From Dyella jiangningensis (GTDB lineage Bacteria > Pseudomonadota > Gammaproteobacteria > Xanthomonadales > Rhodanobacteraceae), in NCBI RefSeq assembly GCF_003264855.1, contig NZ_NFZS01000006.1:62001-126000 (forward strand): 64,000 bases of DNA, in the 5' to 3' direction. Below the pieces are notes generated by a model. That model was given only the letters and a program-made list of their open reading frames with translations, was not told the origin of the DNA and did not search any database. Positions 1 through 64,000 of the stretch are shown piece after piece. Positions within the stretch are counted from its first letter, which is position 1; every line of letters starts with the position of its first letter. A program made the position numbers and the translations under genes.

Positions 1-39
1 CAAGAGGAAACACCAGGCGACATCGCCGGCAAGCAGTGA
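1..39 (+). CDS. C-terminal tail of an upstream protein (partial)
   Basis: The first 12 codons read QEETPGDIAGKQ and end in TGA. The stretch is open from the window edge and is followed by an 85-base gap before the next gene, so it is probably the end of a plus-strand gene. Too little is present to name a family. Confidence 0.35.
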   Translation, partial: QEETPGDIAGKQ

Positions 40-124
40 CGGTTGTCGGGAGGGGTGACGAAAGTCACCCCTCTTCGTATCGGCCACTCCCCTAAGATGG
101 CTGCTTCCATCCGGGGAGCTCACC

Positions 125-1480
125 ATGACCACACGCGTTGCCTTCGCGATCGCCGCCGCGCTCGCTCTGCCTGCCGCCCTCGCGGCCGAGGCGCCCGCCG
201 CCAACCACGACGTCACCGTGCTGCACTGCGCGCGCATGGTCGATCCCGCGGCCGGCAAGCTGCTGGGCGAGACCACCGTGGTGATCGAGGGCAATCGGGT
301 CAAGGAGATCAAGAGCGGCAACGCCGACGACAAACCTTATCGCGACGCCGCCAGTGCTGCCGGTGGCCGCTTCACCCAGGTCAGCCTGGCCGATGCCACC
401 TGCATGCCCGGCCTGATCGACTCGCACACGCATCTGTCGTTCGAGACCAGCCCCACCAGCTATTCCGACCAGTTCCGCTGGAACGTCGCCGACTACGCCG
501 TACGCTCCACCGTATTCGCGCGCCGCACGCTGATGGCTGGCTTTACGTCCGTTCGCAACCTGGGCGACGGCAACAACGAGACCATCGCGCTGCGCAACGC
601 GATCAACGCCGGCATCGTGCCAGGCCCGCGCATCTTCACGGCAGGCAAGCCCATCGGCACCACCGGCGGCCACGCCGACCCCACCGACGGCTACCGTTCG
701 GACCTGGCCGGCAACCCGGGCGCGAAGGACGGCGTGATCGACAGCGTCGAAGACGCCTACAAGGCCGTGCGCCAGCACTACAAGGATGGCGTCGACGTCA
801 TCAAGATCATGCCCTCCGGCGGCGTGCTGGATGAAAGCAGCAGCGCCGACAACGCGCAGATGACCATCGAAGAGATCAAGGCCGTGGTCACCGCCGCGCA
901 CGACTACGGTTTCACCGTTGCCGCGCACGCACATGGCGCCGAAGCGATCCGCCGTGCAGTGCTGGCCGGCGTCGACTCCATCGAGCACGGCACCTTCATG
1001 AACGACGAGGACATGAAGCTGATGAAGGAACACGGCACCTGGTACGTGCCCACCATCATCGCCGGCAAGTACGTGCAGGAAATGGCCGCCAAGCCGGGCT
1101 ATTACCCGCCGCAGGTCGCCGCCAAGGCGATGCAGGTGGGCCCGATCATCCAGGCCACCGCGGGCAAGGCCTACAAGGCAGGCGTCAAGATCGCCTTCGG
1201 CACGGACGCGGCGGTGTACCCGCACGGCCAGAACGCCAAGGAATTCGAATACATGGTGCAGGCCGGCATGCCGCCGATGTATGTACTGCAGGCCGCGACC
1301 ACGCATGCCGCCGAGCTGCTGCACAAGAAGGACGAACTGGGCCAGATCGCCGTGGGCCGCCGCGCCGACGTGATCGCGGTACCCGGCAACCCCATCGATG
1401 ACATCACGGCGATGCAGAAGGTGTCGTTCGTGATGAAGGATGGCGTGGTCTACAAGCAGGATGGAAAGGTGGCGATGTAA
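125..1480 (+). CDS. secreted metal-dependent amidohydrolase
   Basis: This 451-residue protein belongs to the amidohydrolase superfamily, close to imidazolonepropionase-like and Xaa-Pro/Xaa-Arg dipeptidase-type members. Residues 1-21 form a signal peptide, so it should act in the periplasm. Metal-ligand candidates are the HxH pair H101/H103 in GLIDSHTHLSFE, K227 as the bridging lysine, H268 or H270, H288, and D361 in FGTDAAVYPHG. The start has a good Shine-Dalgarno (GGGGAG six bases before ATG). The natural substrate, a dipeptide or a cyclic amide, cannot be read from sequence. It stands alone, followed by a long repeat-rich gap. Confidence 0.85.
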   Translation: MTTRVAFAIAAALALPAALAAEAPAANHDVTVLHCARMVDPAAGKLLGETTVVIEGNRVKEIKSGNADDKPYRDAASAAGGRFTQVSLADATCMPGLIDSHTHLSFETSPTSYSDQFRWNVADYAVRSTVFARRTLMAGFTSVRNLGDGNNETIALRNAINAGIVPGPRIFTAGKPIGTTGGHADPTDGYRSDLAGNPGAKDGVIDSVEDAYKAVRQHYKDGVDVIKIMPSGGVLDESSSADNAQMTIEEIKAVVTAAHDYGFTVAAHAHGAEAIRRAVLAGVDSIEHGTFMNDEDMKLMKEHGTWYVPTIIAGKYVQEMAAKPGYYPPQVAAKAMQVGPIIQATAGKAYKAGVKIAFGTDAAVYPHGQNAKEFEYMVQAGMPPMYVLQAATTHAAELLHKKDELGQIAVGRRADVIAVPGNPIDDITAMQKVSFVMKDGVVYKQDGKVAM

Positions 1481-1552
1481 CGCCAGCACCCTGGTTCCTC
1501 GCCCATCCGGGGTGAGGGGTCGGTGCTCGTAGTGTCCCTGCCTACCTGCCGC

Positions 1553-1580
1553 TGTAGGAGCGCACCCTGTGCGCGACCGC
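1553..1580 (+). repeat. single REP-like palindromic element
   Basis: A TGTAGGAGCGCACCCTGTGCGCGA-type copy. The inner GCGCAC...GTGCGC is self-complementary. The same core recurs at more than ten intergenic sites in this window. Confidence 0.75.
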
Positions 1581-1710
1581 CGTTCGCGCCGGTCTTCATT
1601 TCTCGTCGTCCCGGCGTAGGTCGGGACCCAGCAGCGACAGTCTTCGGTTGTCGCGATACCACCAGATTGCTCGCCTGCGACCGAAGAGAGTCCCCGTGGG
1701 ACGGCGGACT

Positions 1711-1948
1711 CCCGCTCGTCTGCCGACGAGCGGGTTACTTCTCTTTGCGTGGCCACGCACGCGCAGGAGCGCGTGCGAACGGCGAAGCCGGCCCGAAGGG
1801 CGGAGGGCAGGACGCCCGGAGTAAAAGAGAAGTAACCAAGAGAAAGGCCACCCCGATGCCGCGCCCCTGCGGGGCGCAGCCGTGAGGTGGGGTGGATCGA
1901 CAGGGCGTCCTGCCCTGACGATCCACTGGCCGGCATCCATGCCGGCCA
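1711..1948. repeat. highly structured intergenic element with serial hairpins
   Basis: Consecutive near-perfect inverted repeats occur here: 1711-1720/1725-1734 (10 bp, loop 4), 1756-1764/1769-1777 (9 bp, loop 4), 1861-1867/1871-1877 (7 bp, loop 3), 1892-1906/1912-1926 (15 bp with one A-A mismatch, loop 5) and 1927-1936/1939-1948 (10 bp, loop 2). A long-range 14-bp perfect repeat, 1733-1746 with 1824-1837 (GGTTACTTCTCTTT and its complement), encloses the second hairpin. From memory, elements with this GGTTACTTCTCTT/AGAGAAGTAACC signature recur in Xanthomonadales genomes, where they are often called as spurious short genes. They could be a mobile repeat or a structured RNA. Confidence 0.65.
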
Positions 1949-2033
1949 CCCTTCGGGCTATTCCACCTCCCGCCTGCGCGCGGCATAGGGGTGGGAAGGT
2001 CAAAGGCCAGAGCTGAAGAGCGAGTCTCTTCTC

Positions 2034-2106
2034 TGTAGGAGCGCACCCAGTACGCGATCGGCATCGACGATGATCGCTGCGGTCGCGCACTGGGTGCGCT
2101 CCTACA
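2034..2106. repeat. paired REP-like elements (REPIN)
   Basis: A forward TGTAGGAGCGCACCCAGTAC copy is followed about 50 bases later by the inverted copy GCGCACTGGGTGCGCTCCTAC. The two outer ends can pair into one long hairpin, the usual REPIN arrangement. Confidence 0.8.
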
Positions 2107-2212
2107 ACGAAACGGCGACCACATCTCTTCAACGCGATGTGCCGCGCAGCGGCACGAGCCGTCACCCAACCCCTGTGTGGCGGTGAGGGGTGGACGATCA
2201 GGCCCCGCAGGG

Positions 2213-2239
2213 GTGCCCGACAGGACGTCGGGCACTTTT
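2213..2239 (+). terminator. terminator-like hairpin in the repeat region
   Basis: GTGCCCGAC (2213-2221), a 5-base loop and GTCGGGCAC (2227-2235) make a perfect 9-bp stem followed by TTTT. It looks like a rho-independent terminator, yet no gene lies just upstream. It may end an unrecognised transcript or simply be part of the repeat. Confidence 0.5.
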
Positions 2240-2353
2240 CGTCCGGGCAGGAGCCCGGTCGAAAAGCCCGGCCGCCCCTCACGGACTGGCTGGGCGCAGC
2301 CCAGGCAGCGCCTCGCGGGGTGCCGTTCTCTTTGGCATTGCCACCTTTACGGT

Positions 2354-2413
2354 GGTTACTTTCTGACGCGAAGCTAATCCCTGTGGGACTTGGGCAAGCA
2401 AGAGAAAGTGACC
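2354..2413. repeat. second, diverged copy of the GGTTACTT inverted-repeat element
   Basis: GGTTACTTTCT at 2354-2364 pairs with AGAAAGTGACC at 2403-2413 with one mismatch, the same end design as the long-range repeat at 1733-1837. The flanks are again GC-rich and palindromic. I take it as a diverged relative of the first element. Confidence 0.5.
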
Positions 2414-2634
2414 CGGGCCGCGGCAGCGGTCCGGAAGCCCGCGGCAGGCGAGCAACCTCGCCAAACCGCGACCAAACCAACGGATGACCCGCTTTGCTGA
2501 AAACCTCCTGGTGGAGTCGTTTCGTCACCGCCCGTTATCGACAGGCATGGGTGGTGGTCAACCCACTTGACCAGCCTGCGGCTGTCGAAAGCGCCTCACG
2601 AAAATGACGAATAGGAAAGACCACCGCGAAAGGC

Positions 2635-2661
2635 GATCGCGCACTGGGTGCGCTCCTACAA
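2635..2661 (-). repeat. single REP-like palindromic element
   Basis: An inverted copy (GATCGCGCACTGGGTGCGCT, then CCTACA) lies about 85 bases before ubiE. No partner copy is next to it. Confidence 0.75.
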
Positions 2662-2745
2662 GGGAAGGCAGCTATGGCGCAAAGGTCCACAGTCTTCCGG
2701 CCGAAGCCCACGTCCGTGAACCCCCCGATCCGCTACCATTGCCGA

Positions 2746-3498
2746 ATGAACGAACAGCCCCAGACCACCCACTTCGGCTTCCGCGACGTCCCCGTCGCCG
2801 AAAAACAGAAGCTCGTCGGCCAGGTATTCACCTCGGTCGCCAGCAGCTACGACCTGATGAACGATCTGATGTCGTTCGGCATCCATCGCCTGTGGAAGCG
2901 CCACTTCGTGGCGGTCAGCGGCGTGCGCCGGGGTGACCGGGTGCTGGATCTGGCCGGTGGCACGGGCGACATCGCCGCGCTGCTCAAGCCGGTGGTGGGC
3001 ACCGAAGGCGAGATCGTGGTGGGCGACATCAATGCCGCCATGCTCAGCGTCGGCCGCGACCGGCTCACCGATCGCGGGCTGGTTTCGGGACTGCGCTGGT
3101 CACAGCTCAATGCCGAATGCCTGCCGTTCCCCGACAACAGCTTCGACGCGGTGACCATGGCCTTCGGCCTGCGCAACGTCACCGACAAGGACAAGGCGCT
3201 CGCCGATATCTGCCGCGTGCTCAAGCCCGGCGGCCGCGCCCTGGTGCTGGAGTTCTCGCGCGTGCAGAGCGATCTCTTCAGCAAGCTCTACGACTTCCAT
3301 TCCTTCAAGGTGCTGCCCAAGCTCGGCCAGCTGTTCGCCGGCGATGCCGACAGCTACCAGTACCTGGCCGAATCGATCCGCAAGCACCCCGACCAGGAAG
3401 CCCTCAAGGGCATGATGGAACGTGCCGGCTTCGGTCGCGTGGACGTACGCAACCTGACCAACGGCATCGTCGCCATCCATCGCGGTTACAAGTTCTGA
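2746..3498 (+). CDS. ubiE: ubiquinone/menaquinone C-methyltransferase UbiE
   Basis: UbiE is the SAM-dependent C-methyltransferase of ubiquinone (and menaquinone) synthesis, acting with the cytoplasmic Ubi complex. The 250 residues match the family length. Family hallmarks are [17 protein letters not shown] at the N terminus, [20 protein letters not shown], the SAM-binding motif [12 protein letters not shown], and [24 protein letters not shown], ending in [12 protein letters not shown] chose the ATG just before [11 protein letters not shown]; an in-frame ATG 24 codons upstream adds residues unlike the family. In many gammaproteobacteria ubiE heads a ubiE-ubiJ-ubiB operon; here ubiJ-ubiB lie about 35 kb away. 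Confidence 0.95.
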
Positions 3499-3585
3499 CC
3501 TTCGCCGCGTGACGGTCGACGGCCGACTGGACAGCCTTTGCTGCTTTCCGGGAGCATGGTCGGGTCACCGCGCCCAGGGAAGGTC

Positions 3586-4224
3586 ATGAGCACCAACGCT
3601 TCGCAACTTGAACGACTGACGTTTTTCTCCGACGCCGTATTCGCCATCGCGATCACGCTGCTGATCATCGAGGTGCACGTGCCGCACCTGGAAACGCGCG
3701 ACGACCAGGCCTATTGGCTGGCGCTGCATGCGTTGCAGCCGAGCTTCATGGGTTTCGTGCTCAGCTTCCTGGTGATCGGCGCCTTGTGGGTGGCGCATCA
3801 CCGGGTGTTCGGGATGCTGGACGACTACAGTCCGTCCATCATGTGGCCGAACATGCTCCTGCTGATGGTGGTGGCCTTCATGCCCTTCGCCACGGCGCTG
3901 ATGAGCTCCAATGCGCTGGCTCGCGTGCCCGAGCTGTTCTACGCGAGCACCTTGCTGGTCGCCGGCCTGCTGCAGCGCCTGTTGTTCGCGCGGGCTTTGC
4001 AAGCGCCGTTTGTCAAACCGGGGATTTCACCGGAGGATGTCGCCGCGACGCGCTGGCGATCGCTGGGCCTGCCGACCGCGGCGGCGATGTCCCTGGTGGC
4101 GGCGTGGTTCGTGCCGGGATGGAACAATTTTCTGCTGCTGGGCATTCCCCTGCTGGTGCGCGCGTATGCTGGGCTCGGTCGCCGCCGTGCCTTGCGCCTG
4201 CAGGCTGTCCCGGCGGCATCCTGA
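3586..4224 (+). CDS. TMEM175-family (DUF1211) membrane protein
   Basis: The 212 residues carry the family signature near the N terminus, RLTFFSDAVFAIAITLLIIE, whose FSD motif marks TMEM175-type potassium channels. About six membrane segments follow, consistent with one bacterial TMEM175 domain repeat unit set. The ATG chosen sits just after an AGGGAAGG ribosome site, 16 codons inside the longest frame. The next gene follows after 16 bases and is probably cotranscribed. Channel activity is known for some relatives only; here it is inferred. Confidence 0.85.
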   Translation: MSTNASQLERLTFFSDAVFAIAITLLIIEVHVPHLETRDDQAYWLALHALQPSFMGFVLSFLVIGALWVAHHRVFGMLDDYSPSIMWPNMLLLMVVAFMPFATALMSSNALARVPELFYASTLLVAGLLQRLLFARALQAPFVKPGISPEDVAATRWRSLGLPTAAAMSLVAAWFVPGWNNFLLLGIPLLVRAYAGLGRRRALRLQAVPAAS

Positions 4225-4240
4225 GGCACCGGACACGTCA

Positions 4241-4900
4241 ATGCCCCGCTATCGCTCGCTTGCCGCCTTCGGCTCCCTGCTTGGCTGGTTCGGCTTGGTG
4301 CTGCAGCTGTGGTACTCGATCCGCATCACCGAGGCCAGGGGCGAAGGCGCACTCGCGGGCGTATGGCTGTACCTGGGCTTCTACACCATTCTCACCAACA
4401 TGCTGGTGGCCAAGGCCCTCGCTGCCGCCGCGCTCGGGCCGGGACATGGTCCGGTGGTGCGCTTCTTTCTGCGGCCGGGCGTCCAGACGGCCATCGCGAT
4501 GAGCATCACCATCGTGAGCCTGATCTACAACCTGATGTTGCGCCAGCTGTGGCATCCGACTGGCGGCTTGTTGCTGGCCGACCTGATCGTGCACGACATC
4601 ATGCCGCCGCTGTACCTCTTGTACTGGTGGATCGCCGTGCCCAAGCAGGGTTTGCAGTGGCCGCAGGTACTGGTGTGGCAGAGCTATCCGGCCGGCTATT
4701 TCTTCTACGTCATGCTGCGCGGTGCGGTGGACGGCTGGTATCCCTACCCGTTCTTCGACGTGAAGGCGCTGGGCTATCCGTGCGTGCTGCTCAACGCCAT
4801 CGCCGTACTGATGGCGTTCGTGGCGGTGGGAATCGTGCTGGTGGCGCTCGGACGGTGGCAGGCGCGTCGCCAACTGGCGGCCGGGCTGCGCACGGCATGA
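4241..4900 (+). CDS. Pr6Pr-family integral membrane protein
   Basis: A 219-residue protein with six predicted membrane segments, resembling the Pr6Pr (FAR-17a/AIG1-like) family: an opening segment with LGWFGLVLQLWYSI, then LYLGFYTILTNMLVAKALA, a central HDIMPPLYLLYWW and a late YPYPFFDVKALGYP. The family has no settled bacterial function; eukaryotic relatives hydrolyse fatty acid esters of hydroxy fatty acids. It follows the TMEM175-like gene by 16 bases. Its TGA at 4898-4900 abuts the stop codon of the convergent GST gene with no spacer. Confidence 0.75.
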   Translation: MPRYRSLAAFGSLLGWFGLVLQLWYSIRITEARGEGALAGVWLYLGFYTILTNMLVAKALAAAALGPGHGPVVRFFLRPGVQTAIAMSITIVSLIYNLMLRQLWHPTGGLLLADLIVHDIMPPLYLLYWWIAVPKQGLQWPQVLVWQSYPAGYFFYVMLRGAVDGWYPYPFFDVKALGYPCVLLNAIAVLMAFVAVGIVLVALGRWQARRQLAAGLRTA

Positions 4901-5584
4901 TCACGCCGTGCGGAAATCCTCGGTGAGCTCGCCGTAGCGCAAGGTCTCCTGCTCGTACTTTTCCTCGCGCCAGCTTTCCTGCAGCGAGGCGTCATACCAG
5001 CGGCGCATCGACGGCAGTGCAAGCAACCGCCGTGCGTAGGCCGCTGCCGGACCGGGCAGCACCAGGCCATAGGTCTGCACGCGAAACGCGACCGGCGCGA
5101 AGAAGGCATCCACGGCCGTAAACGTGTCGCCGGCCAGGAACGGGCCGCCAAACCGATCCAGCCCTTCCGACCAGAGTTCGCCGATGCGATCGATGTCGGC
5201 CTTCAAGGGTGCCCCGATCTCGTGGAGACGCATTCGGATGCCGCAGATCATGCCGCACTGCGTGCGCAGTGCCGCAAAACCGGAATGCATTTCCGCCGAC
5301 GCGCTGCGTGCCCAGGCGCGCGCCACACGATGGGACGGCCAGACGGCCGGATGGTCTTCGGCGAGATACTCGACGATGGCCAGCGAATCCCACACCACCG
5401 CGTCGCCGTCGTGCAGGCAAGGCACGCGGCCGCTGGGTGAAAAGCTCCGGAAGGCGTTACCCATCGGCCCCTGGCCGAACGGCACCAGCTTTTCCTCGAA
5501 CGGAATACCCAGCTCGCTCATCAGCACCCAGGGGCGCAACGACCACGACGAATAGCTCTTGTTGGCGATGTAGAGCGTGGACAC
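4901..5584 (-). CDS. glutathione S-transferase family protein
   Basis: The 227-residue protein has the thioredoxin-fold N domain of a GST (STLYIANKSYSSWSLRPWVLMSELGIPFEE), with the SYSSWSLR stretch as the likely glutathione-activating serine region, then GRVPCLHDGDAVVWDSLAIVEYLAE, the typical glutathione-binding SNAIxEYL-like loop. A helical C domain follows. Translation most likely starts at GTG 5584, which has a clear AAGGAG ribosome site five to six bases upstream; longer versions add residues with no GST similarity. The cupin gene upstream ends 17 bases away, so all three minus genes here may be one operon. Confidence 0.88.
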   Translation of the reverse strand: MSTLYIANKSYSSWSLRPWVLMSELGIPFEEKLVPFGQGPMGNAFRSFSPSGRVPCLHDGDAVVWDSLAIVEYLAEDHPAVWPSHRVARAWARSASAEMHSGFAALRTQCGMICGIRMRLHEIGAPLKADIDRIGELWSEGLDRFGGPFLAGDTFTAVDAFFAPVAFRVQTYGLVLPGPAAAYARRLLALPSMRRWYDASLQESWREEKYEQETLRYGELTEDFRTA

Positions 5585-5601
5585 GGTGCCGCTCCTTCGG
5601 A

Positions 5602-5901
5602 TCAGGTATCGAGGATGAGGAGCGTACCCCGACTTCCCTGCTCCACACTGTGAGGCACGCCTGCCGGCACGACGCACAGTTCGCCACTGCAGAGATGTAC
5701 TTCCTCGCCGTCCAGCCTCAAGCGCAGCTCGCCATCGAGCACCAGCAGGCCTTCCGCGTAGTCATGGCTTTCCTCGGGATAGGCCGCGCCATCCATGCGC
5801 AGCACTTTCAGCCGCGCATCGCCGAACTGCGCAAGCACGCGCGACGACCATGCCTGAGGCAGCTGGCTGGCGACCTCGATGAGATGGCAGGATTTCGTCA
5901 T
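5602..5901 (-). CDS. small cupin-domain protein
   Basis: A 99-residue single-domain cupin. The two conserved cupin blocks are visible as EESHDYAEGLLVLDGELRLRLDG and GELCVVPAGVPHSVEQG, giving one metal-binding beta barrel. Its ATG follows the stop of the EamA gene by one base, so the two are probably translationally coupled. Ligand and reaction are unknown; such cupins often bind or modify a small molecule, which fits its pairing with an exporter. Confidence 0.82.
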   Translation of the reverse strand: MTKSCHLIEVASQLPQAWSSRVLAQFGDARLKVLRMDGAAYPEESHDYAEGLLVLDGELRLRLDGEEVHLCSGELCVVPAGVPHSVEQGSRGTLLILDT

Positions 5902-5902
5902 G

Positions 5903-6820
5903 TCAGCTCTGTTTCGCGGCAGCGCCCACCACCGACGGCGGCGCCGCGCGACGACGCGCGTTGGCCAGCACCACGCCGCCCACCGTGATCGCGCCACCCA
6001 GCAAGGTCAGCAGGGTCGGGCGCTCGCCCAGCCACACCCAACCGATCAGCACCGCGATCGGCGGCGAGAAGTAGATGAAGCTGCTCACCTGCGAGGCCGA
6101 CGCCCGATGCAGGGCCGCATTCCACGCGATGTAGCCGATGAAGGTGGGCGCGATGCCCAGCCACAGCAGCGCGCCGATATGCGAGGCCGGCGCAGTCGCC
6201 AGTGCATGCGGCAAGCCCAGCCCGAACGGCAGCGTGCCAAGGGTGCCGGCGAAGAAGGTGAAGGCGGTGACGCCGATCATGCTGTTGCGGGTGAAGAAGG
6301 GCTTCTGTCCCACGAAAAAGATCGCCGAGGCCAGCACGCTCACCAGCACCAGCGCCGCCATCGGCTCGATCTTCACGTCCTTGCCGCTGGTAAGGACGAC
6401 CAGGACCACGCCCACGAGCGCGACCGCCAGGCCGACCAGCGTACGTGGCGAGAGGCGCTCGCGCAGCCAGATCGCCGACAGCGCCGCCGTGGTGGCCGGC
6501 ACCAGCGAAATGAGGATGGCCGCCGTACCGCTGGCGACGCGGGTTTCGGCCGTGTTGAGGCACAAGTGGTACACGCTCAGACCGATTACCCCCAGGACGG
6601 CCAGCGACAGCCAGTCGCGCCTGGCGGGCAGTGGCACGCGCTTGACCGCAAGCAGCACGGCAAAGCAAAACGAACCGATGGCGAGGCGCGCCAGCGCCAC
6701 CTCGCCGGGGCTGAAGGAGGCCAGCGCGTAGGCAATCGCGGCATAGGCCGACGACCAGGTCAGCAAGGCGACGCCGATATAGGCAAGGGCACGCCCGTCC
6801 AGGCGTTCCTGGGTCTGCAT
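5903..6820 (-). CDS. EamA-family (DMT) transporter
   Basis: The 305-residue protein has ten predicted membrane segments in two EamA repeats (first around [23 protein letters not shown], second around [24 protein letters not shown]), the layout of drug/metabolite exporters such as RhtA and YdcZ relatives. It is divergent from an Lrp/AsnC-type regulator 102 bases away. In such pairs the regulator usually controls the exporter, and the cargo is often an amino acid. Cargo is not shown by sequence. Confidence 0.88.
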
Positions 6821-6922
6821 GGGAAGGATTCCGGTGGGAGAAACGTGCGCATCGTAAGGCGGACCATGCTGCGCATGAATGATGAATCAGCGTACGATGC
6901 CGATGTTTCGCCAACGATCAAA

Positions 6923-7438
6923 ATGTCCATGAACGCAGCGACCTTTGAATCGAAACCGATCTGGGATGCCACCGACTGGCTGTTGCTGGAGGCCCTGCAG
7001 CAGGACGCGCGGCTTGGCTACGCCGAACTGGGCCGCAAGGTGAAGCTTTCCGCGCCCGCCGTGGCCGAGCGCGTGAAGCGCATGGAAGAGGCCGGGGTGA
7101 TCGCCGGCTATCGGGCCGTGGTCAATCCTCGCAAGCTGGGCTACGAAATCGACGCGATGATCCGCCTGCGTTGCGACGGCGGCATCTGCGCGCGCGTGGG
7201 CATGCTGGTGGCCGACATCCCCGAGGTGCTGGACTGCCGCCGTCTGGCCGGCGAGGACTCCGCCCTGCTTCGCGTGGTGGCGATGTCCATCCCCCATCTG
7301 GAAGCCGTGCTGGATCGGTTGCTCAAGATCCACTCGAGCATCAGCACTACGACGCTGGTGGTGCTGCAGACGCCCCACGAAAACCGACCCCTCACGCGCG
7401 TCATGTGGAACGCAGCGCGGACTTTCCTGGACGATTGA
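6923..7438 (+). CDS. Lrp/AsnC-family transcriptional regulator
   Basis: A 171-residue Lrp-type protein with an N-terminal winged helix-turn-helix (DWLLLEALQQDARLGYAELGRKVKLSAPAVAERVKRMEEAGVIAGYRAVVNPRKLG) and a C-terminal RAM effector domain (IPEVLDCRRLAGEDSALLRVVA). It opens with MSMNAATFES; the second ATG, two codons in, is an alternative start. It lies head-to-head with the EamA exporter and cupin and probably senses a small amino-acid-like effector to control them. Confidence 0.9.
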   Translation: MSMNAATFESKPIWDATDWLLLEALQQDARLGYAELGRKVKLSAPAVAERVKRMEEAGVIAGYRAVVNPRKLGYEIDAMIRLRCDGGICARVGMLVADIPEVLDCRRLAGEDSALLRVVAMSIPHLEAVLDRLLKIHSSISTTTLVVLQTPHENRPLTRVMWNAARTFLDD

Positions 7439-7478
7439 TCGCCGCCGCGGGAGCAAGCGGGCCAGCCATCACATTGCT

Positions 7479-7498
7479 TGTGTGAATCCGATCACACA
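7479..7498. promoter_or_regulatory. CRP/Clp-type operator
   Basis: TGTGTGA-ATCCGA-TCACACA has two perfect 7-bp arms six bases apart and contains the full CRP consensus TGTGA-N6-TCACA. In Xanthomonadales this is the recognised site of Clp, the CRP homologue whose DNA binding is inhibited by cyclic di-GMP. It lies 244 bases before the MASE1 gene and 40 bases after the Lrp-type gene. Confidence 0.75.
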
Positions 7499-7505
7499 TC
7501 CAGAC

Positions 7506-7529
7506 ACTGTGCACGCCGAAAGGCACAGT
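7506..7529. promoter_or_regulatory. 7-bp dyad next to the Clp site
   Basis: ACTGTGC (7506-7512) and GCACAGT (7523-7529) are perfect inverted repeats around a 10-base spacer. It could be a second operator, or a weak terminator hairpin of the upstream regulator gene; there is no real T tract. Confidence 0.4.
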
Positions 7530-7742
7530 TATTGCCTTGCTTGTCGATGCAGGAGGTCGCCAGCCAGAGGTCGTTTGGCGCGCCAACCTCAGGCTGCGCA
7601 ACCTCTTGCGCAAGTGGCTGCGCTTCAATTGGGTTAGGATGTTGTGTGCATTGGGGGGCAAGCCGACGACTCGGGGGCCCCATCTGTTCGGTCGGCAGGA
7701 GCGGCGATCGTGAAGGGACGCTCCATCCAGCGGGGGTTGGAT

Positions 7743-9338
7743 ATGCAAAAGGGAACACGGATGGCGTTCTGGCTGCGCCAGATTGCAGCGGCCGTCTGCT
7801 ATGCCTTACTCGTCTCGCTCGCCCGGGAACTGTCGTTCTCGCACTGGGTGCTGCTGGCCGGACTACATGTTGCCACGCTCTTGCTCACGCCCTATCGCTA
7901 TTGGGCAGCATTGGTCGTTGGCGACATGCTGTCACTCGGCTACATCAGCGTCACTTGCGTAGATCAGCTCGGCCTGACCTGGTCGATCTGTAACGTGCTG
8001 CTGTCCAGCGCATGGATCACGCCCATCGTGTACGCGTGCCGCGAGTATTGGCGCGTGTTCCCCACGCGCACGACCATCAACATGGGTGTTCTCCTGTTCG
8101 GCACCTTGCTGGTCGCCCTCGTGAAGACCGGCGGCAGTCTCTTGCTGGTATCAACCGCCAAACTTCCTCCTGATTACCCGCCACTGCATTACGGTTTCCT
8201 TGCTGGCCAGTGGCTGTTGGGTAGCTACGTGGGCATCCTGACCGTACTGCCGTTCGTGCTGGTCGTGCGCGAGGTGCTGCAGGAGAGCAGTTGGCGAGAG
8301 CTGGGCGTTCGCTTCATCAAGAGCCATCTTGCACTTGAATGCGTCTTCGTATTGATCCCGACCCTAGCCTTCCTGATCGCCTTGGGACTCAACGCGTCAT
8401 CTACAGGAAATACGCGTCAACTCGCGCAGATGATGATGTTCCTGCCCGTACTGTGGCTGACGCTGCGCTATGGCTGGCAGGGCGCAGCCGTGGGCGGCAC
8501 GCTTGCAAGCCTGGCGGTTGTGGCCCTGATGCCTCGCCTGTTCGACCACGACACTTTGAACGCGCAGGTGTTCATCGCGTTCATCATCTCGACCATGCTG
8601 ATCGTTGGTGCGCGTATTGGTGCGCTCAATCAGCAGGCGCAGCAGGAACGCACCGACTTGCGCCTCGCGCTGGCCCTCGCCCAACGCAACGTGCACATGG
8701 GCGAGGTGCAGCTGCACATGACCTCGCAGGCGCTGGAGCAAGTCCGCGAATCCGTGCATTCGGTCTACAACATGATGTTGGGTCGACTGCGAAATGTTGC
8801 ACCGGTCATCGACGACCGCAGCTATCGCCGACAGGCCTTGGTGGCGCAGGACCAGCTCTACCGGCTCGCCGACAGCTTGTGCCCAGTGACCCGCGAGCGC
8901 GGCCTGCCGGCTGTCTTGCGTGAGGGCCCGATTGCCCGCGTGCTGGATGAATCAGGCATGTCGTACTGGTGCGACCTACGCGGTCCGGTGAGTCTGCTGT
9001 CCGCAACGATTCAGCTGGCCATTTACCGATTGGTCTGCGAAGCCATTGCAGACGGTTGCACGCGTCGCGACATCAGCGACATTCGCGTTCAAGTGCGTTG
9101 CGGACACCAGAATGATCGCCGCTGGACCGTGGTCAGGGTGAACCTGAGTGCTCACGCAGGGCGCTTGGACAACGTGCGATGGGACGAACTGCTGCCTCGC
9201 GTGTTGCGTACCGCCACCGGCCTGGGCTGGCCGGCCATTGAAGATCGAGCGGCGACCTTCGAAGGACGCGCCCGCGAACATCTGATCAGCAACGGGCGTT
9301 GCATCAGCGTCTTGCTGTATGACCCCGAGCAGCCCTAG
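7743..9338 (+). CDS. MASE1-domain membrane sensor with degenerate kinase-like C terminus
   Basis: The 531-residue protein begins with an eight-to-ten-segment MASE1 integral membrane sensor domain (about residues 8-300), then a coiled linker (QQAQQERTDLRLALALAQ) and a C-terminal region shaped like a NarX-type histidine kinase. The kinase signature looks broken: the expected N-box reads IYRLVCEAIADGC, with no catalytic asparagine, and I see no clear phosphoacceptor His motif or G-box. It is probably a pseudokinase or a binding module rather than an active kinase. A Clp site lies upstream. Base composition is lower in GC than its neighbours. Confidence 0.75.
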   Translation: MQKGTRMAFWLRQIAAAVCYALLVSLARELSFSHWVLLAGLHVATLLLTPYRYWAALVVGDMLSLGYISVTCVDQLGLTWSICNVLLSSAWITPIVYACREYWRVFPTRTTINMGVLLFGTLLVALVKTGGSLLLVSTAKLPPDYPPLHYGFLAGQWLLGSYVGILTVLPFVLVVREVLQESSWRELGVRFIKSHLALECVFVLIPTLAFLIALGLNASSTGNTRQLAQMMMFLPVLWLTLRYGWQGAAVGGTLASLAVVALMPRLFDHDTLNAQVFIAFIISTMLIVGARIGALNQQAQQERTDLRLALALAQRNVHMGEVQLHMTSQALEQVRESVHSVYNMMLGRLRNVAPVIDDRSYRRQALVAQDQLYRLADSLCPVTRERGLPAVLREGPIARVLDESGMSYWCDLRGPVSLLSATIQLAIYRLVCEAIADGCTRRDISDIRVQVRCGHQNDRRWTVVRVNLSAHAGRLDNVRWDELLPRVLRTATGLGWPAIEDRAATFEGRAREHLISNGRCISVLLYDPEQP

Positions 9339-9359
9339 CAGCGCTTAGCGCTGCCAGGG
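9333..9359. terminator. bidirectional hairpin between convergent genes
   Basis: CCCTAGCAGCGC and GCGCTGCCAGGG form a 12-bp stem (one mismatch, G-T in RNA) around TTA, overlapping the stop codon of the MASE1 gene. It separates that gene from the convergent secreted-protein gene. No T tract follows. Confidence 0.5.
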
Positions 9360-9374
9360 ATCCGCTCGCTTCAA

Positions 9375-9833
9375 TCAGTTAACGCGGGTGCTGCACTGAA
9401 TCGGATCGCAAGTCGACGTCGCCATCAGCTGCACCGTGCCGTCGGTCTGCGGGGTCGCGGTGACCTGGACGGCGGTGTCGGTGTAGACGGTGGTCGGCGA
9501 GGTCGCTGGTTGGGCCGTCGGAGCCACGGCAGCGGGCTGCTGCGGGGTCGAAACCAGCTGCGAGAAGGCGCCGATCGGCAGGGTGATGAACTGGCCGTTG
9601 GCGGTGCCCACGGCGCCGATCACGTTGCCGTTGGCGTCATTCACCTGGATGTACTTCACGCCGCCCATGGTGAACACATAGGCGTGCCAGTTCGGGCTTG
9701 GACTTACATCCGTGGTGTTCGGCCACGCCTGGCCAAGGCCGGAAGCCGCCGGCTGAGCAGCCAGGGCCGGGCCTGCGGCGCCGGCAAAGAGCAACGCCGC
9801 AAGCGCGACACTACGCAGACGTGTGTTTGACAT
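9375..9833 (-). CDS. secreted hypothetical protein
   Basis: A 152-residue protein with a clear signal peptide (SNTRLRSVALAALLFAGAAGPALA). The mature part has a WHAYVFTMGGVKYIQVNDANGNVIGAV segment, a Thr/Pro/Ala-rich linker, and a C terminus with two cysteines in CDPIQC that could form a disulfide. I do not recognise a family. ATG 9833 was preferred because AGGGGA lies six bases upstream; the ATG two codons earlier is too close to it. Confidence 0.6.
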   Translation of the reverse strand: MSNTRLRSVALAALLFAGAAGPALAAQPAASGLGQAWPNTTDVSPSPNWHAYVFTMGGVKYIQVNDANGNVIGAVGTANGQFITLPIGAFSQLVSTPQQPAAVAPTAQPATSPTTVYTDTAVQVTATPQTDGTVQLMATSTCDPIQCSTRVN

Positions 9834-10073
9834 GGTCATTCCCCTTTCTCGATTTTGGCGGTAACGCCCCTTGTGGCGCCTTGGGACTGTAGCACCAGGC
9901 TGCATCCCGGTAAGGAATATGGTCCCGAATCCAGCGGCTTAATGCGCACGACCGCACGGATGGCACACGCCACAGGTGCCTCGACCAGTACTTTTGTCAC
10001 GGTCGCCTCGTGGCCGCGTTACGCATACTCCAAGGCGAGTTATATCGATTCAGCCGTCGCCCTGGGGAGCACA

Positions 10074-11615
10074 ATGCGTCGCTTTATGTCCCTGCTGCTG
10101 GCCAGCAGCGTTGCCCTTTCGCCGTTCACCCCCTCGCTGGCCAAGGACGTGCCAGCCGACAAGAAGGAGGCCAGCAAGGACGAGGAGGTCAAGGCCCCCA
10201 CCACCGAAAACGCGGTGCGAACGAAACACAGCGTGAGCGTCGGCGGCCGTTCGGTGGCCTATACGGCTACGGCGGGCAACCTGATCATCCGCGACGACAA
10301 GGGCGAGCCGCAGGCCAGCGTGTTCTACGTGGCCTACACCGTGGACAGCGGCAAATCGGAGAAGCGCCCGGTCACCTTCCTCTACAACGGCGGCCCGGGT
10401 TCGTCGTCGATGTGGCTGCACATGGGTTCGTTCGGGCCGGTGCGCATCGAAACCGCCAGCCCCGCCGCCACGGAGCCAGCACCGTACAAGCTGGTGCCCA
10501 ACGGCGACAGCCTGCTGGACAAGACCGACCTGGTCTTCATCGACGCGGTGGGCGCCGGCTACTCGCGCCCCGTGGGCAAGGCGGAAGGCAAGGATTTCTG
10601 GGGCGTGGACCAGGACGTGTCGGCCTTCAGCCGCGCCATCCAGCGCTACGTCACCATCAACAACCGCTGGAACTCGCCCAAGTTCCTGTATGGCGAGAGC
10701 TACGGCACCACGCGCTCGGGCGCGCTGGTGGATGCGCTGCAGAACAAGGGCATGGCGTTCAACGGCGTGATCCTGATGTCCTCGATCCTCAACTACGGCG
10801 TGCGCATGCCGGGCTACGACGAGATGTACATCGGTTACCTGCCGAGCTATGCGGCCGCCGCGTGGTACCACAACAAGCTCGCCAGCAAGCCGGCCGACCT
10901 CAAGACCTATCTCGAGCAGGTGCGCACGTTTGCGCGCGGCCCGTATGCCACCGCACTGGCCAAGGGACAGGACCTGCCGGCCAGCGAAGCCGATGCTGTG
11001 GCGCGCCAGCTCGCTGCACTTACCGGCCTTTCGCCGCAGTACGTGAAGGAAGCGAACCTGCGCATCGAACCCGCGCGCTTCCGCAAGGAACTGTTGCGCA
11101 ACGACCGCCGTACCATCGGCCGCTTCGACGCCCGCTTCGAAGGCGTGGACGAGGATGCAGCCGGCGAAGTGCCGGGCTATGACGCGTCCGATACCGGCAT
11201 CAGCGGTGCCTTCATCACCGCGTTCCACGACTACATCAGCAGCCAGCTCAACTATCACTCCGACCTCGACTATCGCCCGACCTTCGGCGACATCGGCAAG
11301 GACTGGGACTGGAAACACCAGGCGGCCGGCATCAAGCGTCCGCTGCAGACCGCGTACGTGGCCGGTGACCTCGCGCACGCGATGCGCACCAATCCGCATC
11401 TGCAGGTGCTGTCGGTGAACGGCTATTACGACTTCGCCACGCCGTTCTTCATCACCGAGTACGACCTTTCGCACATGAACCTGGAACCGTCGCTGCGCGG
11501 CAACGTGCACTTCCTGTACTACCCCTCGGGCCACATGGTCTATCTCAACACCGAGGCGTTGCGGCAGCTCAAGGGCGACCTCGCCCGCTACTACGACGAC
11601 ACCAACCACTCCTGA
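10074..11615 (+). CDS. S10 serine carboxypeptidase, copy 1
   Basis: A 513-residue exported peptidase of family S10. Residues 1-23 are a signal peptide, followed by a Lys/Glu/Asp-rich spacer. The oxyanion-hole motif NGGPGSSS is at 105-112, the nucleophile is S209 in GESYGTTR, and the remaining triad residues are D453 (NGYYDFATP) and H487 (YPSGHMVY). It should release C-terminal residues from peptides in the periplasm or outside. The start was set at MRRFMSLLLASSVALSP, which gives a proper signal sequence; longer versions run through non-coding-like residues. A close paralogue follows 27 bases downstream. Confidence 0.88.
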   Translation: MRRFMSLLLASSVALSPFTPSLAKDVPADKKEASKDEEVKAPTTENAVRTKHSVSVGGRSVAYTATAGNLIIRDDKGEPQASVFYVAYTVDSGKSEKRPVTFLYNGGPGSSSMWLHMGSFGPVRIETASPAATEPAPYKLVPNGDSLLDKTDLVFIDAVGAGYSRPVGKAEGKDFWGVDQDVSAFSRAIQRYVTINNRWNSPKFLYGESYGTTRSGALVDALQNKGMAFNGVILMSSILNYGVRMPGYDEMYIGYLPSYAAAAWYHNKLASKPADLKTYLEQVRTFARGPYATALAKGQDLPASEADAVARQLAALTGLSPQYVKEANLRIEPARFRKELLRNDRRTIGRFDARFEGVDEDAAGEVPGYDASDTGISGAFITAFHDYISSQLNYHSDLDYRPTFGDIGKDWDWKHQAAGIKRPLQTAYVAGDLAHAMRTNPHLQVLSVNGYYDFATPFFITEYDLSHMNLEPSLRGNVHFLYYPSGHMVYLNTEALRQLKGDLARYYDDTNHS

Positions 11616-11642
11616 TTCCACGCCGTACCGGAGACGCTTTCC

Positions 11643-13214
11643 ATGCGCCACATGCCACTCGCTTCGCTTGCCCTCGCCACGCTGCTGGCCCTGGGCAGCC
11701 TGCCGCTGCACGCCGCCGACGAAACCAAGGACGCGCCCAAGGCGCAGTCGGACAAGGGCGACAAGGACAAGGACAAGAACGAAAAGTCGGACGAACAGCC
11801 CACACCCGCCGATCGCACGGTGGTGACCAAGCACAGTGTGCGCGTGGGCAACCGCACCATCAGCTACCAGGCCACCGCCGGCCGCATGCTGATCCGCGAC
11901 GACAAGGGCAAGCCGACGGTGAGCTTCTTCTACGTCGCGTACACCGCCGATGGCGGCAAGGGCGGCAAGCGCCCGGTGACGTTCTTCTACAACGGTGGCC
12001 CGGGATCTTCTTCGATGTGGCTGCACATGGGTTCGTACGGTCCCGTGCGCGTGGCGAACGACGGCGACAAGCCCATTCCGCCGGCGCCTTACCGCTTCGT
12101 GCCCAACGAATACAGCCTGCTCGACAAGAGCGACCTGGTGTTCATCGATGCGCCCGGCACGGGCTATTCGCAACTCGTGGGCAAGACCGAAGGCAAGGAC
12201 GTGTGGGGCGTGGATCAGGACGCCGATGCGTTCACGCGCTTCATCTCCCGCTGGGTCAGCACCAACAACCGCTGGAACTCGCCGAAGTTCCTGTTCGGCG
12301 AGAGCTACGGCACCACGCGCTCGGCAGTGCTGGTGAAGTCGCTGCAGGAAAAGGGCATGGAGTTCAACGGCGTCGTGCTGATGTCGTCCATCCTCGATTT
12401 CACGGTGGCGGCGCCCGGCATCGACCACGGCTACATCGTGAACCTGCCCACCGAGGCGGCGATCGCGTGGTACCACAACAAGGTGCCAAACAAGCCGGCC
12501 GACATCGGTGCGTTCCTCGCCGAGGTGCGCCGCTTTGCCTCGGGCGAGTACACGCTGGCCTTGTCCAAGGGCGACAACCTCGACCCGGCCGAAGCCGATC
12601 GCGTCGCCAACCAGATGAGCCGTTATCTCGGCCTCTCCCCGCAGTACATCAAGGAAGCGAACCTGCGCATTGGCCCGAGCCGCTTCCGCAAGGAACTGCT
12701 GCGCGACCAGCGCCTGACGGTTGGCCGTCTGGACGGCCGTTTCCAGGGCATCGATCCGGATGCCGCCGGTGAAACGCCCGATGGCGACACGGCCAGCGAC
12801 GCGATCACGGGCGCGTTCGTGGCGACGTTCAACCAGTACGTGGCTACCGAACTGAAGTTCACCGAGGATCGCCCTTACCTGCCCAACAACTACGCCGCCA
12901 TCGGCAAGAACTGGGACTGGAAGCGCAAGAAGAACGGCGGCTGGCTGCAGGCGACCTACGTGGGTGACGACCTGGGCGATGCCATGCGCCGCAACCCGCA
13001 CCTGAAGGTGTTCTCGGCCAACGGCTACTACGACCTGGCCACGCCGTTCTACGCGACCGAGTTTGATCTCTCGCACCTGGGCCTCGAACCGGCCGAGCGC
13101 AAGAACATCACCTACGGCTTCTATCCGTCGGGCCACATGATCTACATCGACCAGCAGTCGCTGCAGCAGAGCAAGGCGGACCTGTCGCGCTTCTACGACG
13201 ACGCGGCACCGTGA
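11643..13214 (+). CDS. S10 serine carboxypeptidase, copy 2
   Basis: A 523-residue tandem paralogue of the preceding gene, identical in many blocks (NGGPGSSSMWLHMGS, WNSPKFLFGESYGTTRS, NGYYDLATPF). The triad is S221, D464 and H498. The signal peptide ends near residue 24 and is followed by a highly charged spacer of about 35 residues (runs of KDKDKNEK) that differs from copy 1. The pair probably arose by local duplication. Its TGA overlaps the GTG start of the next gene, suggesting coupled translation. Confidence 0.9.
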   Translation: MRHMPLASLALATLLALGSLPLHAADETKDAPKAQSDKGDKDKDKNEKSDEQPTPADRTVVTKHSVRVGNRTISYQATAGRMLIRDDKGKPTVSFFYVAYTADGGKGGKRPVTFFYNGGPGSSSMWLHMGSYGPVRVANDGDKPIPPAPYRFVPNEYSLLDKSDLVFIDAPGTGYSQLVGKTEGKDVWGVDQDADAFTRFISRWVSTNNRWNSPKFLFGESYGTTRSAVLVKSLQEKGMEFNGVVLMSSILDFTVAAPGIDHGYIVNLPTEAAIAWYHNKVPNKPADIGAFLAEVRRFASGEYTLALSKGDNLDPAEADRVANQMSRYLGLSPQYIKEANLRIGPSRFRKELLRDQRLTVGRLDGRFQGIDPDAAGETPDGDTASDAITGAFVATFNQYVATELKFTEDRPYLPNNYAAIGKNWDWKRKKNGGWLQATYVGDDLGDAMRRNPHLKVFSANGYYDLATPFYATEFDLSHLGLEPAERKNITYGFYPSGHMIYIDQQSLQQSKADLSRFYDDAAP

Positions 13215-14893
13215 GCCAGCTGCCGCCCGACAACGACGCGGCAGAACAGCCGCAAGACCCGTCGCGACGCCGCCTGCTGGGCGGCCTCGCGGCAGCGGGC
13301 GCCGCGCTCGCCGTCGGCGGCGCGCCGACCCTCGCCGGTGCTGCGAGCAAAGCCGCCGCCAGCCATACCCCGCTGGATGTCGCGCTACGCAAGCACATCC
13401 AGCGCGTGGTGGTGATCTATGCCGAGAACCGCAGCTTCAACAACCTGTTCGCGGATTTTCCCGGTGTCGAGAAGCCGCTGAGCGCGCTCAAGCCGGCCGA
13501 CTACCAGCAGCGCGATCGCGACGGTTCGTTGCTGAAGACATTGCCGCCGGTATGGCATGGCCTCGCGCCGCACAAGCAGGTGGTGAACCATCGCAGCTAC
13601 CAGGTGATGGAAGACGATCTGAAGGGCCTGCCGAATGCACCCTGGGTGCTGCGTACGGGCGGTGGCGAGCCCTTGCCGCACGGCGTGGTGACGCGCGACC
13701 TGGTGCATCGCTTCTACGACAACCAGCTGCAGATCAATGGTGGCCGCAACGACGGCTTCGTCGCCTGGGGCGACACCGGCGCGATGGTCATGGGCTACTA
13801 CGGCGACAGCGCCTCGAACCTGCGCCTGTGGCAGCTCGCGCGCCAGTACACGCTGTGCGACAACTTCTTCATGGGCGCCTTCGGGGGCTCGTTCCTCAAC
13901 CACCAGTACCTGGTGGCGGCGCAACCGCCGTATTACCCGGGCGCGGATCAAAGTCCCGCACGCTTCAACATCGCGGTGACCCAAAGCGGTGAAGCCACCG
14001 ACATCCGCCTGAAGCTCGCCGAGGATTCGCCACGCAGCGCGATGGACGGCAAGCCGAAGTTCGCTTCGCGCAGCTCGCTCACGCCGGATTTCTACGCGGT
14101 GAACACCATGTCGCCGCCGTACGCGCCCAGCGCCACGCAATCGGGTCACGATCCGATGCTGGCGGACGAGGAAAGTCCGAACACGGTGCCACCGCAGGAA
14201 CACAAGACCGTGGGCGACGTGCTTTCCGCCGCAGGTGTCGAATGGGCATGGTATGCGGGCGCGTGGCAGCTGGCGCTGGAAGGCAAGGGTGACGGCGACG
14301 AGAAGCAGTTTCCGCAGCGGCCGAATTTCCAGTACCACCACCAGCCGCTCAACTACTTCAAGAGTTTCGCGCCAGGCACCGAGGCGCGGGCGAAGCACCT
14401 GCGCGATGCGGGCGTGGGCGAGACCGCGCAGACCAACCGTTTCCTCGCCGACATCGCTGCCGACAAGCTGCCCGCCGTGAGCTTCTACAAGCCGCAAGGC
14501 GATCTCAACATGCACGCCGGCTACTCCGACGTGGATGCGGGCGACCGGCACATCATGGCGATCGTCGACGCACTGCAGAAGTCGCCGTCGTGGCTGCACA
14601 CGCTGGTGGTCATCACGGTCGATGAAAACGGCGGCTGGTGGGACCACGTGGCGCCGCCCAAAGGCGACCGCTGGGGGCCGGGCTCGCGCATCCCCGCGAT
14701 CATCGTGTCGCCGTTCGCGAAGAAGGGGCACGTGGACCATACGATCTACGACACCGGCTCCATCGCGCGTTTCCTCACGCGGCGTTTCGATCTGGAGAAG
14801 CTGCCCGGCCTCGCGCTGCGCGAGCAGGCCATGGTGGCGGCTGGTGGGCCGGCGCCGGGGGATTTGACGAACGCGCTGACGTTCGAAGATTGA
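13211..14893 (+). CDS. Tat-exported phosphoesterase (acid phosphatase / phospholipase C-like)
   Basis: A 560-residue member of the PF04185 phosphoesterase family (AcpA acid phosphatase and phospholipase C type). A twin-arginine signal SRRRLLGGLAAAGAAL lies at about residues 17-32. Family motifs are VVVIYAENRSFNNLFADFPG, MGAFGGSFLNHQYLVAA, VITVDENGGWWDHVAPP and RIPAIIVSPFAKKGHVDHTIYDTGS. It begins at GTG within a GTGA overlap with the S10 gene, so it is translated as part of that operon. Tat export implies folding with its metal in the cytoplasm. Whether it cleaves phosphate monoesters or phospholipids is not shown. Confidence 0.85.
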   Translation: MSQLPPDNDAAEQPQDPSRRRLLGGLAAAGAALAVGGAPTLAGAASKAAASHTPLDVALRKHIQRVVVIYAENRSFNNLFADFPGVEKPLSALKPADYQQRDRDGSLLKTLPPVWHGLAPHKQVVNHRSYQVMEDDLKGLPNAPWVLRTGGGEPLPHGVVTRDLVHRFYDNQLQINGGRNDGFVAWGDTGAMVMGYYGDSASNLRLWQLARQYTLCDNFFMGAFGGSFLNHQYLVAAQPPYYPGADQSPARFNIAVTQSGEATDIRLKLAEDSPRSAMDGKPKFASRSSLTPDFYAVNTMSPPYAPSATQSGHDPMLADEESPNTVPPQEHKTVGDVLSAAGVEWAWYAGAWQLALEGKGDGDEKQFPQRPNFQYHHQPLNYFKSFAPGTEARAKHLRDAGVGETAQTNRFLADIAADKLPAVSFYKPQGDLNMHAGYSDVDAGDRHIMAIVDALQKSPSWLHTLVVITVDENGGWWDHVAPPKGDRWGPGSRIPAIIVSPFAKKGHVDHTIYDTGSIARFLTRRFDLEKLPGLALREQAMVAAGGPAPGDLTNALTFED

Positions 14894-14903
14894 GGCAAGG
14901 ATG

Positions 14904-14967
14904 AATCGCGCACTGGGTGCGCTCCTACATTGAAGCTGCCCTGTAGGAGCACACCCAGTGCGCGATC
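14904..14967. repeat. paired REP-like elements in inverted order
   Basis: An inverted copy (ATCGCGCACTGGGTGCGCTC) comes first and the forward copy (TGTAGGAGCACACCCAGTGC) second, about 15 bases apart, the opposite order to the other pairs in the window. Confidence 0.75.
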
Positions 14968-15050
14968 ACTCTGGCGACACACCTCAACCGAACGATCCGC
15001 TCACATACCCGGTGCCATACTCCCGCGCACTTGTTCAGGGAGAAAGAACC

Positions 15051-15368
15051 ATGCGCCACACCCGCCTGCTCGTCGCTGTCTGCGCCCTGGCGGTCGCCGC
15101 GTCAGCCCACGCCCAGATCGGCGCCGGCTACCTGGCCACCCAGATGGACGTTGCCGTCAAGAATTTCGACATCGCCGACAAGAACCACGACGGCGTGCTG
15201 ACCAAGGAAGAGGCCGAGAAGGGCCCGGTGCCGTTCATTCGCGCGCATTTCGACGAGATCGACAAGGCCAAACGCGGCGCGGTGTCCAAGCAGGACGTCT
15301 TCGACTACATCCGCTCGATGCAGAAGAAGCCCGCCACAGCACCGGCGCCAGCCAGCTCCAGCCACTGA
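15051..15368 (+). CDS. small secreted EF-hand protein
   Basis: A 105-residue protein with a signal peptide (RHTRLLVAVCALAVAASAHAQ). One canonical EF-hand loop is present, DIADKNHDGVLTKEE, with Asp, Asn, Asp and Glu at calcium-ligating positions. A second region, EIDKAKRGAVSKQD, looks like a degraded loop. A Pro/Ala/Ser tail ends the chain. It probably binds calcium in the periplasm. Start ATG 15051 has a nearby AGAAAGAA ribosome site. Confidence 0.8.
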   Translation: MRHTRLLVAVCALAVAASAHAQIGAGYLATQMDVAVKNFDIADKNHDGVLTKEEAEKGPVPFIRAHFDEIDKAKRGAVSKQDVFDYIRSMQKKPATAPAPASSSH

Positions 15369-15474
15369 CCTTGCCGGCGGACGAACGGTCCGCAGCCCGG
15401 GGAGTGACCATTCGCACCCTCGGGCCGGCGCCCGGCGGTGGCATACTCCGCGCGCCTGCTGATGGAGCTCTCCC

Positions 15475-17337
15475 ATGCGTCTTCTCCACGCCCTCGCTGT
15501 CGGCGCCCTGGTGCTGCCGCTCAGCGCCTTTGCGGCCGACCCTCATTCCTATGCCCAGCCCGACCAGGTGCGCGTCACCCACCTGGATCTCGACCTGAAG
15601 TTCGACTTTCCCCACAAGCAGCTCGATGGCACCGCCACGCTGAAGCTGGACTGGAAGGATCCGAAGGCGCAGTCGCTGGTGCTGGACACGCGCGACCTGA
15701 AGATCGCCAGCGTGGAAGGCGTCGATGGCGCCGGCAAGGCGAGCGCGCTGAAGTACGCACTGGCGCCGAGCGACAAGGAACTGGGCAGCAAGCTGACCAT
15801 CACCACGCCGCAACATCCGGCGCAGGTGCGCATCGTCTACTCCACCGTACCGACCGCCTCGGGCCTGCAGTGGCTGACGCCGGAACAGACGGCGGACAAG
15901 AAACTGCCCTTCATGTTCTCGCAGTCCGAATCCATCCACGCGCGCTCGTGGGTGCCGCTGCAGGATTCGCCGGCGATCCGCTTCACCTACAACGCCCATG
16001 TCACCGCACCGAAGGACGTGCGCGTGGTGATGAGCGCGATCAACGATGCCAGGCATCCGCTCAATGGCGATTACTCGTTCGAGCAGCCGCATCCGATTCC
16101 GTCGTACCTGCTCGCCATCGGCGCGGGCGACATCGCGGCGAAGGAAACCGGCCCGCGTTCGGCCGTCTATGCGGAACCCAGCGTGGTCGGCAAGGCCGCG
16201 AAGGAATTCGAGGACACCGAGAAGCTGATCAAGGCCGCCGAAGCGCTGTATGGTCCCTACGCGTGGGGCCGCTACGACCTGCTGGTGCTGCCGCCGTCGT
16301 TCCCGTTCGGCGGCATGGAAAACCCGAACATGACCTTCGCCACGCCGACCCTGCTGGTGGGCGACAAGAGCCTGGTGTCGGTGATCTCGCATGAGCTGGC
16401 CCACTCGTGGTCGGGCAACCTGGTGACCAGCGCCGCGTGGCGCGACATATGGCTCAACGAGGGCTTCACCACCTACGTGCAGGGCCGCATCACCGAGGCG
16501 GTGTACGGCAAGGCGCTGGCCGACGAGGAAGCGCTGATCTCGGCGCGCGGCCTGGAGAAGTCCATCAAGGACAAGTCCATTCCGGAGAATGCACAGCGAC
16601 TCGCGCCCAAGCCCGGCATCGGCGCGGACGATTCCATCTCCGCCGTGCCCTATGACAAGGGCAGCTGGTTCCTGCGCACGCTTGAACAACGTTTTGGCCG
16701 CGACACCTTCGATGCCTACCTGAAGGGCTACTTCGCGCACTTCGCGTTCCAGAGCATCACCACCGAGCAGATGCTGGACTACCTGAAGGCGAACCTGTTC
16801 GACAAGAACCCGGGCAAGATGAGCTGGGAGGAAGTGCAGCAGTGGGTGTACGAGCCGGGCGTCCCGAAGGATGCGCCGCTGCCCGATTCACCGCGCTTCA
16901 ACGCGATCGACAAGGAGCGCGCCTCGTTCCTCGCCGGCTCGCTCGCCGCGGACAAGCTCGACGCCAAGCGCTGGAACACGCAGGAGTGGATGTACTTCCT
17001 CGACGGCCTGCCGGACGTGACGCCGCTCGACCGGATCAAGCAGATCGACGCTGCGTGGCACCTCACCGGCACGCCCAATGCCGAGATCGGCATGCGCTGG
17101 TACAGCCACGCCATTGCCGCCGGCGACAAGGACGTGTGGAGCGCCGCCGCGGAGCACATGACACGCATTGGCCGCCTGTACCTCACCATGCCGCTGTACA
17201 AGGCTTTCGCGAAGACGCCGGAAGGCCTGACCTATGCCGAACAGGTGTATGCCAAGGCCAAGGCCGGCTATCACCCGATGACGCAGCAGGCGGTGGAGTC
17301 GGTGTTCGCCAAGGCGAAGAAGAACGCCAGCAAGTAA
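15475..17337 (+). CDS. M1-family zinc aminopeptidase
   Basis: A 620-residue exported metallopeptidase related to leukotriene A4 hydrolase-type M1 aminopeptidases. Signal peptide 1-20; N-terminal beta domain to about 210; GGMEN exopeptidase motif near 280; zinc site HELAHSW with H306, E307, H310 and the third ligand E329 in WLNEGFTTYV (the HExxH-18-E spacing); then the C-terminal helical domain. It trims N-terminal residues from peptides in the periplasm. Ribosome site GGAG lies seven bases before ATG. A very strong hairpin follows the stop. Confidence 0.92.
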   Translation: MRLLHALAVGALVLPLSAFAADPHSYAQPDQVRVTHLDLDLKFDFPHKQLDGTATLKLDWKDPKAQSLVLDTRDLKIASVEGVDGAGKASALKYALAPSDKELGSKLTITTPQHPAQVRIVYSTVPTASGLQWLTPEQTADKKLPFMFSQSESIHARSWVPLQDSPAIRFTYNAHVTAPKDVRVVMSAINDARHPLNGDYSFEQPHPIPSYLLAIGAGDIAAKETGPRSAVYAEPSVVGKAAKEFEDTEKLIKAAEALYGPYAWGRYDLLVLPPSFPFGGMENPNMTFATPTLLVGDKSLVSVISHELAHSWSGNLVTSAAWRDIWLNEGFTTYVQGRITEAVYGKALADEEALISARGLEKSIKDKSIPENAQRLAPKPGIGADDSISAVPYDKGSWFLRTLEQRFGRDTFDAYLKGYFAHFAFQSITTEQMLDYLKANLFDKNPGKMSWEEVQQWVYEPGVPKDAPLPDSPRFNAIDKERASFLAGSLAADKLDAKRWNTQEWMYFLDGLPDVTPLDRIKQIDAAWHLTGTPNAEIGMRWYSHAIAAGDKDVWSAAAEHMTRIGRLYLTMPLYKAFAKTPEGLTYAEQVYAKAKAGYHPMTQQAVESVFAKAKKNASK

Positions 17338-17342
17338 GCGCC

Positions 17343-17374
17343 GCGCGCGCCTCCTTGCAAAAGGAGGCGCGCGC
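17343..17374. terminator. 14-bp perfect hairpin with GCAA loop
   Basis: GCGCGCGCCTCCTT (17343-17356) pairs perfectly with AAGGAGGCGCGCGC (17361-17374) around a GCAA tetraloop of the stable GNRA class. It begins five bases after the M1 peptidase stop. There is no T tract, so it may be a 3-prime stabiliser or a partial terminator before the hydrolase gene. Confidence 0.6.
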
Positions 17375-17412
17375 CGCCATCGACGGTTGCGACCTTTTCA
17401 CACGAGCTCCCC

Positions 17413-18417
17413 ATGAAGCCGATTTCTCCCCCGCCCAAGACTGCCGCCCCCGCACGACCGCTGTGGCAGCGGCTGCTGATGCGCCGGCTCAAGTTTCTCG
17501 CCTATGTGGCGCTGGTGCTGGTCGTGGGTCTGGGCGGCTCCTATCTGTTCGCGCCGCAATGGCTGATGAGCGCCGACATCAAGCGCCAGATGATGACCGC
17601 GCATGTCGAGAAGCATTCGGTGCAGGTCGGCGACACCAAGTGGGTGTACTTCGAAGGCGGCCAGGGCCCCACCCTCGTGCTGCTGCACGGCTTCGCCGCC
17701 AGCAAGGAAGTCTGGCTCAAGCAGATGGAACTGCTCACGCCGCATTTCCACGTGATCGCGCCGGACCTGCCGGGCTGGGGTGAGTCGACCCGCGTGGACG
17801 GTGCCAGCTACAACATCGATGCGCAGGTGGCGAGGCTGCAGGGCTTCGTGGACACGCTGGGCATGCAGAAGGTGGTGCTGATTGGCCACTCGATGGGCGG
17901 CGCCATCGCCGGCGTCTACGCCGCGGAACATCCCGACCACGTGGCCGAGCTGGCCCTGCTCGATTCGTTCGGCCTCAAGGCCAACGAAAACGACTTCGCA
18001 CGTCTCGCGCTGGCCGGCAAGAATCCGTTCGTGTTCGACAACCGCGAGGAGTTCGCCAAGGCGACCGCGTGGGCCTTCGCCAAGCCGCTGGATATTCCCG
18101 GCCGTTTCGAGGACGTGCTGATCAAGCGCAACCAGGCCAGCCGCGCGTTCATCGACCGCACCTTCAACGAGCTGCGCGAACCGTCGCAGTACCTGTCGGT
18201 GCAGAACCGCCTCGATCGCCTGGGCATGCCGGTGCTGGGCCTGTGGTGCCATGACGACAAGATCACCGACATCTCGGCCATGGACAGCCTGCGCAACGGC
18301 CTGAAGTCGGCCCAGGCGATCAGCACCAGCACGCTGAACGGCTGCAACCACATGCCGATCCTCGAGAAGCCCGAGGAAACCGCCCGCATTCTCACCGGTT
18401 TCGTCATTTCACACTGA
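17413..18417 (+). CDS. membrane-anchored alpha/beta hydrolase
   Basis: A 334-residue alpha/beta-hydrolase. One N-terminal membrane segment (about residues 24-46, LKFLAYVALVLVVGLGGSYLFA) anchors it, with the catalytic domain probably in the periplasm. Motifs are VLLHGFAASKEVW (oxyanion HG), the nucleophile elbow GHSMGGAIAG, an acid near LGLWCHDDKI and a C-terminal His in NGCNHMPILEKP. Lipase, esterase and haloalkane-type hydrolases share this plan, so the substrate is open. Confidence 0.85.
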   Translation: MKPISPPPKTAAPARPLWQRLLMRRLKFLAYVALVLVVGLGGSYLFAPQWLMSADIKRQMMTAHVEKHSVQVGDTKWVYFEGGQGPTLVLLHGFAASKEVWLKQMELLTPHFHVIAPDLPGWGESTRVDGASYNIDAQVARLQGFVDTLGMQKVVLIGHSMGGAIAGVYAAEHPDHVAELALLDSFGLKANENDFARLALAGKNPFVFDNREEFAKATAWAFAKPLDIPGRFEDVLIKRNQASRAFIDRTFNELREPSQYLSVQNRLDRLGMPVLGLWCHDDKITDISAMDSLRNGLKSAQAISTSTLNGCNHMPILEKPEETARILTGFVISH

Positions 18418-18432
18418 CGCTGTGCGTCACGT

Positions 18433-18460
18433 CCGGACGGCCGTCGTCTAGGCCGTCCGG
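18433..18460 (+). terminator. hairpin after the alpha/beta hydrolase
   Basis: CCGGACGGCC and GGCCGTCCGG form a perfect 10-bp stem with an 8-base loop, 16 bases after the stop codon. It is followed by CTGCGTTTG, only weakly T-rich. Confidence 0.6.
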
Positions 18461-18522
18461 CTGCGTTTGCCCCGTCCATCGCCTGGTGTAGGCTTGCCCA
18501 AGGGGAAATCTGGGATGCACCT

Positions 18523-19173
18523 ATGCGTTGGCTGCTTGGCGTAGTCACCGCCTCGGCGCTGCTGGCCGCTCGGGCCGTGTCGGCGGGGGAATGGTCGATC
18601 CATGTCCAGGACGATGCCCATCGTCCTGTCGGCGATGCCGTGGCCACGCTCGTGCCCGATACGCCCACGCCCGCACCCGCGGCAGCGAGCTCAACCAAGA
18701 TCATCGACCAGAAGAACGAAACCTTCGTTCCGTACGTGCAGGTGCTGCGCCCCGGCGACGCCGTCGTGTTCCGCAACAGCGACGCCACGCGCCATCACGT
18801 CTATTCGTTCTCGACGCTGAAATCGTTCGAGCTGGTGCTGGCGCCCGGCCAGAAGTCCGATCCGCTCACGTTCGACAAGCCCGGCATTGCTGCGGTGGGC
18901 TGCAATATCCACGACCACATGGTGACCTACCTCTACGTCTCCGACGCGCCGGCCATCGGCATCTCGGGGCCCGATGGCGTGATCGCCTTTTCGTCGCTTC
19001 CGCCAGGGCGCTACACCTTGCATGTGTGGCACCCGCAACTCCATCCGGGCCGCGCGGAACTCACGCAGGTGGTCCAGATCAGCGACAGCGCGCCGCCTGC
19101 CCCACTCAGCGTGAGCTTGTCGCTGCTGCCGGATCCGCGCACGCGCATGGACCGCGAGCACATGGAGTACTGA
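18523..19173 (+). CDS. periplasmic cupredoxin (methylamine-utilization-like)
   Basis: A 216-residue exported copper-type protein. After a signal peptide (about 1-22) and a small beta domain comes a cupredoxin fold with candidate type-1 copper ligands H91/H92 in TRHHVYSF and the CNIHDHM block at C127, H130 and M133, near the CNIHDxM pattern of proteins annotated as methylamine utilization. The C-terminal part resembles a carboxypeptidase regulatory-like fold (LPPGRYTLHVWHPQL). It heads an operon: the EAL gene starts six bases after its stop. No methylamine dehydrogenase genes are present, so the name should not be taken as function. Confidence 0.8.
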   Translation: MRWLLGVVTASALLAARAVSAGEWSIHVQDDAHRPVGDAVATLVPDTPTPAPAAASSTKIIDQKNETFVPYVQVLRPGDAVVFRNSDATRHHVYSFSTLKSFELVLAPGQKSDPLTFDKPGIAAVGCNIHDHMVTYLYVSDAPAIGISGPDGVIAFSSLPPGRYTLHVWHPQLHPGRAELTQVVQISDSAPPAPLSVSLSLLPDPRTRMDREHMEY

Positions 19174-19179
19174 CGGCCT

Positions 19180-21507
19180 ATGCCTGCGCTCGGGTTCCGC
19201 ATGCGGCTCACCCTGTTCGTCGTGACGACCATCGTCGCGATCCAGCTGGTGACAGCCGCGCTGGTCACCCAGATCACGCGCCACCAGCTGATTGCCGAAG
19301 GCAAGCATCAGTTGGCCGTTTCAGCCGATGCCTTCGTCAGCCAGCTCGACGATATTTCCGCCCGCGTGGCGGAAAGCGTGCAGATCCTGGCGCTCGATTA
19401 CGCCTTGCGCGCCGCCATCGCCCAGCACGACCAGGACACCGTGCTGTCGGTGTTGCGCAACCACGGCCGGCGCGTGGACGCCTCGCGCATGCTGATGGTG
19501 GGGCTGGACGGCGCCATCCAGGCCGATACCGCCGGCACCGCCACACTCCAGCGCTTTCCGTTTCCCGACATGCTGGACCGCGCCTTCAGCCAGCGCACCG
19601 CCGCCGTGGTGGCGCTGGACGGCAAGGCGTACTGGATGGTGGTGGTGCCCATCTACGCGCCACAGCCGGTGGCGCTGGTCGCTGCGGGCATACCGATCGA
19701 CGACGCTTTCCTCGCGCGCATGCTGCGCCGCTCCACGCTGCCCACCGACATCCAGCTCATCGCGCCTTCGGGCGCTTCGCACTGGCAGTCACTGGCCCGC
19801 AGCAGTACGCGCGCCGATCTGCTCGGAGGCCTGGCAGAGCAGCCGCTGGATGGCGAACCCACGCTGGAACGCGTGGATGGCCGCGAGTATCTCGTGCTGT
19901 CGAGGCCACTGAGCCTGCAGCCGCACAGCACGCCGGTGCGGGCGCTCATCGCCTATTCGCTGGATGACGCGTTGCGGCCTTATCGCTCGGTGCTCTCGAC
20001 CTGGTTCGTGCTGCTCGCGCTCGGACTGCTGGTCGGCCTGGCGGGTGCCTGGCTGATCGCACGCGGCATCTCGCGCCCGGTGGAAGCGCTGGCTGCATCC
20101 GTGCGCCGCATCGAGCGCGGCGATTACAGCCTCCCACCGCCCATCGAGCGCAGCGATGAACTGGGCCAGCTTGGCGGTGCCTTCGCCGCCATGACGCAAG
20201 CGATCCGCCAGCGCGAGGAGCGCATCCGCTTCCAGGCGCTGCATGACGCCGTGACTGAGCTGCCCAACCGCAACGCCGCCGAGGCCACCATCCAGCAAAG
20301 TCTGCAGGAGCAGACCGGTGGCGCGCTGCTGATGGTGGGCCTCACGCGCATGCCCGAAATCATCAAGACGGTAGGCCATGCGCTGGGCGACAGGCTCATG
20401 CGCGATGCAGCGCTGCGCATCGTCGCCGCCACGCAAGGCTTCGTGGCGCGCGCCTCGGACACCGCGTTCCTGGTCTGGCTGCCGGGCGTCGATCGCGGCG
20501 GCGTGGTCGCTCAGGCGCTGCATCTGCTGGAAGTACTCAACAAGCCCTATCAGGAGCCGGACATTTCGGTGGATGCGACGCCTGCCGTGGGCATCGCGGA
20601 GTTTCCCTTCCATGCGCATACCGCCAGCGCACTGCTGCAACGGGCGGAGGTGGCGCTGCTTGCGGCCTTGCGCACGCCCGAGGCGGTGGCGTTCTACGAC
20701 GCGGGCAACGACCCGCATCGACCGGAGCGTCTCTCGTTGATGGGCGACCTGCGCGCGGCGATCTCGCGCAACGAGGTCGCGTTGCACTACCAACCCAAGC
20801 TCAACCTGCGTCATGGCACGGTGGAAAGCGGCGAAGCGCTGTTGCGCTGGCGTCATCCACGGCTGGGGCCGGTGGCACCGGATGCCTTCATCACGCTCGC
20901 GGAGGAGACCGGCAACATCCACCGCGTGACGCGTTGGGCGCTCGCCCATGCGGTGGCGCAGCTGCAGCGCTGGTCCACGGACGGGCTGCACGTCCAGGTG
21001 GCCGTCAACCTCTCGGCACGCGACCTGCACGACCAGGACCTGCCGCGCCGCATCGCCGACCTGCTCGCCCTCCACCGCGTGCAGCCGCGCTGGCTGCGGG
21101 TGGAGGTGACCGAAAGCGCGGTGATCGGCGAGCCGACCGTGGCCATCCAGGTGCTGAGCGAGCTGTCGGACCTGGGCCTGTGCATCGCCATCGACGACTT
21201 CGGCGTGGGCGAATCCTCGCTGGCTTACCTGCGCCGCCTGCCGGTGCACGAACTGAAGATCGACAAGATGTTCGTGCAACGGCTCGGCACGGACATCGAA
21301 GACCGCCTGATCGTGCGTTCGATCATCGAACTGGCCCATCGCCTGGGTTACAGCGTGACGGCCGAAGGCGTCGAAGACGAAGCGGCACTGGCCTATCTCG
21401 TCGAAGCGGGCTGCGACTACGCCCAAGGCCACTACATCGCTGCCGCCATGCCGGCGGATCGCTTTGCCAGCTTCGTCGCGGAATACACGGCAGGGTCGAC
21501 CTCATGA
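19180..21507 (+). CDS. membrane c-di-GMP phosphodiesterase (CACHE-HAMP-degenerate GGDEF-EAL)
   Basis: The 775-residue protein has an N-terminal membrane segment, a periplasmic double-CACHE-like sensor (about 35-260), a second membrane segment (about 268-290), HAMP, a GGDEF domain and an EAL domain. The GGDEF site is replaced by SDTAF (426-430), so cyclase activity is unlikely. The EAL site looks intact: E552-A-L-L-R, N610, E645, D672-D673, K693 and E729. It should hydrolyse cyclic di-GMP in response to a periplasmic signal. It sits between a cupredoxin gene and an outer-membrane-like gene whose ATG overlaps its TGA. Confidence 0.9.
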   Translation: MPALGFRMRLTLFVVTTIVAIQLVTAALVTQITRHQLIAEGKHQLAVSADAFVSQLDDISARVAESVQILALDYALRAAIAQHDQDTVLSVLRNHGRRVDASRMLMVGLDGAIQADTAGTATLQRFPFPDMLDRAFSQRTAAVVALDGKAYWMVVVPIYAPQPVALVAAGIPIDDAFLARMLRRSTLPTDIQLIAPSGASHWQSLARSSTRADLLGGLAEQPLDGEPTLERVDGREYLVLSRPLSLQPHSTPVRALIAYSLDDALRPYRSVLSTWFVLLALGLLVGLAGAWLIARGISRPVEALAASVRRIERGDYSLPPPIERSDELGQLGGAFAAMTQAIRQREERIRFQALHDAVTELPNRNAAEATIQQSLQEQTGGALLMVGLTRMPEIIKTVGHALGDRLMRDAALRIVAATQGFVARASDTAFLVWLPGVDRGGVVAQALHLLEVLNKPYQEPDISVDATPAVGIAEFPFHAHTASALLQRAEVALLAALRTPEAVAFYDAGNDPHRPERLSLMGDLRAAISRNEVALHYQPKLNLRHGTVESGEALLRWRHPRLGPVAPDAFITLAEETGNIHRVTRWALAHAVAQLQRWSTDGLHVQVAVNLSARDLHDQDLPRRIADLLALHRVQPRWLRVEVTESAVIGEPTVAIQVLSELSDLGLCIAIDDFGVGESSLAYLRRLPVHELKIDKMFVQRLGTDIEDRLIVRSIIELAHRLGYSVTAEGVEDEAALAYLVEAGCDYAQGHYIAAAMPADRFASFVAEYTAGSTS

Positions 21508-22730
21508 GGCACCGCGTTCGCGCGGCGCTCATGCTCATCGCGTGCATGGGCGCATCGGTGAACGCGCAGGACATCGCCGTGCACGCCTACGTCGACGCGC
21601 GCCTGGTGGCGGCACCGGATACGCCGAGCTGGACGCAAGGCGGCGTGGGCAAGACGCGCTACGGCTCGGGCGACGATGGCCTGCAGTTCGGCGGTGCCGC
21701 CGTCGCCGTCGCATGGCAGGCGACGCCGTCGTGGCTCGCCTTCGCGGACGTCCAATTCCAGACCACCGATCGCCACACGCTCGACGTCATCGAAAGCTAC
21801 TTCCGCTATCGGCCCGTCTCCACCACGCCATGGCGCGCATCCGTGAAGCTTGGCGTTTTCATGCCGCCCGTTTCGCTGGAGAACGATGCCGTGGGCTGGA
21901 CCAGCCCGTGGACTCTCACGCCGTCGGCCATCAACAGCTGGGTCGGCGAAGAGCTGCGCGCGAAGGGTGTGCAAGGCCAGCTGGAATGGCGCGGAGAACG
22001 ACAGACGTGGGAGATGTCAGGCGCGCTGTTCAAAGGCAACGATCCGACCGGCACGCTGCTTGCCGATCGCGGCTGGTCGGTCAGCGACCTCACCTACGGG
22101 CTGGGCAGCACGCTGCGCGTGCCCGATGCCTACGCGCGTGTCTTCGGCGATCCCGATCACACGCGCTACCACCCGTTCCAGGAGATCGACGGCCGCTGGA
22201 GCTGGTACGGCAACCTTGCCTGGCAGGCGCCCGGGGTCGGCCGGGTGCAGCTCATGCGCTACGACAACCGGGCCGATCCCGCGGCGCACACGGTGTACGA
22301 AGGCTCGGCCGACGTGTTCGCCTGGCACACCGCTTTCTGGAGCTTCGGCGCGCGCGCCGATACCGGTGCAGTGACCTGGATCGTGCAGGCCATGGATGGA
22401 AATACGCGGATCGACCCCGCGCCCGGTTTCGGCGTGGAGACACGCTTCCGGTCGGCCTTCCTGCTCGCAGGATGGAATCGCGGCGCATGGCGCCCTGCAC
22501 TGCGCGTGGAGCACTTCAGTACCGCCAAGCGCATCAATGGCTCGACTACGGGACGCGGCGAAAGCGGCAACGCCGTGACGGCCGCGCTCAACTGGCGCCC
22601 ACGCGAGTGGTTGCGCATCACCGGCGAAGTGTTGCGGGTGATCGGCGATCGCTCGGAACTGAAGGCGCTCGGCCTGCCGACGCACGTCAACGCGACACAG
22701 GCGCAGTTGAGCGCACGCTTGCTTTACTGA
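21504..22730 (+). CDS. outer-membrane porin-like protein
   Basis: A 408-residue protein with a signal peptide (RHRVRAALMLIACMGASVNAQ) and an even spread of alternating amphipathic strands, such as WLAFADVQFQTTDRHTLDVIESYFRYRPV, ending in LSARLLY, whose terminal aromatic residue is typical of beta-barrel outer-membrane proteins. I do not recognise a specific porin family. ATGA overlap with the EAL gene indicates coupled translation. It may be a receptor or channel for the ligand sensed by the operon. Confidence 0.65.
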   Translation: MRHRVRAALMLIACMGASVNAQDIAVHAYVDARLVAAPDTPSWTQGGVGKTRYGSGDDGLQFGGAAVAVAWQATPSWLAFADVQFQTTDRHTLDVIESYFRYRPVSTTPWRASVKLGVFMPPVSLENDAVGWTSPWTLTPSAINSWVGEELRAKGVQGQLEWRGERQTWEMSGALFKGNDPTGTLLADRGWSVSDLTYGLGSTLRVPDAYARVFGDPDHTRYHPFQEIDGRWSWYGNLAWQAPGVGRVQLMRYDNRADPAAHTVYEGSADVFAWHTAFWSFGARADTGAVTWIVQAMDGNTRIDPAPGFGVETRFRSAFLLAGWNRGAWRPALRVEHFSTAKRINGSTTGRGESGNAVTAALNWRPREWLRITGEVLRVIGDRSELKALGLPTHVNATQAQLSARLLY

Positions 22731-22733
22731 GCG

Positions 22734-22758
22734 CGGTTTGCTGCCTGGAAGCAAACCG
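22734..22758 (+). terminator. hairpin after the cupredoxin/EAL/porin operon
   Basis: CGGTTTGCT and AGCAAACCG form a 9-bp perfect stem with a 7-base loop, four bases after the porin stop. Only a weak T-containing tail follows. Confidence 0.5.
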
Positions 22759-22914
22759 TATCGACAGTCAAGCCTTGAAGCCCGGATTCACCGGCGCGGC
22801 AGGCAGCCCGAGGGCTAGCGCTTGTGGTCGGCGTCTCGTTGCTCAAGCTTGATATCGCTCGCCTTTCCCTCAGGCGAGCAGGGAACGCACACAGGCCGGA
22901 CACGACGAGTCTGC

Positions 22915-23685
22915 TCAGTCGGCGACGTCGGCGACCAGCCGATCCAGCTCAGTTTTCAGCCACGCACCGTTCAAGCGTAGCCAGTCGCGCTGTTCGCGCC
23001 AGTCGGGGAAGAGGTTTTCCACCTGCGCCCAGAAGCGCGGCGCGTGGCTACGCACCTTGAGGTGGCACAGCTCGTGCGCCAGCACGTATTTGAGTGCATT
23101 CGGCGGCGCGAGCGCGAGGGCGAGATCGAGGTTGATGCGGTCGCGTGTGTCGAGGCTGCCCCACAGGCTTTTCATCGGGCGCACGCGCAGCGCGGTGGGC
23201 GCGAGCCCGAGCATCGGCACGTAGCCGGCGAGCCAGCGCGAAACATCGCGACGGATCTGGCCTTCGAAATACGAAGCGAGCAGGCCGCGCGCCACCGGCA
23301 AGGCGCGCGTGTGCGGACGCGGTATCACCAGCGTGAGCGTGCCCTCGCCTGCATCCACGCGCGGATACGGGCCATCGGCCCAATCCAGTTGCACGGTTTC
23401 GCCGCGAAAGGGAAATTCGGTGGTCACCCCCACGCGCAATGGCGGCAGCGGCTTGACGATGAGGTGAAGCTCATCAAGCTTGCGTTCCAGCCAGTCGGCG
23501 TGATGGCGAAGAAAAGCGCTGACCTGTGACGGATGCGTGCCGTGCGGATACGACACGCGTGCGCCCTTGGGCGTCACGGTGAGCCGAAGGCGACGCGCGC
23601 GCGGATGCGCGGCCTTGAGCACGCGGATGGTACTTCCACTTGCGGTGGCCAATTCCAGCCAATCGCCTTCGAGATGCTGCGTCAT
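22915..23685 (-). CDS. YgjP-like metal-dependent hydrolase (M48/DUF45)
   Basis: A 256-residue protein of the YgjP family of SprT/WLM-type zinc metalloproteases. The zinc motif HELCHLKVRSHAPRFW is present, with a downstream WREQRDWL. The N-terminal half carries the family RRLRLTVTPKGARVSYP and VRPMKSLWGSLDTRDRINLDLAL blocks. Function in the cell is unclear even for E. coli relatives. It is followed on minus by no close gene, and rdgC is 154 bases upstream. Confidence 0.85.
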   Translation of the reverse strand: MTQHLEGDWLELATASGSTIRVLKAAHPRARRLRLTVTPKGARVSYPHGTHPSQVSAFLRHHADWLERKLDELHLIVKPLPPLRVGVTTEFPFRGETVQLDWADGPYPRVDAGEGTLTLVIPRPHTRALPVARGLLASYFEGQIRRDVSRWLAGYVPMLGLAPTALRVRPMKSLWGSLDTRDRINLDLALALAPPNALKYVLAHELCHLKVRSHAPRFWAQVENLFPDWREQRDWLRLNGAWLKTELDRLVADVAD

Positions 23686-23839
23686 ATCCCCGCCTTACTG
23701 CGACTACGTGGCGTCCAGGCCGCTAGTGTCCCCTACCAAATGTGGGGGGAGCATGCAGGCTTCGCAAGACGAGTCGGTGACCGTTCGGGCGGGCTGATGT
23801 CCCTTTCCCGTCTCAGCAAGAAAGGGATTGGGCGGGGGC

Positions 23840-24757
23840 TTAGCCTTCGGCGGGACGGGGCAGCCCGAACCACTCTTCGAGCTTGCCCAGCAAGCGTTCC
23901 AGCTCCAGGGTCAGCAGGGCGAAGGTGGCGTCTGCCTCGGCGGCGGCGTCCGGGTGGCTGTCGCCCAGTTCGTCGGTGACCACGTCCAGAAACTTCAGCT
24001 TGCGGACGATCAGGTCCTCGCCCAGCACGAAGCTCATGCGCTCATCGAAGGTGAGACCCAGCTGGAACACCTGCTTGCCGTTGCGCAGGTGCTCCTTGAC
24101 CTCTTCGCTGTCCAGGTCCTGGCGACGGCACTTGGCGATGGCGCCGGTGGCGCTGGCGGGGTCGCGCAGTTCCACCTCGTCGCCGAGGGCCAGGCCGGCC
24201 GGCAGGTTGCCGGTGGCCAGCCAGTCGGTCATCAGCACGCGCGGGCCTTCCTCCGGCGCCAGCGGCACCGCGGGGAAGCTGCCCAAGGCCTCGCGGATCT
24301 GGGTCAAGGCGTTTTCGGCCGACTTGCGGCTGGATGTGTCCAGCACCAGCCAGCCCAGCTTCTTGTCCACGTAGGCGCGCATGCGCGAGCTGCGGATGAA
24401 GGCGCGTGGCACCAGCTCGTTGAGCACGTCTTCCTTGAGGCGCTTGCGCTCGCGGCCGCCGACCTTGCGGCCTTCTTCTTCGGCGATCTTCTGCACGCGG
24501 CGGGCAAGTTCGTCGTTCACCACCGAACCGGGCAGGAGCTTGTCTTCGCTGCCCACGGTGACCATGGTGCAGGCGTTGACGGCATGGGTGAGCGGCGCTT
24601 CGTCACCACGACCCACCGGCGGCACGAAGCCCTTGGTGCCCATTTCCATCGGGCCGCAGGGACGCAGGCGATGGTCGCCCAGCGCTTCGTCGAGGCGGTT
24701 CAGGTCTTCGGCAACGGCGGGGGAAAAGCGGAACAGCGTGAGATTGCGAAAAAACAT
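23840..24757 (-). CDS. rdgC: recombination-associated protein RdgC
   Basis: RdgC is a ring-shaped DNA-binding protein that restrains RecA; the 305 residues match the usual length. Family blocks include the opening MFFRNLTLFRFSP, GPMEMGTKGFVPP, EDKLLPGSVVNDELARRVQKIAEEEGRKVGGRERKRLKEDVLNELVPRAF and WLVLDTSSRKSAE. The gene stands alone, with 170 bases of repeat-bearing DNA before the aminotransferase gene. Confidence 0.95.
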   Translation of the reverse strand: MFFRNLTLFRFSPAVAEDLNRLDEALGDHRLRPCGPMEMGTKGFVPPVGRGDEAPLTHAVNACTMVTVGSEDKLLPGSVVNDELARRVQKIAEEEGRKVGGRERKRLKEDVLNELVPRAFIRSSRMRAYVDKKLGWLVLDTSSRKSAENALTQIREALGSFPAVPLAPEEGPRVLMTDWLATGNLPAGLALGDEVELRDPASATGAIAKCRRQDLDSEEVKEHLRNGKQVFQLGLTFDERMSFVLGEDLIVRKLKFLDVVTDELGDSHPDAAAEADATFALLTLELERLLGKLEEWFGLPRPAEG

Positions 24758-24799
24758 TCGGTATCCGGGTTGAGGCTACAGCGCGGAGGCGTTTGCGCC

Positions 24800-24904
24800 G
24801 TCATCCCGGCGGAGGCCGGGATCCAACGACGGGGCACCTATCGATGCGACACCGTCGGACCTCACACTGTGAGGCGCTGGATTCCGACCCTGTGCCGGAA
24901 TGAC
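24800..24904. repeat. inverted pair of GTCATCCCGGC-type repeats
   Basis: GTCATCCCGGCGGAGGCCGG followed by GATCCAACG opens the element, and CGCTGGATTCCGACCCTGTG followed by CCGGAATGAC closes it in the reverse sense, with about 40 bases between. This resembles a widespread bacterial intergenic repeat of the GTCATTCCCGCGAAGGCGGG type. A partial relative may lie near 1606-1630. Confidence 0.55.
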
Positions 24905-24927
24905 GACCATGAAAGATGCAGGTAGGG

Positions 24928-26127
24928 TCAGCGGCTGACCGCGGCGACGGCGTTCACCACCGTGTCGAGGTTGGCGCGGTTGAGCGCCGCCACGCAGATG
25001 CGGCCGGTGCCGACCGCGTAGATGGCGTATTCCTCGCGCAGCCGGTCCACCTGAGCCTTGGTGAGGCCGGAATAGGAGAACATGCCCGCCTGCTCCTGGA
25101 TGAAGGCGAACTGCGGCGCACCCGCCGCGGCCAGCTTCTCCACCATGCCGGCGCGCATCGCGTGGATGCGCTCGCGCATCTCGGCCAGCTCCTGCTCCCA
25201 CATCGCCTTCAGCTCGGTGCTGTTGAGCACGCCCGACACCAGCGCGCCGCCATGCGTGGAGGGGCTGGAGTAGTTGGAGCGGATGGTGCGCTTCACCAGC
25301 GACAGCACGCGCGCGGCTTCGTCACGATCCTTGCCCACCACCGACAGCGCACCCACGCGCTCGCCATACAGCGAGAACGACTTGGAGTACGAGTTGGCGA
25401 CGATGAATGCCTCGATGCCGGACGCGGCGAACAGGCGCACGGCGGTGGCATCGGCATCGATGCCGACGTCGAAGCCCTGGTAAGCCATGTCGATGAAGGG
25501 CAGCAGCTTGCGCTCCTTCACCAGCTCCACCACCTGTTGCCACTGCTCTGCGTTGAGATCCACGCCGGTCGGGTTGTGGCAGCACGCGTGCAGCAGCACC
25601 ACGGTGCCCGGCTCCAGCTTGCCGAGGTCGGCGAGCATGCCGGGGAAATCCAGGCCGTGCGTGGCGGCGTCGTAGTAGGCATACGTCAGCACTTCGAAGC
25701 CGGCCGAGCCGAACACCACGCGGTGGTTTTCCCAGCTCGGGTTGCTGATGGCGATCTTCGCGATGGGCAGTACCTGCTTCAGCAGGTCGGCGCCGATGCG
25801 CAGCGCACCGCTGCCGCCGATGGTCTGCGCGGTGGCCACGCGGCCGGCGGCCAGCAGCGGCGAATCTTCGCCGAACACCAGCTTCTGGGTGGCGACGTTG
25901 TAGGTGGCCAGGCCGTCGATCGGCAGGTAGCCGCGCGGTTTGGCTTCCAGCGCCAGCGCCTGCTCCACTTCGCGCACGGCGCGCAGCAGCGGGATGCGGC
26001 CCTGTTCGTCGTAATAGATGCCCACGCCCAGGTTGACCTTGCCCGGGCGGGTATCGGCCACGTAGGCCTCGGAAAGTCCCAGGATCGGATCGCCAGGGAC
26101 CATTTCAACAGCTGCAAAGTGCGACAC
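24928..26127 (-). CDS. aspartate/aromatic amino acid aminotransferase
   Basis: A 399-residue class I PLP aminotransferase of the AspC/TyrB group, converting aspartate or aromatic amino acids with 2-oxoglutarate. Hallmarks are VPGDPILGLSEAYVADTRPGKVNLGVGIYYDE, LLHACCHNPTGVDL and the PLP-lysine site NSYSKSFSLYGERVG, plus a C-terminal RICVAALNRANL with the substrate arginine. GTG 26127 is the likely start because it yields the family N terminus VSHFAAVEMVPGDPI; its ribosome site is weak. It lies 28 bases downstream of ttcA. Confidence 0.92.
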   Translation of the reverse strand: MSHFAAVEMVPGDPILGLSEAYVADTRPGKVNLGVGIYYDEQGRIPLLRAVREVEQALALEAKPRGYLPIDGLATYNVATQKLVFGEDSPLLAAGRVATAQTIGGSGALRIGADLLKQVLPIAKIAISNPSWENHRVVFGSAGFEVLTYAYYDAATHGLDFPGMLADLGKLEPGTVVLLHACCHNPTGVDLNAEQWQQVVELVKERKLLPFIDMAYQGFDVGIDADATAVRLFAASGIEAFIVANSYSKSFSLYGERVGALSVVGKDRDEAARVLSLVKRTIRSNYSSPSTHGGALVSGVLNSTELKAMWEQELAEMRERIHAMRAGMVEKLAAAGAPQFAFIQEQAGMFSYSGLTKAQVDRLREEYAIYAVGTGRICVAALNRANLDTVVNAVAAVSR

Positions 26128-26155
26128 GGCGTTACTCGACTGGTAGGTGGGGGGG

Positions 26156-27022
26156 TCACGGCTCTTCCGGCGATCCGGCGAGCCACTGATGCGCTTCGGC
26201 GCGGGCGACACCTTCGCGCGCGCCAAGCGCGGCGAAGTCGAACAGGTTGCGATCGGCAAGCTGGGACGGCGACACGTTGCCCAGCGCGCGGAAAATATTC
26301 TCGGCGCGGCCGGGCTGGGTCTTCTCCCAGTCCTCCATCATGCGCTTGACCGCCTTGCGCTGCAGGTTTTCCTGCGAGCCGCAGAGATTGCACGGGATGA
26401 TCGGGAACGCGCGCGCCTCGGCGTATTCCGCGATATCCGCTTCCTTGCAGTACGCCAGCGGGCGGATCACCACATGGCGGCCATCGTCCGAGCGCAGCTT
26501 CGGCGGCATCGCCTTGAGCTGCGCCTGGTAGAACAGGTTGAGGAAGAACGTGCCCAGGATGTCGTCCCGATGATGGCCCAGCGCAATCTTGGTGATGCCG
26601 TTGGCCGCCGCCCAGTGGTACAGCGCGCCGCGCCGCAGGCGCGAGCACAGGCTGCACATGGTCTTGCCTTCGGGAATGACCCGGGTCACCGTGCTGTAGG
26701 TGTCCTGCTCGATGATGTGGAACGGCACGCCGCGCGCGGTGAGATATTCGGGCAGCACGTGCTCGGGAAAGCCCGGCTGCTTCTGGTCCAGGTTCACCGC
26801 GATCAGCTCGAAGCGCACCGGCGCCTTGGCCTGCAGTGAAAGCAGGATGTCCAGCAGCGTGTACGAATCCTTGCCGCCCGACAGGCACACCATCACCTTG
26901 TCGCCGCCTTCGATCATGTTGAAGTCGGCCACGGCCTGGCCCACCTGATGACGCAGGCGCTTGGCCAGCTTGGCGGCCTCGTAGTGCTGCTTGCGGATGG
27001 CGTCGGGCTGGGCGGCGGACAT
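26156..27022 (-). CDS. ttcA: tRNA 2-thiocytidine(32) synthetase TtcA
   Basis: TtcA adds sulfur to cytidine 32 of certain tRNAs using ATP and an iron-sulfur cluster. The 288-residue protein shows the PP-loop [13 protein letters not shown], the first CxxC in [17 protein letters not shown], the GHHRDD motif and the second CxxC in [14 protein letters not shown]. The aminotransferase gene follows closely and may share its transcript. Confidence 0.95.
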
Positions 27023-27123
27023 GACGGTATCGGGCGGAACGGCCCCCCATTGTAGCGGCCTGGGCGCCTCGGGTCCGGCAGGAGTAGACTTCCAGGCTGT
27101 CTTTCCAGCACGCGCCCGCCGTC

Positions 27124-27330
27124 ATGCAGGTCCAGGACCAAGCCGAAATCGCCCACCTGCTGGCCGAACTGCGCGTCGAGCACCGCGATCTCGACGTCGC
27201 CATCGAGCACCTCGCCTCGTCGATGAGCCGCGACGAACTGCAGATCACCCGCCTGAAGAAGCGCAAGCTGCTGCTGAAAGACCATATCGCCCGGCTGGAA
27301 AGCCGGCTGATCCCCGACCTGGACGCCTGA
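27124..27330 (+). CDS. YdcH-like DUF465 protein
   Basis: A 68-residue all-helical coiled-coil protein with the DUF465 pattern: an acidic first helix and the late LKKRKLLLKDHIARL helix. The family is common in proteobacteria and has no agreed function. It diverges from ttcA with about 100 bases between. Confidence 0.82.
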   Translation: MQVQDQAEIAHLLAELRVEHRDLDVAIEHLASSMSRDELQITRLKKRKLLLKDHIARLESRLIPDLDA

Positions 27331-27647
27331 AGGCTCGCCGACACGCCAACAGGCGACCCGAAGGGCCGCCTGTTGGCAAACGAGCTTGGCAACGCGCCCC
27401 GAAGGATCGCAAGTAAAGGAAAGAGGGGTGACGCGGTTCGCCGAATCCCGGGGTGTCATGCCTTCCTGGCAGGTCTGCGACGAATTCCCTAGCACCGCGA
27501 CACGAGCGAAAGTCTAGGCGGGAGTTCCCTGTCATCCCATCAGAGAAGTCTGAGAAGCACGGCCGCTGCCCAGGCGACGGACGCGCGCCATTGTCGTCCC
27601 ACCAACGCGGCTGCTTAAATCACTGCTCCCCGAACGCCGGAGCCATC
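27331..27647. other. 317-base gap without a gene
   Basis: Apart from the hairpin at its left end I see nothing definite. An in-frame extension of the GNAT gene covers part of it, but the residues are unlike the family and no ribosome site supports it. Confidence 0.5.
27345..27377 (+). terminator. hairpin after the DUF465 gene
   Basis: GCCAACAGGCG and CGCCTGTTGGC form a perfect 11-bp stem with an 11-base loop, 14 bases after the stop. No T tract follows. Confidence 0.5.
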
Positions 27648-28244
27648 ATGCCCACGCTCACCCCGCTTCGCCTGGAAGATGACCACGTCGTGCTCGAACC
27701 GCTCGAAGCGGCCCACGCACCGGCACTGGAAGCCGCGGCAGCCGATGGCGAGCTCTGGAACCTGTGGTTCACCAGCGCGCCGGCACCGGGCGAAGCGGCG
27801 GACTACATCGCCAAGGCACTGAAGGGCCAGGCCACCGGCGCCATGCTGCCCTTTGCGGTGCGGGAAAAAACCAGCGGTGACATCGTCGGCACCACGCGCT
27901 ACTACGACTTCGTGCCGGAACTGCCGCGCGTGGCGATCGGCTACACCTGGTACGCCAAGCGCTGGCAGAAGAGCCACCTCAACACGGCCTGCAAGCGCCT
28001 GCTGTTCAAGCACGCCTTCGAGACGCTCGACTGCGTGGCGGTGGAACTGCATACCGACCACCGCAACCTGGACTCCCAACGCGCCATCGAGCGCCTCGGC
28101 GCCCAGCGCGAAGGGGTGCTGCGCAATCATAAGCGCCGCCCCGATGGCGGGCTGCGCCACACCGTGTGCTACAGCGTGATCGACAGCGAATGGCCGGACG
28201 TGGCTCGGTGGCTGGCGATGCGACTGGAACGGCTGGCGGGCTGA
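27648..28244 (+). CDS. GNAT-family N-acetyltransferase (RimJ/RimL type)
   Basis: A 198-residue acetyltransferase. It opens PLRLEDDHVVLEPLEAAHAPAL, has the central strand FAVREKTSGDIVGTTRYYD, IGYTWYAKRWQKSHLNTACKRLLFKHAFE in place of the acetyl-CoA pyrophosphate loop, and the C-terminal SQRAIERLGAQREGVLRNHKR of RimJ/RimL-type enzymes. The acceptor could be a protein N terminus or a small amine. It is followed by a REP pair. Confidence 0.88.
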   Translation: MPTLTPLRLEDDHVVLEPLEAAHAPALEAAAADGELWNLWFTSAPAPGEAADYIAKALKGQATGAMLPFAVREKTSGDIVGTTRYYDFVPELPRVAIGYTWYAKRWQKSHLNTACKRLLFKHAFETLDCVAVELHTDHRNLDSQRAIERLGAQREGVLRNHKRRPDGGLRHTVCYSVIDSEWPDVARWLAMRLERLAG

Positions 28245-28261
28245 AGACCCCTGTTCGTCTC

Positions 28262-28356
28262 TGTAGGAGCGCACCCAGTGCGCGATGGATGTTCGCGACG
28301 ACCATCAACTGTGCGACAACGGCTGCTCTGCGGTCGCGCACTGGGTGCGCTCCTAC
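28262..28356. repeat. paired REP-like elements (REPIN)
   Basis: A forward TGTAGGAGCGCACCCAGTGC copy and an inverted GCGCACTGGGTGCGCTCCTA copy lie between the convergent GNAT and pssA genes. Confidence 0.82.
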
Positions 28357-28375
28357 ACCGGTAGGGAAACGGGGC

Positions 28376-29770
28376 TTACAGCAGGCGTCCGATCAACCGA
28401 TCCAGCCGCACGCGCCGCAACCGCTTCAGCAGCTTGCGTACTTCCGGCGGATAACTGCGCGCCCCCTCCAGATCGCGGTAATGATCCAGGCGCGTCGCAT
28501 GGCGGCGCAGCGCCTGCCATTCCGCTTCATGCTGTTCGTGCAGTCGCCGTGACGGATCGCGCAGCAGCAGGCCGTTTTCCAGGTCGAGCGCCCACGCACG
28601 CGGATTGAGGTTGTTGCCGGTGAGCACGGCCCATTCCTCGTCCACGAACAGGCCCTTGAGGTGGTAGCTGTTGTTCCCGTCGCGCCATAACCACAGGTTG
28701 AGCTGGCCGCTGTCGATGGCGCCCTGGTGTCGTCGTGCGAACTGCCGCAGGTTGCTCTCATAGAGATACGGCAACAGGCCGATGCGGCTGAATGGCTGGT
28801 CGGGCGGGATGTAGAAATCGTTGGCGGTCTTGTCGCCCACCATGATGTCGAGGCGACAACCACGGCGCAGCAACTGGCCGATCGCCGCGCGCACGGGACG
28901 CGGCAGGTTGAAGTAGGGCGTCAGCAGGATCACGCGATGACGTGCCTCGCGCAGCAGCGCCAGCAAGGCATCGTTGAGCGGATTCTCGCCACGCCCGAAT
29001 CCCGCGAGCGGAATCACCGTGATGGCGCCCTCGCCCGACACCTCGCTCGCACCTTCGTAGCGCGCCTGCTGCAACGACTGGCGCAGGCGGCGGATGGGCT
29101 CCTGCATGTCGCGCGGCCGGGGTAACGGCAGGCGATCGAAGCGCGGCACGGCATCGCTGTCGCGGAACTGGCGCGCGACGAAATCCACCATGCTGTCGGC
29201 CAGCGCGCGATGGCGAAGCAGGTGATAGCGATCCAGCCGGTAGCGCTCGTGCTTCGCGAGATAGACGTCATTGAGGCTCGCGCCGCTGTAGAGCACGGCA
29301 TCGTCGATGATGAAGCCCTTCAGGTGCAGCACGCCGAACAGCTCGCGCGTCTGCACCGGCACGCCGCGCACGACGACACCCTCGCCCAGGCGCTGCGCGT
29401 AGTCGCGATACATCGCTGCATTGCCTTGGCTGGCGCCTTTGCCGATCAGCCCGCGGCGCGCGCGATGCCAGTCGACGTAGACCTCGATGCTCAATGACGG
29501 GTGGGCGGCACGTGCGGCGTACAGCGCATCGAGCACTTCACGACCGGCATCGTCGTCCTGCAGATACAGCGCTACCAGCACGATCCGCCGTTGCGCCTGG
29601 GCGATCAGCGCCAGCAGGGTTGCGCGAAAAGCCGCCGGCCCGCTCAGCGTGGTGATGGCCGCAGGCGGCACGGCGAAGTTCGGATGGCCGGACAGATCCA
29701 GGCCGCGACGGCGTCGCAGGGACAACAATCGGCGGGCAAGGCCGCGCGGCGAAGGCAGGGATCGATTCAT
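28376..29770 (-). CDS. pssA: CDP-diacylglycerol--serine O-phosphatidyltransferase PssA
   Basis: This 464-residue enzyme of the phospholipase D superfamily makes phosphatidylserine, the precursor of phosphatidylethanolamine, at the cytoplasmic membrane face. Two HKD-type motifs are visible: GVLHLKGFIIDDAVLYSGASLND and NSYHLKGLFVDEEWAVLTGNNLNPRAW. It opens with a basic stretch and ILVAL-type YLQDDDAGREVLDALY. It is the gram-negative (E. coli-like) form rather than the CDP-alcohol transferase form. Confidence 0.92.
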   Translation of the reverse strand: MNRSLPSPRGLARRLLSLRRRRGLDLSGHPNFAVPPAAITTLSGPAAFRATLLALIAQAQRRIVLVALYLQDDDAGREVLDALYAARAAHPSLSIEVYVDWHRARRGLIGKGASQGNAAMYRDYAQRLGEGVVVRGVPVQTRELFGVLHLKGFIIDDAVLYSGASLNDVYLAKHERYRLDRYHLLRHRALADSMVDFVARQFRDSDAVPRFDRLPLPRPRDMQEPIRRLRQSLQQARYEGASEVSGEGAITVIPLAGFGRGENPLNDALLALLREARHRVILLTPYFNLPRPVRAAIGQLLRRGCRLDIMVGDKTANDFYIPPDQPFSRIGLLPYLYESNLRQFARRHQGAIDSGQLNLWLWRDGNNSYHLKGLFVDEEWAVLTGNNLNPRAWALDLENGLLLRDPSRRLHEQHEAEWQALRRHATRLDHYRDLEGARSYPPEVRKLLKRLRRVRLDRLIGRLL

Positions 29771-29877
29771 GGGGCGCCATGTTAACCCGGCGCCCCGGAG
29801 CGAGCGCGCGGTGTGCGCACCCTTCTATGTTCGCCGTGACGGCACCGTCGTTTTCATGAAACGGCGCATGAAGCGCA

Positions 29878-30897
29878 TCAGTCTTCCTTGTCCAGCACGC
29901 GCCGCGGCTTCACGTCGATGCTCGCCGTCATGCCCGCCGCCAGCACCACGTCCTTGGGCACGCTGGCTTCGTCGATCGCGATGCGCACCGGCACGCGCTG
30001 CGCGAGGCGCACCCAGTTGAAGGTGGGATTCACGTCGGCGAGCAGATCCTTGCCGGTCGGGTTGTCGCGATCGGTGATGCCGCGCGCCACGCCGATGATG
30101 CGCCCCTTGAAGTGCGTGCCGCCGCTCATGAGGCGGATGTCCACCGGATCGCCTACGCGCAGGTGCGGCAGCTTGGTTTCCTCGAAATAGCCGTAGACGC
30201 AGTAGCTGTGGCGATCGATCAGCGCGAGGCGCGGCGTACCGGTGGCGGCATAGTCGCCCACGCGCACGTCGAGGTTGGTCACGTAGCCGTCGACCGGCGC
30301 ACGCACTTCGGTGCGCTCCAGGTCGAGCTTCGCCCGGTCCACCGCCACCTGTGCCTGCACCACGGCGGCCTCGGCCTGCTCGCGGGATGCATTGGCCTGG
30401 TGACCGCTGGCCTGCGCCTGTTCCCAAATGGCGCGTGCGGTCAGCGCGGCAGACTTGGCGTCAGTGCGCTCTTCTTTCGGCACGACTTCGGCCAACTGCT
30501 CGCGGCGCGTCGCCTGTTCCTGGCGCATGTCGTACTCGGCCTTGCGCGCCGCGGCGCTGGCGAGCACGGCGTCGATGTTCGCACCGGCGGCGCGTGCCGC
30601 CGCCTTGGCCGCATTGAGGTTGGCGTCCGCCTGCTGCAAGGCAATCTGGAAGCGCTGCGGGTCGATCTCGAACAGCACGTCGCCTTTCTTCACCTCGGCG
30701 TTGTCGATCACCGACACGCGCGTCACGAGGCCAGATACATCGGGCGCGATGCGCACCACTTCCGCGCGCACGCGACCATCGCGCGTCCAGGGCGAGTACA
30801 TGTAGTGGCGCCATAGGGCATGGCCCAGCAACAGCGCCACGATGACGACGACGGCGGTGATGGCGAATCGGAGCAGGGCTTGGGGCTGGATTTTCAT
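29878..30897 (-). CDS. HlyD-family membrane fusion protein of an aromatic-acid-type efflux pump
   Basis: A 339-residue periplasmic adaptor with one N-terminal membrane segment (about 10-28). It has the biotinyl-lipoyl halves VSGLVTRVSVIDNAEVKKGDVLFEID and RTEVRAPVDGYVTNLDVRVGDY, with a long coiled-coil hairpin between. It resembles AaeA/EmrA-type proteins. It is the last gene of the MarR-FUSC-DUF1656-HlyD operon and starts nine bases after DUF1656; ATG 30897 was preferred over an in-frame GTG three codons earlier. Confidence 0.87.
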   Translation of the reverse strand: MKIQPQALLRFAITAVVVIVALLLGHALWRHYMYSPWTRDGRVRAEVVRIAPDVSGLVTRVSVIDNAEVKKGDVLFEIDPQRFQIALQQADANLNAAKAAARAAGANIDAVLASAAARKAEYDMRQEQATRREQLAEVVPKEERTDAKSAALTARAIWEQAQASGHQANASREQAEAAVVQAQVAVDRAKLDLERTEVRAPVDGYVTNLDVRVGDYAATGTPRLALIDRHSYCVYGYFEETKLPHLRVGDPVDIRLMSGGTHFKGRIIGVARGITDRDNPTGKDLLADVNPTFNWVRLAQRVPVRIAIDEASVPKDVVLAAGMTASIDVKPRRVLDKED

Positions 30898-30906
30898 GAA
30901 GGTCAC

Positions 30907-31107
30907 TCAGGGATACAGCAGCAGGCCGACGGCGCCGAACAGCACGAAGAACACGGCCACGCGAAACAAGGATGGATGCCAGACATAGCGGTACAGGCCA
31001 TAGCGGCCGACGATGGTGTCGATCACCCACAGCACCAGCAGGCAGCCGAGGTAGACCAGCAGGATGCTGGGCACCAGCGCGTCGGCCAGGGCGATTTCAC
31101 GTGGCAT
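30907..31107 (-). CDS. DUF1656 small membrane protein (AaeX-like)
   Basis: A 66-residue protein with two membrane segments and the family start PREIALADALVPSILLVYLG and middle GLYRYVWHPSLFRVAVFFVL. Such proteins accompany FUSC/HlyD efflux genes (AaeX in E. coli); their role is unknown. Its first 11 bases overlap the end of the FUSC gene. Confidence 0.88.
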   Translation of the reverse strand: MPREIALADALVPSILLVYLGCLLVLWVIDTIVGRYGLYRYVWHPSLFRVAVFFVLFGAVGLLLYP

Positions 31108-33238
31108 GGGGAATCTCCGTTGCCTTCACGATGTAGGGACCGAGCGCGGATTCGTCGTCGCGCAGCGCGGTGCGCAGTTGCAGCAGGTGCGCCAGCGCCG
31201 GCTGGCAGGTGGCGCGCATCTGCGGCAGCGTCTGCATGGTCAGGGTGATGGCGTGGTCGACCGCGCGGTCCGCCTCCTGCCAGCGCTGCCGGTCGGGGGC
31301 GTCGTAGAGGCGCGCCAGGGCGTCCACCGCGCGCTGCATGGCTTCGCACAACGGCGGCGGCAAATCGGCGTGCCGGATGTCCTGGCGCAGTTCGATGATC
31401 GCGCGACCGCTGTCGTGGACGGCCAAACCCCAGGCCAGCAGGCTGCGCGACTCCGCGCTGTTGGGCTGGGTGAACTGGACGATCTGGTGGAACAGGTCGC
31501 GGTTCGTGCTTTCGAAGCGGTACAGCAGGCCTTCCATCGGCGCGGTGGCGGCGAACGAAACCTGCCGCCGCAGTTGCTGCAGCTGGCGGCGACGAAGCCA
31601 TTCGGTGCCGATCACCGTCGGGATGATCATGAACGCCACACCGCACATCATCAGGCCGAACAGCGAGGCGATGGCGTCATTGAAGAAGTGCTCCGGGCTG
31701 TACACCATCGGATTTTTCAGCGCGAGGATGTAGACGTAGCCCAGCGTGTAGCCCGCACCGATGCCGGGCAAGGTCGCATTGCGCGTGGTGAGATACGGAC
31801 CAATCAACAACAGCGGCATGGTGGTCAAGACCATCATGGTGAAGCCATCGCTGCCCGGCAGCAGCCAGAACACCACGAAGTACGCCGCGATCATGCCCAC
31901 CGCGTAACCGATCCAGGTATTGGCGGTGGCCGCCAGCGGCGTCGGCGACGTGGCCATCAGGCCGCTGAAGATGGTAGCCAGCAGCATCGCGCTGGGCCCG
32001 AAAGGCCAACCCGACCATAGCCAGAACACGCTCAGCGCGATCATGGTGAGGAAGGTGCGCACCACGCCGATCAGCGGCGCGGCGTAGTCGTTGGCGCGCC
32101 GGAAGTCCACGCGCTCCGCGCTTCCCTTCAGGCGTCCCTGCGTTTCACGCAGCGCGGCTTCCAGGGCGGCGAAATCGCGCAGCTCGCTCACGAAGCGATA
32201 AAGCAGCACGGTGCCGCTGTCGAACTCCAGCAGGAGTTCGGGATCCTGTCGCAATCCTTCGCGCAAGGTGCTCGCCAGCGACGGCAGCTCCGCCTCGCAC
32301 GCCTCCAGCCGCGTGGCCAACGAACGCGGCGCCGCGCTCTCCGCGGCCGGCGGCGACAGCGCCTTGCCGACCGGTGCATACAGCTCGATGAGCGCACTCG
32401 CAGTGCGCGGATGGTTGTTGCGCTGCAGGCGGTTGATCAGGTGATGCAACGACTGGAAGCTGGTGGCCGCCGCCATGTAGCGCAGGTTGAGCAGCTGCAT
32501 GCGACTGCTGCGTGCGCGTGCTTCCGGGTCTTCGAAGATCACCGAGGCACGCAGGTCTTCCAGCTGCACGGCGGCGCGCACGAAGTGCAGGTGCGCCTCT
32601 TCCATCTTCGCCCGCGGGATCGCGCCACCCAGGCTGCCACGAGCGAACTCAATGAAGTGCGCGTAGTGCGAGCGCGCCGCGCTTCGCAATACCTGGCGCA
32701 GTCGCTCGGGCAGCACCATGTCGCTGACCAGGCCCGCCACGATGATGCCGAGCATCACCTCGCTCACGCGCATCATGGCCGAATCGAACACGTTGTACGG
32801 GTTGGTGATGGCCGGCAGTGCCACGATGGCGGCCGTGTAACCGGCCAGCACGAAACCGTAGGACATGAAGTTGCGGTACAGCACCGCGCCACCCGCGCAA
32901 ATGCCCACCCACAGCGCGAGCGCGGTCAGGAACAGTTCGCGCTGCTGCGGGAATGCCGACATCAGCAGCAAGCCCACCAGGCTGCCGGCGCAGGTGCCAA
33001 TGGCGCGATAGAAGCTCTTGGCCAGCACCATGCCGCTATGTGGATGCATCACGATGGAGACCGTGATCATCGTGGTCGAGGGCTGCTCCAGCTGGAACAG
33101 CATCGACAGCCATGCGGCTATGTAGAACGCCAGCATGCACTTGAACACGAAGATCCACGCCTGGCGCTCGGTCGCGAGGAACTCGCCCAGCCATGGCAGC
33201 GAGCGTTTCGTGGCAACGTCGGAAGGCACGGCCGCCAT
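31097..33238 (-). CDS. FUSC-family efflux transporter (AaeB-like)
   Basis: A 713-residue inner-membrane protein of the fusaric-acid-resistance type. Two blocks of membrane segments (about 25-180 and 375-530) flank and alternate with large cytoplasmic domains, as in AaeB/YccS relatives. With the HlyD adaptor and DUF1656 partner it should export aromatic carboxylic acids or related toxic compounds. The start follows the MarR stop by two bases, so the operon is led by its regulator. I set the start at MAAVPSDVATKRSL. Confidence 0.88.
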   Translation of the reverse strand: MAAVPSDVATKRSLPWLGEFLATERQAWIFVFKCMLAFYIAAWLSMLFQLEQPSTTMITVSIVMHPHSGMVLAKSFYRAIGTCAGSLVGLLLMSAFPQQRELFLTALALWVGICAGGAVLYRNFMSYGFVLAGYTAAIVALPAITNPYNVFDSAMMRVSEVMLGIIVAGLVSDMVLPERLRQVLRSAARSHYAHFIEFARGSLGGAIPRAKMEEAHLHFVRAAVQLEDLRASVIFEDPEARARSSRMQLLNLRYMAAATSFQSLHHLINRLQRNNHPRTASALIELYAPVGKALSPPAAESAAPRSLATRLEACEAELPSLASTLREGLRQDPELLLEFDSGTVLLYRFVSELRDFAALEAALRETQGRLKGSAERVDFRRANDYAAPLIGVVRTFLTMIALSVFWLWSGWPFGPSAMLLATIFSGLMATSPTPLAATANTWIGYAVGMIAAYFVVFWLLPGSDGFTMMVLTTMPLLLIGPYLTTRNATLPGIGAGYTLGYVYILALKNPMVYSPEHFFNDAIASLFGLMMCGVAFMIIPTVIGTEWLRRRQLQQLRRQVSFAATAPMEGLLYRFESTNRDLFHQIVQFTQPNSAESRSLLAWGLAVHDSGRAIIELRQDIRHADLPPPLCEAMQRAVDALARLYDAPDRQRWQEADRAVDHAITLTMQTLPQMRATCQPALAHLLQLRTALRDDESALGPYIVKATEIPHAT

Positions 33239-33240
33239 GG

Positions 33241-33735
33241 CTACTGCCGCTCCAGTTGCGTGAGGAACTTCTTGAGCAGGCGTTCCAGTTGCGCCATGTC
33301 GCGCGGCTGCATGTCGCCCACCTGGCGCTCCAGCAATTCGCACACGTCGGGCAGGAACCCTTCGATCATCGCTACGCCATCCGGCGTCAGCGAAAGGGCC
33401 ACCTTGCGACGATCCTCGTCGCTGGCGTTGCGCGCAATCAGCCCCTTCTCGCACAGCTCGTTGGTGAGCCGCGTGATGTTCGCCAGCTTCTCCCCTGCCG
33501 CATCCGCCAGCTCGGTGGGATGCATGGTGTAGCCCTCCGTGCCGTACAGCATCATCAGGAGGTTGTATTCCGGGTGATTGATGCCGTAGGGCCGCAGCAT
33601 GGCATTGGCGTCGTCGTGCACGCGTTTATAGATGTGCTTGATCAGGCGCACGAGCACGGCCGGATCCCGCGGAAACGCAGGATGCCGCTGGCGCGTGATC
33701 GCCAGTCGCTGTTCGGTAGGAAGGAAGCTGTTCAT
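33241..33735 (-). CDS. MarR-family regulator of the efflux operon
   Basis: A 164-residue MarR-type winged-helix regulator: INHPEYNLLMMLYGTEGYTMHPTELADAAGEKLANITRLTNELCEKGLIARNASDEDRRKVALSLTP is split over the usual helices, recognition helix and wing (DEDRRKV). It likely represses the FUSC-DUF1656-HlyD genes that follow and releases DNA on binding a phenolic ligand. The start at MNSFLPTEQ is preferred; an upstream ATG lies inside the putative operator. No strong ribosome site is visible. Confidence 0.88.
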   Translation of the reverse strand: MNSFLPTEQRLAITRQRHPAFPRDPAVLVRLIKHIYKRVHDDANAMLRPYGINHPEYNLLMMLYGTEGYTMHPTELADAAGEKLANITRLTNELCEKGLIARNASDEDRRKVALSLTPDGVAMIEGFLPDVCELLERQVGDMQPRDMAQLERLLKKFLTQLERQ

Positions 33736-33754
33736 GGGCCCGCGGCCTAAATAG

Positions 33755-33782
33755 TACATATATGTAATATATACATGTGTAT
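33755..33782. promoter_or_regulatory. AT-rich palindromic operator upstream of marR
   Basis: TACATATATGTA (33755-33766) is a perfect 12-bp palindrome, and ATACATGTGTAT (33771-33782) is a near-palindrome 16 bases further. In GC-rich DNA this AT island 20 bases before the marR start is a likely promoter plus autoregulatory MarR site. Confidence 0.55.
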
Positions 33783-33831
33783 TTTAGGCTCGCGCAGCGA
33801 GGACGCGCAAGAGCGTCATCCTGCAGACGTG

Positions 33832-33856
33832 AAAAAGGCGCCACGAGGGCGCCTTT
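33832..33856 (-). terminator. rho-independent terminator (minus strand)
   Basis: AAAGGCGCC (33834-33842) and GGCGCCTTT (33848-33856) form a 9-bp stem, loop 5. Read on minus the stem ends in GGCGCCTTTTTC, giving a T5 tract. It ends the lipoprotein transcript, about 115 bases after that gene. Confidence 0.7.
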
Positions 33857-33874
33857 CAAGCGGAGATCGACTTC

Positions 33875-33957
33875 CGTAGGAGCGCACCCAGTGCGCGAAA
33901 AGCCAACGGAGCGGTGACGGCACGGCTCTGCGTTCGCGCACTGGGTGCGCTCCTACG
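33875..33957. repeat. paired REP-like elements (REPIN)
   Basis: A CGTAGGAGCGCACCCAGTGC copy, the linker GAAAAGCCAACGGAGCGGTG and an inverted TCGCGCACTGGGTGCGCTCC copy. The linker start is shared with copies at 38389 and 47197. Confidence 0.82.
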
Positions 33958-33972
33958 ACGAAGCCAGATGGG

Positions 33973-34398
33973 TCAGTTGCCCTTGACCGGATACGTCTCG
34001 AAACCGCCCGGTGTCGCCTGATTGGGCTGCTGCTGGTTGGGGTTGGCCGGATTCGCCTGGCGATTGGCCGGAGCCAGCTGTGCGTTGCCGCACTGGTAGG
34101 CGCCCCACGGCTGCGAGCCGTCGGTCGGTTCGCCCAGCGGCTTGATGGTGTCGGCGTGCATCTTGGCCGCTTCATTGCGCGCCATGACTTCCAGTTCGTC
34201 GCGCACCTTGATGTCGTTGCGATTGACTGGGCCGACGTGGTCCATCACCGAAACGGTGACCTTGCCCAGTTCGCGGCACGACGAGAGATCGCCGCTCCAG
34301 GCCGTGCGTACGCCCTTGCCGGCATCGTCCAGCGTGATGCCGTAGGTGCAGGCGCCGAGCAACGCGATGGGAACGAGCAACAACAGGGTCTTGCGCAT
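33973..34398 (-). CDS. DUF4156-like lipoprotein
   Basis: A 141-residue lipoprotein: MRKTLLLLVPIALLGACTYG has the lipobox LGAC with lipidation at C17. The mature part resembles DUF4156 proteins (TLDDAGKGVRTAW, SCRELGKVTVSV, ELEVMARNEAAKMHADTI). A Gln/Asn/Pro-rich tail follows. It is probably anchored in the outer membrane; function unknown. Confidence 0.82.
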   Translation of the reverse strand: MRKTLLLLVPIALLGACTYGITLDDAGKGVRTAWSGDLSSCRELGKVTVSVMDHVGPVNRNDIKVRDELEVMARNEAAKMHADTIKPLGEPTDGSQPWGAYQCGNAQLAPANRQANPANPNQQQPNQATPGGFETYPVKGN

Positions 34399-34425
34399 GG
34401 ATGACTCCGCGACTTGAAAAGTAGA

Positions 34426-34450
34426 AGGCCGGGCGCTGTCCGCCCGGCCT
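34426..34450 (-). terminator. rho-independent terminator of the M16 protease gene
   Basis: AGGCCGGGCG and CGCCCGGCCT form a perfect 10-bp stem with a 5-base loop. On minus it is followed by TCTACTTTTC. It lies 48 bases after the protease stop. Confidence 0.7.
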
Positions 34451-34497
34451 CCATCCTAACCCGGGGACGTGAACAGGTCCCCCTATGGCATCAAGGA

Positions 34498-37371
34498 TTA
34501 CTTGGCCGGCACCGCCTTGCCGTCACCGTCGATCACCTCGATCTCGCCCAGTTTGAGCGCGCGCACGGGCTGCTCGATCTTCTTGAGATCGCCGACGATC
34601 ACCCAGGTCAGCGCGGAAGGCTTGATGATTTCCTTCAGCGCCTGCTCGGCATCGGACTGATGGATCGCCTCGGTGCGTGCCTTGAGCGTCTGCACGTAAT
34701 CGTCCGGACGGCCGTACTGCACGATCTCGGTCATCGCGCCGAGTACTTCCGAGCTGGTCTCGAAGCTGCCCGGCAGGCCGCGCACGTTGGAGTCCTTGAT
34801 CTTGTCCACCTCCTGCTCGGTCAGCGGACGCGCGCCCACCACTTCGCTGGCTTCCTTGAACACCTCGTTGGCGGACTCGGCGGTCTTGTCGGTCTGCACC
34901 GGGGCATACATCAGGAACGGACGCTGGCCGACCGCATCGCGCATGAAGCTGAAGGCGCCATAGGCCCAGCGCTTGTCTTCGCGCAGGTTCATGTTGAGGC
35001 GCGAGGTGAAGCTGCCGCCGAACGCACCATTGGCCACATCGATCGCCAGCTCGTTCGGCGCCTTGCTCGAGGGCGCGAGCAGACCGGCCAGGATCAGCGA
35101 TTGCGGCGCATCCGGCTTGTCGATGAGGAACACGCGCGGCTTGGCCTGGACGGCCACCGTGGCGATGTTCTTCTTCGGCAGCGGGCTGGACGGCGCCGTC
35201 CAGTCGCCGAAGGCGGCATCGAGCTGCGGGATGATCTGCTGCAGCGTGGTATCGCCGGCGACGAGGATCTTCACGTTGTCCGGGCGCAGCCAGTCACGCT
35301 GGAACGCCGCGAGGTCGGATGCCTGCATCGACTTGATCGCCGCCTCCGTGCCCGAACCGGTGAACGGGATGCCGTAAGCGTGGTTGGCGCCGTACAGCAG
35401 CGGCGGCAAGGTGCGCAGCGCCAGCGCGGTGGGCTGCGTCTTCTCCTGCGCGATGCCGGCCAGCCACTGCCCGCGCACGCGCTCGATGTCCTCGCTCTTG
35501 AAGGCCGGGTTGCGCACGATGTCGGCGAACAGCGCCAGCGATGGCTGCAACTGGTCGTTCAACGCATTGAGCGCCGCCGAGCACGAGTCGAGGCCGCAGC
35601 CGATGCGCGTGATCGCGCCCAGGCGCTGCTTGCGCTTGGCCACTTCCACCGAGTCGAGATCCTTGGTGCTCTCGTTCATCAGCGTGGTGGTGAAGCTGGC
35701 GGTGCCGAGCTTGCGACCCTGGTCGGCGGCGTAGCCCGCATTGAACAGCAACTGCACGTGCGTCACCGGCACCGTGTGGCGCTGCGCCAGCACGACTTCG
35801 ATGCCGTTCTTGAGCTTGCCGCGCTCCAGCGCCGGGAAACTCAGGTCAGGGAAGGTGGCGACCTTGGGCACGCCCTGGCTGCGGTCGAGCTGGCTCTTGG
35901 CCACGCTGAAGTCCTGCTTGGCAGGCATCTTCGGCGCCGGCTTGCCATCAACCGGGCCGAGCGCAACCACCTTGGCGTCTTCCTGCTCGCCGTTGAAGTC
36001 GTCACCGGCAGGCAGCACGGTGAGCAGGTAGTCGCCGTGGCTCAGCCACTTGTCGGAAGCAGCCTTGACGCTGGCCTGCGTGGCGGCGTCGGCGCGCTGC
36101 AGGTCCTTCTTGTAGGCGCCCGGATCACCGCGATAGACCTGACCCTCGGCCAGGATCACCGCCTTGCCGCCGAAGCCACCGACCTTCTCCAGCCCGCGCA
36201 CGAAGCCGGCGCGGTTGCCGATCTTGGCGCGCTCCAGTTCGTCGGCGTTGGGACCGTCGGCGAGGAATTTCTTCAGCTCGTCGTTGATCGCCGCCTCGAC
36301 CTTGGCCGGGTCCACGCCATCCTTCACGTCGGCCTGGATCTGGAACTGGCTGGCCAACGCAAACGGCGAAATGCTCGCCGAGACGTCATCGACCAGCTTG
36401 TCCTGGTAAACCAGGCGCTGGTACAGGCGTGAGGTCTTGCCGCCGCCGAGCACGGTGGAGGCAAGGTCGAGCTGGATCGCGTCGTCCGTGCCCAGCTGCG
36501 GCACCACCCAGGTGCGGTAGATGCGCGGCTGCGCCACGTGATCGTGCTGAATGCCACGCGTGGACTTGGTGAGCGGCGTGATCCACGCCTGCTGGCGCGG
36601 CACCGGCGGGCCGGCCGGGATGTCGCCGAAATACTTCTCGGCCTTGGCCTTCGCCTCCGCGACGGTGATGTCGCCGGCCAGCACGAGGGTGGTGTTGGCG
36701 GCGCCGTAATAGTCGTGGAACCACTGCTTCACGTCGGCCAGCGAAGCCGCGTTGAGGTCGGCCATCGAACCGATGGTGTCGTGCTGGTACGGATGGTTGC
36801 CCGGATACGTGTTGGACAGGATGTTCTGGTCCACGCGGCCGTACGGGCGGTTCTCACCCTGGCGCTTCTCGTTCTGCACCACGCCGCGCTGCGTGTCGAG
36901 CTCCTTCTGGCCGATGGCGCCCAGCAGGTGGCCCATGCGATCCGATTCCATCCACAGCGCCATATCCAGTGCGGTGGTCGGTACCGTTTCGAAGTAATTG
37001 GTGCGGTCGAACCAGGTGGTGCCGTTCATGTCCGTGGCACCGGCCAGCTCGAACGGCTGGAAGTAGGTGCCCTTGTGGTTCTCCGAGCCGGAGAACATCA
37101 GGTGCTCGAACAGATGCGCGAAGCCGGTCTTGCCCTTGGGCTCGTCAGCCGAACCCACGTGATACCAGATGCTCACCGCCACTACGGGCGCCTTGTGGTC
37201 CTCATGCACCACCACGGTCAGGCCGTTGGGCAAGGTGAAGCGGGTATAGGCGATGTCGGGGACGGCGGCGGCGGACGATTCCACCGCGGCATGGGGAGCA
37301 GCGATCGCCGGCAGGCCGGCGGAGACGCTGAGCAACCCTGCGACGAGCAGGGCGAGGGGCTTTCTTGCCAT
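34498..37371 (-). CDS. exported two-domain M16 zinc metalloprotease
   Basis: A 957-residue pitrilysin/PqqL-type protease. Signal peptide about 1-25. The inverted zinc motif HLFEH has H86, E89 and H90, with the distal glutamate E168 in VVQNEKRQ. Residues to about 470 form the active M16 half, and the rest is the inactive second half (FPALERGKLKNGIEVVLAQRHTVP onward) in one chain. It probably degrades peptides in the periplasm. ATG 37371 has AGGAG seven bases upstream; a GTG one codon earlier is too close. The gene is divergent from the sigma-54 small-protein locus. Confidence 0.92.
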   Translation of the reverse strand: MARKPLALLVAGLLSVSAGLPAIAAPHAAVESSAAAVPDIAYTRFTLPNGLTVVVHEDHKAPVVAVSIWYHVGSADEPKGKTGFAHLFEHLMFSGSENHKGTYFQPFELAGATDMNGTTWFDRTNYFETVPTTALDMALWMESDRMGHLLGAIGQKELDTQRGVVQNEKRQGENRPYGRVDQNILSNTYPGNHPYQHDTIGSMADLNAASLADVKQWFHDYYGAANTTLVLAGDITVAEAKAKAEKYFGDIPAGPPVPRQQAWITPLTKSTRGIQHDHVAQPRIYRTWVVPQLGTDDAIQLDLASTVLGGGKTSRLYQRLVYQDKLVDDVSASISPFALASQFQIQADVKDGVDPAKVEAAINDELKKFLADGPNADELERAKIGNRAGFVRGLEKVGGFGGKAVILAEGQVYRGDPGAYKKDLQRADAATQASVKAASDKWLSHGDYLLTVLPAGDDFNGEQEDAKVVALGPVDGKPAPKMPAKQDFSVAKSQLDRSQGVPKVATFPDLSFPALERGKLKNGIEVVLAQRHTVPVTHVQLLFNAGYAADQGRKLGTASFTTTLMNESTKDLDSVEVAKRKQRLGAITRIGCGLDSCSAALNALNDQLQPSLALFADIVRNPAFKSEDIERVRGQWLAGIAQEKTQPTALALRTLPPLLYGANHAYGIPFTGSGTEAAIKSMQASDLAAFQRDWLRPDNVKILVAGDTTLQQIIPQLDAAFGDWTAPSSPLPKKNIATVAVQAKPRVFLIDKPDAPQSLILAGLLAPSSKAPNELAIDVANGAFGGSFTSRLNMNLREDKRWAYGAFSFMRDAVGQRPFLMYAPVQTDKTAESANEVFKEASEVVGARPLTEQEVDKIKDSNVRGLPGSFETSSEVLGAMTEIVQYGRPDDYVQTLKARTEAIHQSDAEQALKEIIKPSALTWVIVGDLKKIEQPVRALKLGEIEVIDGDGKAVPAK

Positions 37372-37463
37372 CACGACACTCCTGTTGTTTCGACTTGTGA
37401 ACGCCGGAGGCTAGCCACGGCTCCGGGGCTTTGGCAAATGACCAATGGCAGGGGTTTTAGTGC

Positions 37464-37531
37464 CCGGACCGTTGTCCGGACGACTGTCCGTCCGGCTGTC
37501 CGGCCGCGCCCGGTCGCTGTCCGCGGACAGC
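37464..37531. promoter_or_regulatory. cluster of TGTCCG/CGGACA sites (putative sigma-54 activator sites)
   Basis: TGTCCG occurs four times (37473, 37485, 37497, 37518) with reverse partners: CCGGAC-CGTT-GTCCGG (37464-37479), CGGAC-GACT-GTCCG (37477-37490) and the perfect 16-bp palindrome GCTGTCCGCGGACAGC (37516-37531). The palindrome is centred about 100 bases before the expected start of the sigma-54 transcript, the normal place for enhancer-binding-protein sites. Confidence 0.65.
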
Positions 37532-37595
37532 CATCGTGCGCAGAAGGCTTTGCGAAATTTCCAACAAACACAGTCACTTGGAGGTGAATGAAGGG

Positions 37596-37614
37596 TTGGC
37601 ACGGCGCTTGCCAT
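37596..37614 (+). promoter_or_regulatory. sigma-54 (RpoN) promoter
   Basis: TTGGCACG-GCGC-TTGCCAT matches the RpoN consensus (TGGCACG-N4-TTGC) at every invariant base, with GG at 37598-37599 and GC at 37610-37611 at the required spacing. Transcription would start near 37623, leaving a leader of about 35 bases before the small gene. Confidence 0.8.
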
Positions 37615-37657
37615 ATCTACCGTGCAGGACTTACCCACTTTCATCGGAGACATGATC

Positions 37658-37861
37658 ATGAAATTCGAAGCCTTGATGCTGCGCGGCCTGTTCGTTGCCT
37701 GCCTGCTGGTTTGTGGACTCGTGCTGGGTGCCATGGTGAACGCTTCGCCGGACGCCATCCGTCTCGCCGCTGCCGGCAGCGCCGGTCAGCTGATCGCTAC
37801 CCCGGTTGCCTGCGCGCTCCCGCCCGATGGCGTGGTCTGCCCGCGCGCCAACAACGGCTGA
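37658..37861 (+). CDS. 67-residue membrane or secreted peptide under sigma-54 control
   Basis: The predicted product has a short start ([10 protein letters not shown]), one hydrophobic stretch ([19 protein letters not shown]) and a small tail with two cysteines in [10 protein letters not shown] that could pair. The hydrophobic part could be a signal peptide or an anchor. ATG 37658 lies seven bases after GGAGA; an ATG two codons earlier is only one base from it. I recognise no family. A strong sigma-54 promoter and upstream sites precede it. The trmL gene follows 52 bases downstream. Confidence 0.65.
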
Positions 37862-37913
37862 GCAGGGACGCTCACCGTTTGGCGGGTCACCGGAGAGACC
37901 CGATAATGGCTGG

Positions 37914-38378
37914 ATGCTGCACGTCATACTTTTCCGACCAGAAATACCGCCGAACACCGGCAACGTGATCAGGCTGTGCGCCAACACCGGCGCCACGTTG
38001 CACCTGATCCGCCCCCTGGGATTCGAGCTGGACGATGCCCGCCTGCGCCGCGCAGGCCTGGACTACCACGAATACGCGCAACTGGCCGTGCATGACGACC
38101 TCGCCAGCTGCCTCGAGGGCATCGGCCAGCCACGTGTGTTCGCCTTCTCCACCCGCGGCCGTATCGCCCATGTCGATGCCCGCTTCGCCGACGGCGACGC
38201 CCTCCTGTTCGGCTGCGAAACCGCCGGCCTGCCCGGCGAGGTGCTCGACGCCATCCCCGAAGCGCAACGCCTGCGCCTGCCGATGCGGCCGAACAGCCGC
38301 AGCCTGAATCTCTCCAACACCGTCGCCGTGGCGGTGTATGAGGCCTGGCGGCAGCTGGGTTTCACCGGCGCCGCCTGA
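37914..38378 (+). CDS. trmL: tRNA (cytidine/uridine-34 2'-O)-methyltransferase TrmL
   Basis: A 154-residue SPOUT-class enzyme that methylates the wobble ribose of tRNA-Leu. SPOUT motifs are [37 protein letters not shown] and [28 protein letters not shown], which form the knotted SAM site. Length matches the family. The start at [10 protein letters not shown] was chosen over longer frames. Confidence 0.95.
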
Positions 38379-38388
38379 CCGCTTCCCC

Positions 38389-38511
38389 TGTAGGAGCGCA
38401 CCCAGTGCGCGAAAAGCCAATGGAGCGGTGATGCGGAAAGGTGATATTCCCGGGACAACGTTTCATGGCCCCGCCCTGGTGCCGTGATCGCGCACTGGGT
38501 GCGCTCCTACA
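38389..38511. repeat. paired REP-like elements (REPIN)
   Basis: A forward TGTAGGAGCGCACCCAGTGC copy with the GAAAAGCCAATGGAGCGGTG linker, and an inverted TCGCGCACTGGGTGCGCTCC copy 80 bases later, between trmL and ubiJ. Confidence 0.82.
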
Positions 38512-38561
38512 ACCGGCACATCACGGATGGGCCAACCGCCCTCACCCGCTACAATCGCGGC

Positions 38562-39212
38562 ATGACCGCCTCTCCCCGCTCCCTGCTGCCCCGCCCGCTG
38601 CGCGCCCTCGCCGGCCGCGCGCTGGAAACCGCGCTCAACCACACGCTCTCGCTCGATCCGGAAACCGTCGCGCGACTGCCCGCACTGGATGGCCGCAGCG
38701 TGCAGCTGCATCTGCGCGGCCCCGAGCTGGCCTTGTCGGTGACCGTGGAAGGTGATCGCCTGAAGGTCGGCCCCGCCAAGGACGACAATCATCTCCGCGT
38801 CGCTGCCACTCCGGGCAGTCTGCTCGGCATGCTGATGAAGCGCGATGACGAAGGCGTGGCGCCCGGCAAGGTGGAGATCGCCGGCGACGCCGACCTCGCG
38901 CGTCGCCTGGAAAAACTCGCCGGCAAGTTCGCCCCGGATTTTGAGGAAGCCTTCGCGCGGACGTTCGGCGACGTGCTCGGCGTGCCGCTCGCCAAGGCCG
39001 TACGCAACGGCCTCGCGCATGCGAAGGAAACGGCCAGCCACCTCACCACCGACACCGCCGACTGGCTGCGCGACGAAATCCGCGTTGCCGCGGCACCGGG
39101 CGAAGTGGAAGGCTTCCTCGACGGCGTGGACGACCTGCGCGAGCGCAGCGAACGCCTGGAAGCGCGCCTTGCCCGCCTGGAGCAGCGCCTGAAGAAAGGA
39201 CCCGCCGCGTGA
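38562..39212 (+). CDS. ubiJ: ubiquinone biosynthesis accessory factor UbiJ
   Basis: UbiJ is a lipid-binding SCP2-domain protein of the aerobic ubiquinone complex. The 216-residue protein has an SCP2-like N domain (ALNHTLSLDPETVARLPALDGRSVQLHL to LLGMLMKRD) and a C-terminal coiled coil (VDDLRERSERLEARLARLEQRLKK). Its TGA overlaps the GTG start of ubiB, the conserved neighbour. Confidence 0.9.
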   Translation: MTASPRSLLPRPLRALAGRALETALNHTLSLDPETVARLPALDGRSVQLHLRGPELALSVTVEGDRLKVGPAKDDNHLRVAATPGSLLGMLMKRDDEGVAPGKVEIAGDADLARRLEKLAGKFAPDFEEAFARTFGDVLGVPLAKAVRNGLAHAKETASHLTTDTADWLRDEIRVAAAPGEVEGFLDGVDDLRERSERLEARLARLEQRLKKGPAA

Positions 39213-40858
39213 CGATGCCTTTGAAGGTCGTGCCGCGCGTGATGCGCGTCGCCTCCGTGCTGCTTGCCTATCGCCTGGACGAACTGGTCGACGCCGCCCA
39301 TCTGTTCCGCCCGCTGAAGCTGGTGCGCCCGCTGGTGGCGAAGCCGCGCGTGAACGTCGACGGCCTGTCGCGCGGCGCGCGCCTGCGCCTGGCGCTTACC
39401 GACCTGGGCCCGATCTTCGTGAAGGCAGGCCAGGTGCTGTCGACGCGACGCGACCTGGTGCCGGCCGACATTGCCGACGAGCTCGCGCAGCTGCAGGACC
39501 AGGTGCCGCCGTTTCCCGGCGCCGAGGCGCGCGCCATCGTCGAGCAGGAACTGAAGGCACCGATCACCACGCTCTACGCCGCCTTCGACGAAACCCCGCT
39601 CGCCTCCGCCTCCATCGCGCAGGTGCACGCCGCGACGCTGCACGACGGCAGCGCCGCGGTGGTGAAGGTGTTACGCCCGGGCATCGACAAGCAGATCGCG
39701 CGCGACGTGAAGCTGCTGCGCTCGCTGGGCGAACTGGCCCAGCGCTGGCACCCCAACGCCGACAAGATCCGCCCGCTCGACGTGGTGGCCGAAGTCGAGA
39801 AGATGCTGGAAAACGAGCTGGACCTGCAGCGCGAAGGCGCCAGTGCCAGCCTGCTTCGGCGCAATTTCCAAAGCGGCGTGGACATGTACGTGCCGGCCGT
39901 GCACTGGGATCTCACCGCCGCCCGCGTGCTGACGCTGGAGCGCGTCTACGGCGTGAGCTGCGACGACATCGCCGCGCTCGATGCCGCCGGCGTGGACCGC
40001 AAGGCGCTTGCGGTGAAGGGCGTGCGACTGTTCTACGAACAGGTGTTCCGCGACAACTTCTTCCACGCCGACGCACACCCCGGCAACATCTGGGTCGACA
40101 CTGCGCGCCCAGGCGAGCCGCGCTTCATCGCGCTGGATTTCGGCATCATGGGTTCGCTGCCGGAAGAGGACCAGTACTGGCTGGCGCAGAATTTCATCGC
40201 ACTGTTCGAGCGCGACTACGCGCGCATCGCGCAGCTGCACGTCGATGCCGGCTGGATGCCTTCCACCGTGCGCCTGGACGAACTGACCGCCGCCGTGCGC
40301 ACGGTGTGCGAGCCGTATTTCACGCGCCCGCTGTCGCAGATCTCGCTGGCCGAGCTGGTGGTCAAGCTGTTCCAGACGGCGCGACGCTACGAGCTGACAC
40401 TGCAGCCTCAGTTGATCCTGCTGCAGAAGACCCTGCTCAACATCGAAGGCGTGGGCCGCATGCTCGATCCGCAGATCGACATCTGGGCCGTGGCGCACCC
40501 GGTGCTCAAGCGCATCCTGCGCGAGCGCTACAGCCCGCTCCGCACGCTGCGCGAAATGCGCCGCCGGCTGCCCGAATGGTTCCACGCCGCGCCGCAGTTT
40601 CCGGAACTGATGCGCGACGCGTTGCGCCAGGTCGCCAAGGGCGAGCGGCAGCAGGTCGCTGATCCGAATGCATTGGCGCAGCGACGCGAGGAAGCACTGC
40701 GTACGCGTCGCTCGCTCGCTTTCGGCCTGCTGGGCGCCAGCTTGCTGGTCGGCAGCGCGGTGTTGTGGACGCAGGCCTCCGAGCATGCCGTGTGGCATGC
40801 GGCCGCCGCCGGCGTGGCAGGTTTGCTCGCCTTCGTCGCCGGTTGGCCGCGACGCTGA
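39209..40858 (+). CDS. ubiB: ubiquinone biosynthesis kinase-like protein UbiB
   Basis: UbiB is an atypical ABC1/ADCK ATPase needed for ubiquinone synthesis. The 549-residue protein has the family loop LGPIFVKAGQVLSTRRDLVP, the ATP-binding VVKVLRPGI, the catalytic NFFHADAHPGNIWV and the DFG-like ALDFGIMG, and ends in two membrane segments (SLAFGLLGASLLVGSAVLW and AAAGVAGLLAFVAGW). GTG 39209 has AAGGA eight bases upstream and overlaps ubiJ in GTGA; an ATG two codons later is the alternative. Confidence 0.95.
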   Translation: MTMPLKVVPRVMRVASVLLAYRLDELVDAAHLFRPLKLVRPLVAKPRVNVDGLSRGARLRLALTDLGPIFVKAGQVLSTRRDLVPADIADELAQLQDQVPPFPGAEARAIVEQELKAPITTLYAAFDETPLASASIAQVHAATLHDGSAAVVKVLRPGIDKQIARDVKLLRSLGELAQRWHPNADKIRPLDVVAEVEKMLENELDLQREGASASLLRRNFQSGVDMYVPAVHWDLTAARVLTLERVYGVSCDDIAALDAAGVDRKALAVKGVRLFYEQVFRDNFFHADAHPGNIWVDTARPGEPRFIALDFGIMGSLPEEDQYWLAQNFIALFERDYARIAQLHVDAGWMPSTVRLDELTAAVRTVCEPYFTRPLSQISLAELVVKLFQTARRYELTLQPQLILLQKTLLNIEGVGRMLDPQIDIWAVAHPVLKRILRERYSPLRTLREMRRRLPEWFHAAPQFPELMRDALRQVAKGERQQVADPNALAQRREEALRTRRSLAFGLLGASLLVGSAVLWTQASEHAVWHAAAAGVAGLLAFVAGWPRR

Positions 40859-40936
40859 ACTTCTCCCGCCGTCTTCCCGTATCCACAGGGAAGCCGGCGC
40901 TCAAGGCGAGCGACTCGCGCGCTTCGTGATCCAGAC

Positions 40937-41635
40937 ATGCTCGACATCCTCTACCAAGACGACGCCCTCATCGCGGTCAACAAGCCCGCCGGCCTCGCCG
41001 TGCATCGCTCCAAGATGGTGGGCAATGCCGAAGCATTCCTGATCGACGTGCTGCGCGAGCAGGTCGGTGGCATCACCTACCTCGCCCATCGCCTCGATCG
41101 CGCCACCAGCGGCGTGCTCCTCGTGGCGCGATCGTCGGAGATCGCCGCCGCGCTGGGCGAGCAGTTCATGGGACGCGACGTGCACAAGCAGTACCTCGCC
41201 GTCGTGCGTGGCTGGCCGGAGCCGGAAGCGATGGACATCGACTATCCCCTGCCCAGCTCCCGCGAAACCGGTCCGCGTCGCGACGCCCGCACCTCGTACC
41301 AGCGACTGGCGATGGTGGAAGTACCCATCGCATTGGGCCGCTATCCGCAGCAGCGTTACGCCCTGGTCCTGGCCGAACCGCATACCGGTCGCTTCCGCCA
41401 GATCCGCAAGCACATGGCGCATATCCACCACCCGATCATCGGCGACTGCCAGCACGGCCGCGGCGATCACAACCGCCTGTACAAACAGTACTTCAGCTGC
41501 CACCGCATGCTGCTGCACGCATGGCGGCTGACGTTCGCCCACCCGGTAACGGGCGCCGCCATGCGCATCGAAGCACCGTTGGACGCCGCCTATAGCGCCC
41601 TACTCCAACGCTTCGACTGGTCGCTGCCCGCGTAA
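40937..41635 (+). CDS. truC: tRNA pseudouridine-65 synthase TruC
   Basis: A 232-residue pseudouridine synthase of the RluA/TruC type. It has LIAVNKPAGLAVHRS, the catalytic HRLDRATSGVLL with the active aspartate and GRFRQIRKHMAHIHHPIIGD. A TruC-like GDHNRLYKQYF follows. It isomerises U65 in tRNA-Ile and tRNA-Asp in E. coli. Confidence 0.9.
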   Translation: MLDILYQDDALIAVNKPAGLAVHRSKMVGNAEAFLIDVLREQVGGITYLAHRLDRATSGVLLVARSSEIAAALGEQFMGRDVHKQYLAVVRGWPEPEAMDIDYPLPSSRETGPRRDARTSYQRLAMVEVPIALGRYPQQRYALVLAEPHTGRFRQIRKHMAHIHHPIIGDCQHGRGDHNRLYKQYFSCHRMLLHAWRLTFAHPVTGAAMRIEAPLDAAYSALLQRFDWSLPA

Positions 41636-41687
41636 TGCGGCGCCGCGCCATGGCGGGCCGTCATGCGTGCCCGCTAAACTTCGCACC

Positions 41688-42110
41688 ATGCTCACCGTCA
41701 GCCGTTCCATCGTCCTGCCAGAGACCGAGCTGACCGAGCGCTTCCTGCGTGCCGACGGTCCCGGTGGCCAGCACGTCAATCGCACCGAAAGCGCCGTCGA
41801 ATTGCGCTTCGACGTGGCACATTCACCGTCGCTGCCCGACCCCGTGCGCGAGCGCCTGCTCGCGCGGCGCGATCGACGCCTCACCGATGATGGCGTGCTG
41901 GTCATCCAGGCGCGCCGCTTTCGCGACCAGGGCCGCAATCGCGAGGATGCACGCGAGCGGCTGGTCGAGATCATTCGCAGCGCACTGGCCGTTCCCAAGG
42001 CGCGCATCGCCACCAAACCCACTCGGGGCTCGCAAGAGCGCCGCCTCGCCGGCAAGCAGCAGCGAGGCAAGATCAAGCAAACGCGTTCGCGTGACTGGAG
42101 TCGTGAATGA
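41688..42110 (+). CDS. arfB: ribosome rescue peptidyl-tRNA hydrolase ArfB
   Basis: A 140-residue stand-alone release-factor domain. The GGQ motif lies in FLRADGPGGQHVNRTESAVELRFDV, and the C-terminal basic tail (GSQERRLAGKQQRGKIKQTRSRDW) is the part that enters the empty mRNA channel of stalled ribosomes. It frees ribosomes stuck on broken messages. Its TGA overlaps the ATG of the next gene. Confidence 0.92.
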   Translation: MLTVSRSIVLPETELTERFLRADGPGGQHVNRTESAVELRFDVAHSPSLPDPVRERLLARRDRRLTDDGVLVIQARRFRDQGRNREDARERLVEIIRSALAVPKARIATKPTRGSQERRLAGKQQRGKIKQTRSRDWSRE

Positions 42111-42700
42111 GCACGCCGTTGCTCCCCCCTACCCCGCCCGAAGCCCCCAGGCTCAACAGCCGCTTCTGGCCGTGGCTGGCGCGTTGTCTGCTGCGCCTGT
42201 CGGGGTGGCGGCTGCTCGGCGAACTGCCGAACGTGCCGAAGCTGATCATCATCGGCGCGCCGCATTCCTCCTACTGGGACGGCGTGTGGGGCCTGCTGAT
42301 GAAGATCGGCCTCGGCGCCGACATCAACATCATGATCAAGCGCGAGGTGCTGGACGGCCCGCTTGGCGTCATCCTGCGTCCCATCGGCATGATTCCCATC
42401 AACCGCAGCGCCGCACTCAACGTGGTGGGCCAGATGGTGAAGCGCTTTGCCGAGAAGGACCGCATGTGGCTGGGCATTACGCCCGAAGGCACGCGCAAGC
42501 AGGTCAAGCACTGGAAGTCCGGCTTCCTGCGCATCGCGCTCGAAGCGAACGTGCCGATCCAGACGGTGTTCCTCGACTACCCCACCAAGACCTTCACGCT
42601 GGGACCGGTCGTGCGCGCCACCGAGGACCACGATGCCGACATGGTGAAGATCCGCGCGCTCTTCACGCCGTATCGCGGCAAGCATCGCAACACGGAGTAA
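42107..42700 (+). CDS. 1-acyl-sn-glycerol-3-phosphate acyltransferase-like protein
   Basis: A 197-residue PlsC-type acyltransferase. It carries the HX4D motif as HSSYWD, then PIGMIPINRS, GITPEGTRKQVKHWKSGFLRIA (the EGTR block) and an ANVPIQTVFLDY strand. It is shorter than PlsC and like the family found beside arfB in several proteobacteria. Coupled to arfB through ATGA. The acyl acceptor is not certain. Confidence 0.85.
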   Translation: MSTPLLPPTPPEAPRLNSRFWPWLARCLLRLSGWRLLGELPNVPKLIIIGAPHSSYWDGVWGLLMKIGLGADINIMIKREVLDGPLGVILRPIGMIPINRSAALNVVGQMVKRFAEKDRMWLGITPEGTRKQVKHWKSGFLRIALEANVPIQTVFLDYPTKTFTLGPVVRATEDHDADMVKIRALFTPYRGKHRNTE

Positions 42701-42706
42701 TACCTA

Positions 42707-43612
42707 ATGGTCTGGATGCAACGCCCCTTTTTCGTACTGGTCTTCGCGCTTGGTCTTCTCCCGGCCAGCGTCCAGATCCAAGCGACGGAAATCCCCAACA
42801 TTCGGACGCGGGAAGCAGCGCCTTTTTTGACACTCGCACAGATTGTCGTTGCAGGTGAGGCGAAGACCTGGGACTCGCGTATTCAGCTGGACACTTACGT
42901 GGACGAACTCGTCTATGCCGTAGGAGCGGAGCACGGATGGACGCCCAAGAACGCGCTATGGCCTGAAGTAGCCGCGCGTGTCCGGACTGACATCGACAAG
43001 CATCCCGATCTCTTCTTCCAAACAAGAAGGGAGGCAACGACCCAGGGTTATGCCAAGAGCTACGCAATGAGCCTGACTGCACGACAGGCCGACGACGTTG
43101 CAACGCTATACCAATCGGAGGCAGGCCAGAAGTACTTGGCTTTCTCTGCTGACGTGCTCAATTTCTACCTGACAGTCATGCGGCGAGCCCGAGACGAGGG
43201 CCAACCAGGTGCGCTTCGTGAGGTCATGGTCAACGCATTGAAAGCACCTCCCGCGAAGGATGAGCGCGTTCTGCTTGCAGCAGGTACCCGATATCTGGTC
43301 TCGGCAATGGGCGATAGTCGGTCCAAACCGCCGGGTGCTCAACGCCTGACGCTCGAACGCATGAACATCAACATGGTAGCTCGGGCAGCCCCCAGCGAAT
43401 GGAATGCATTGTTCGCGCGCTACGAGCACGACATGAATGCGATCGAACAAGTTGCAAATGATCCATTGGCTCAGCTCGAGATGGACCACTCCAGTGATTA
43501 CAGGCTAACACCGGCGAATGTGCCTGCGTCTATCCAGGCTTATCTTGCTTCTTGGAAAGCGTTCTACTGGACTGCCAAAGCCAAGCGGATCGAAGCGCCC
43601 GCCAACCCCTGA
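42707..43612 (+). CDS. DUF2059-like periplasmic protein, atypical composition
   Basis: A 301-residue protein with a signal peptide (FFVLVFALGLLPASVQIQA). The block MSLTARQADDVATLYQSEAGQKYLAFSADVL is like the DUF2059 core; the rest is not recognised. The gene is markedly poorer in GC than the genes on either side and uses many A/T-ending codons, suggesting later acquisition. Start ATG 42707 directly follows the acyltransferase gene, with six bases between. A downstream ATG (M4) is also possible. Confidence 0.65.
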   Translation: MVWMQRPFFVLVFALGLLPASVQIQATEIPNIRTREAAPFLTLAQIVVAGEAKTWDSRIQLDTYVDELVYAVGAEHGWTPKNALWPEVAARVRTDIDKHPDLFFQTRREATTQGYAKSYAMSLTARQADDVATLYQSEAGQKYLAFSADVLNFYLTVMRRARDEGQPGALREVMVNALKAPPAKDERVLLAAGTRYLVSAMGDSRSKPPGAQRLTLERMNINMVARAAPSEWNALFARYEHDMNAIEQVANDPLAQLEMDHSSDYRLTPANVPASIQAYLASWKAFYWTAKAKRIEAPANP

Positions 43613-43631
43613 ACTGTTCGGAGCACATCGC

Positions 43632-44267
43632 TTGGCCTCACTCGGCATCCAGCATTTCGACGCCTTCCTACTCGCCTGCGTCGCGCTGAACCTGACGCCG
43701 GGCCTGGATACGTTCTACATCCTCACCCGCAGCGGTCGTGAAGGCCGCGTGGTGGGCGTGATGGCTGCGCTCGGCATCAATGCCGGCTGCATCGTGCATA
43801 CGCTGGCCGCGGTGCTGGGCATCTCGGCGATCCTGATGACCTCGGCGCTCGCCTTCAGCGTGCTGAAATACCTCGGCGCGGCCTACCTGGTGTGGATCGG
43901 ACTGCGCATGCTGTTGACGCGAGGTGGCGCACGGCCGACCACGGTGACGCGCGGCAAGGGCCTGGCGGCCGCGTTTCGGCAAGGCATGCTCACCAACGTA
44001 CTCAACCCGAAGGTGGCGCTGTTCTTCCTCGCTTTTCTGCCGCAGTTCGTGTCGATGCAGGCTGCCCATCCACAGTTCGGGCTGTTGGTGCTCGGCCTGA
44101 GTTTCATCGGTACCGGCATGGTCTGGTCGATGGTGCTTGCGTTACTGGGCGGACACATCCATCACCTGCTCGCTACGCGGCCGCGCTTCGGCCAATGGAT
44201 GGATCGCGTATGCGGTACGGTGCTGCTGGGCTTTGGCGTGAAGTTGGCGCTGCAGAGGCAAGGCTGA
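43632..44267 (+). CDS. LysE-family amino acid exporter
   Basis: A 211-residue protein with six membrane segments and the LysE/RhtB pattern: ACVALNLTPGLDTFYILTRSGREGRVVGVMAALGINAGCIVHTLAAVLG, YLGAAYLVWIGLRML and FRQGMLTNVLNPKVALFFLAFLPQF. It exports amino acids or homoserine lactone-like molecules. TTG 43632 is the likely start: GGAG lies eight bases upstream, just behind the stop of the previous gene, and no good ATG is near. Confidence 0.87.
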   Translation: MASLGIQHFDAFLLACVALNLTPGLDTFYILTRSGREGRVVGVMAALGINAGCIVHTLAAVLGISAILMTSALAFSVLKYLGAAYLVWIGLRMLLTRGGARPTTVTRGKGLAAAFRQGMLTNVLNPKVALFFLAFLPQFVSMQAAHPQFGLLVLGLSFIGTGMVWSMVLALLGGHIHHLLATRPRFGQWMDRVCGTVLLGFGVKLALQRQG

Positions 44268-44284
44268 AGCGCAACGGCGCTCAC

Positions 44285-44401
44285 TGTAGGAGCGCACCCA
44301 GTGCGCGACCACGGCACAACATTCCACTCCATTTGCCGGCTTCGCAGGACGGACGTCGAGTTCAGCCCCTGCGCTTATCGCGCACTGGGTGCGCTCCTAC
44401 A
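44285..44401. repeat. paired REP-like elements (REPIN)
   Basis: A forward TGTAGGAGCGCACCCAGTGC copy and an inverted ATCGCGCACTGGGTGCGCTC copy, between the convergent LysE and LysR genes. Confidence 0.82.
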
Positions 44402-44417
44402 AATATGCTCGCCGTGG

Positions 44418-45458
44418 TTAACGCTCGGAATGCCCTGATTCGTCATAGTCGCGATGCGTCAGCAACCCCGGCCGCACCAGATCGACGAATGCCCTCGCCT
44501 CCGCGCTGAGGAACTTGCCCTTGCGCATCACCACGCCGTAGCTGCGCTGCGGGAAATACTGCTTCATGTTTCGGACGGCCAAACGCGAGCGGTCGGCGTC
44601 GGTGATGCAGATGCCGGTGACGATGGAGATGCCCAGCCCCATCGCGACGTATTCCTTGATCACGTCCCAGCCGCCCACTTCGATCGCTACGCGATAAGGC
44701 ACCTGGCGCTGCTGGAACACCAGGTCGACCAGTCGATAGGTGGAAAGCCGCTGCGGCGGCAGGATCAAGCCGTAGGGCGATAGGTCCTGCAAAGTGAGAT
44801 CGGCCTTGGACGCCAGCGGATGATCCAGCGGCATGATGAGCATCGGGTCGTAGTGATAGACCGGCGCCCAGGCGATGTCGTTGGGCACGTCGAGCATGGA
44901 GCCCACGGCGAAGTCCGCCTCGTCGGCACGCAACAGCGCCAGCCCGTCCTTGCCGGTGACGTTGGCAAGCTGCAGCTGCACCTCGGGGAACTGCTCGCGA
45001 TAGCGCCGTACTAGGTCAGGCAACAGGTACTGGATGGTCGAGGTGCCCGCCGCCACGGTCAGCCGGCCACCCTGCAGGCCCTTCACCTTGGCCTGGAAGT
45101 CGCGATCCAAGTTCTCCCACCCTTCAACCAGCGGACGCGCCAGCTCGTAGAGCGCCTCGCCTGCGTCAGTAAGGTTGATTCGCCGGCGACGACGCTCGAG
45201 CAGGCTCACGCCCAGTTCCCGCTCCAGCGCCTGCAGCTGGAGGCTCACCGTCGGCTGAGACAGATAGAGCGCCTCGGCGGCACGCGTCAGCGTGCCCAAT
45301 TTGACCGTATAGACGAAGGCTCGCATCTGCTTCTGACGGTTGCCCTTGTAGTAGTAGCGACCGGCCTCTTCCGTCTCTCGCCCACGGCCCTTCTTACGTC
45401 TTGAAGGGCTGACACGGGCTTTTTTTGGCTTGTTCAGCCGTTTTCCTGGGTCTGACAC
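44418..45458 (-). CDS. LysR-type regulator, probable controller of aceBA
   Basis: A 346-residue LysR regulator. The winged helix is TVKLGTLTRAAEALYLSQPTVSLQLQALERELGVSLLERRRRRINLTDAG, followed by a periplasmic-binding-like effector domain from about residue 130 (GRLTVAAGTSTIQYLLPDLVRRYREQFP). It has an unusual basic N-terminal extension of about 40 residues (KKARVSPSRRKKGRGRETEE). The start is GTG 45458 without a clear ribosome site, and the next ATG falls inside the DNA-binding helix. It is divergent from aceB-aceA, with three dyads between. Confidence 0.85.
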   Translation of the reverse strand: MSDPGKRLNKPKKARVSPSRRKKGRGRETEEAGRYYYKGNRQKQMRAFVYTVKLGTLTRAAEALYLSQPTVSLQLQALERELGVSLLERRRRRINLTDAGEALYELARPLVEGWENLDRDFQAKVKGLQGGRLTVAAGTSTIQYLLPDLVRRYREQFPEVQLQLANVTGKDGLALLRADEADFAVGSMLDVPNDIAWAPVYHYDPMLIMPLDHPLASKADLTLQDLSPYGLILPPQRLSTYRLVDLVFQQRQVPYRVAIEVGGWDVIKEYVAMGLGISIVTGICITDADRSRLAVRNMKQYFPQRSYGVVMRKGKFLSAEARAFVDLVRPGLLTHRDYDESGHSER

Positions 45459-45460
45459 GG

Positions 45461-45538
45461 CTTGTGACTCAATTAGTTACAAGATGTATTAGTAAATACA
45501 ATACCAAAAATTGAAACATTTGCTTTGTCAAAGCAAAT
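45461..45538. promoter_or_regulatory. three dyad operators between lysR and aceB
   Basis: CTTGTGACT-CAATT-AGTTACAAG (45461-45483, one mismatch), TGTATT-AGTA-AATACA (45485-45500) and the perfect ATTTGCTTT-GTC-AAAGCAAAT (45518-45538) fill this AT-rich gap. The last ends 44 bases before the aceB start. They are candidate sites for the LysR regulator and for repression of aceBA. Confidence 0.6.
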
Positions 45539-45582
45539 CTCCGTGACCTAGTGTCATCCCATCGTCATCACGGAGATCGGTC

Positions 45583-47181
45583 ATGGCTGTCCCCAAGGAA
45601 CGCGTCACTCTGTCGCCGGCCCAGGTCGAGGGTTCTGTCGGGCCCGGGCACAGCGCCATCCTCACCCCGGAAGCCCTCGCCTTCCTGGCCCAGCTGCACC
45701 GCCAGTTCGACGGTTGCCGCCGCGTGCTGCTGGCCGCCCGCCATGCCCGGCAGGCCCGTTTCGATGCCGGCGAGCTGCCGGACTTCCGCCCCGATACGGT
45801 GGCCATCCGTGAAGGCCATTGGACTGTCGCCCCCATCCCGGCCGCGCTGCGCGACCGCCGCGTGGAAATCACCGGCCCCGTCGAACGCAAGATGATCATC
45901 AACGCGCTGAATTCGGGCGCAAAGGTGTTCATGGCCGACTTCGAGGATTCCTCGGCCCCCAGCTTCATCAACCAGATCGACGGCCAGATCAATCTGCGCG
46001 ACGCCGTGGACGGTTCCATCGAATACACCTCGCCGGAAGGCAAGCATTACCGCGTCAACGACAACCCGGCCGTGCTGATCGTGCGTCCGCGCGGCTGGCA
46101 CCTGCCGGAGCGCCACATCACCGTGGACGGCGAGCCCATGTCCGGCGCCTTGGTGGACTTCGGTCTGTTCGCCTTCCACAACGCGCACAAGCTCAACGCG
46201 CGCGACCGCGGCCCGTACTTCTACCTGCCCAAGCTGCAGGCGATGGAAGAGGCCGCGCTGTGGGACGAAGTGATGGCCGCCGCCGAGGCCGCACTCGACC
46301 TGCCGCCGGAGTCGATGAAGGTCACCGTGCTGATCGAGACGCTGCCGGCCGTGTTCCAGATGCACGAGATCCTGCACGCGCTGCGCGGTCGCATCGTCGG
46401 CCTCAACTGCGGCCGCTGGGATTACATCTTTTCCTACCTGAAGACCTTCCGCGCACACCGCGACCGCCTGCTGCCGGATCGCGGTCAGGTGCAAATGACC
46501 GTGCCGTTCCTGAAGGCCTATTCGGAGCTGCTGATCCAGACCTGCCATCGCCGCGGCGCCTTCGCCATGGGCGGCATGGCCGCGCAGATTCCGATCAAGG
46601 GCAATGACGCGGCAAACGACGCCGCGCTGGCTAAGGTGCGCGCCGACAAGCTGCGCGAGGTGCAGACAGGCCACGACGGCACGTGGGTGGCGCATCCCGC
46701 GCTGGTGCCGGTCGCACGGGAAATCTTCGACAAGTACATGCCCTCGTCGAACCAGCTGAACGTGGTGCGCGCCGACGTCGACGTGCCGCGCGACCAGCTG
46801 ATCGCGCCCTGCAGCGGCACCATCACGCGCGAGGGCTTCGACAACAACGTGGAAGTGGCGCTGCGCTACACCGCGTCGTGGCTGGACGGGCAGGGCTGCG
46901 TGCCGATCCATCACCTGATGGAGGACGCCGCCACCGCCGAGATCGCGCGTGCGCAGCTGTGGCAGTGGCTGCATCTGGGCCCGCTGGAGTTCACCGACCA
47001 TGCGCCGATCGACTTCGCGCTGTTCGACCACTCGCTCACCAAGCACACGCATCGCCTGATCGAGGAGAAGGGCCCATACGCGCACCGCGCCGAACAGGCC
47101 GCCGCCTTGCTCAGGCAGCTCACGCACGCCGACGAACTCGGCGATTTCCTCACCCTGGCCGCCTACGAGCAGCTCGCCTGA
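45583..47181 (+). CDS. aceB: malate synthase A
   Basis: A 532-residue malate synthase A, condensing acetyl-CoA with glyoxylate to malate. Family stretches include KVFMADFEDSSAPSFINQIDGQINLRDAVDG, VTVLIETLPAVFQMHEILHALRGRIVGLNCGRWDYIFSYLKT and MGGMAAQIPIKGNDAAN. Length is that of the A isoform. GGAG lies seven bases before ATG. With aceA downstream it forms the glyoxylate shunt used for growth on acetate or fatty acids. Confidence 0.95.
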   Translation: MAVPKERVTLSPAQVEGSVGPGHSAILTPEALAFLAQLHRQFDGCRRVLLAARHARQARFDAGELPDFRPDTVAIREGHWTVAPIPAALRDRRVEITGPVERKMIINALNSGAKVFMADFEDSSAPSFINQIDGQINLRDAVDGSIEYTSPEGKHYRVNDNPAVLIVRPRGWHLPERHITVDGEPMSGALVDFGLFAFHNAHKLNARDRGPYFYLPKLQAMEEAALWDEVMAAAEAALDLPPESMKVTVLIETLPAVFQMHEILHALRGRIVGLNCGRWDYIFSYLKTFRAHRDRLLPDRGQVQMTVPFLKAYSELLIQTCHRRGAFAMGGMAAQIPIKGNDAANDAALAKVRADKLREVQTGHDGTWVAHPALVPVAREIFDKYMPSSNQLNVVRADVDVPRDQLIAPCSGTITREGFDNNVEVALRYTASWLDGQGCVPIHHLMEDAATAEIARAQLWQWLHLGPLEFTDHAPIDFALFDHSLTKHTHRLIEEKGPYAHRAEQAAALLRQLTHADELGDFLTLAAYEQLA

Positions 47182-47196
47182 TCGCAAGCCATCTAC

Positions 47197-47222
47197 CGTA
47201 GGAGCGCACCCAGTGCGCGAAA
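47197..47222 (+). repeat. single REP-like element between aceB and aceA
   Basis: CCGTAGGAGCGCACCCAGTG followed by CGCGAAAAGCC, a single forward copy with the start of the linker seen at 33875 and 38389. It could form a hairpin within the aceBA transcript. Confidence 0.75.
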
Positions 47223-47301
47223 AGCCTACGCAGCGGAGTCGCCGCGGTCGCCAACGCGGCGGACTCCCACAACGCATCCGCACACGCAACGGAGTCACGT
47301 C

Positions 47302-48606
<1,305 letters not shown>

Positions 48607-48646
48607 TCCGGTGATTCCCGTCGCGTGAGCCGGCACGGATGCTGGC

Positions 48647-48691
48647 GCGTGCGCGGGGAGCGCGGCCCTGTCCTGCGCTCCCTGCGCGCGC
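48647..48691. terminator. long GC hairpin between convergent aceA and antiporter
   Basis: 48647-48663 pairs with 48675-48691 over 17 positions (including two G-T wobbles), centred on GGGAGCGC/GCGCTCCC. It has an 11-base loop and no T tract. It would serve both converging transcripts. Confidence 0.5.
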
Positions 48692-48712
48692 CGCGCAGGG
48701 AAGGCACGCACG

Positions 48713-50512
48713 TCAGTTGCTCGGACGCAGGGGTTGCGGTGGCACCAGCGCGGCAACCAGCCAGCCCGGCCTGGGTTCGAGTTCGCGCTTCACCGAGGCG
48801 ATCCGCAACGCACCCTTCTCCTCGACACCGAACAGCAGCACCGTATTCGAGCCGTACTGCTCGATGAAGTGCGGCCAGTCGAACGTCGTCGTCAATCGCG
48901 TCGATTTGATCGTCCAGCCTTCGGCCAGCCGTTCCTCGAATCGCTCGTGCGTCATCGCGGCGTCGAACAGCGCGGGCGCCAGCAGATGGCCGCCCAATTG
49001 CGTGCGCTCATGCGCTTGGTGCGTGTCTTCCACCAGCAACCGGTAGACGCGGCCACGCCCGAATTCCTGGCGGTAGTACACGCAGGCGAGAGCGTTGCGC
49101 TCGCGATTGGCCGACATGGCCAGCAGCCGCCCGATGCCGGAAAGATCGAGGTGGCGCTCGGCATACGTCGTCGCCGGATGGCCGTAGAACGTGGTCAGGC
49201 CCTCCATGCGCGCCAGGCGAATGCCTTGCCACTGCTCGTCGGCAATGACGACTCGAAAGCCCGCGTCAACCAGAGCGCGAGCGACCTGGCGCGCCGCGGC
49301 ATCCGCGCCATAGATGAGCACGCCGGTCGGATCGGGTTCGGCGACTTTCAGCCAGCGCGCCAAGGGCCGTGCGGTCGCACTCTGCAGCAACACCGTGCCG
49401 ATGATGATCAGGAACACCAACGGCACCAGCTGCGCGGCTCCCGGCATGCCCAGTTCACCCAGGCGCAGCGCGAACACGGCGGACACCGCCGCCGCCACGA
49501 TGCCGCGCGGCGCCACCCAGCCAATCAGCGCGCGCTCGCGCCAGCTCAACGCGCTGCCCACCGTCGCGATGGCGACCGTGAGGGGACGCACCACCAGCTG
49601 CGCCACGACAAAGATCGCCACGCCCGACCAAAGCACGTGCCCCGGCAGCGGCCAGGTCAGTCGTGCCGCCAGCAGGATGAAAAGGCTGGAGACCAGCAGG
49701 GTGGTGAGGTTTTCCTTGAAATCGAGGATGTCGTCGATATGCACGTCGCGCATGTTGCCGAGCGCGATGCCCATGATCGTCACCGTCAACAAACCCGACT
49801 CATGCGTAATCGCGTTGGACAGCGAAAACGCCAACAGCACCATCACCAACGCGGCATAGTTCTGCAGGTACTCGGGGATCATCTGGCGACGCAGGAAAAA
49901 CGCCAGCAACCATGCCGCCACCAGGCCGACCACGGTGCCACTGGCCAGTACGGCCAGGAACACGCCGACCGTGCGTCCTTGCTGATGGGAGGCAATCGCC
50001 TCGAACACCAGCACGGCGAACAACGCGCCAAGCGGATCGATCACGATGCCTTCCCAGCGCAGCGTATTGGCGATGCGTGCATTGGGTCGCACGGTGCGCA
50101 GCATGGGCGCGATCACCGTGGGCCCGGTCACGCAGGTCAACGCACCGAACAGCAATGCCACCTGCCAGCTCAAGCCCGCCAGATAGTGCGCAGCGATCGC
50201 GAGCAGGAACACGGCGATCACCGCACCGTAGGTCACCAGTCCGCGCACGACGCAGCCAATCTCGCGCAACTCGCTGAAGCGCAGGGTCAGACTGCCCTCG
50301 AACAGGATCAGCGACACAGCCAGCGACACGATCGGAAACAACAGCGGCCCCAGCAGTCGATCGGGCTGCAACGCGCCCACCACCGGGCCCATCAGGATGC
50401 CTGCCAGCAACAGGAACAGGATGGCCGGCAACCGGACCCGCCAAGCCAGCCATTGGGCGAGAAAGCCGATACCCAGCATGCCTACCAGCAACAGCCCCAG
50501 GTCAGCCGACAT
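48713..50512 (-). CDS. cation:proton antiporter with TrkA-N-like domain
   Basis: A 599-residue membrane protein of the NhaP/CPA1 type. About 12-13 membrane segments span residues 1-400, with LILFEGSLTLRFSELREIG, FGALTCVTGPTVIAPMLRTVRPNARIA, WEGIVIDPLGALFAVLVFEAI and LIGWVAPRGIVAAAVSAVFALRL. A TrkA-N-like nucleotide-binding domain starts near 405 (GVLIYGADAAARQVARALVDAGFRVVIADE). It should exchange Na+ or K+ for H+ at the inner membrane. Start ATG 50512 has GAGGGA six bases upstream. Confidence 0.88.
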   Translation of the reverse strand: MSADLGLLLVGMLGIGFLAQWLAWRVRLPAILFLLLAGILMGPVVGALQPDRLLGPLLFPIVSLAVSLILFEGSLTLRFSELREIGCVVRGLVTYGAVIAVFLLAIAAHYLAGLSWQVALLFGALTCVTGPTVIAPMLRTVRPNARIANTLRWEGIVIDPLGALFAVLVFEAIASHQQGRTVGVFLAVLASGTVVGLVAAWLLAFFLRRQMIPEYLQNYAALVMVLLAFSLSNAITHESGLLTVTIMGIALGNMRDVHIDDILDFKENLTTLLVSSLFILLAARLTWPLPGHVLWSGVAIFVVAQLVVRPLTVAIATVGSALSWRERALIGWVAPRGIVAAAVSAVFALRLGELGMPGAAQLVPLVFLIIIGTVLLQSATARPLARWLKVAEPDPTGVLIYGADAAARQVARALVDAGFRVVIADEQWQGIRLARMEGLTTFYGHPATTYAERHLDLSGIGRLLAMSANRERNALACVYYRQEFGRGRVYRLLVEDTHQAHERTQLGGHLLAPALFDAAMTHERFEERLAEGWTIKSTRLTTTFDWPHFIEQYGSNTVLLFGVEEKGALRIASVKRELEPRPGWLVAALVPPQPLRPSN

Positions 50513-50615
50513 GCGCGATCCCTCGAGCGACCAGACGCGGCTATCGGAGCACGCCCACCATCGTGGCGTCCACCGTTCGTTTCCAGCTGGGAAGGGAAAG
50601 AGGAAAGGGCCAAAC

Positions 50616-50660
50616 CCCGGTATCGGACGGGGGGAGGGGGAGGGAGTACCGATACCGGGG
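50616..50660 (-). promoter_or_regulatory. hairpin with homopurine/homopyrimidine loop upstream of the antiporter
   Basis: CCCCGGTATCGG (50616-50627) and CCGATACCGGGG (50649-50660) form a perfect 12-bp stem. The 21-base loop is nearly all purine on plus (G6, G4 and G3 runs split by A) and all pyrimidine-rich in the minus-strand leader RNA. It lies about 104 bases before the antiporter start and may be a leader element. Confidence 0.45.
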
Positions 50661-50766
50661 TGGCAGGCATAGTTCAATAAAGAACTAGCGGGTACAGATA
50701 ATACGCCCCGGCTCCGGCAAGTCAATACCCGTCAGTTCAAAAATTCCCGGCAGCGGCGGCCATCCC

Positions 50767-50792
50767 TGTAGGAGCGCACCCCGTGCGCGATC
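50767..50792 (+). repeat. single REP-like palindromic element
   Basis: TGTAGGAGCGCACCCCGTGC followed by GCGATC, a single forward copy just after the yifB stop (minus strand). Confidence 0.75.
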
Positions 50793-50815
50793 AGCCCCGC
50801 ACCATCACCAGCGGC

Positions 50816-52315
<1,500 letters not shown>

Positions 52316-52464
52316 ACGGAACGGATGTCGGAGTGGCTGCCAGGTTGAAACACGGAGCGACTCCCTCGCGCAGCCAGCGGTGAAAATAGCCGCCCCCGAC
52401 CGTTCTCGGGGTGAGGGTGACAGATCGGGGGCGGCTCCCGGGACGTGGGCCGCGCTACGCCCCG

Positions 52465-52713
52465 TCAGGTGGCAGCACTGGCCTCGAGTTCTGCGATTCG
52501 CTTTTCCAGAGCCTCGACCTTGGCGCGCGTACGGGCCAAAAGCTGTGTCTGGACTTCAAACTCCTCGCGGGTGACCAGGTCGAGGCGGCGCAATCCCTGC
52601 GCCAGGACATCGCCAAAGTTGGTGCGCAGATCCTGGTGCGCCTGGGCCAATCCTGTTGGAACCAACGAAACTAGACGCTGGGCAAGTTGATCGATGTCCT
52701 GCCTATCCATCAT
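52465..52713 (-). CDS. ubiK: ubiquinone biosynthesis accessory factor UbiK
   Basis: An 82-residue helical protein of the BMFP (YqiC) family. It has LAQRLVSLVPTGLAQAHQDLRTNFGDVLAQGLRRLDLVTREEFEVQ across the membrane-interacting helix, then a coiled coil to ELEA. In E. coli UbiK binds UbiJ to support the Ubi complex. ATG 52713 has AGG eight bases upstream; GTG three codons earlier is the alternative. Confidence 0.9.
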   Translation of the reverse strand: MMDRQDIDQLAQRLVSLVPTGLAQAHQDLRTNFGDVLAQGLRRLDLVTREEFEVQTQLLARTRAKVEALEKRIAELEASAAT

Positions 52714-52797
52714 GGATAGCACCTCGAACTTGTCGGAGGTAAGTGTAGATTCATGTCTTTAAACGCCACCATCGGCCTGCTCCACTTCAATCTGTAG

Positions 52798-53241
<444 letters not shown>

Positions 53242-53247
53242 ACCGTC

Positions 53248-53769
53248 TTACGCCGCGGCCTGCGCCCGCTCGAAGCGTCGGTGGTGAACCAGCAGGCCGG
53301 TGAAGTAGCAGACGTAGTAGCCGATGACGAGGCCGAAGATCGCCAGCGTCAGCGGACTGTTTCCGAAGGCGGGCGCCGAATGCGCCATGGCTGGATCCTG
53401 CAACTGCGGCATGACGACCAGGAATCGCCACGCCAGGCGTCCCACCAGCAGCACGGTGAGGATGCCGCCGATCCAGGCGTTCGGGATGTAGAGGTCGTTG
53501 CCGCTGCCATCGCGTTCGAAGCGTGTCAGGCGCAGGCCGATCGTGCCCAGTGCTGCGCCGAGCAGCGCGCCACCGAACAGGCCTTCCAGCAAGCGGGGGT
53601 TGTGCAGGCCGCCCAGCACGATCAGTCCGCCGATCAGGCTGAGGAACGCAATGCGCGCGATCATCCGGGTGCGGCGTACCGGCTGCCGACCGAAGCTTCC
53701 GCGCACGCGACGCCAGATGCCGAAGGCCATCAACGGGATCAGCAGCGCGTAGATCATGTTCGGGGTCAT
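53248..53769 (-). CDS. four- or five-segment membrane protein, DUF1453/CcdC-like
   Basis: A 173-residue integral membrane protein with about five hydrophobic segments (MIYALLIPLMAFGIWRR, MIARIAFLSLIGGLIVLGG, GLFGGALLGAALGTIGL, AWIGGILTVLLVGRLAWRF and LAIFGLVIGYYVCYFTGLLVHHR). The layout recalls the CcdC/DUF1453 family, but I am not sure. It converges on glnB with a six-base gap. Confidence 0.6.
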   Translation of the reverse strand: MTPNMIYALLIPLMAFGIWRRVRGSFGRQPVRRTRMIARIAFLSLIGGLIVLGGLHNPRLLEGLFGGALLGAALGTIGLRLTRFERDGSGNDLYIPNAWIGGILTVLLVGRLAWRFLVVMPQLQDPAMAHSAPAFGNSPLTLAIFGLVIGYYVCYFTGLLVHHRRFERAQAAA

Positions 53770-53883
53770 GCCGGCGTCTCTGGTTTGGGATGCCGTGAGC
53801 TTATCGGCTCGGTCCGGTGGCGACGACTGACGTCACGCAACCATCGCGGATGACGGCTGTCACCCGCGACGGCGTCTTCCGGC

Positions 53884-54627
53884 CTACTTTGCCTTGCCCT
53901 GATTGGCCACGGCGGCCATCTTCGCGGCGATGGCGTCGGCATCGCCAAGATAGTAGTGGCGGATCGGCTTGAGGTTGGCATCGAACTCGTACACCAGCGG
54001 TACGCCGTTGGGGATGTTGAGCTCGACGATTTCCTCGTCGGAGATGTTGTCGAGGTACTTCACCAGCGCACGCAGCGAATTGCCGTGCGCCGCGACGACC
54101 ACGCGCTGGCCGGATCCCACCGCCGGCGCCAGCACGTCATGCCAGTAGGGCAGCACGCGGTCGACCGTGTCCTTCAGGCATTCGGTGTCCGGAATCACCG
54201 ACGGGTCGAGATTCGCGTAACGCGGGTCGTGCACCGATTCGTTGCTGGCGCGATCGAGCGGCGGCGGCGGGATGTCGTAGCTGCGGCGCCAGACCTTGAC
54301 CTGATCCTCGCCGTACTTGGCCGCGGTTTCCGCCTTGTTGAGGCCCGTGAGGCCACCGTAGTGGCGCTCGTTGAGGCGCCAGTCGGTGACGACGGGAAGC
54401 CACATCTGGTCCATCGCATCCAGTACGCCCCACAGCGTGCGCACGGCGCGCTTGAGCACGGAGGTGTGGGCGATGTCGAACGCGTAGCCTTCGGCCTTGA
54501 GCAGCCGGCCCGCCTCGGCGGCTTCCGCCATGCCCTGTTCGGTGAGGTCCACGTCGGCCCAACCGCTGAAGCGGTTGTCGAGGTTCCACTGGGACTGGCC
54601 GTGACGGATGAGTACGAGCTTGTACAT
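53884..54627 (-). CDS. gpmA: 2,3-bisphosphoglycerate-dependent phosphoglycerate mutase
   Basis: A 247-residue cofactor-dependent mutase of glycolysis, converting 3- to 2-phosphoglycerate. It has [22 protein letters not shown] with the phosphohistidine, [21 protein letters not shown], the YDIPPPPLD loop and [17 protein letters not shown] with the second catalytic histidine. The start at [10 protein letters not shown] gives the standard length. Confidence 0.96.
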
Positions 54628-54769
54628 GGCGGGTATTCGCGGCGAGAAACCTGGCATGGTGAGGCCGCGCCCCGGGCTCGTCAAATCGGCCGCCCCTGTC
54701 GAAGGTCATGCTAAACCCGGTGCGGTGCTGGCGCATCCTAGAGGGGTCAATACCCTCATGGAGTTCGTC

Positions 54770-55432
54770 ATGCATCGCCAACTGCTAGCCCTCGCCCTTG
54801 CCCTCGCGCTGCCCCTGGTCGCGCAAGCCGCGGACAACGATATCGACAAGGTCAATGGCGCTGCCCGCGTCGAGGCCGGCCAGCATGCCGGCAACGTGAG
54901 TACGGTAAATGGCTCCGTGCATGTCGGCGACAATGCCGTCGTGCAGAAGACCAGCACCGTCAATGGCTCGGTGGAGCTGGGCGAACACGTGCAGGCTACG
55001 GCAGCGGACACCGTCAATGGCGCCATCACCATCGGTGCGGCGAGCCGCGTGAGCGGTGCCGTGACCACCACCAATGGCGGTATCCATCTCGGCAAGGGTG
55101 CGGACGTGGCCGGCAAGGCCGGCACGGTCAACGGCGGCATCAATCTCGATGCGGCACATGTGGGCGGCGGCATCTCCACGGTGAGCGGCGACATCATCGT
55201 CGGCGCCAACTCGCACGTGGAAGGCGGCATCCTGGTCGACAAGCCGGGCGGCTGGTTCAACTTCAGCACCAACAGCCGCCTGCCGCACGTGGTGATCGGC
55301 CCCCACGCCGTGGTGCAGGGCACGCTGGAGTTCCGCCGCGAGGTGGTGCTGCAGGTGAGCGATACCGCGCAGATCGGCCCGGTGAAGGGCGCGACGCCGG
55401 TGAAGTTCAGCGGTGACGTGCCGACGAACTGA
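54770..55432 (+). CDS. secreted beta-solenoid-like repeat protein
   Basis: A 220-residue protein with signal peptide HRQLLALALALALPLVAQA. The mature chain is made of short repeats around (S/T)VNGSV or VNGGI (STVNGSVHVG, STVNGSVELG, DTVNGAITIG, TTTNGGIHLG, GTVNGGINLD, STVSGDIIVG), spaced about 20 residues, like bactofilin-type or parallel beta-helix chains. I know no function. ATG 54770 has GGAG six bases upstream; ATG 54758 would add MEFV. Confidence 0.7.
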   Translation: MHRQLLALALALALPLVAQAADNDIDKVNGAARVEAGQHAGNVSTVNGSVHVGDNAVVQKTSTVNGSVELGEHVQATAADTVNGAITIGAASRVSGAVTTTNGGIHLGKGADVAGKAGTVNGGINLDAAHVGGGISTVSGDIIVGANSHVEGGILVDKPGGWFNFSTNSRLPHVVIGPHAVVQGTLEFRREVVLQVSDTAQIGPVKGATPVKFSGDVPTN

Positions 55433-55541
55433 GTTTCGCGGCTGATTCGACTTTCCAGCGAAGACTGGCGTCCTGCGGCTTCATCCCCCAGGGTCGCCGG
55501 GCTCCAGCTTCCGCTGGGAAGGCGAGCCACGCGACGGGGCG

Positions 55542-57112
<1,571 letters not shown>

Positions 57113-57820
57113 TCAGCTGATGCGTCGGGCCATGCGCTGGTGGCCGATCAGCCTTGCCCAGCGCACGCCGATGTCGATCCACATCAGGTAGCCGGACTCG
57201 GTGAGTAGCCGGACTAGGTAACGACGATCGAGTTCGAGCGCCGGTTCGGCCGCGACCACTACGCTGTCGAATCCCAGCCGGCGCGCCAGCAGCTGGCAGC
57301 GCGCCAGGTGATAGCGGCTGCTCACCAGCGCCACCGGTGGCAGTACGCGCAGCACGGGTCCGTCTTCCTGCAGCAGGCTGCGCGCGTGGCGCAGGTTTTC
57401 CAGCGAATCGATGGAGGCCTGCTCCAGCTGCAGGACGATGCCGGGAGGCAGCTCGCGATCGGCCAGCCATGCCCTGCCCGCCGCCGCTTCGCTGATGCTG
57501 CCGCCACTGCGACCACCCAGCAGCAGCACGTGGTCGGTCAGGTCCGCGCGCATCAAGGCCAGCGCCCGCCCAAGGCGCAGCTGGTAGTCCGTTTCGGGTT
57601 GGTCACGCACCAGCCGGCGGCCAAACACGAGCACCGTCATCGGTCGCGTCAGGGTCAGCGGGCTGCGCGCCGCCACGTGCCACACGTGCACCAGATAGCC
57701 GACCCAGACCAGGCCCAGGCTCAGCACCAGAGCCACCAGCACGACCACAGCCGCATGCAACACGTCGCCATCGCTCAGATAGCGCCAGGGACCACGTTTG
57801 AGCGGAGCAACCGAGGACAC
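57113..57820 (-). CDS. YdcF/SanA-family (DUF218) membrane protein
   Basis: A 235-residue protein with one N-terminal membrane segment (about 22-46) and a DUF218 domain: TVLVFGRRLVRDQPETDYQLRLGRALALMRADLTDHVLLLGGRSGG then SEAAAGRAWL, ASIDSLENLRHARSLL and LVSSRYHLARCQLLARRLGF. Related YdcF/SanA proteins affect envelope integrity. It starts at GTG without a clear ribosome site. Confidence 0.85.
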   Translation of the reverse strand: MSSVAPLKRGPWRYLSDGDVLHAAVVVLVALVLSLGLVWVGYLVHVWHVAARSPLTLTRPMTVLVFGRRLVRDQPETDYQLRLGRALALMRADLTDHVLLLGGRSGGSISEAAAGRAWLADRELPPGIVLQLEQASIDSLENLRHARSLLQEDGPVLRVLPPVALVSSRYHLARCQLLARRLGFDSVVVAAEPALELDRRYLVRLLTESGYLMWIDIGVRWARLIGHQRMARRIS

Positions 57821-57969
57821 GAAGGGCAGGGTGGCGAGGGCAGGCGGGTAAGGGAAGTGTGCGCAGCGGACTCTTCCTGCGCAATCCGCTCCATGGGCAA
57901 GATGAACGCCGCTTCGACCATTCCCGGGGCGGGCTAGGCAATGCGCCGGGGGCTGGTTAGGCTGGCGTG

Positions 57970-59169
57970 ATGCCAGTACCGATTCAACCCCTGGCCGTCA
58001 GCGCCTACACGGCCACTTCGGCGCTCGGCCACGGTCTAGAAAGCCATGTCGCCGCCCTGTCAGCCACCCGCGGCGGCCTGCGCCCCAACGATTTCAGCAG
58101 CGCGCCCCTGGCGTGCTGGATCGGCCGTGTCGAGGGCGTCGAGGACGCCGCGCTGCCTGCCGCCCACGCCGTATGGGAATGCCGCAACAACCGCCTGGCC
58201 TGGCTGGGGCTGCGGCAGGACGGCTTCCTCGAACGCGCGCTGGACATCCGCCAACGCTATGGCGCCGCGCGCGTCGCGCTGGTGCTGGGCACGTCCACCG
58301 CCAGCATCGGCGCCACCGAGGAAGCCTATCGGCGCCTCGACGACGACGGTCACATGCCGCCGGACCTGCGCCGTCCGCTGATCCACGCACCCCACTCGCT
58401 CGCCGGTTTCGTCGCTGAAGCGTTGGGCCTGGAAGGGCCATGCCTCACCGTCTCCACTGCCTGCTCGTCGAGCGCGAAGGTGTTCGCCAGCGCCGAGCGG
58501 CTGATCCGGCTCGGGCTCGTGGACGCGGCCGTGGTCGGCGGCGTGGACACCTTGTGCGACAGCGTGCTGTTTGGCTTCAACGCGCTGGAGCTGGTGTCAC
58601 CCGATCCCTGCCGCCCGTTCGACCAGGCCCGCCGCGGCATCTCCATCGGCGAGGCGGCGGGCTTTGCCTTGCTCGAGCGCACTGGCATGGCGCCGCACGC
58701 GCCCCGGCTGCTCGGCTATGGCGAATCCAGCGACGCGCACCACATGTCCACGCCGCACCCCGAAGGCCTCGGCGCGGAGCTGGCGCTGCGCGATGCGCTG
58801 GCCCGCGCCAACCTGCACGCCGACCAGGTCGACTACATCAACCTGCACGGCACGGCCAGCCTCAAGAACGACGAAGTGGAAGCAGCGCTGGTCACGCGTT
58901 CGTTTCCCACCACCACGCGAGCAAGCTCCACCAAGGGCTTCACCGGTCACACGCTCGGTGCCGCCGGCATCCTGGAGGCGGCATTCGCACTGCAGGCGAT
59001 CGAACACGGGCTGGTTCCGGCCAACCTCGGCTGCACCACGCCTGATGCCGCCTGCGGGCCCCAGTTCGCCTGGGAAGTGGAGCAACGCAGCGTTGACGTC
59101 GCCGTCAGCAACTCGTTCGGCTTCGGCGGCAACAATGCTTGCCTGGTCTTCGGGAGAGCGCCCGCATGA
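57970..59169 (+). CDS. beta-ketoacyl-ACP synthase of the aryl-polyene cluster
   Basis: A 399-residue FabF/FabB-type ketosynthase. The active Cys is in TVSTACSSSAKVFAS, the two catalytic His in YINLHGTASLKNDEVE and STKGFTGHTLGAAGILEA, plus the C-terminal NSFGFGGNNACLVF. It elongates an aryl chain with malonyl units on an ACP, resembling ApeO/ApeR. The start ATG 57970 follows an in-frame GTG. The next gene overlaps through ATGA. Confidence 0.9.
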   Translation: MPVPIQPLAVSAYTATSALGHGLESHVAALSATRGGLRPNDFSSAPLACWIGRVEGVEDAALPAAHAVWECRNNRLAWLGLRQDGFLERALDIRQRYGAARVALVLGTSTASIGATEEAYRRLDDDGHMPPDLRRPLIHAPHSLAGFVAEALGLEGPCLTVSTACSSSAKVFASAERLIRLGLVDAAVVGGVDTLCDSVLFGFNALELVSPDPCRPFDQARRGISIGEAAGFALLERTGMAPHAPRLLGYGESSDAHHMSTPHPEGLGAELALRDALARANLHADQVDYINLHGTASLKNDEVEAALVTRSFPTTTRASSTKGFTGHTLGAAGILEAAFALQAIEHGLVPANLGCTTPDAACGPQFAWEVEQRSVDVAVSNSFGFGGNNACLVFGRAPA

Positions 59170-59963
59170 GTGCGCTACAGGTGCATGTGGAAGGGATCGG
59201 TCTGTGGTCGGCGTCGCTGGCCGACTTTGCCGCGCTGAAGGCGCAGGAGCGCGGCGAGCCGGTGACCCCACCAGCTGCGCGACCGGCCGCGTCCACCCTG
59301 CCTGCCAACGAGCGCCGGCGTGCTCCCGAGAGCGTGTTGCTGGCGGTGGAAGTGGCGGGCCAGGCGGTGGCGATGAGCGGCCGCGGGGCCGCCGAGCTGG
59401 CGTGTGTCTTCAGCTCGGCCTACGGCGACCAGCTGATCTCCGACTACATGTGTACGACCCTCGCCCAGGCGCCGACCGAGCTCTCGCCCACGCGCTTCCA
59501 CAACTCGGTGCACAACGCGCCTGCCGGCTACTGGACCATCGCCACCGGCTGCCATGCGCCCTCGAACGCGATCAGCGCGGGCCACGCGAGCTTCGGCGCC
59601 GGCCTGGTGGAAGCGGCCACGCTGTGCATCACCGAGCAACAGCCGGTACTGCTGGTGTGCAGCGACATCGCCGGCCATGGGCCGCTGGGCGAAATGAGCG
59701 GCTCGCAGCTGTCCTTCGGATGCGCGCTGGTGCTGTCGCCTCAGTCGAGCGAACGCAGCCTCGTGCGGCTGGACCTGATGCTCGAGCCGCATGCCGGCCC
59801 GATGTTGCATCCCGCGCCGCGCACCGGCGCCTGGCAGGAAGCCAACCCGATGGCCTCGGCGGCATGGCCGCTGATGCAGAATCTGGCTCGTGGCGACGGC
59901 GAGTGCACGTTGGCCGCCGCCGAAACGTTGGCCTTGCGCGTTGTCATGGAGACCGCTGCTTGA
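59166..59963 (+). CDS. ketosynthase-like chain-length factor (Ketoacyl-synt_2 type)
   Basis: A 265-residue protein like the N-terminal half of a ketosynthase, of the kind seen in xanthomonadin and aryl-polyene clusters (ApeC-like). It has ACVFSSAYGDQLISDYMCTTLAQAPTELSPTRFHNSVHNAPAGYWTIATGCHAPSNAISAG, in which the spot of the active cysteine reads IATGCHAPSNA. It may work as a partner subunit of the ketosynthase upstream. Overlaps with both neighbours show tight coupling. Confidence 0.82.
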   Translation: MSALQVHVEGIGLWSASLADFAALKAQERGEPVTPPAARPAASTLPANERRRAPESVLLAVEVAGQAVAMSGRGAAELACVFSSAYGDQLISDYMCTTLAQAPTELSPTRFHNSVHNAPAGYWTIATGCHAPSNAISAGHASFGAGLVEAATLCITEQQPVLLVCSDIAGHGPLGEMSGSQLSFGCALVLSPQSSERSLVRLDLMLEPHAGPMLHPAPRTGAWQEANPMASAAWPLMQNLARGDGECTLAAAETLALRVVMETAA

Positions 59964-60721
59964 ACACATCCGATGTCCGTTGGTGCGTGCTGATTCCCTG
60001 CCTCAACGAGGAGGCGGCGATCGGCGCGGTCGTGCAATCGGTGTTGGAACTGGGCGTGCCGATCATCGTGGTGGACGACGGTTCCGACGACCGCACGCCC
60101 GACATCGTGGGCGCGCTGCCGGTGACGCTGCTGCGCCACCGGCAACGCAGCGGCAAGGGCGAGGCATTGCGCAGCGGCTTCCGCGAAGCGCTGCGGCAGG
60201 GCTTCGACGCGGTGCTCACCATGGATGGCGACGGACAGCACCTCGCCAGCGATATTCCGCGCATCGTGGCCGCCGCCAAGCGGTATCCGAACCACATCGT
60301 GATCGGGGCGCGCCTGATCGATCGCGAACAGCAGCCGAAGGGACGCCGTCGCGCCAACGCAGTCGCCGACTGGGGCATCTCCTGGGCCTGCGCACAGCCC
60401 GTCGCCGATACGCAAAGCGGCCAGCGCTGGTATCCGCGCGCCGCGCTCGACCTGGTCGACCTTCCAGCGGAAAACTTCGTGTTCGAGGCGGCCATCCTCA
60501 TCGCGGCCACGCGCGAACGCGGCCTGGACGTCGTGTCGGTGCCGATCGCCTCGCGCTACCAGGGCGAGTTTCGGATCAGCCACTTCAGCCCGGTGCGCGA
60601 CGTCACGCGCATCACCCTCTACACGGTCGGGCAGGTGATCCGCCATGGCGACGTCATGGCAAGCTATCGCCGTTCGCGCGCGTCGCAGCCGATCGTGTTC
60701 GATGCGGCGGTGACGGGCTAG
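59960..60721 (+). CDS. family 2 glycosyltransferase of the aryl-polyene cluster
   Basis: A 253-residue GT2 enzyme with WCVLIPCLNEEAAIGAVVQSVLELGVPIIVVDDGSDDRTPDI, the metal-binding DGD in AVLTMDGDGQHLASDIPRI, and PAENFVFEAAILIAATRERGLDVVSVPI. It probably transfers a sugar to the polyene or its lipid anchor. It starts at TTG 59960, with GGAG eight bases upstream and a TTGA overlap with the previous stop. No good ATG is near. Confidence 0.85.
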   Translation: MNTSDVRWCVLIPCLNEEAAIGAVVQSVLELGVPIIVVDDGSDDRTPDIVGALPVTLLRHRQRSGKGEALRSGFREALRQGFDAVLTMDGDGQHLASDIPRIVAAAKRYPNHIVIGARLIDREQQPKGRRRANAVADWGISWACAQPVADTQSGQRWYPRAALDLVDLPAENFVFEAAILIAATRERGLDVVSVPIASRYQGEFRISHFSPVRDVTRITLYTVGQVIRHGDVMASYRRSRASQPIVFDAAVTG

Positions 60722-60755
60722 CCAGCGGCACCCGCGCGCGGCTTCGGCGATCGCT

Positions 60756-61493
60756 TCACGCCATGCCGCCGTTGACGCCGATGACCTGGCCGTTGATGTA
60801 ACCCGCCGCATCCGAACACAGGAACGCCACCAGCGCCGCCACTTCGTCCGGCTTGCCGGCGCGCTGCGCGGGGACGATCTCGCGGATGCGCTCAGGCGGG
60901 AACTCGTCGCCGATCATGCGTCCTTCGATGACGCCGGGCGCCACTACATTCGCCGTGATGCCACGCGAGGCCATCTCGCGCGCGAGCGACCGCGTAGCGC
61001 CGTGCAGAGCCGACTTCGCCGCCGCATAGTTCGCCTGCCCGCGATTGCCCAGCTGGGCCGCCACCGAACTCACCGACACGATGCGGCCGAAACGCGCACG
61101 CGCCATCGGCAACAGCAGCGGCTGGGTGACGTGGAAGAAGCCGTGCAGCGACACGTCGATGACGCGGCGCCACGCTTCCTCCGAGAGACCCGCCATAGGC
61201 CCATCGGCGTGCACGCCCGCGTTGTTGACCACGGCATGGATCGTGCCCTCGCCCAGCAATGCATCGATCGCCTGGCGCGTGGCGTCGGCGTGGGTGACAT
61301 CGAAGGCGACGGACTGCGCGCTGCCGCCCGCATCGCGAATGGCCGCAGCCACATCATCGGCACGCGCCAGCGACGCGTTCGCGTGGACGATCACGTGGTA
61401 GCCGCCCAGCGCCAGCGCGCGGCAGATGGCTCCGCCTAGATCGCCGCTGCCACCGGTGACCAGGGCGCGTCGGGAAGCGTGGACCTGCGACAT
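60756..61493 (-). CDS. 3-ketoacyl-ACP reductase (FabG-like, aryl polyene)
   Basis: A 245-residue SDR with the NAD(P) motif ALVTGGSGDLGGAICRAL, NNAGVHADGPM, the catalytic Ser in IVSVSSVAAQLGNRGQANYAAAK with Tyr and Lys, and GYINGQVIGVNGGMA. It reduces the growing polyene keto group, like ApeQ. ATG 61493 has GAGG six bases upstream; an ATG at 61508 overlaps the dehydratase stop and lacks a site. Confidence 0.92.
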   Translation of the reverse strand: MSQVHASRRALVTGGSGDLGGAICRALALGGYHVIVHANASLARADDVAAAIRDAGGSAQSVAFDVTHADATRQAIDALLGEGTIHAVVNNAGVHADGPMAGLSEEAWRRVIDVSLHGFFHVTQPLLLPMARARFGRIVSVSSVAAQLGNRGQANYAAAKSALHGATRSLAREMASRGITANVVAPGVIEGRMIGDEFPPERIREIVPAQRAGKPDEVAALVAFLCSDAAGYINGQVIGVNGGMA

Positions 61494-61507
61494 GGAGAAC
61501 CTCGCCA

Positions 61508-61942
61508 TCAGGAAACGGGATGAATGACCGCCGCGCGACCGGATGCCAACAGTCGACCGCGCTGCTCCACGCGAAACGCATACTGCGCCCCGGCCTCGTC
61601 GGCGTACAGGCATTCGGCATGGACGTCCAGACGGCCGTCGGTGGCATCGACATATTCCACGGTGAGCGCCACGTCGCGCAGGCTCACCAGCCTGCCCGGT
61701 CGTGCCTCGACGATACCGTGCCCACGCGCCCTCAGCGCGCCGTGGACGGCCATTGCCTGGGCGCCATATTCGGCCAGGTGCACCGCGTGGAGCCCCTGCT
61801 CGCCACGCAGCGGATGATCGGCGTGCGCGTGGCTTTCGCTCGCCGCATGAATGGTCGCGTCGTCCCATGCGAGCACGGCATCGAGCAGGCACATCGCGCC
61901 CTGGTGCGGGATGAGATGCGCCCAGTCAGTCTTGGCGAGCAT
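61508..61942 (-). CDS. hotdog-fold dehydratase (ApeP-like)
   Basis: A 144-residue protein of the FabA/FabZ-like ApeP group. It begins DWAHLIPHQGAMCLLDAVLAWDD, with LIPHQGAMCLLD as the family signature, and HAVHLAEYGAQAMAVHGAL follows in the helix. It should dehydrate the 3-hydroxyacyl-ACP made by the ketoreductase. Its start lies inside the end of the MMPL gene (17-base overlap). Confidence 0.9.
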   Translation of the reverse strand: MLAKTDWAHLIPHQGAMCLLDAVLAWDDATIHAASESHAHADHPLRGEQGLHAVHLAEYGAQAMAVHGALRARGHGIVEARPGRLVSLRDVALTVEYVDATDGRLDVHAECLYADEAGAQYAFRVEQRGRLLASGRAAVIHPVS

Positions 61943-64000
61943 GCGGGGCCATCAGGATCGAAAGACAGAAATGGAAGGCGACGCCAAGGCTCACCGTAAG
62001 GCCGATCGCGCGCAAGACCGGGATGGAGCTCCAGGCCAGCATGCCGAACACCAGCAGGGCGGACAGCACGCATACCAGCGTGGCGTGCAGCGTGCGCCGC
62101 TGTTCGGCGGCATCACCGGTATCGCGCTCGAAGAACAAGGCGTAGTGCAAACCCAGGCCGGCCGCGAGTATCAAGGCCACCAGATGGAACAGCGAAATCT
62201 CCACGCCCGCCACTCGCTCCACCGCCAGCACCAGGAAGGTCGCCAGCGTCATCGGCGCCAGCACGTGCCAAGCGCGGCGAAGACTTCGCAACGCCACGGT
62301 GATCGCGATCACGAGCAGCACGGTCGCCGCGAGCAATGCATGCAGGATGCGCGTGCGATAGGACACCACCATCGACTCCGCGGTTTCCTTGAGATCGAGC
62401 AGGCGGACAGCGCCATGGCTGCCCTGCGGCAGCGCCTGCAGTGCCGTCACGTCATGCACGCCGCTGAGCGTGCCCAGCCCCACCCAATGATCGCCACGCG
62501 ACATCAGCATCGCCGCAACGCGCTGGCCCAGCGGGGACGCGGCGAAGCGCTCCTCCGTCAGCAGTGGCAGGCCGCGTGCCTTCTGCACGTCATCGATGAA
62601 TGGCACGAACAAGCCCGGCTGGAACGGCATGCCCTGTTCGGCTTCCGCCAGCGCGCGCTCGAGCGTCGCGCGATCCGGCAAGCGCTGCTGGCGCGTGCGC
62701 TGCACGGCTTCGCTGGGCAGGTAGCGCGAGGGCAACTCGATGGCATCGACCGCGTGCTTGGCGACCAATGCCTCCGCCATGGGTTGCAATCGTTCGGACA
62801 AGGCGAGCACGCCTTGTTCATCCTGCGCCTCGAGCACCAGCAGATAGCGGACGTCGGGCGCGCCCAACGCTTCGCGCAGACGCGCGTCTTCGCGCAGCAG
62901 ATCCTGTGGCAGCGGCGTCAGTGCAGACAGGTCGTTTTGCCAGAACGCGCCTCGCGCGAACAGCAGCATCAGCACCGTGGCGAGCGCCACCAGCAGGGGA
63001 ACCCAGCGCGGGCGCGGCAACGCATCCACCCAACGCCGCGCGCGCACCAGCCAGCCCATGCCTGCCACGTCGTGCACGCGCACCGGCAGCAGGTGTGGCA
63101 GCAGATAGCGCGTGCTGAACCCGGCCACCAGCAGGCCGGTGATGGTGAACACCGCCAGCTGCTTGAGGCCGTTGACGCCGGATGCGTAGAAAGCGAGATA
63201 GGCAATGCAGGCCGATGCGATCGCAGTGAGCAGCAGCGGCCACAGGTCGCGCACGCTTTGCAGCGCGTTTTCACCGGCGCGCCGGTGGCTGAGCACGCGG
63301 ATCGGGTACTCCTGCGCCACACCAAGCAGGGTGAAGCCAAACGCGAGCGTGATGCCGTGCACCTGCGGAAACAGCACGATCAACGCTGCGATGCCCGCGA
63401 GCGCCGCACTGGCGATCGGCAAGGCCGACAACAGCAGCGAGCCGATGCTGCGGTAGGCAAGCAGCAGCAACACGATGAAACCCATCGTGGATATGCGGCC
63501 GATCCATTCCGCCTGACCGCGTGTCTGCGCATTGGCCACCACGCTGAAATAGCCCGGTCCGCTGACCTTGAGCGTCGCGCCTGCGTGTCCCGGCGACGCA
63601 TCGAAGGCCTTGTGGATGCCGTCGATCGCGATCGCCTGCGCATCCGGATCGAAACCGGCGGCGCGCGTCTGCACCAGCAACAAGGCTTCGTTTTGCGACG
63701 AGAACCAGACGCCTTCGCGTACGTCGGGCGACTTCGGCGGCGTCCAGCGCTCGGCAAGCTTGAGCACTTCGAGCGTGGGATCGCGCGGCAACAGACCCTT
63801 GAGCAGGGCCGCGGCCGGTGAGGACAGATCTTCCAGCCGCTGTTCGAGTTCGTCGCGCAGGAACGGCGCATCCATCGCATGCGTGTCGAGCGTCGGCGAC
63901 AGCAGATAGCGATACGGCAGCAGCTGCTCATCGAGCGCGGCGATGTCGAAGCTGCCATTGAGCACCTGGCTGTAGCGCTCGTCCTTGCGCAGCGACGCGG
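61926..64000 (-). CDS. MMPL/RND-type exporter of the aryl-polyene cluster (partial)
   Basis: About 690 residues are present and the frame stays open to the right edge, so the N terminus (probably about 100 residues) is missing. Two blocks of membrane segments are visible: about GFIVLLLLAYRSIGSLLLSALPIASAALAGIAALIVLF and, after a large periplasmic region, HALLAATVLLVIAITVALRSLRRAWHVLAPM to the end, which ends GVAFHFCLSILMAPHARQD. It resembles the predicted lipid exporter (COG4258) in aryl-polyene clusters and should move the pigment lipid to the outer membrane. Confidence 0.88.
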   Translation of the reverse strand, partial: ASLRKDERYSQVLNGSFDIAALDEQLLPYRYLLSPTLDTHAMDAPFLRDELEQRLEDLSSPAAALLKGLLPRDPTLEVLKLAERWTPPKSPDVREGVWFSSQNEALLLVQTRAAGFDPDAQAIAIDGIHKAFDASPGHAGATLKVSGPGYFSVVANAQTRGQAEWIGRISTMGFIVLLLLAYRSIGSLLLSALPIASAALAGIAALIVLFPQVHGITLAFGFTLLGVAQEYPIRVLSHRRAGENALQSVRDLWPLLLTAIASACIAYLAFYASGVNGLKQLAVFTITGLLVAGFSTRYLLPHLLPVRVHDVAGMGWLVRARRWVDALPRPRWVPLLVALATVLMLLFARGAFWQNDLSALTPLPQDLLREDARLREALGAPDVRYLLVLEAQDEQGVLALSERLQPMAEALVAKHAVDAIELPSRYLPSEAVQRTRQQRLPDRATLERALAEAEQGMPFQPGLFVPFIDDVQKARGLPLLTEERFAASPLGQRVAAMLMSRGDHWVGLGTLSGVHDVTALQALPQGSHGAVRLLDLKETAESMVVSYRTRILHALLAATVLLVIAITVALRSLRRAWHVLAPMTLATFLVLAVERVAGVEISLFHLVALILAAGLGLHYALFFERDTGDAAEQRRTLHATLVCVLSALLVFGMLAWSSIPVLRAIGLTVSLGVAFHFCLSILMAPHARQD

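Follow-up and report, generated by a model that had tools for sequence, protein, structure and literature searches.

A conserved sigma-54 switch before a small, predicted one-helix membrane protein in Dyella jiangningensis and its probable link to an exporter-operon regulator

The peptide A locus and its switch

We analyzed a stretch of 64,000 nucleotides from Dyella jiangningensis, the whole of which is referred to here as the window. A gene for a 67-residue protein, peptide A, lies in the window between a divergent M16 peptidase gene and a TrmL-like RNA methylase gene, and is preceded by a sigma-54 promoter, a cluster of TGTCCG words and a palindrome. Table 1 lists these features together with an operon and a regulator gene found elsewhere in the same genome.

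Table 1. Coordinates of the features at the peptide A locus and of the linked exporter operon
Feature	Position	Strand	Evidence or remark
M16 peptidase gene, divergent	34498..37371	-	Conserved neighbour
TGTCCG half-site	37473..37478	+	45 bp 5' of 12-mer palindrome; position seldom conserved in relatives
TGTCCG half-site	37485..37490	+	33 bp 5' of palindrome; relatives often have TGTCC/GTCCG words at 32-33 bp
TGTCCG half-site	37497..37502	+	21 bp 5' of palindrome; invariant throughout the genus (20 loci)
Perfect 16-bp palindrome GCTGTCCGCGGACAGC	37516..37531	.	Putative main activator site; core GTCCGCGGAC in 76/77 named loci
Spacer, 12-mer palindrome to TGGCAC	37530..37596	+	67 bp, length constant
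Sigma-54 -24/-12 promoter TTGGCACGGCGCTTGC	37596..37611	+	Seen in sequence; conserved among relatives
Ribosome-binding site GGAG	37646..37649	+	CATCGGAGA(C/T)ATGATC in 19/20 loci of the genus
Peptide A gene, 67-residue single-helix membrane protein (predicted), C52 and C61 in tail	37658..37861	+	Homologues, dN/dS, helix model
SpoU-family RNA methylase gene (TrmL-like)	37914..38378	+	SpoU_methylase E 1.2e-29; may share the sigma-54 transcript
Candidate regulator gene, NtrC-type	G000:C1:949940-951277		
ABC exporter operon with its own sigma-54 response regulator, kinase adjoining	L096:1728-17781 (G000:C1)		

The original prediction had described a sigma-54 promoter at exact -24/-12 spacing, four TGTCCG copies with a perfect 16-bp palindrome, and a 67-residue open frame with a ribosome site, and all three descriptions were borne out. 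The promoter has the -24 GG and -12 GC at the fixed spacing, and its elements are conserved. The plus-strand TGTCCG copies start at 37473, 37485, 37497 and 37518, and the last of them forms the palindrome with a reverse copy at 37524. The open frame consists of 67 codons and a stop. The promoter word TGGCACGNNNNTTGC has its sole exact match in the window at this promoter; with up to two mismatches, 37 matches were found in the window against 40.9 in shuffles, indicating that the promoter word by itself is not significant. TGTCCG was not enriched across the whole window either (38 observed, 46.9 expected). The cluster at the locus holds five copies in 57 bp, and the maximum was three in 200 Markov-1 sequences of 64 kb each with the dinucleotide make-up of the window, which rules out a chance origin of the cluster. 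The promoter, the TGTCCG cluster, the palindrome and the 67-codon gene were thus confirmed as real and beyond chance.

From the sigma-54 consensus, transcription is predicted to start near 37623. When 45 spacers of relatives were pooled, the IHF consensus was found with four perfect and seven one-mismatch matches, against 0.12 and 2.3 in plain shuffles. Note that this scoring applies to the pool, and the spacer of the window has no separate score. An additional in-frame ATG occurs at 37652, two codons 5' of the conserved start and too near the ribosome site; the corresponding ATG is out of frame in one relative (L008).

Conservation of the switch was examined in two sets of genomes. In named genomes, a scan found 77 loci, 67 of type A and 10 of type B. 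They come from Dyella, Rhodanobacter, Frateuria, Luteibacter, Fulvimonas and Pinirhizobacter, together with a few MAGs that carry no label beyond Lysobacterales or Lysobacteraceae. The palindrome core GTCCGCGGAC was present within 420 bases upstream in 76 of the 77 loci, and together with the strict promoter at a gap of 66-70 bp in 71; the strict pair was missing in six. The other set comprised 61 genomes, namely the window's own genome and 60 relatives, and the strict palindrome-plus-promoter pattern occurred in 33 of the 37 genomes of the window's family and in none of the 24 from other families, with no match to the reversed control pattern in any of the 61. The search for a palindrome followed by a promoter, which the original prediction had proposed for related genomes, was therefore positive. 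The gap between the 12-mer palindrome and TGGCAC was counted in 30 loci, two of which were beyond the 300-base range examined; it measured 67 bp in 26 of the other 28 and 66 and 65 bp in the remaining two. A relaxed pattern (TGTCCG plus promoter) gave 19 matches in six genomes against 11 for the reversed control, so single matches of this kind are weak. Switch and gene are kept together across Dyella, Rhodanobacter, Frateuria, Luteibacter and their kin. The M16 gene, likewise described as divergent in the original prediction, is divergent in 62 of the 67 type A loci and missing in the other five.

Peptide A and its relatives

In a protein search of the 61 genomes, homologues of peptide A were found in 31, that is, in all 20 of the genus, in 11 of the other 17 of the family and in none of the 24 of other families. 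The closest named sequences were those of Dyella sp. EPa41 (100%) and D. jiangningensis (99%). The overall dN/dS of the gene was about 0.1; in the 190 pairs formed by the 20 genomes of the genus, the median was 0.09 for residues 1-26, 0.12 for residues 27-46 and 0 for the 12-residue Cys motif, indicating that the peptide A gene is coding and under purifying selection. A non-coding reading of the frame was ruled out by these ratios. The alignment of homologues advised in the original prediction, with 35 rows, showed a conserved frame and nine invariant residues (M1, E4, L8, L11, M26, C52, D57, G58 and C61). Two further genomes carry much diverged peptides that begin with MKTEL and lie 5' of the methylase gene. 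The one in G020 (profile E 5e-6) has two tail cysteines and is preceded by a palindrome core and promoter. The one in G023, recognised by eye, is free of cysteines and has a promoter with two TGTCCG words and no palindrome.

AlphaFold modelled residues 2-28 of peptide A as a confident helix (mean pLDDT of the whole, 66), and hydropathy supports this first helix; the tail was modelled with low confidence, with a possible short helix at residues 33-40. A known family was rejected for peptide A, as searches matched no Pfam family at E up to 1 and no NCBIfam model at E up to 0.01; an NCBIfam search with a paralogue B sequence was also without a match. A lipoprotein was rejected by eye, since an invariant lipobox Cys behind a signal peptide was not seen: some rows have Ser or Thr at position 15, which is preceded by charged residues. 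Peptide A probably stays in the membrane rather than being secreted, judging from its sequence, and export is possible because VNA/S and ISA/P could be signal-peptidase sites.

Shorter relatives accompany peptide A. Dyella nitratireducens and D. acidisoli have helix-only forms of 27-29 residues, and D. tabacisoli and three Luteibacter carry such forms in tandem with peptide A. Paralogue B is also shorter than A, with a conserved N-terminus (dN/dS 0.29 for residues 1-26; 17 loci, 136 pairs) and a variable, Ala-rich tail. Compared at the sequence level, the helix is the constant part of these peptides, and A and B would constitute a new small-protein family of one-helix inner-membrane proteins.

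The regulon and the candidate activator

Four exact copies of the 12-mer palindrome were found in the window's genome, and the promoter is correctly placed at two of them, before peptide A and before an operon on contig C1. With a looser core, paralogue B and a hydrolase join the switch targets; by eye, the hydrolase resembles a relative's protein that Pfam assigns to the S33/alpha-beta hydrolases. The C1 operon encodes an HlyD/RND-type periplasmic adaptor, an ABC ATPase, eight FtsX/MacB-type permeases (two called by Pfam scan and six by eye), a DUF885 protein and a response regulator, after which follow a small ORF and a kinase gene with HAMP and PAS domains. The adaptor, separate LolD/DarD-like ATPase and FtsX/MacB_PCD permeases resemble MacAB and DarBCD. 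The operon differs from both in having eight permease genes together with the DUF885 protein and its own sigma-54 regulator, and it scores under the DarC, DarD, MacA and MacB cut-offs. Specifically, the ATPase reached 256.8 bits against DarD (cut-off 375) and the adaptor 82.5 against DarC (cut-off 450), so that by these equivalog cut-offs it is not the darobactin exporter DarBCD; among the models shown, the only NCBIfam cut-off passed was that of the broad RND_mfp model, by the adaptor. PMC12316311 states sigma-54 control of FtsX-like permeases in general terms. No literature on this switch, regulon or peptide was recognised, in a coverage that takes in few subscription journals.

In relatives, the same switch was found before a DUF4440 protein, a 214-residue secreted protein without a Pfam match and S33-type hydrolases, and in one genome before a TolC-like protein named by eye. 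The DUF4440 and 214-residue proteins stand behind the switch in several Dyella (L102-L106). S33/alpha-beta hydrolase genes with palindrome core and sigma-54 promoter were seen at L237 (G000:C1:1189800-1192800), L107, L111 and L242-L244. Small secreted-looking proteins, some of them with multiple cysteines, were observed behind TGTCCG clusters and sigma-54-like promoters in genomes without peptide A (L249, L250, L259).

The regulator encoded in the C1 operon is the candidate activator. It carries a receiver, a Sigma54_activat and a Fis-type HTH_8 domain, the domain set of the NtrC family, and shares receiver, AAA+ and Fis-type HTH with AtoC-, GlrR- and PrsR-like regulators; it scored below the cut-off of each of the best 25 of 101 NCBIfam models. 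Its predicted site, TGTCCGCGGACA, has the form TGTC-N4-GACA. The GlrR site is TGTC-N10-GACA, and PilR binds TGTC repeats. The regulator was found in all 25 family genomes searched (of 37); identity was 80-94% in the 18 others with the peptide and 71-74% in the six that lack a strong peptide match, and its recognition helix, SRQALYRR, was identical in the 23 sequences read (of 25). Those six genomes, G027 among them, have a TGTCCG cluster and a sigma-54-like promoter before the adaptor gene; the palindrome core is present at this promoter in three, the other three have TGTCCG words only, and several of the adaptor promoters read TGGCAT. Orthologues with 64-70% identity occur in 11 of 24 genomes of other families. 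Operon regions were fetched for nine of these 11, with the adaptor promoter left unread in five; of the others, two had the palindrome, one a TGTCCG cluster only and one neither. In the two with the palindrome, which belong to another family, TGTCCGCGGACA precedes the adaptor and a promoter-like element follows 52-53 bp on, not 67, with its -12 off consensus.

The activators at loci L060 and L061 were rejected as general regulators, as they reached the thresholds in only 6 and 4 of the 25 genomes, and in 5 and 2 of the 19 peptide genomes. This comparison covered these two among the activators of the window's genome, which also include FleQ-, PilR- and NtrC-like ones and that at L058. Taken at the level of sequence, sigma-54 and the exporter-operon regulator very probably control peptide A, and cis-linkage and conservation suggest that the regulator binds TGTCCGCGGACA. 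The regulatory part is strong for a purely computational case. The dedicated enhancer-binding activator that the original prediction had placed on the TGTCCG sites of a small cysteine-bearing membrane peptide is thus well supported by the conserved sites, promoter and frame and by a candidate activator in an operon with the same sites. Its guess of envelope stress or signalling fits a regulon of exporter and kinase, and its mention of pili found no support in this analysis.

A kinase link, a proposed mechanism and its rivals

We compared the kinases encoded beside the regulator, reading the sequences and leaving out four further regulator loci without a kinase match. A short loop of the form W-P-[LF]-P-[QE] (WPLPQ-type), which follows the first helix of the N-terminal region, was present in all 19 genomes with peptide A and in none of the 13 others. 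This match may be a single coincidental event, because the peptide genomes may form one clade. The diverged peptide of G020 also counts against the loop link, since it has two tail cysteines and its kinase lacks a WPLPQ-type loop. On the basis of the co-occurrence, peptide A may inhibit its cognate kinase; that it acts on this kinase is a tentative proposal, which we put somewhat below even chances.

Such an action has a precedent in MgrB, which, according to PMC8404706, is a small helix protein of the PhoP regulon that inhibits the kinase PhoQ and requires two periplasmic cysteines. MgrB is described as a feedback inhibitor of PhoQ in PMC2789325. A version of MgrB cut down to its helix does not inhibit PhoQ. 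Peptide A resembles MgrB in being small and one-helix, in belonging to the regulon of the system it would control, and in having a conserved pair of tail cysteines that enclose Asp and Gly, as well as a polar Cys in the helix. An MgrB-like plan, namely a single helix, two conserved tail cysteines and a place in the kinase's regulon by shared sites, can thus be read from its sequence. No MgrB homology was detected, as no Pfam match was obtained at E up to 1 (and none to NCBIfam at E up to 0.01). Furthermore, peptide A belongs to a sigma-54 regulon, its kinase is linked to an ABC exporter and has a short periplasmic loop, and its family has natural helix-only forms, whereas the helix of MgrB alone is inactive on PhoQ. 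These forms count against a tail-based, MgrB-like action because they have no tail to use.

The reading we prefer is that peptide A regulates its own kinase or exporter from within the membrane and would be MgrB-like in action and not in ancestry. The kinase would sense a signal, probably membrane-active or peptide-like stress, and the phosphorylated NtrC-family regulator would bind TGTCCGCGGACA and turn on the exporter, the S33-type hydrolase and peptides A and B. Both peptides would remain membrane-bound and would target the kinase or the exporter, the most likely action being feedback by helix-helix contacts, to which peptide A would add a periplasmic tail closed by a C52-C61 disulfide. Sequence and conservation support the promoter, sites, gene, regulon and cis-link of the activator, and we infer the activator binding, the signal, and the topology, disulfide and target of peptide A. 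This overall explanation, with a sigma-54-induced peptide A, the exporter-operon regulator and feedback on kinase or exporter, is the best we have and is moderately probable; peptide A may serve the sensor as a built-in brake or assist the exporter. A narrower version, which we regard as doubtful, is an independently evolved MgrB-like brake, in which the one-helix family docks on the kinase at its WPLPQ loop and TM1, in a feedback loop with redox input. Peptide A would then have a Cys-x8-Cys periplasmic tail, B and the 27-29-residue forms would be reduced to the helix, and the kinase would govern an eight-permease, peptide-type exporter. The analysis names an undescribed family of small membrane proteins with a probable regulator, a binding site and a newly outlined sigma-54 regulon, and it makes a definite prediction, feedback on the exporter-linked kinase. 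The natural helix-only variants offer ready minimal versions for testing the tuning of a sensor or exporter by a single helix.

Other roles of the peptides were weighed against this reading. Peptides A and B could be substrates of the exporter, with a leader and a variable core; once cut behind the helix, they would leave the cell as signals or as antimicrobial peptides. The ATPase and adaptor do match the DarD and DarC export models, though below cut-off, B has a conserved N-terminus and a variable Ala-rich tail, and DUF885 and S33-type proteins belong to the regulon. However, the Cys motif of A is more conserved than its helix, with the linker at the highest of the three ratios, and is the opposite of hypervariable; the natural 27-29-residue forms are coreless, although they retain the switch or sit in tandem behind a shared one; no maturase was recognised by eye among the reading frames of the operon; and the exporter with a TGTCCG-type promoter is present in genomes without a detected peptide. 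We consider this unlikely. An action like that of AcrZ, in which A and B serve the FtsX/MacB permeases as accessory subunits or stabilisers and do not regulate the kinase, is suggested by their co-regulation with the permeases through shared sites and by their single helix and short tail; it is rather unlikely, given that the exporter occurs without detected peptides and that the kinase loop tracks the peptide.

As for control of the promoter, another enhancer-binding protein, for instance a PilR-like one, might drive it, with an incidental tie to the exporter operon. A PilR-like gene, named by eye, is present in the genome, and PilR sites contain TGTC, but the palindrome stands before an operon encoding its own activator, an arrangement shared by several genera of the family and two genomes from another, and this explanation seems very improbable. 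It is at least as improbable that the switch mainly serves the downstream trmL-like methylase, with the peptide as a leader ORF. The methylase gene follows directly in 67 of 67 type A loci, with its start about 10 bases past the peptide stop in Luteibacter, and the gap in the window contains no plus-strand terminator-like site. Paralogue B, on the other hand, has the same switch without trmL in 10 of 10 loci, and the residues of A are under strong purifying selection. Setting the target aside, the short Luteibacter gap and the lack of a plus-strand terminator-like site in the window make joint transcription of peptide A and the methylase likely, notwithstanding one sigma-70-like match between them (37879-37907). 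Beyond the 3' end of the methylase gene, positions 38389-38513 hold a roughly 24-base inverted repeat (TGTAGGAGCGCACCCAGTGCGCGA with its complement) that looks like a REP-type element; judging by translations, similar words seem to be present around the regulator locus as well.
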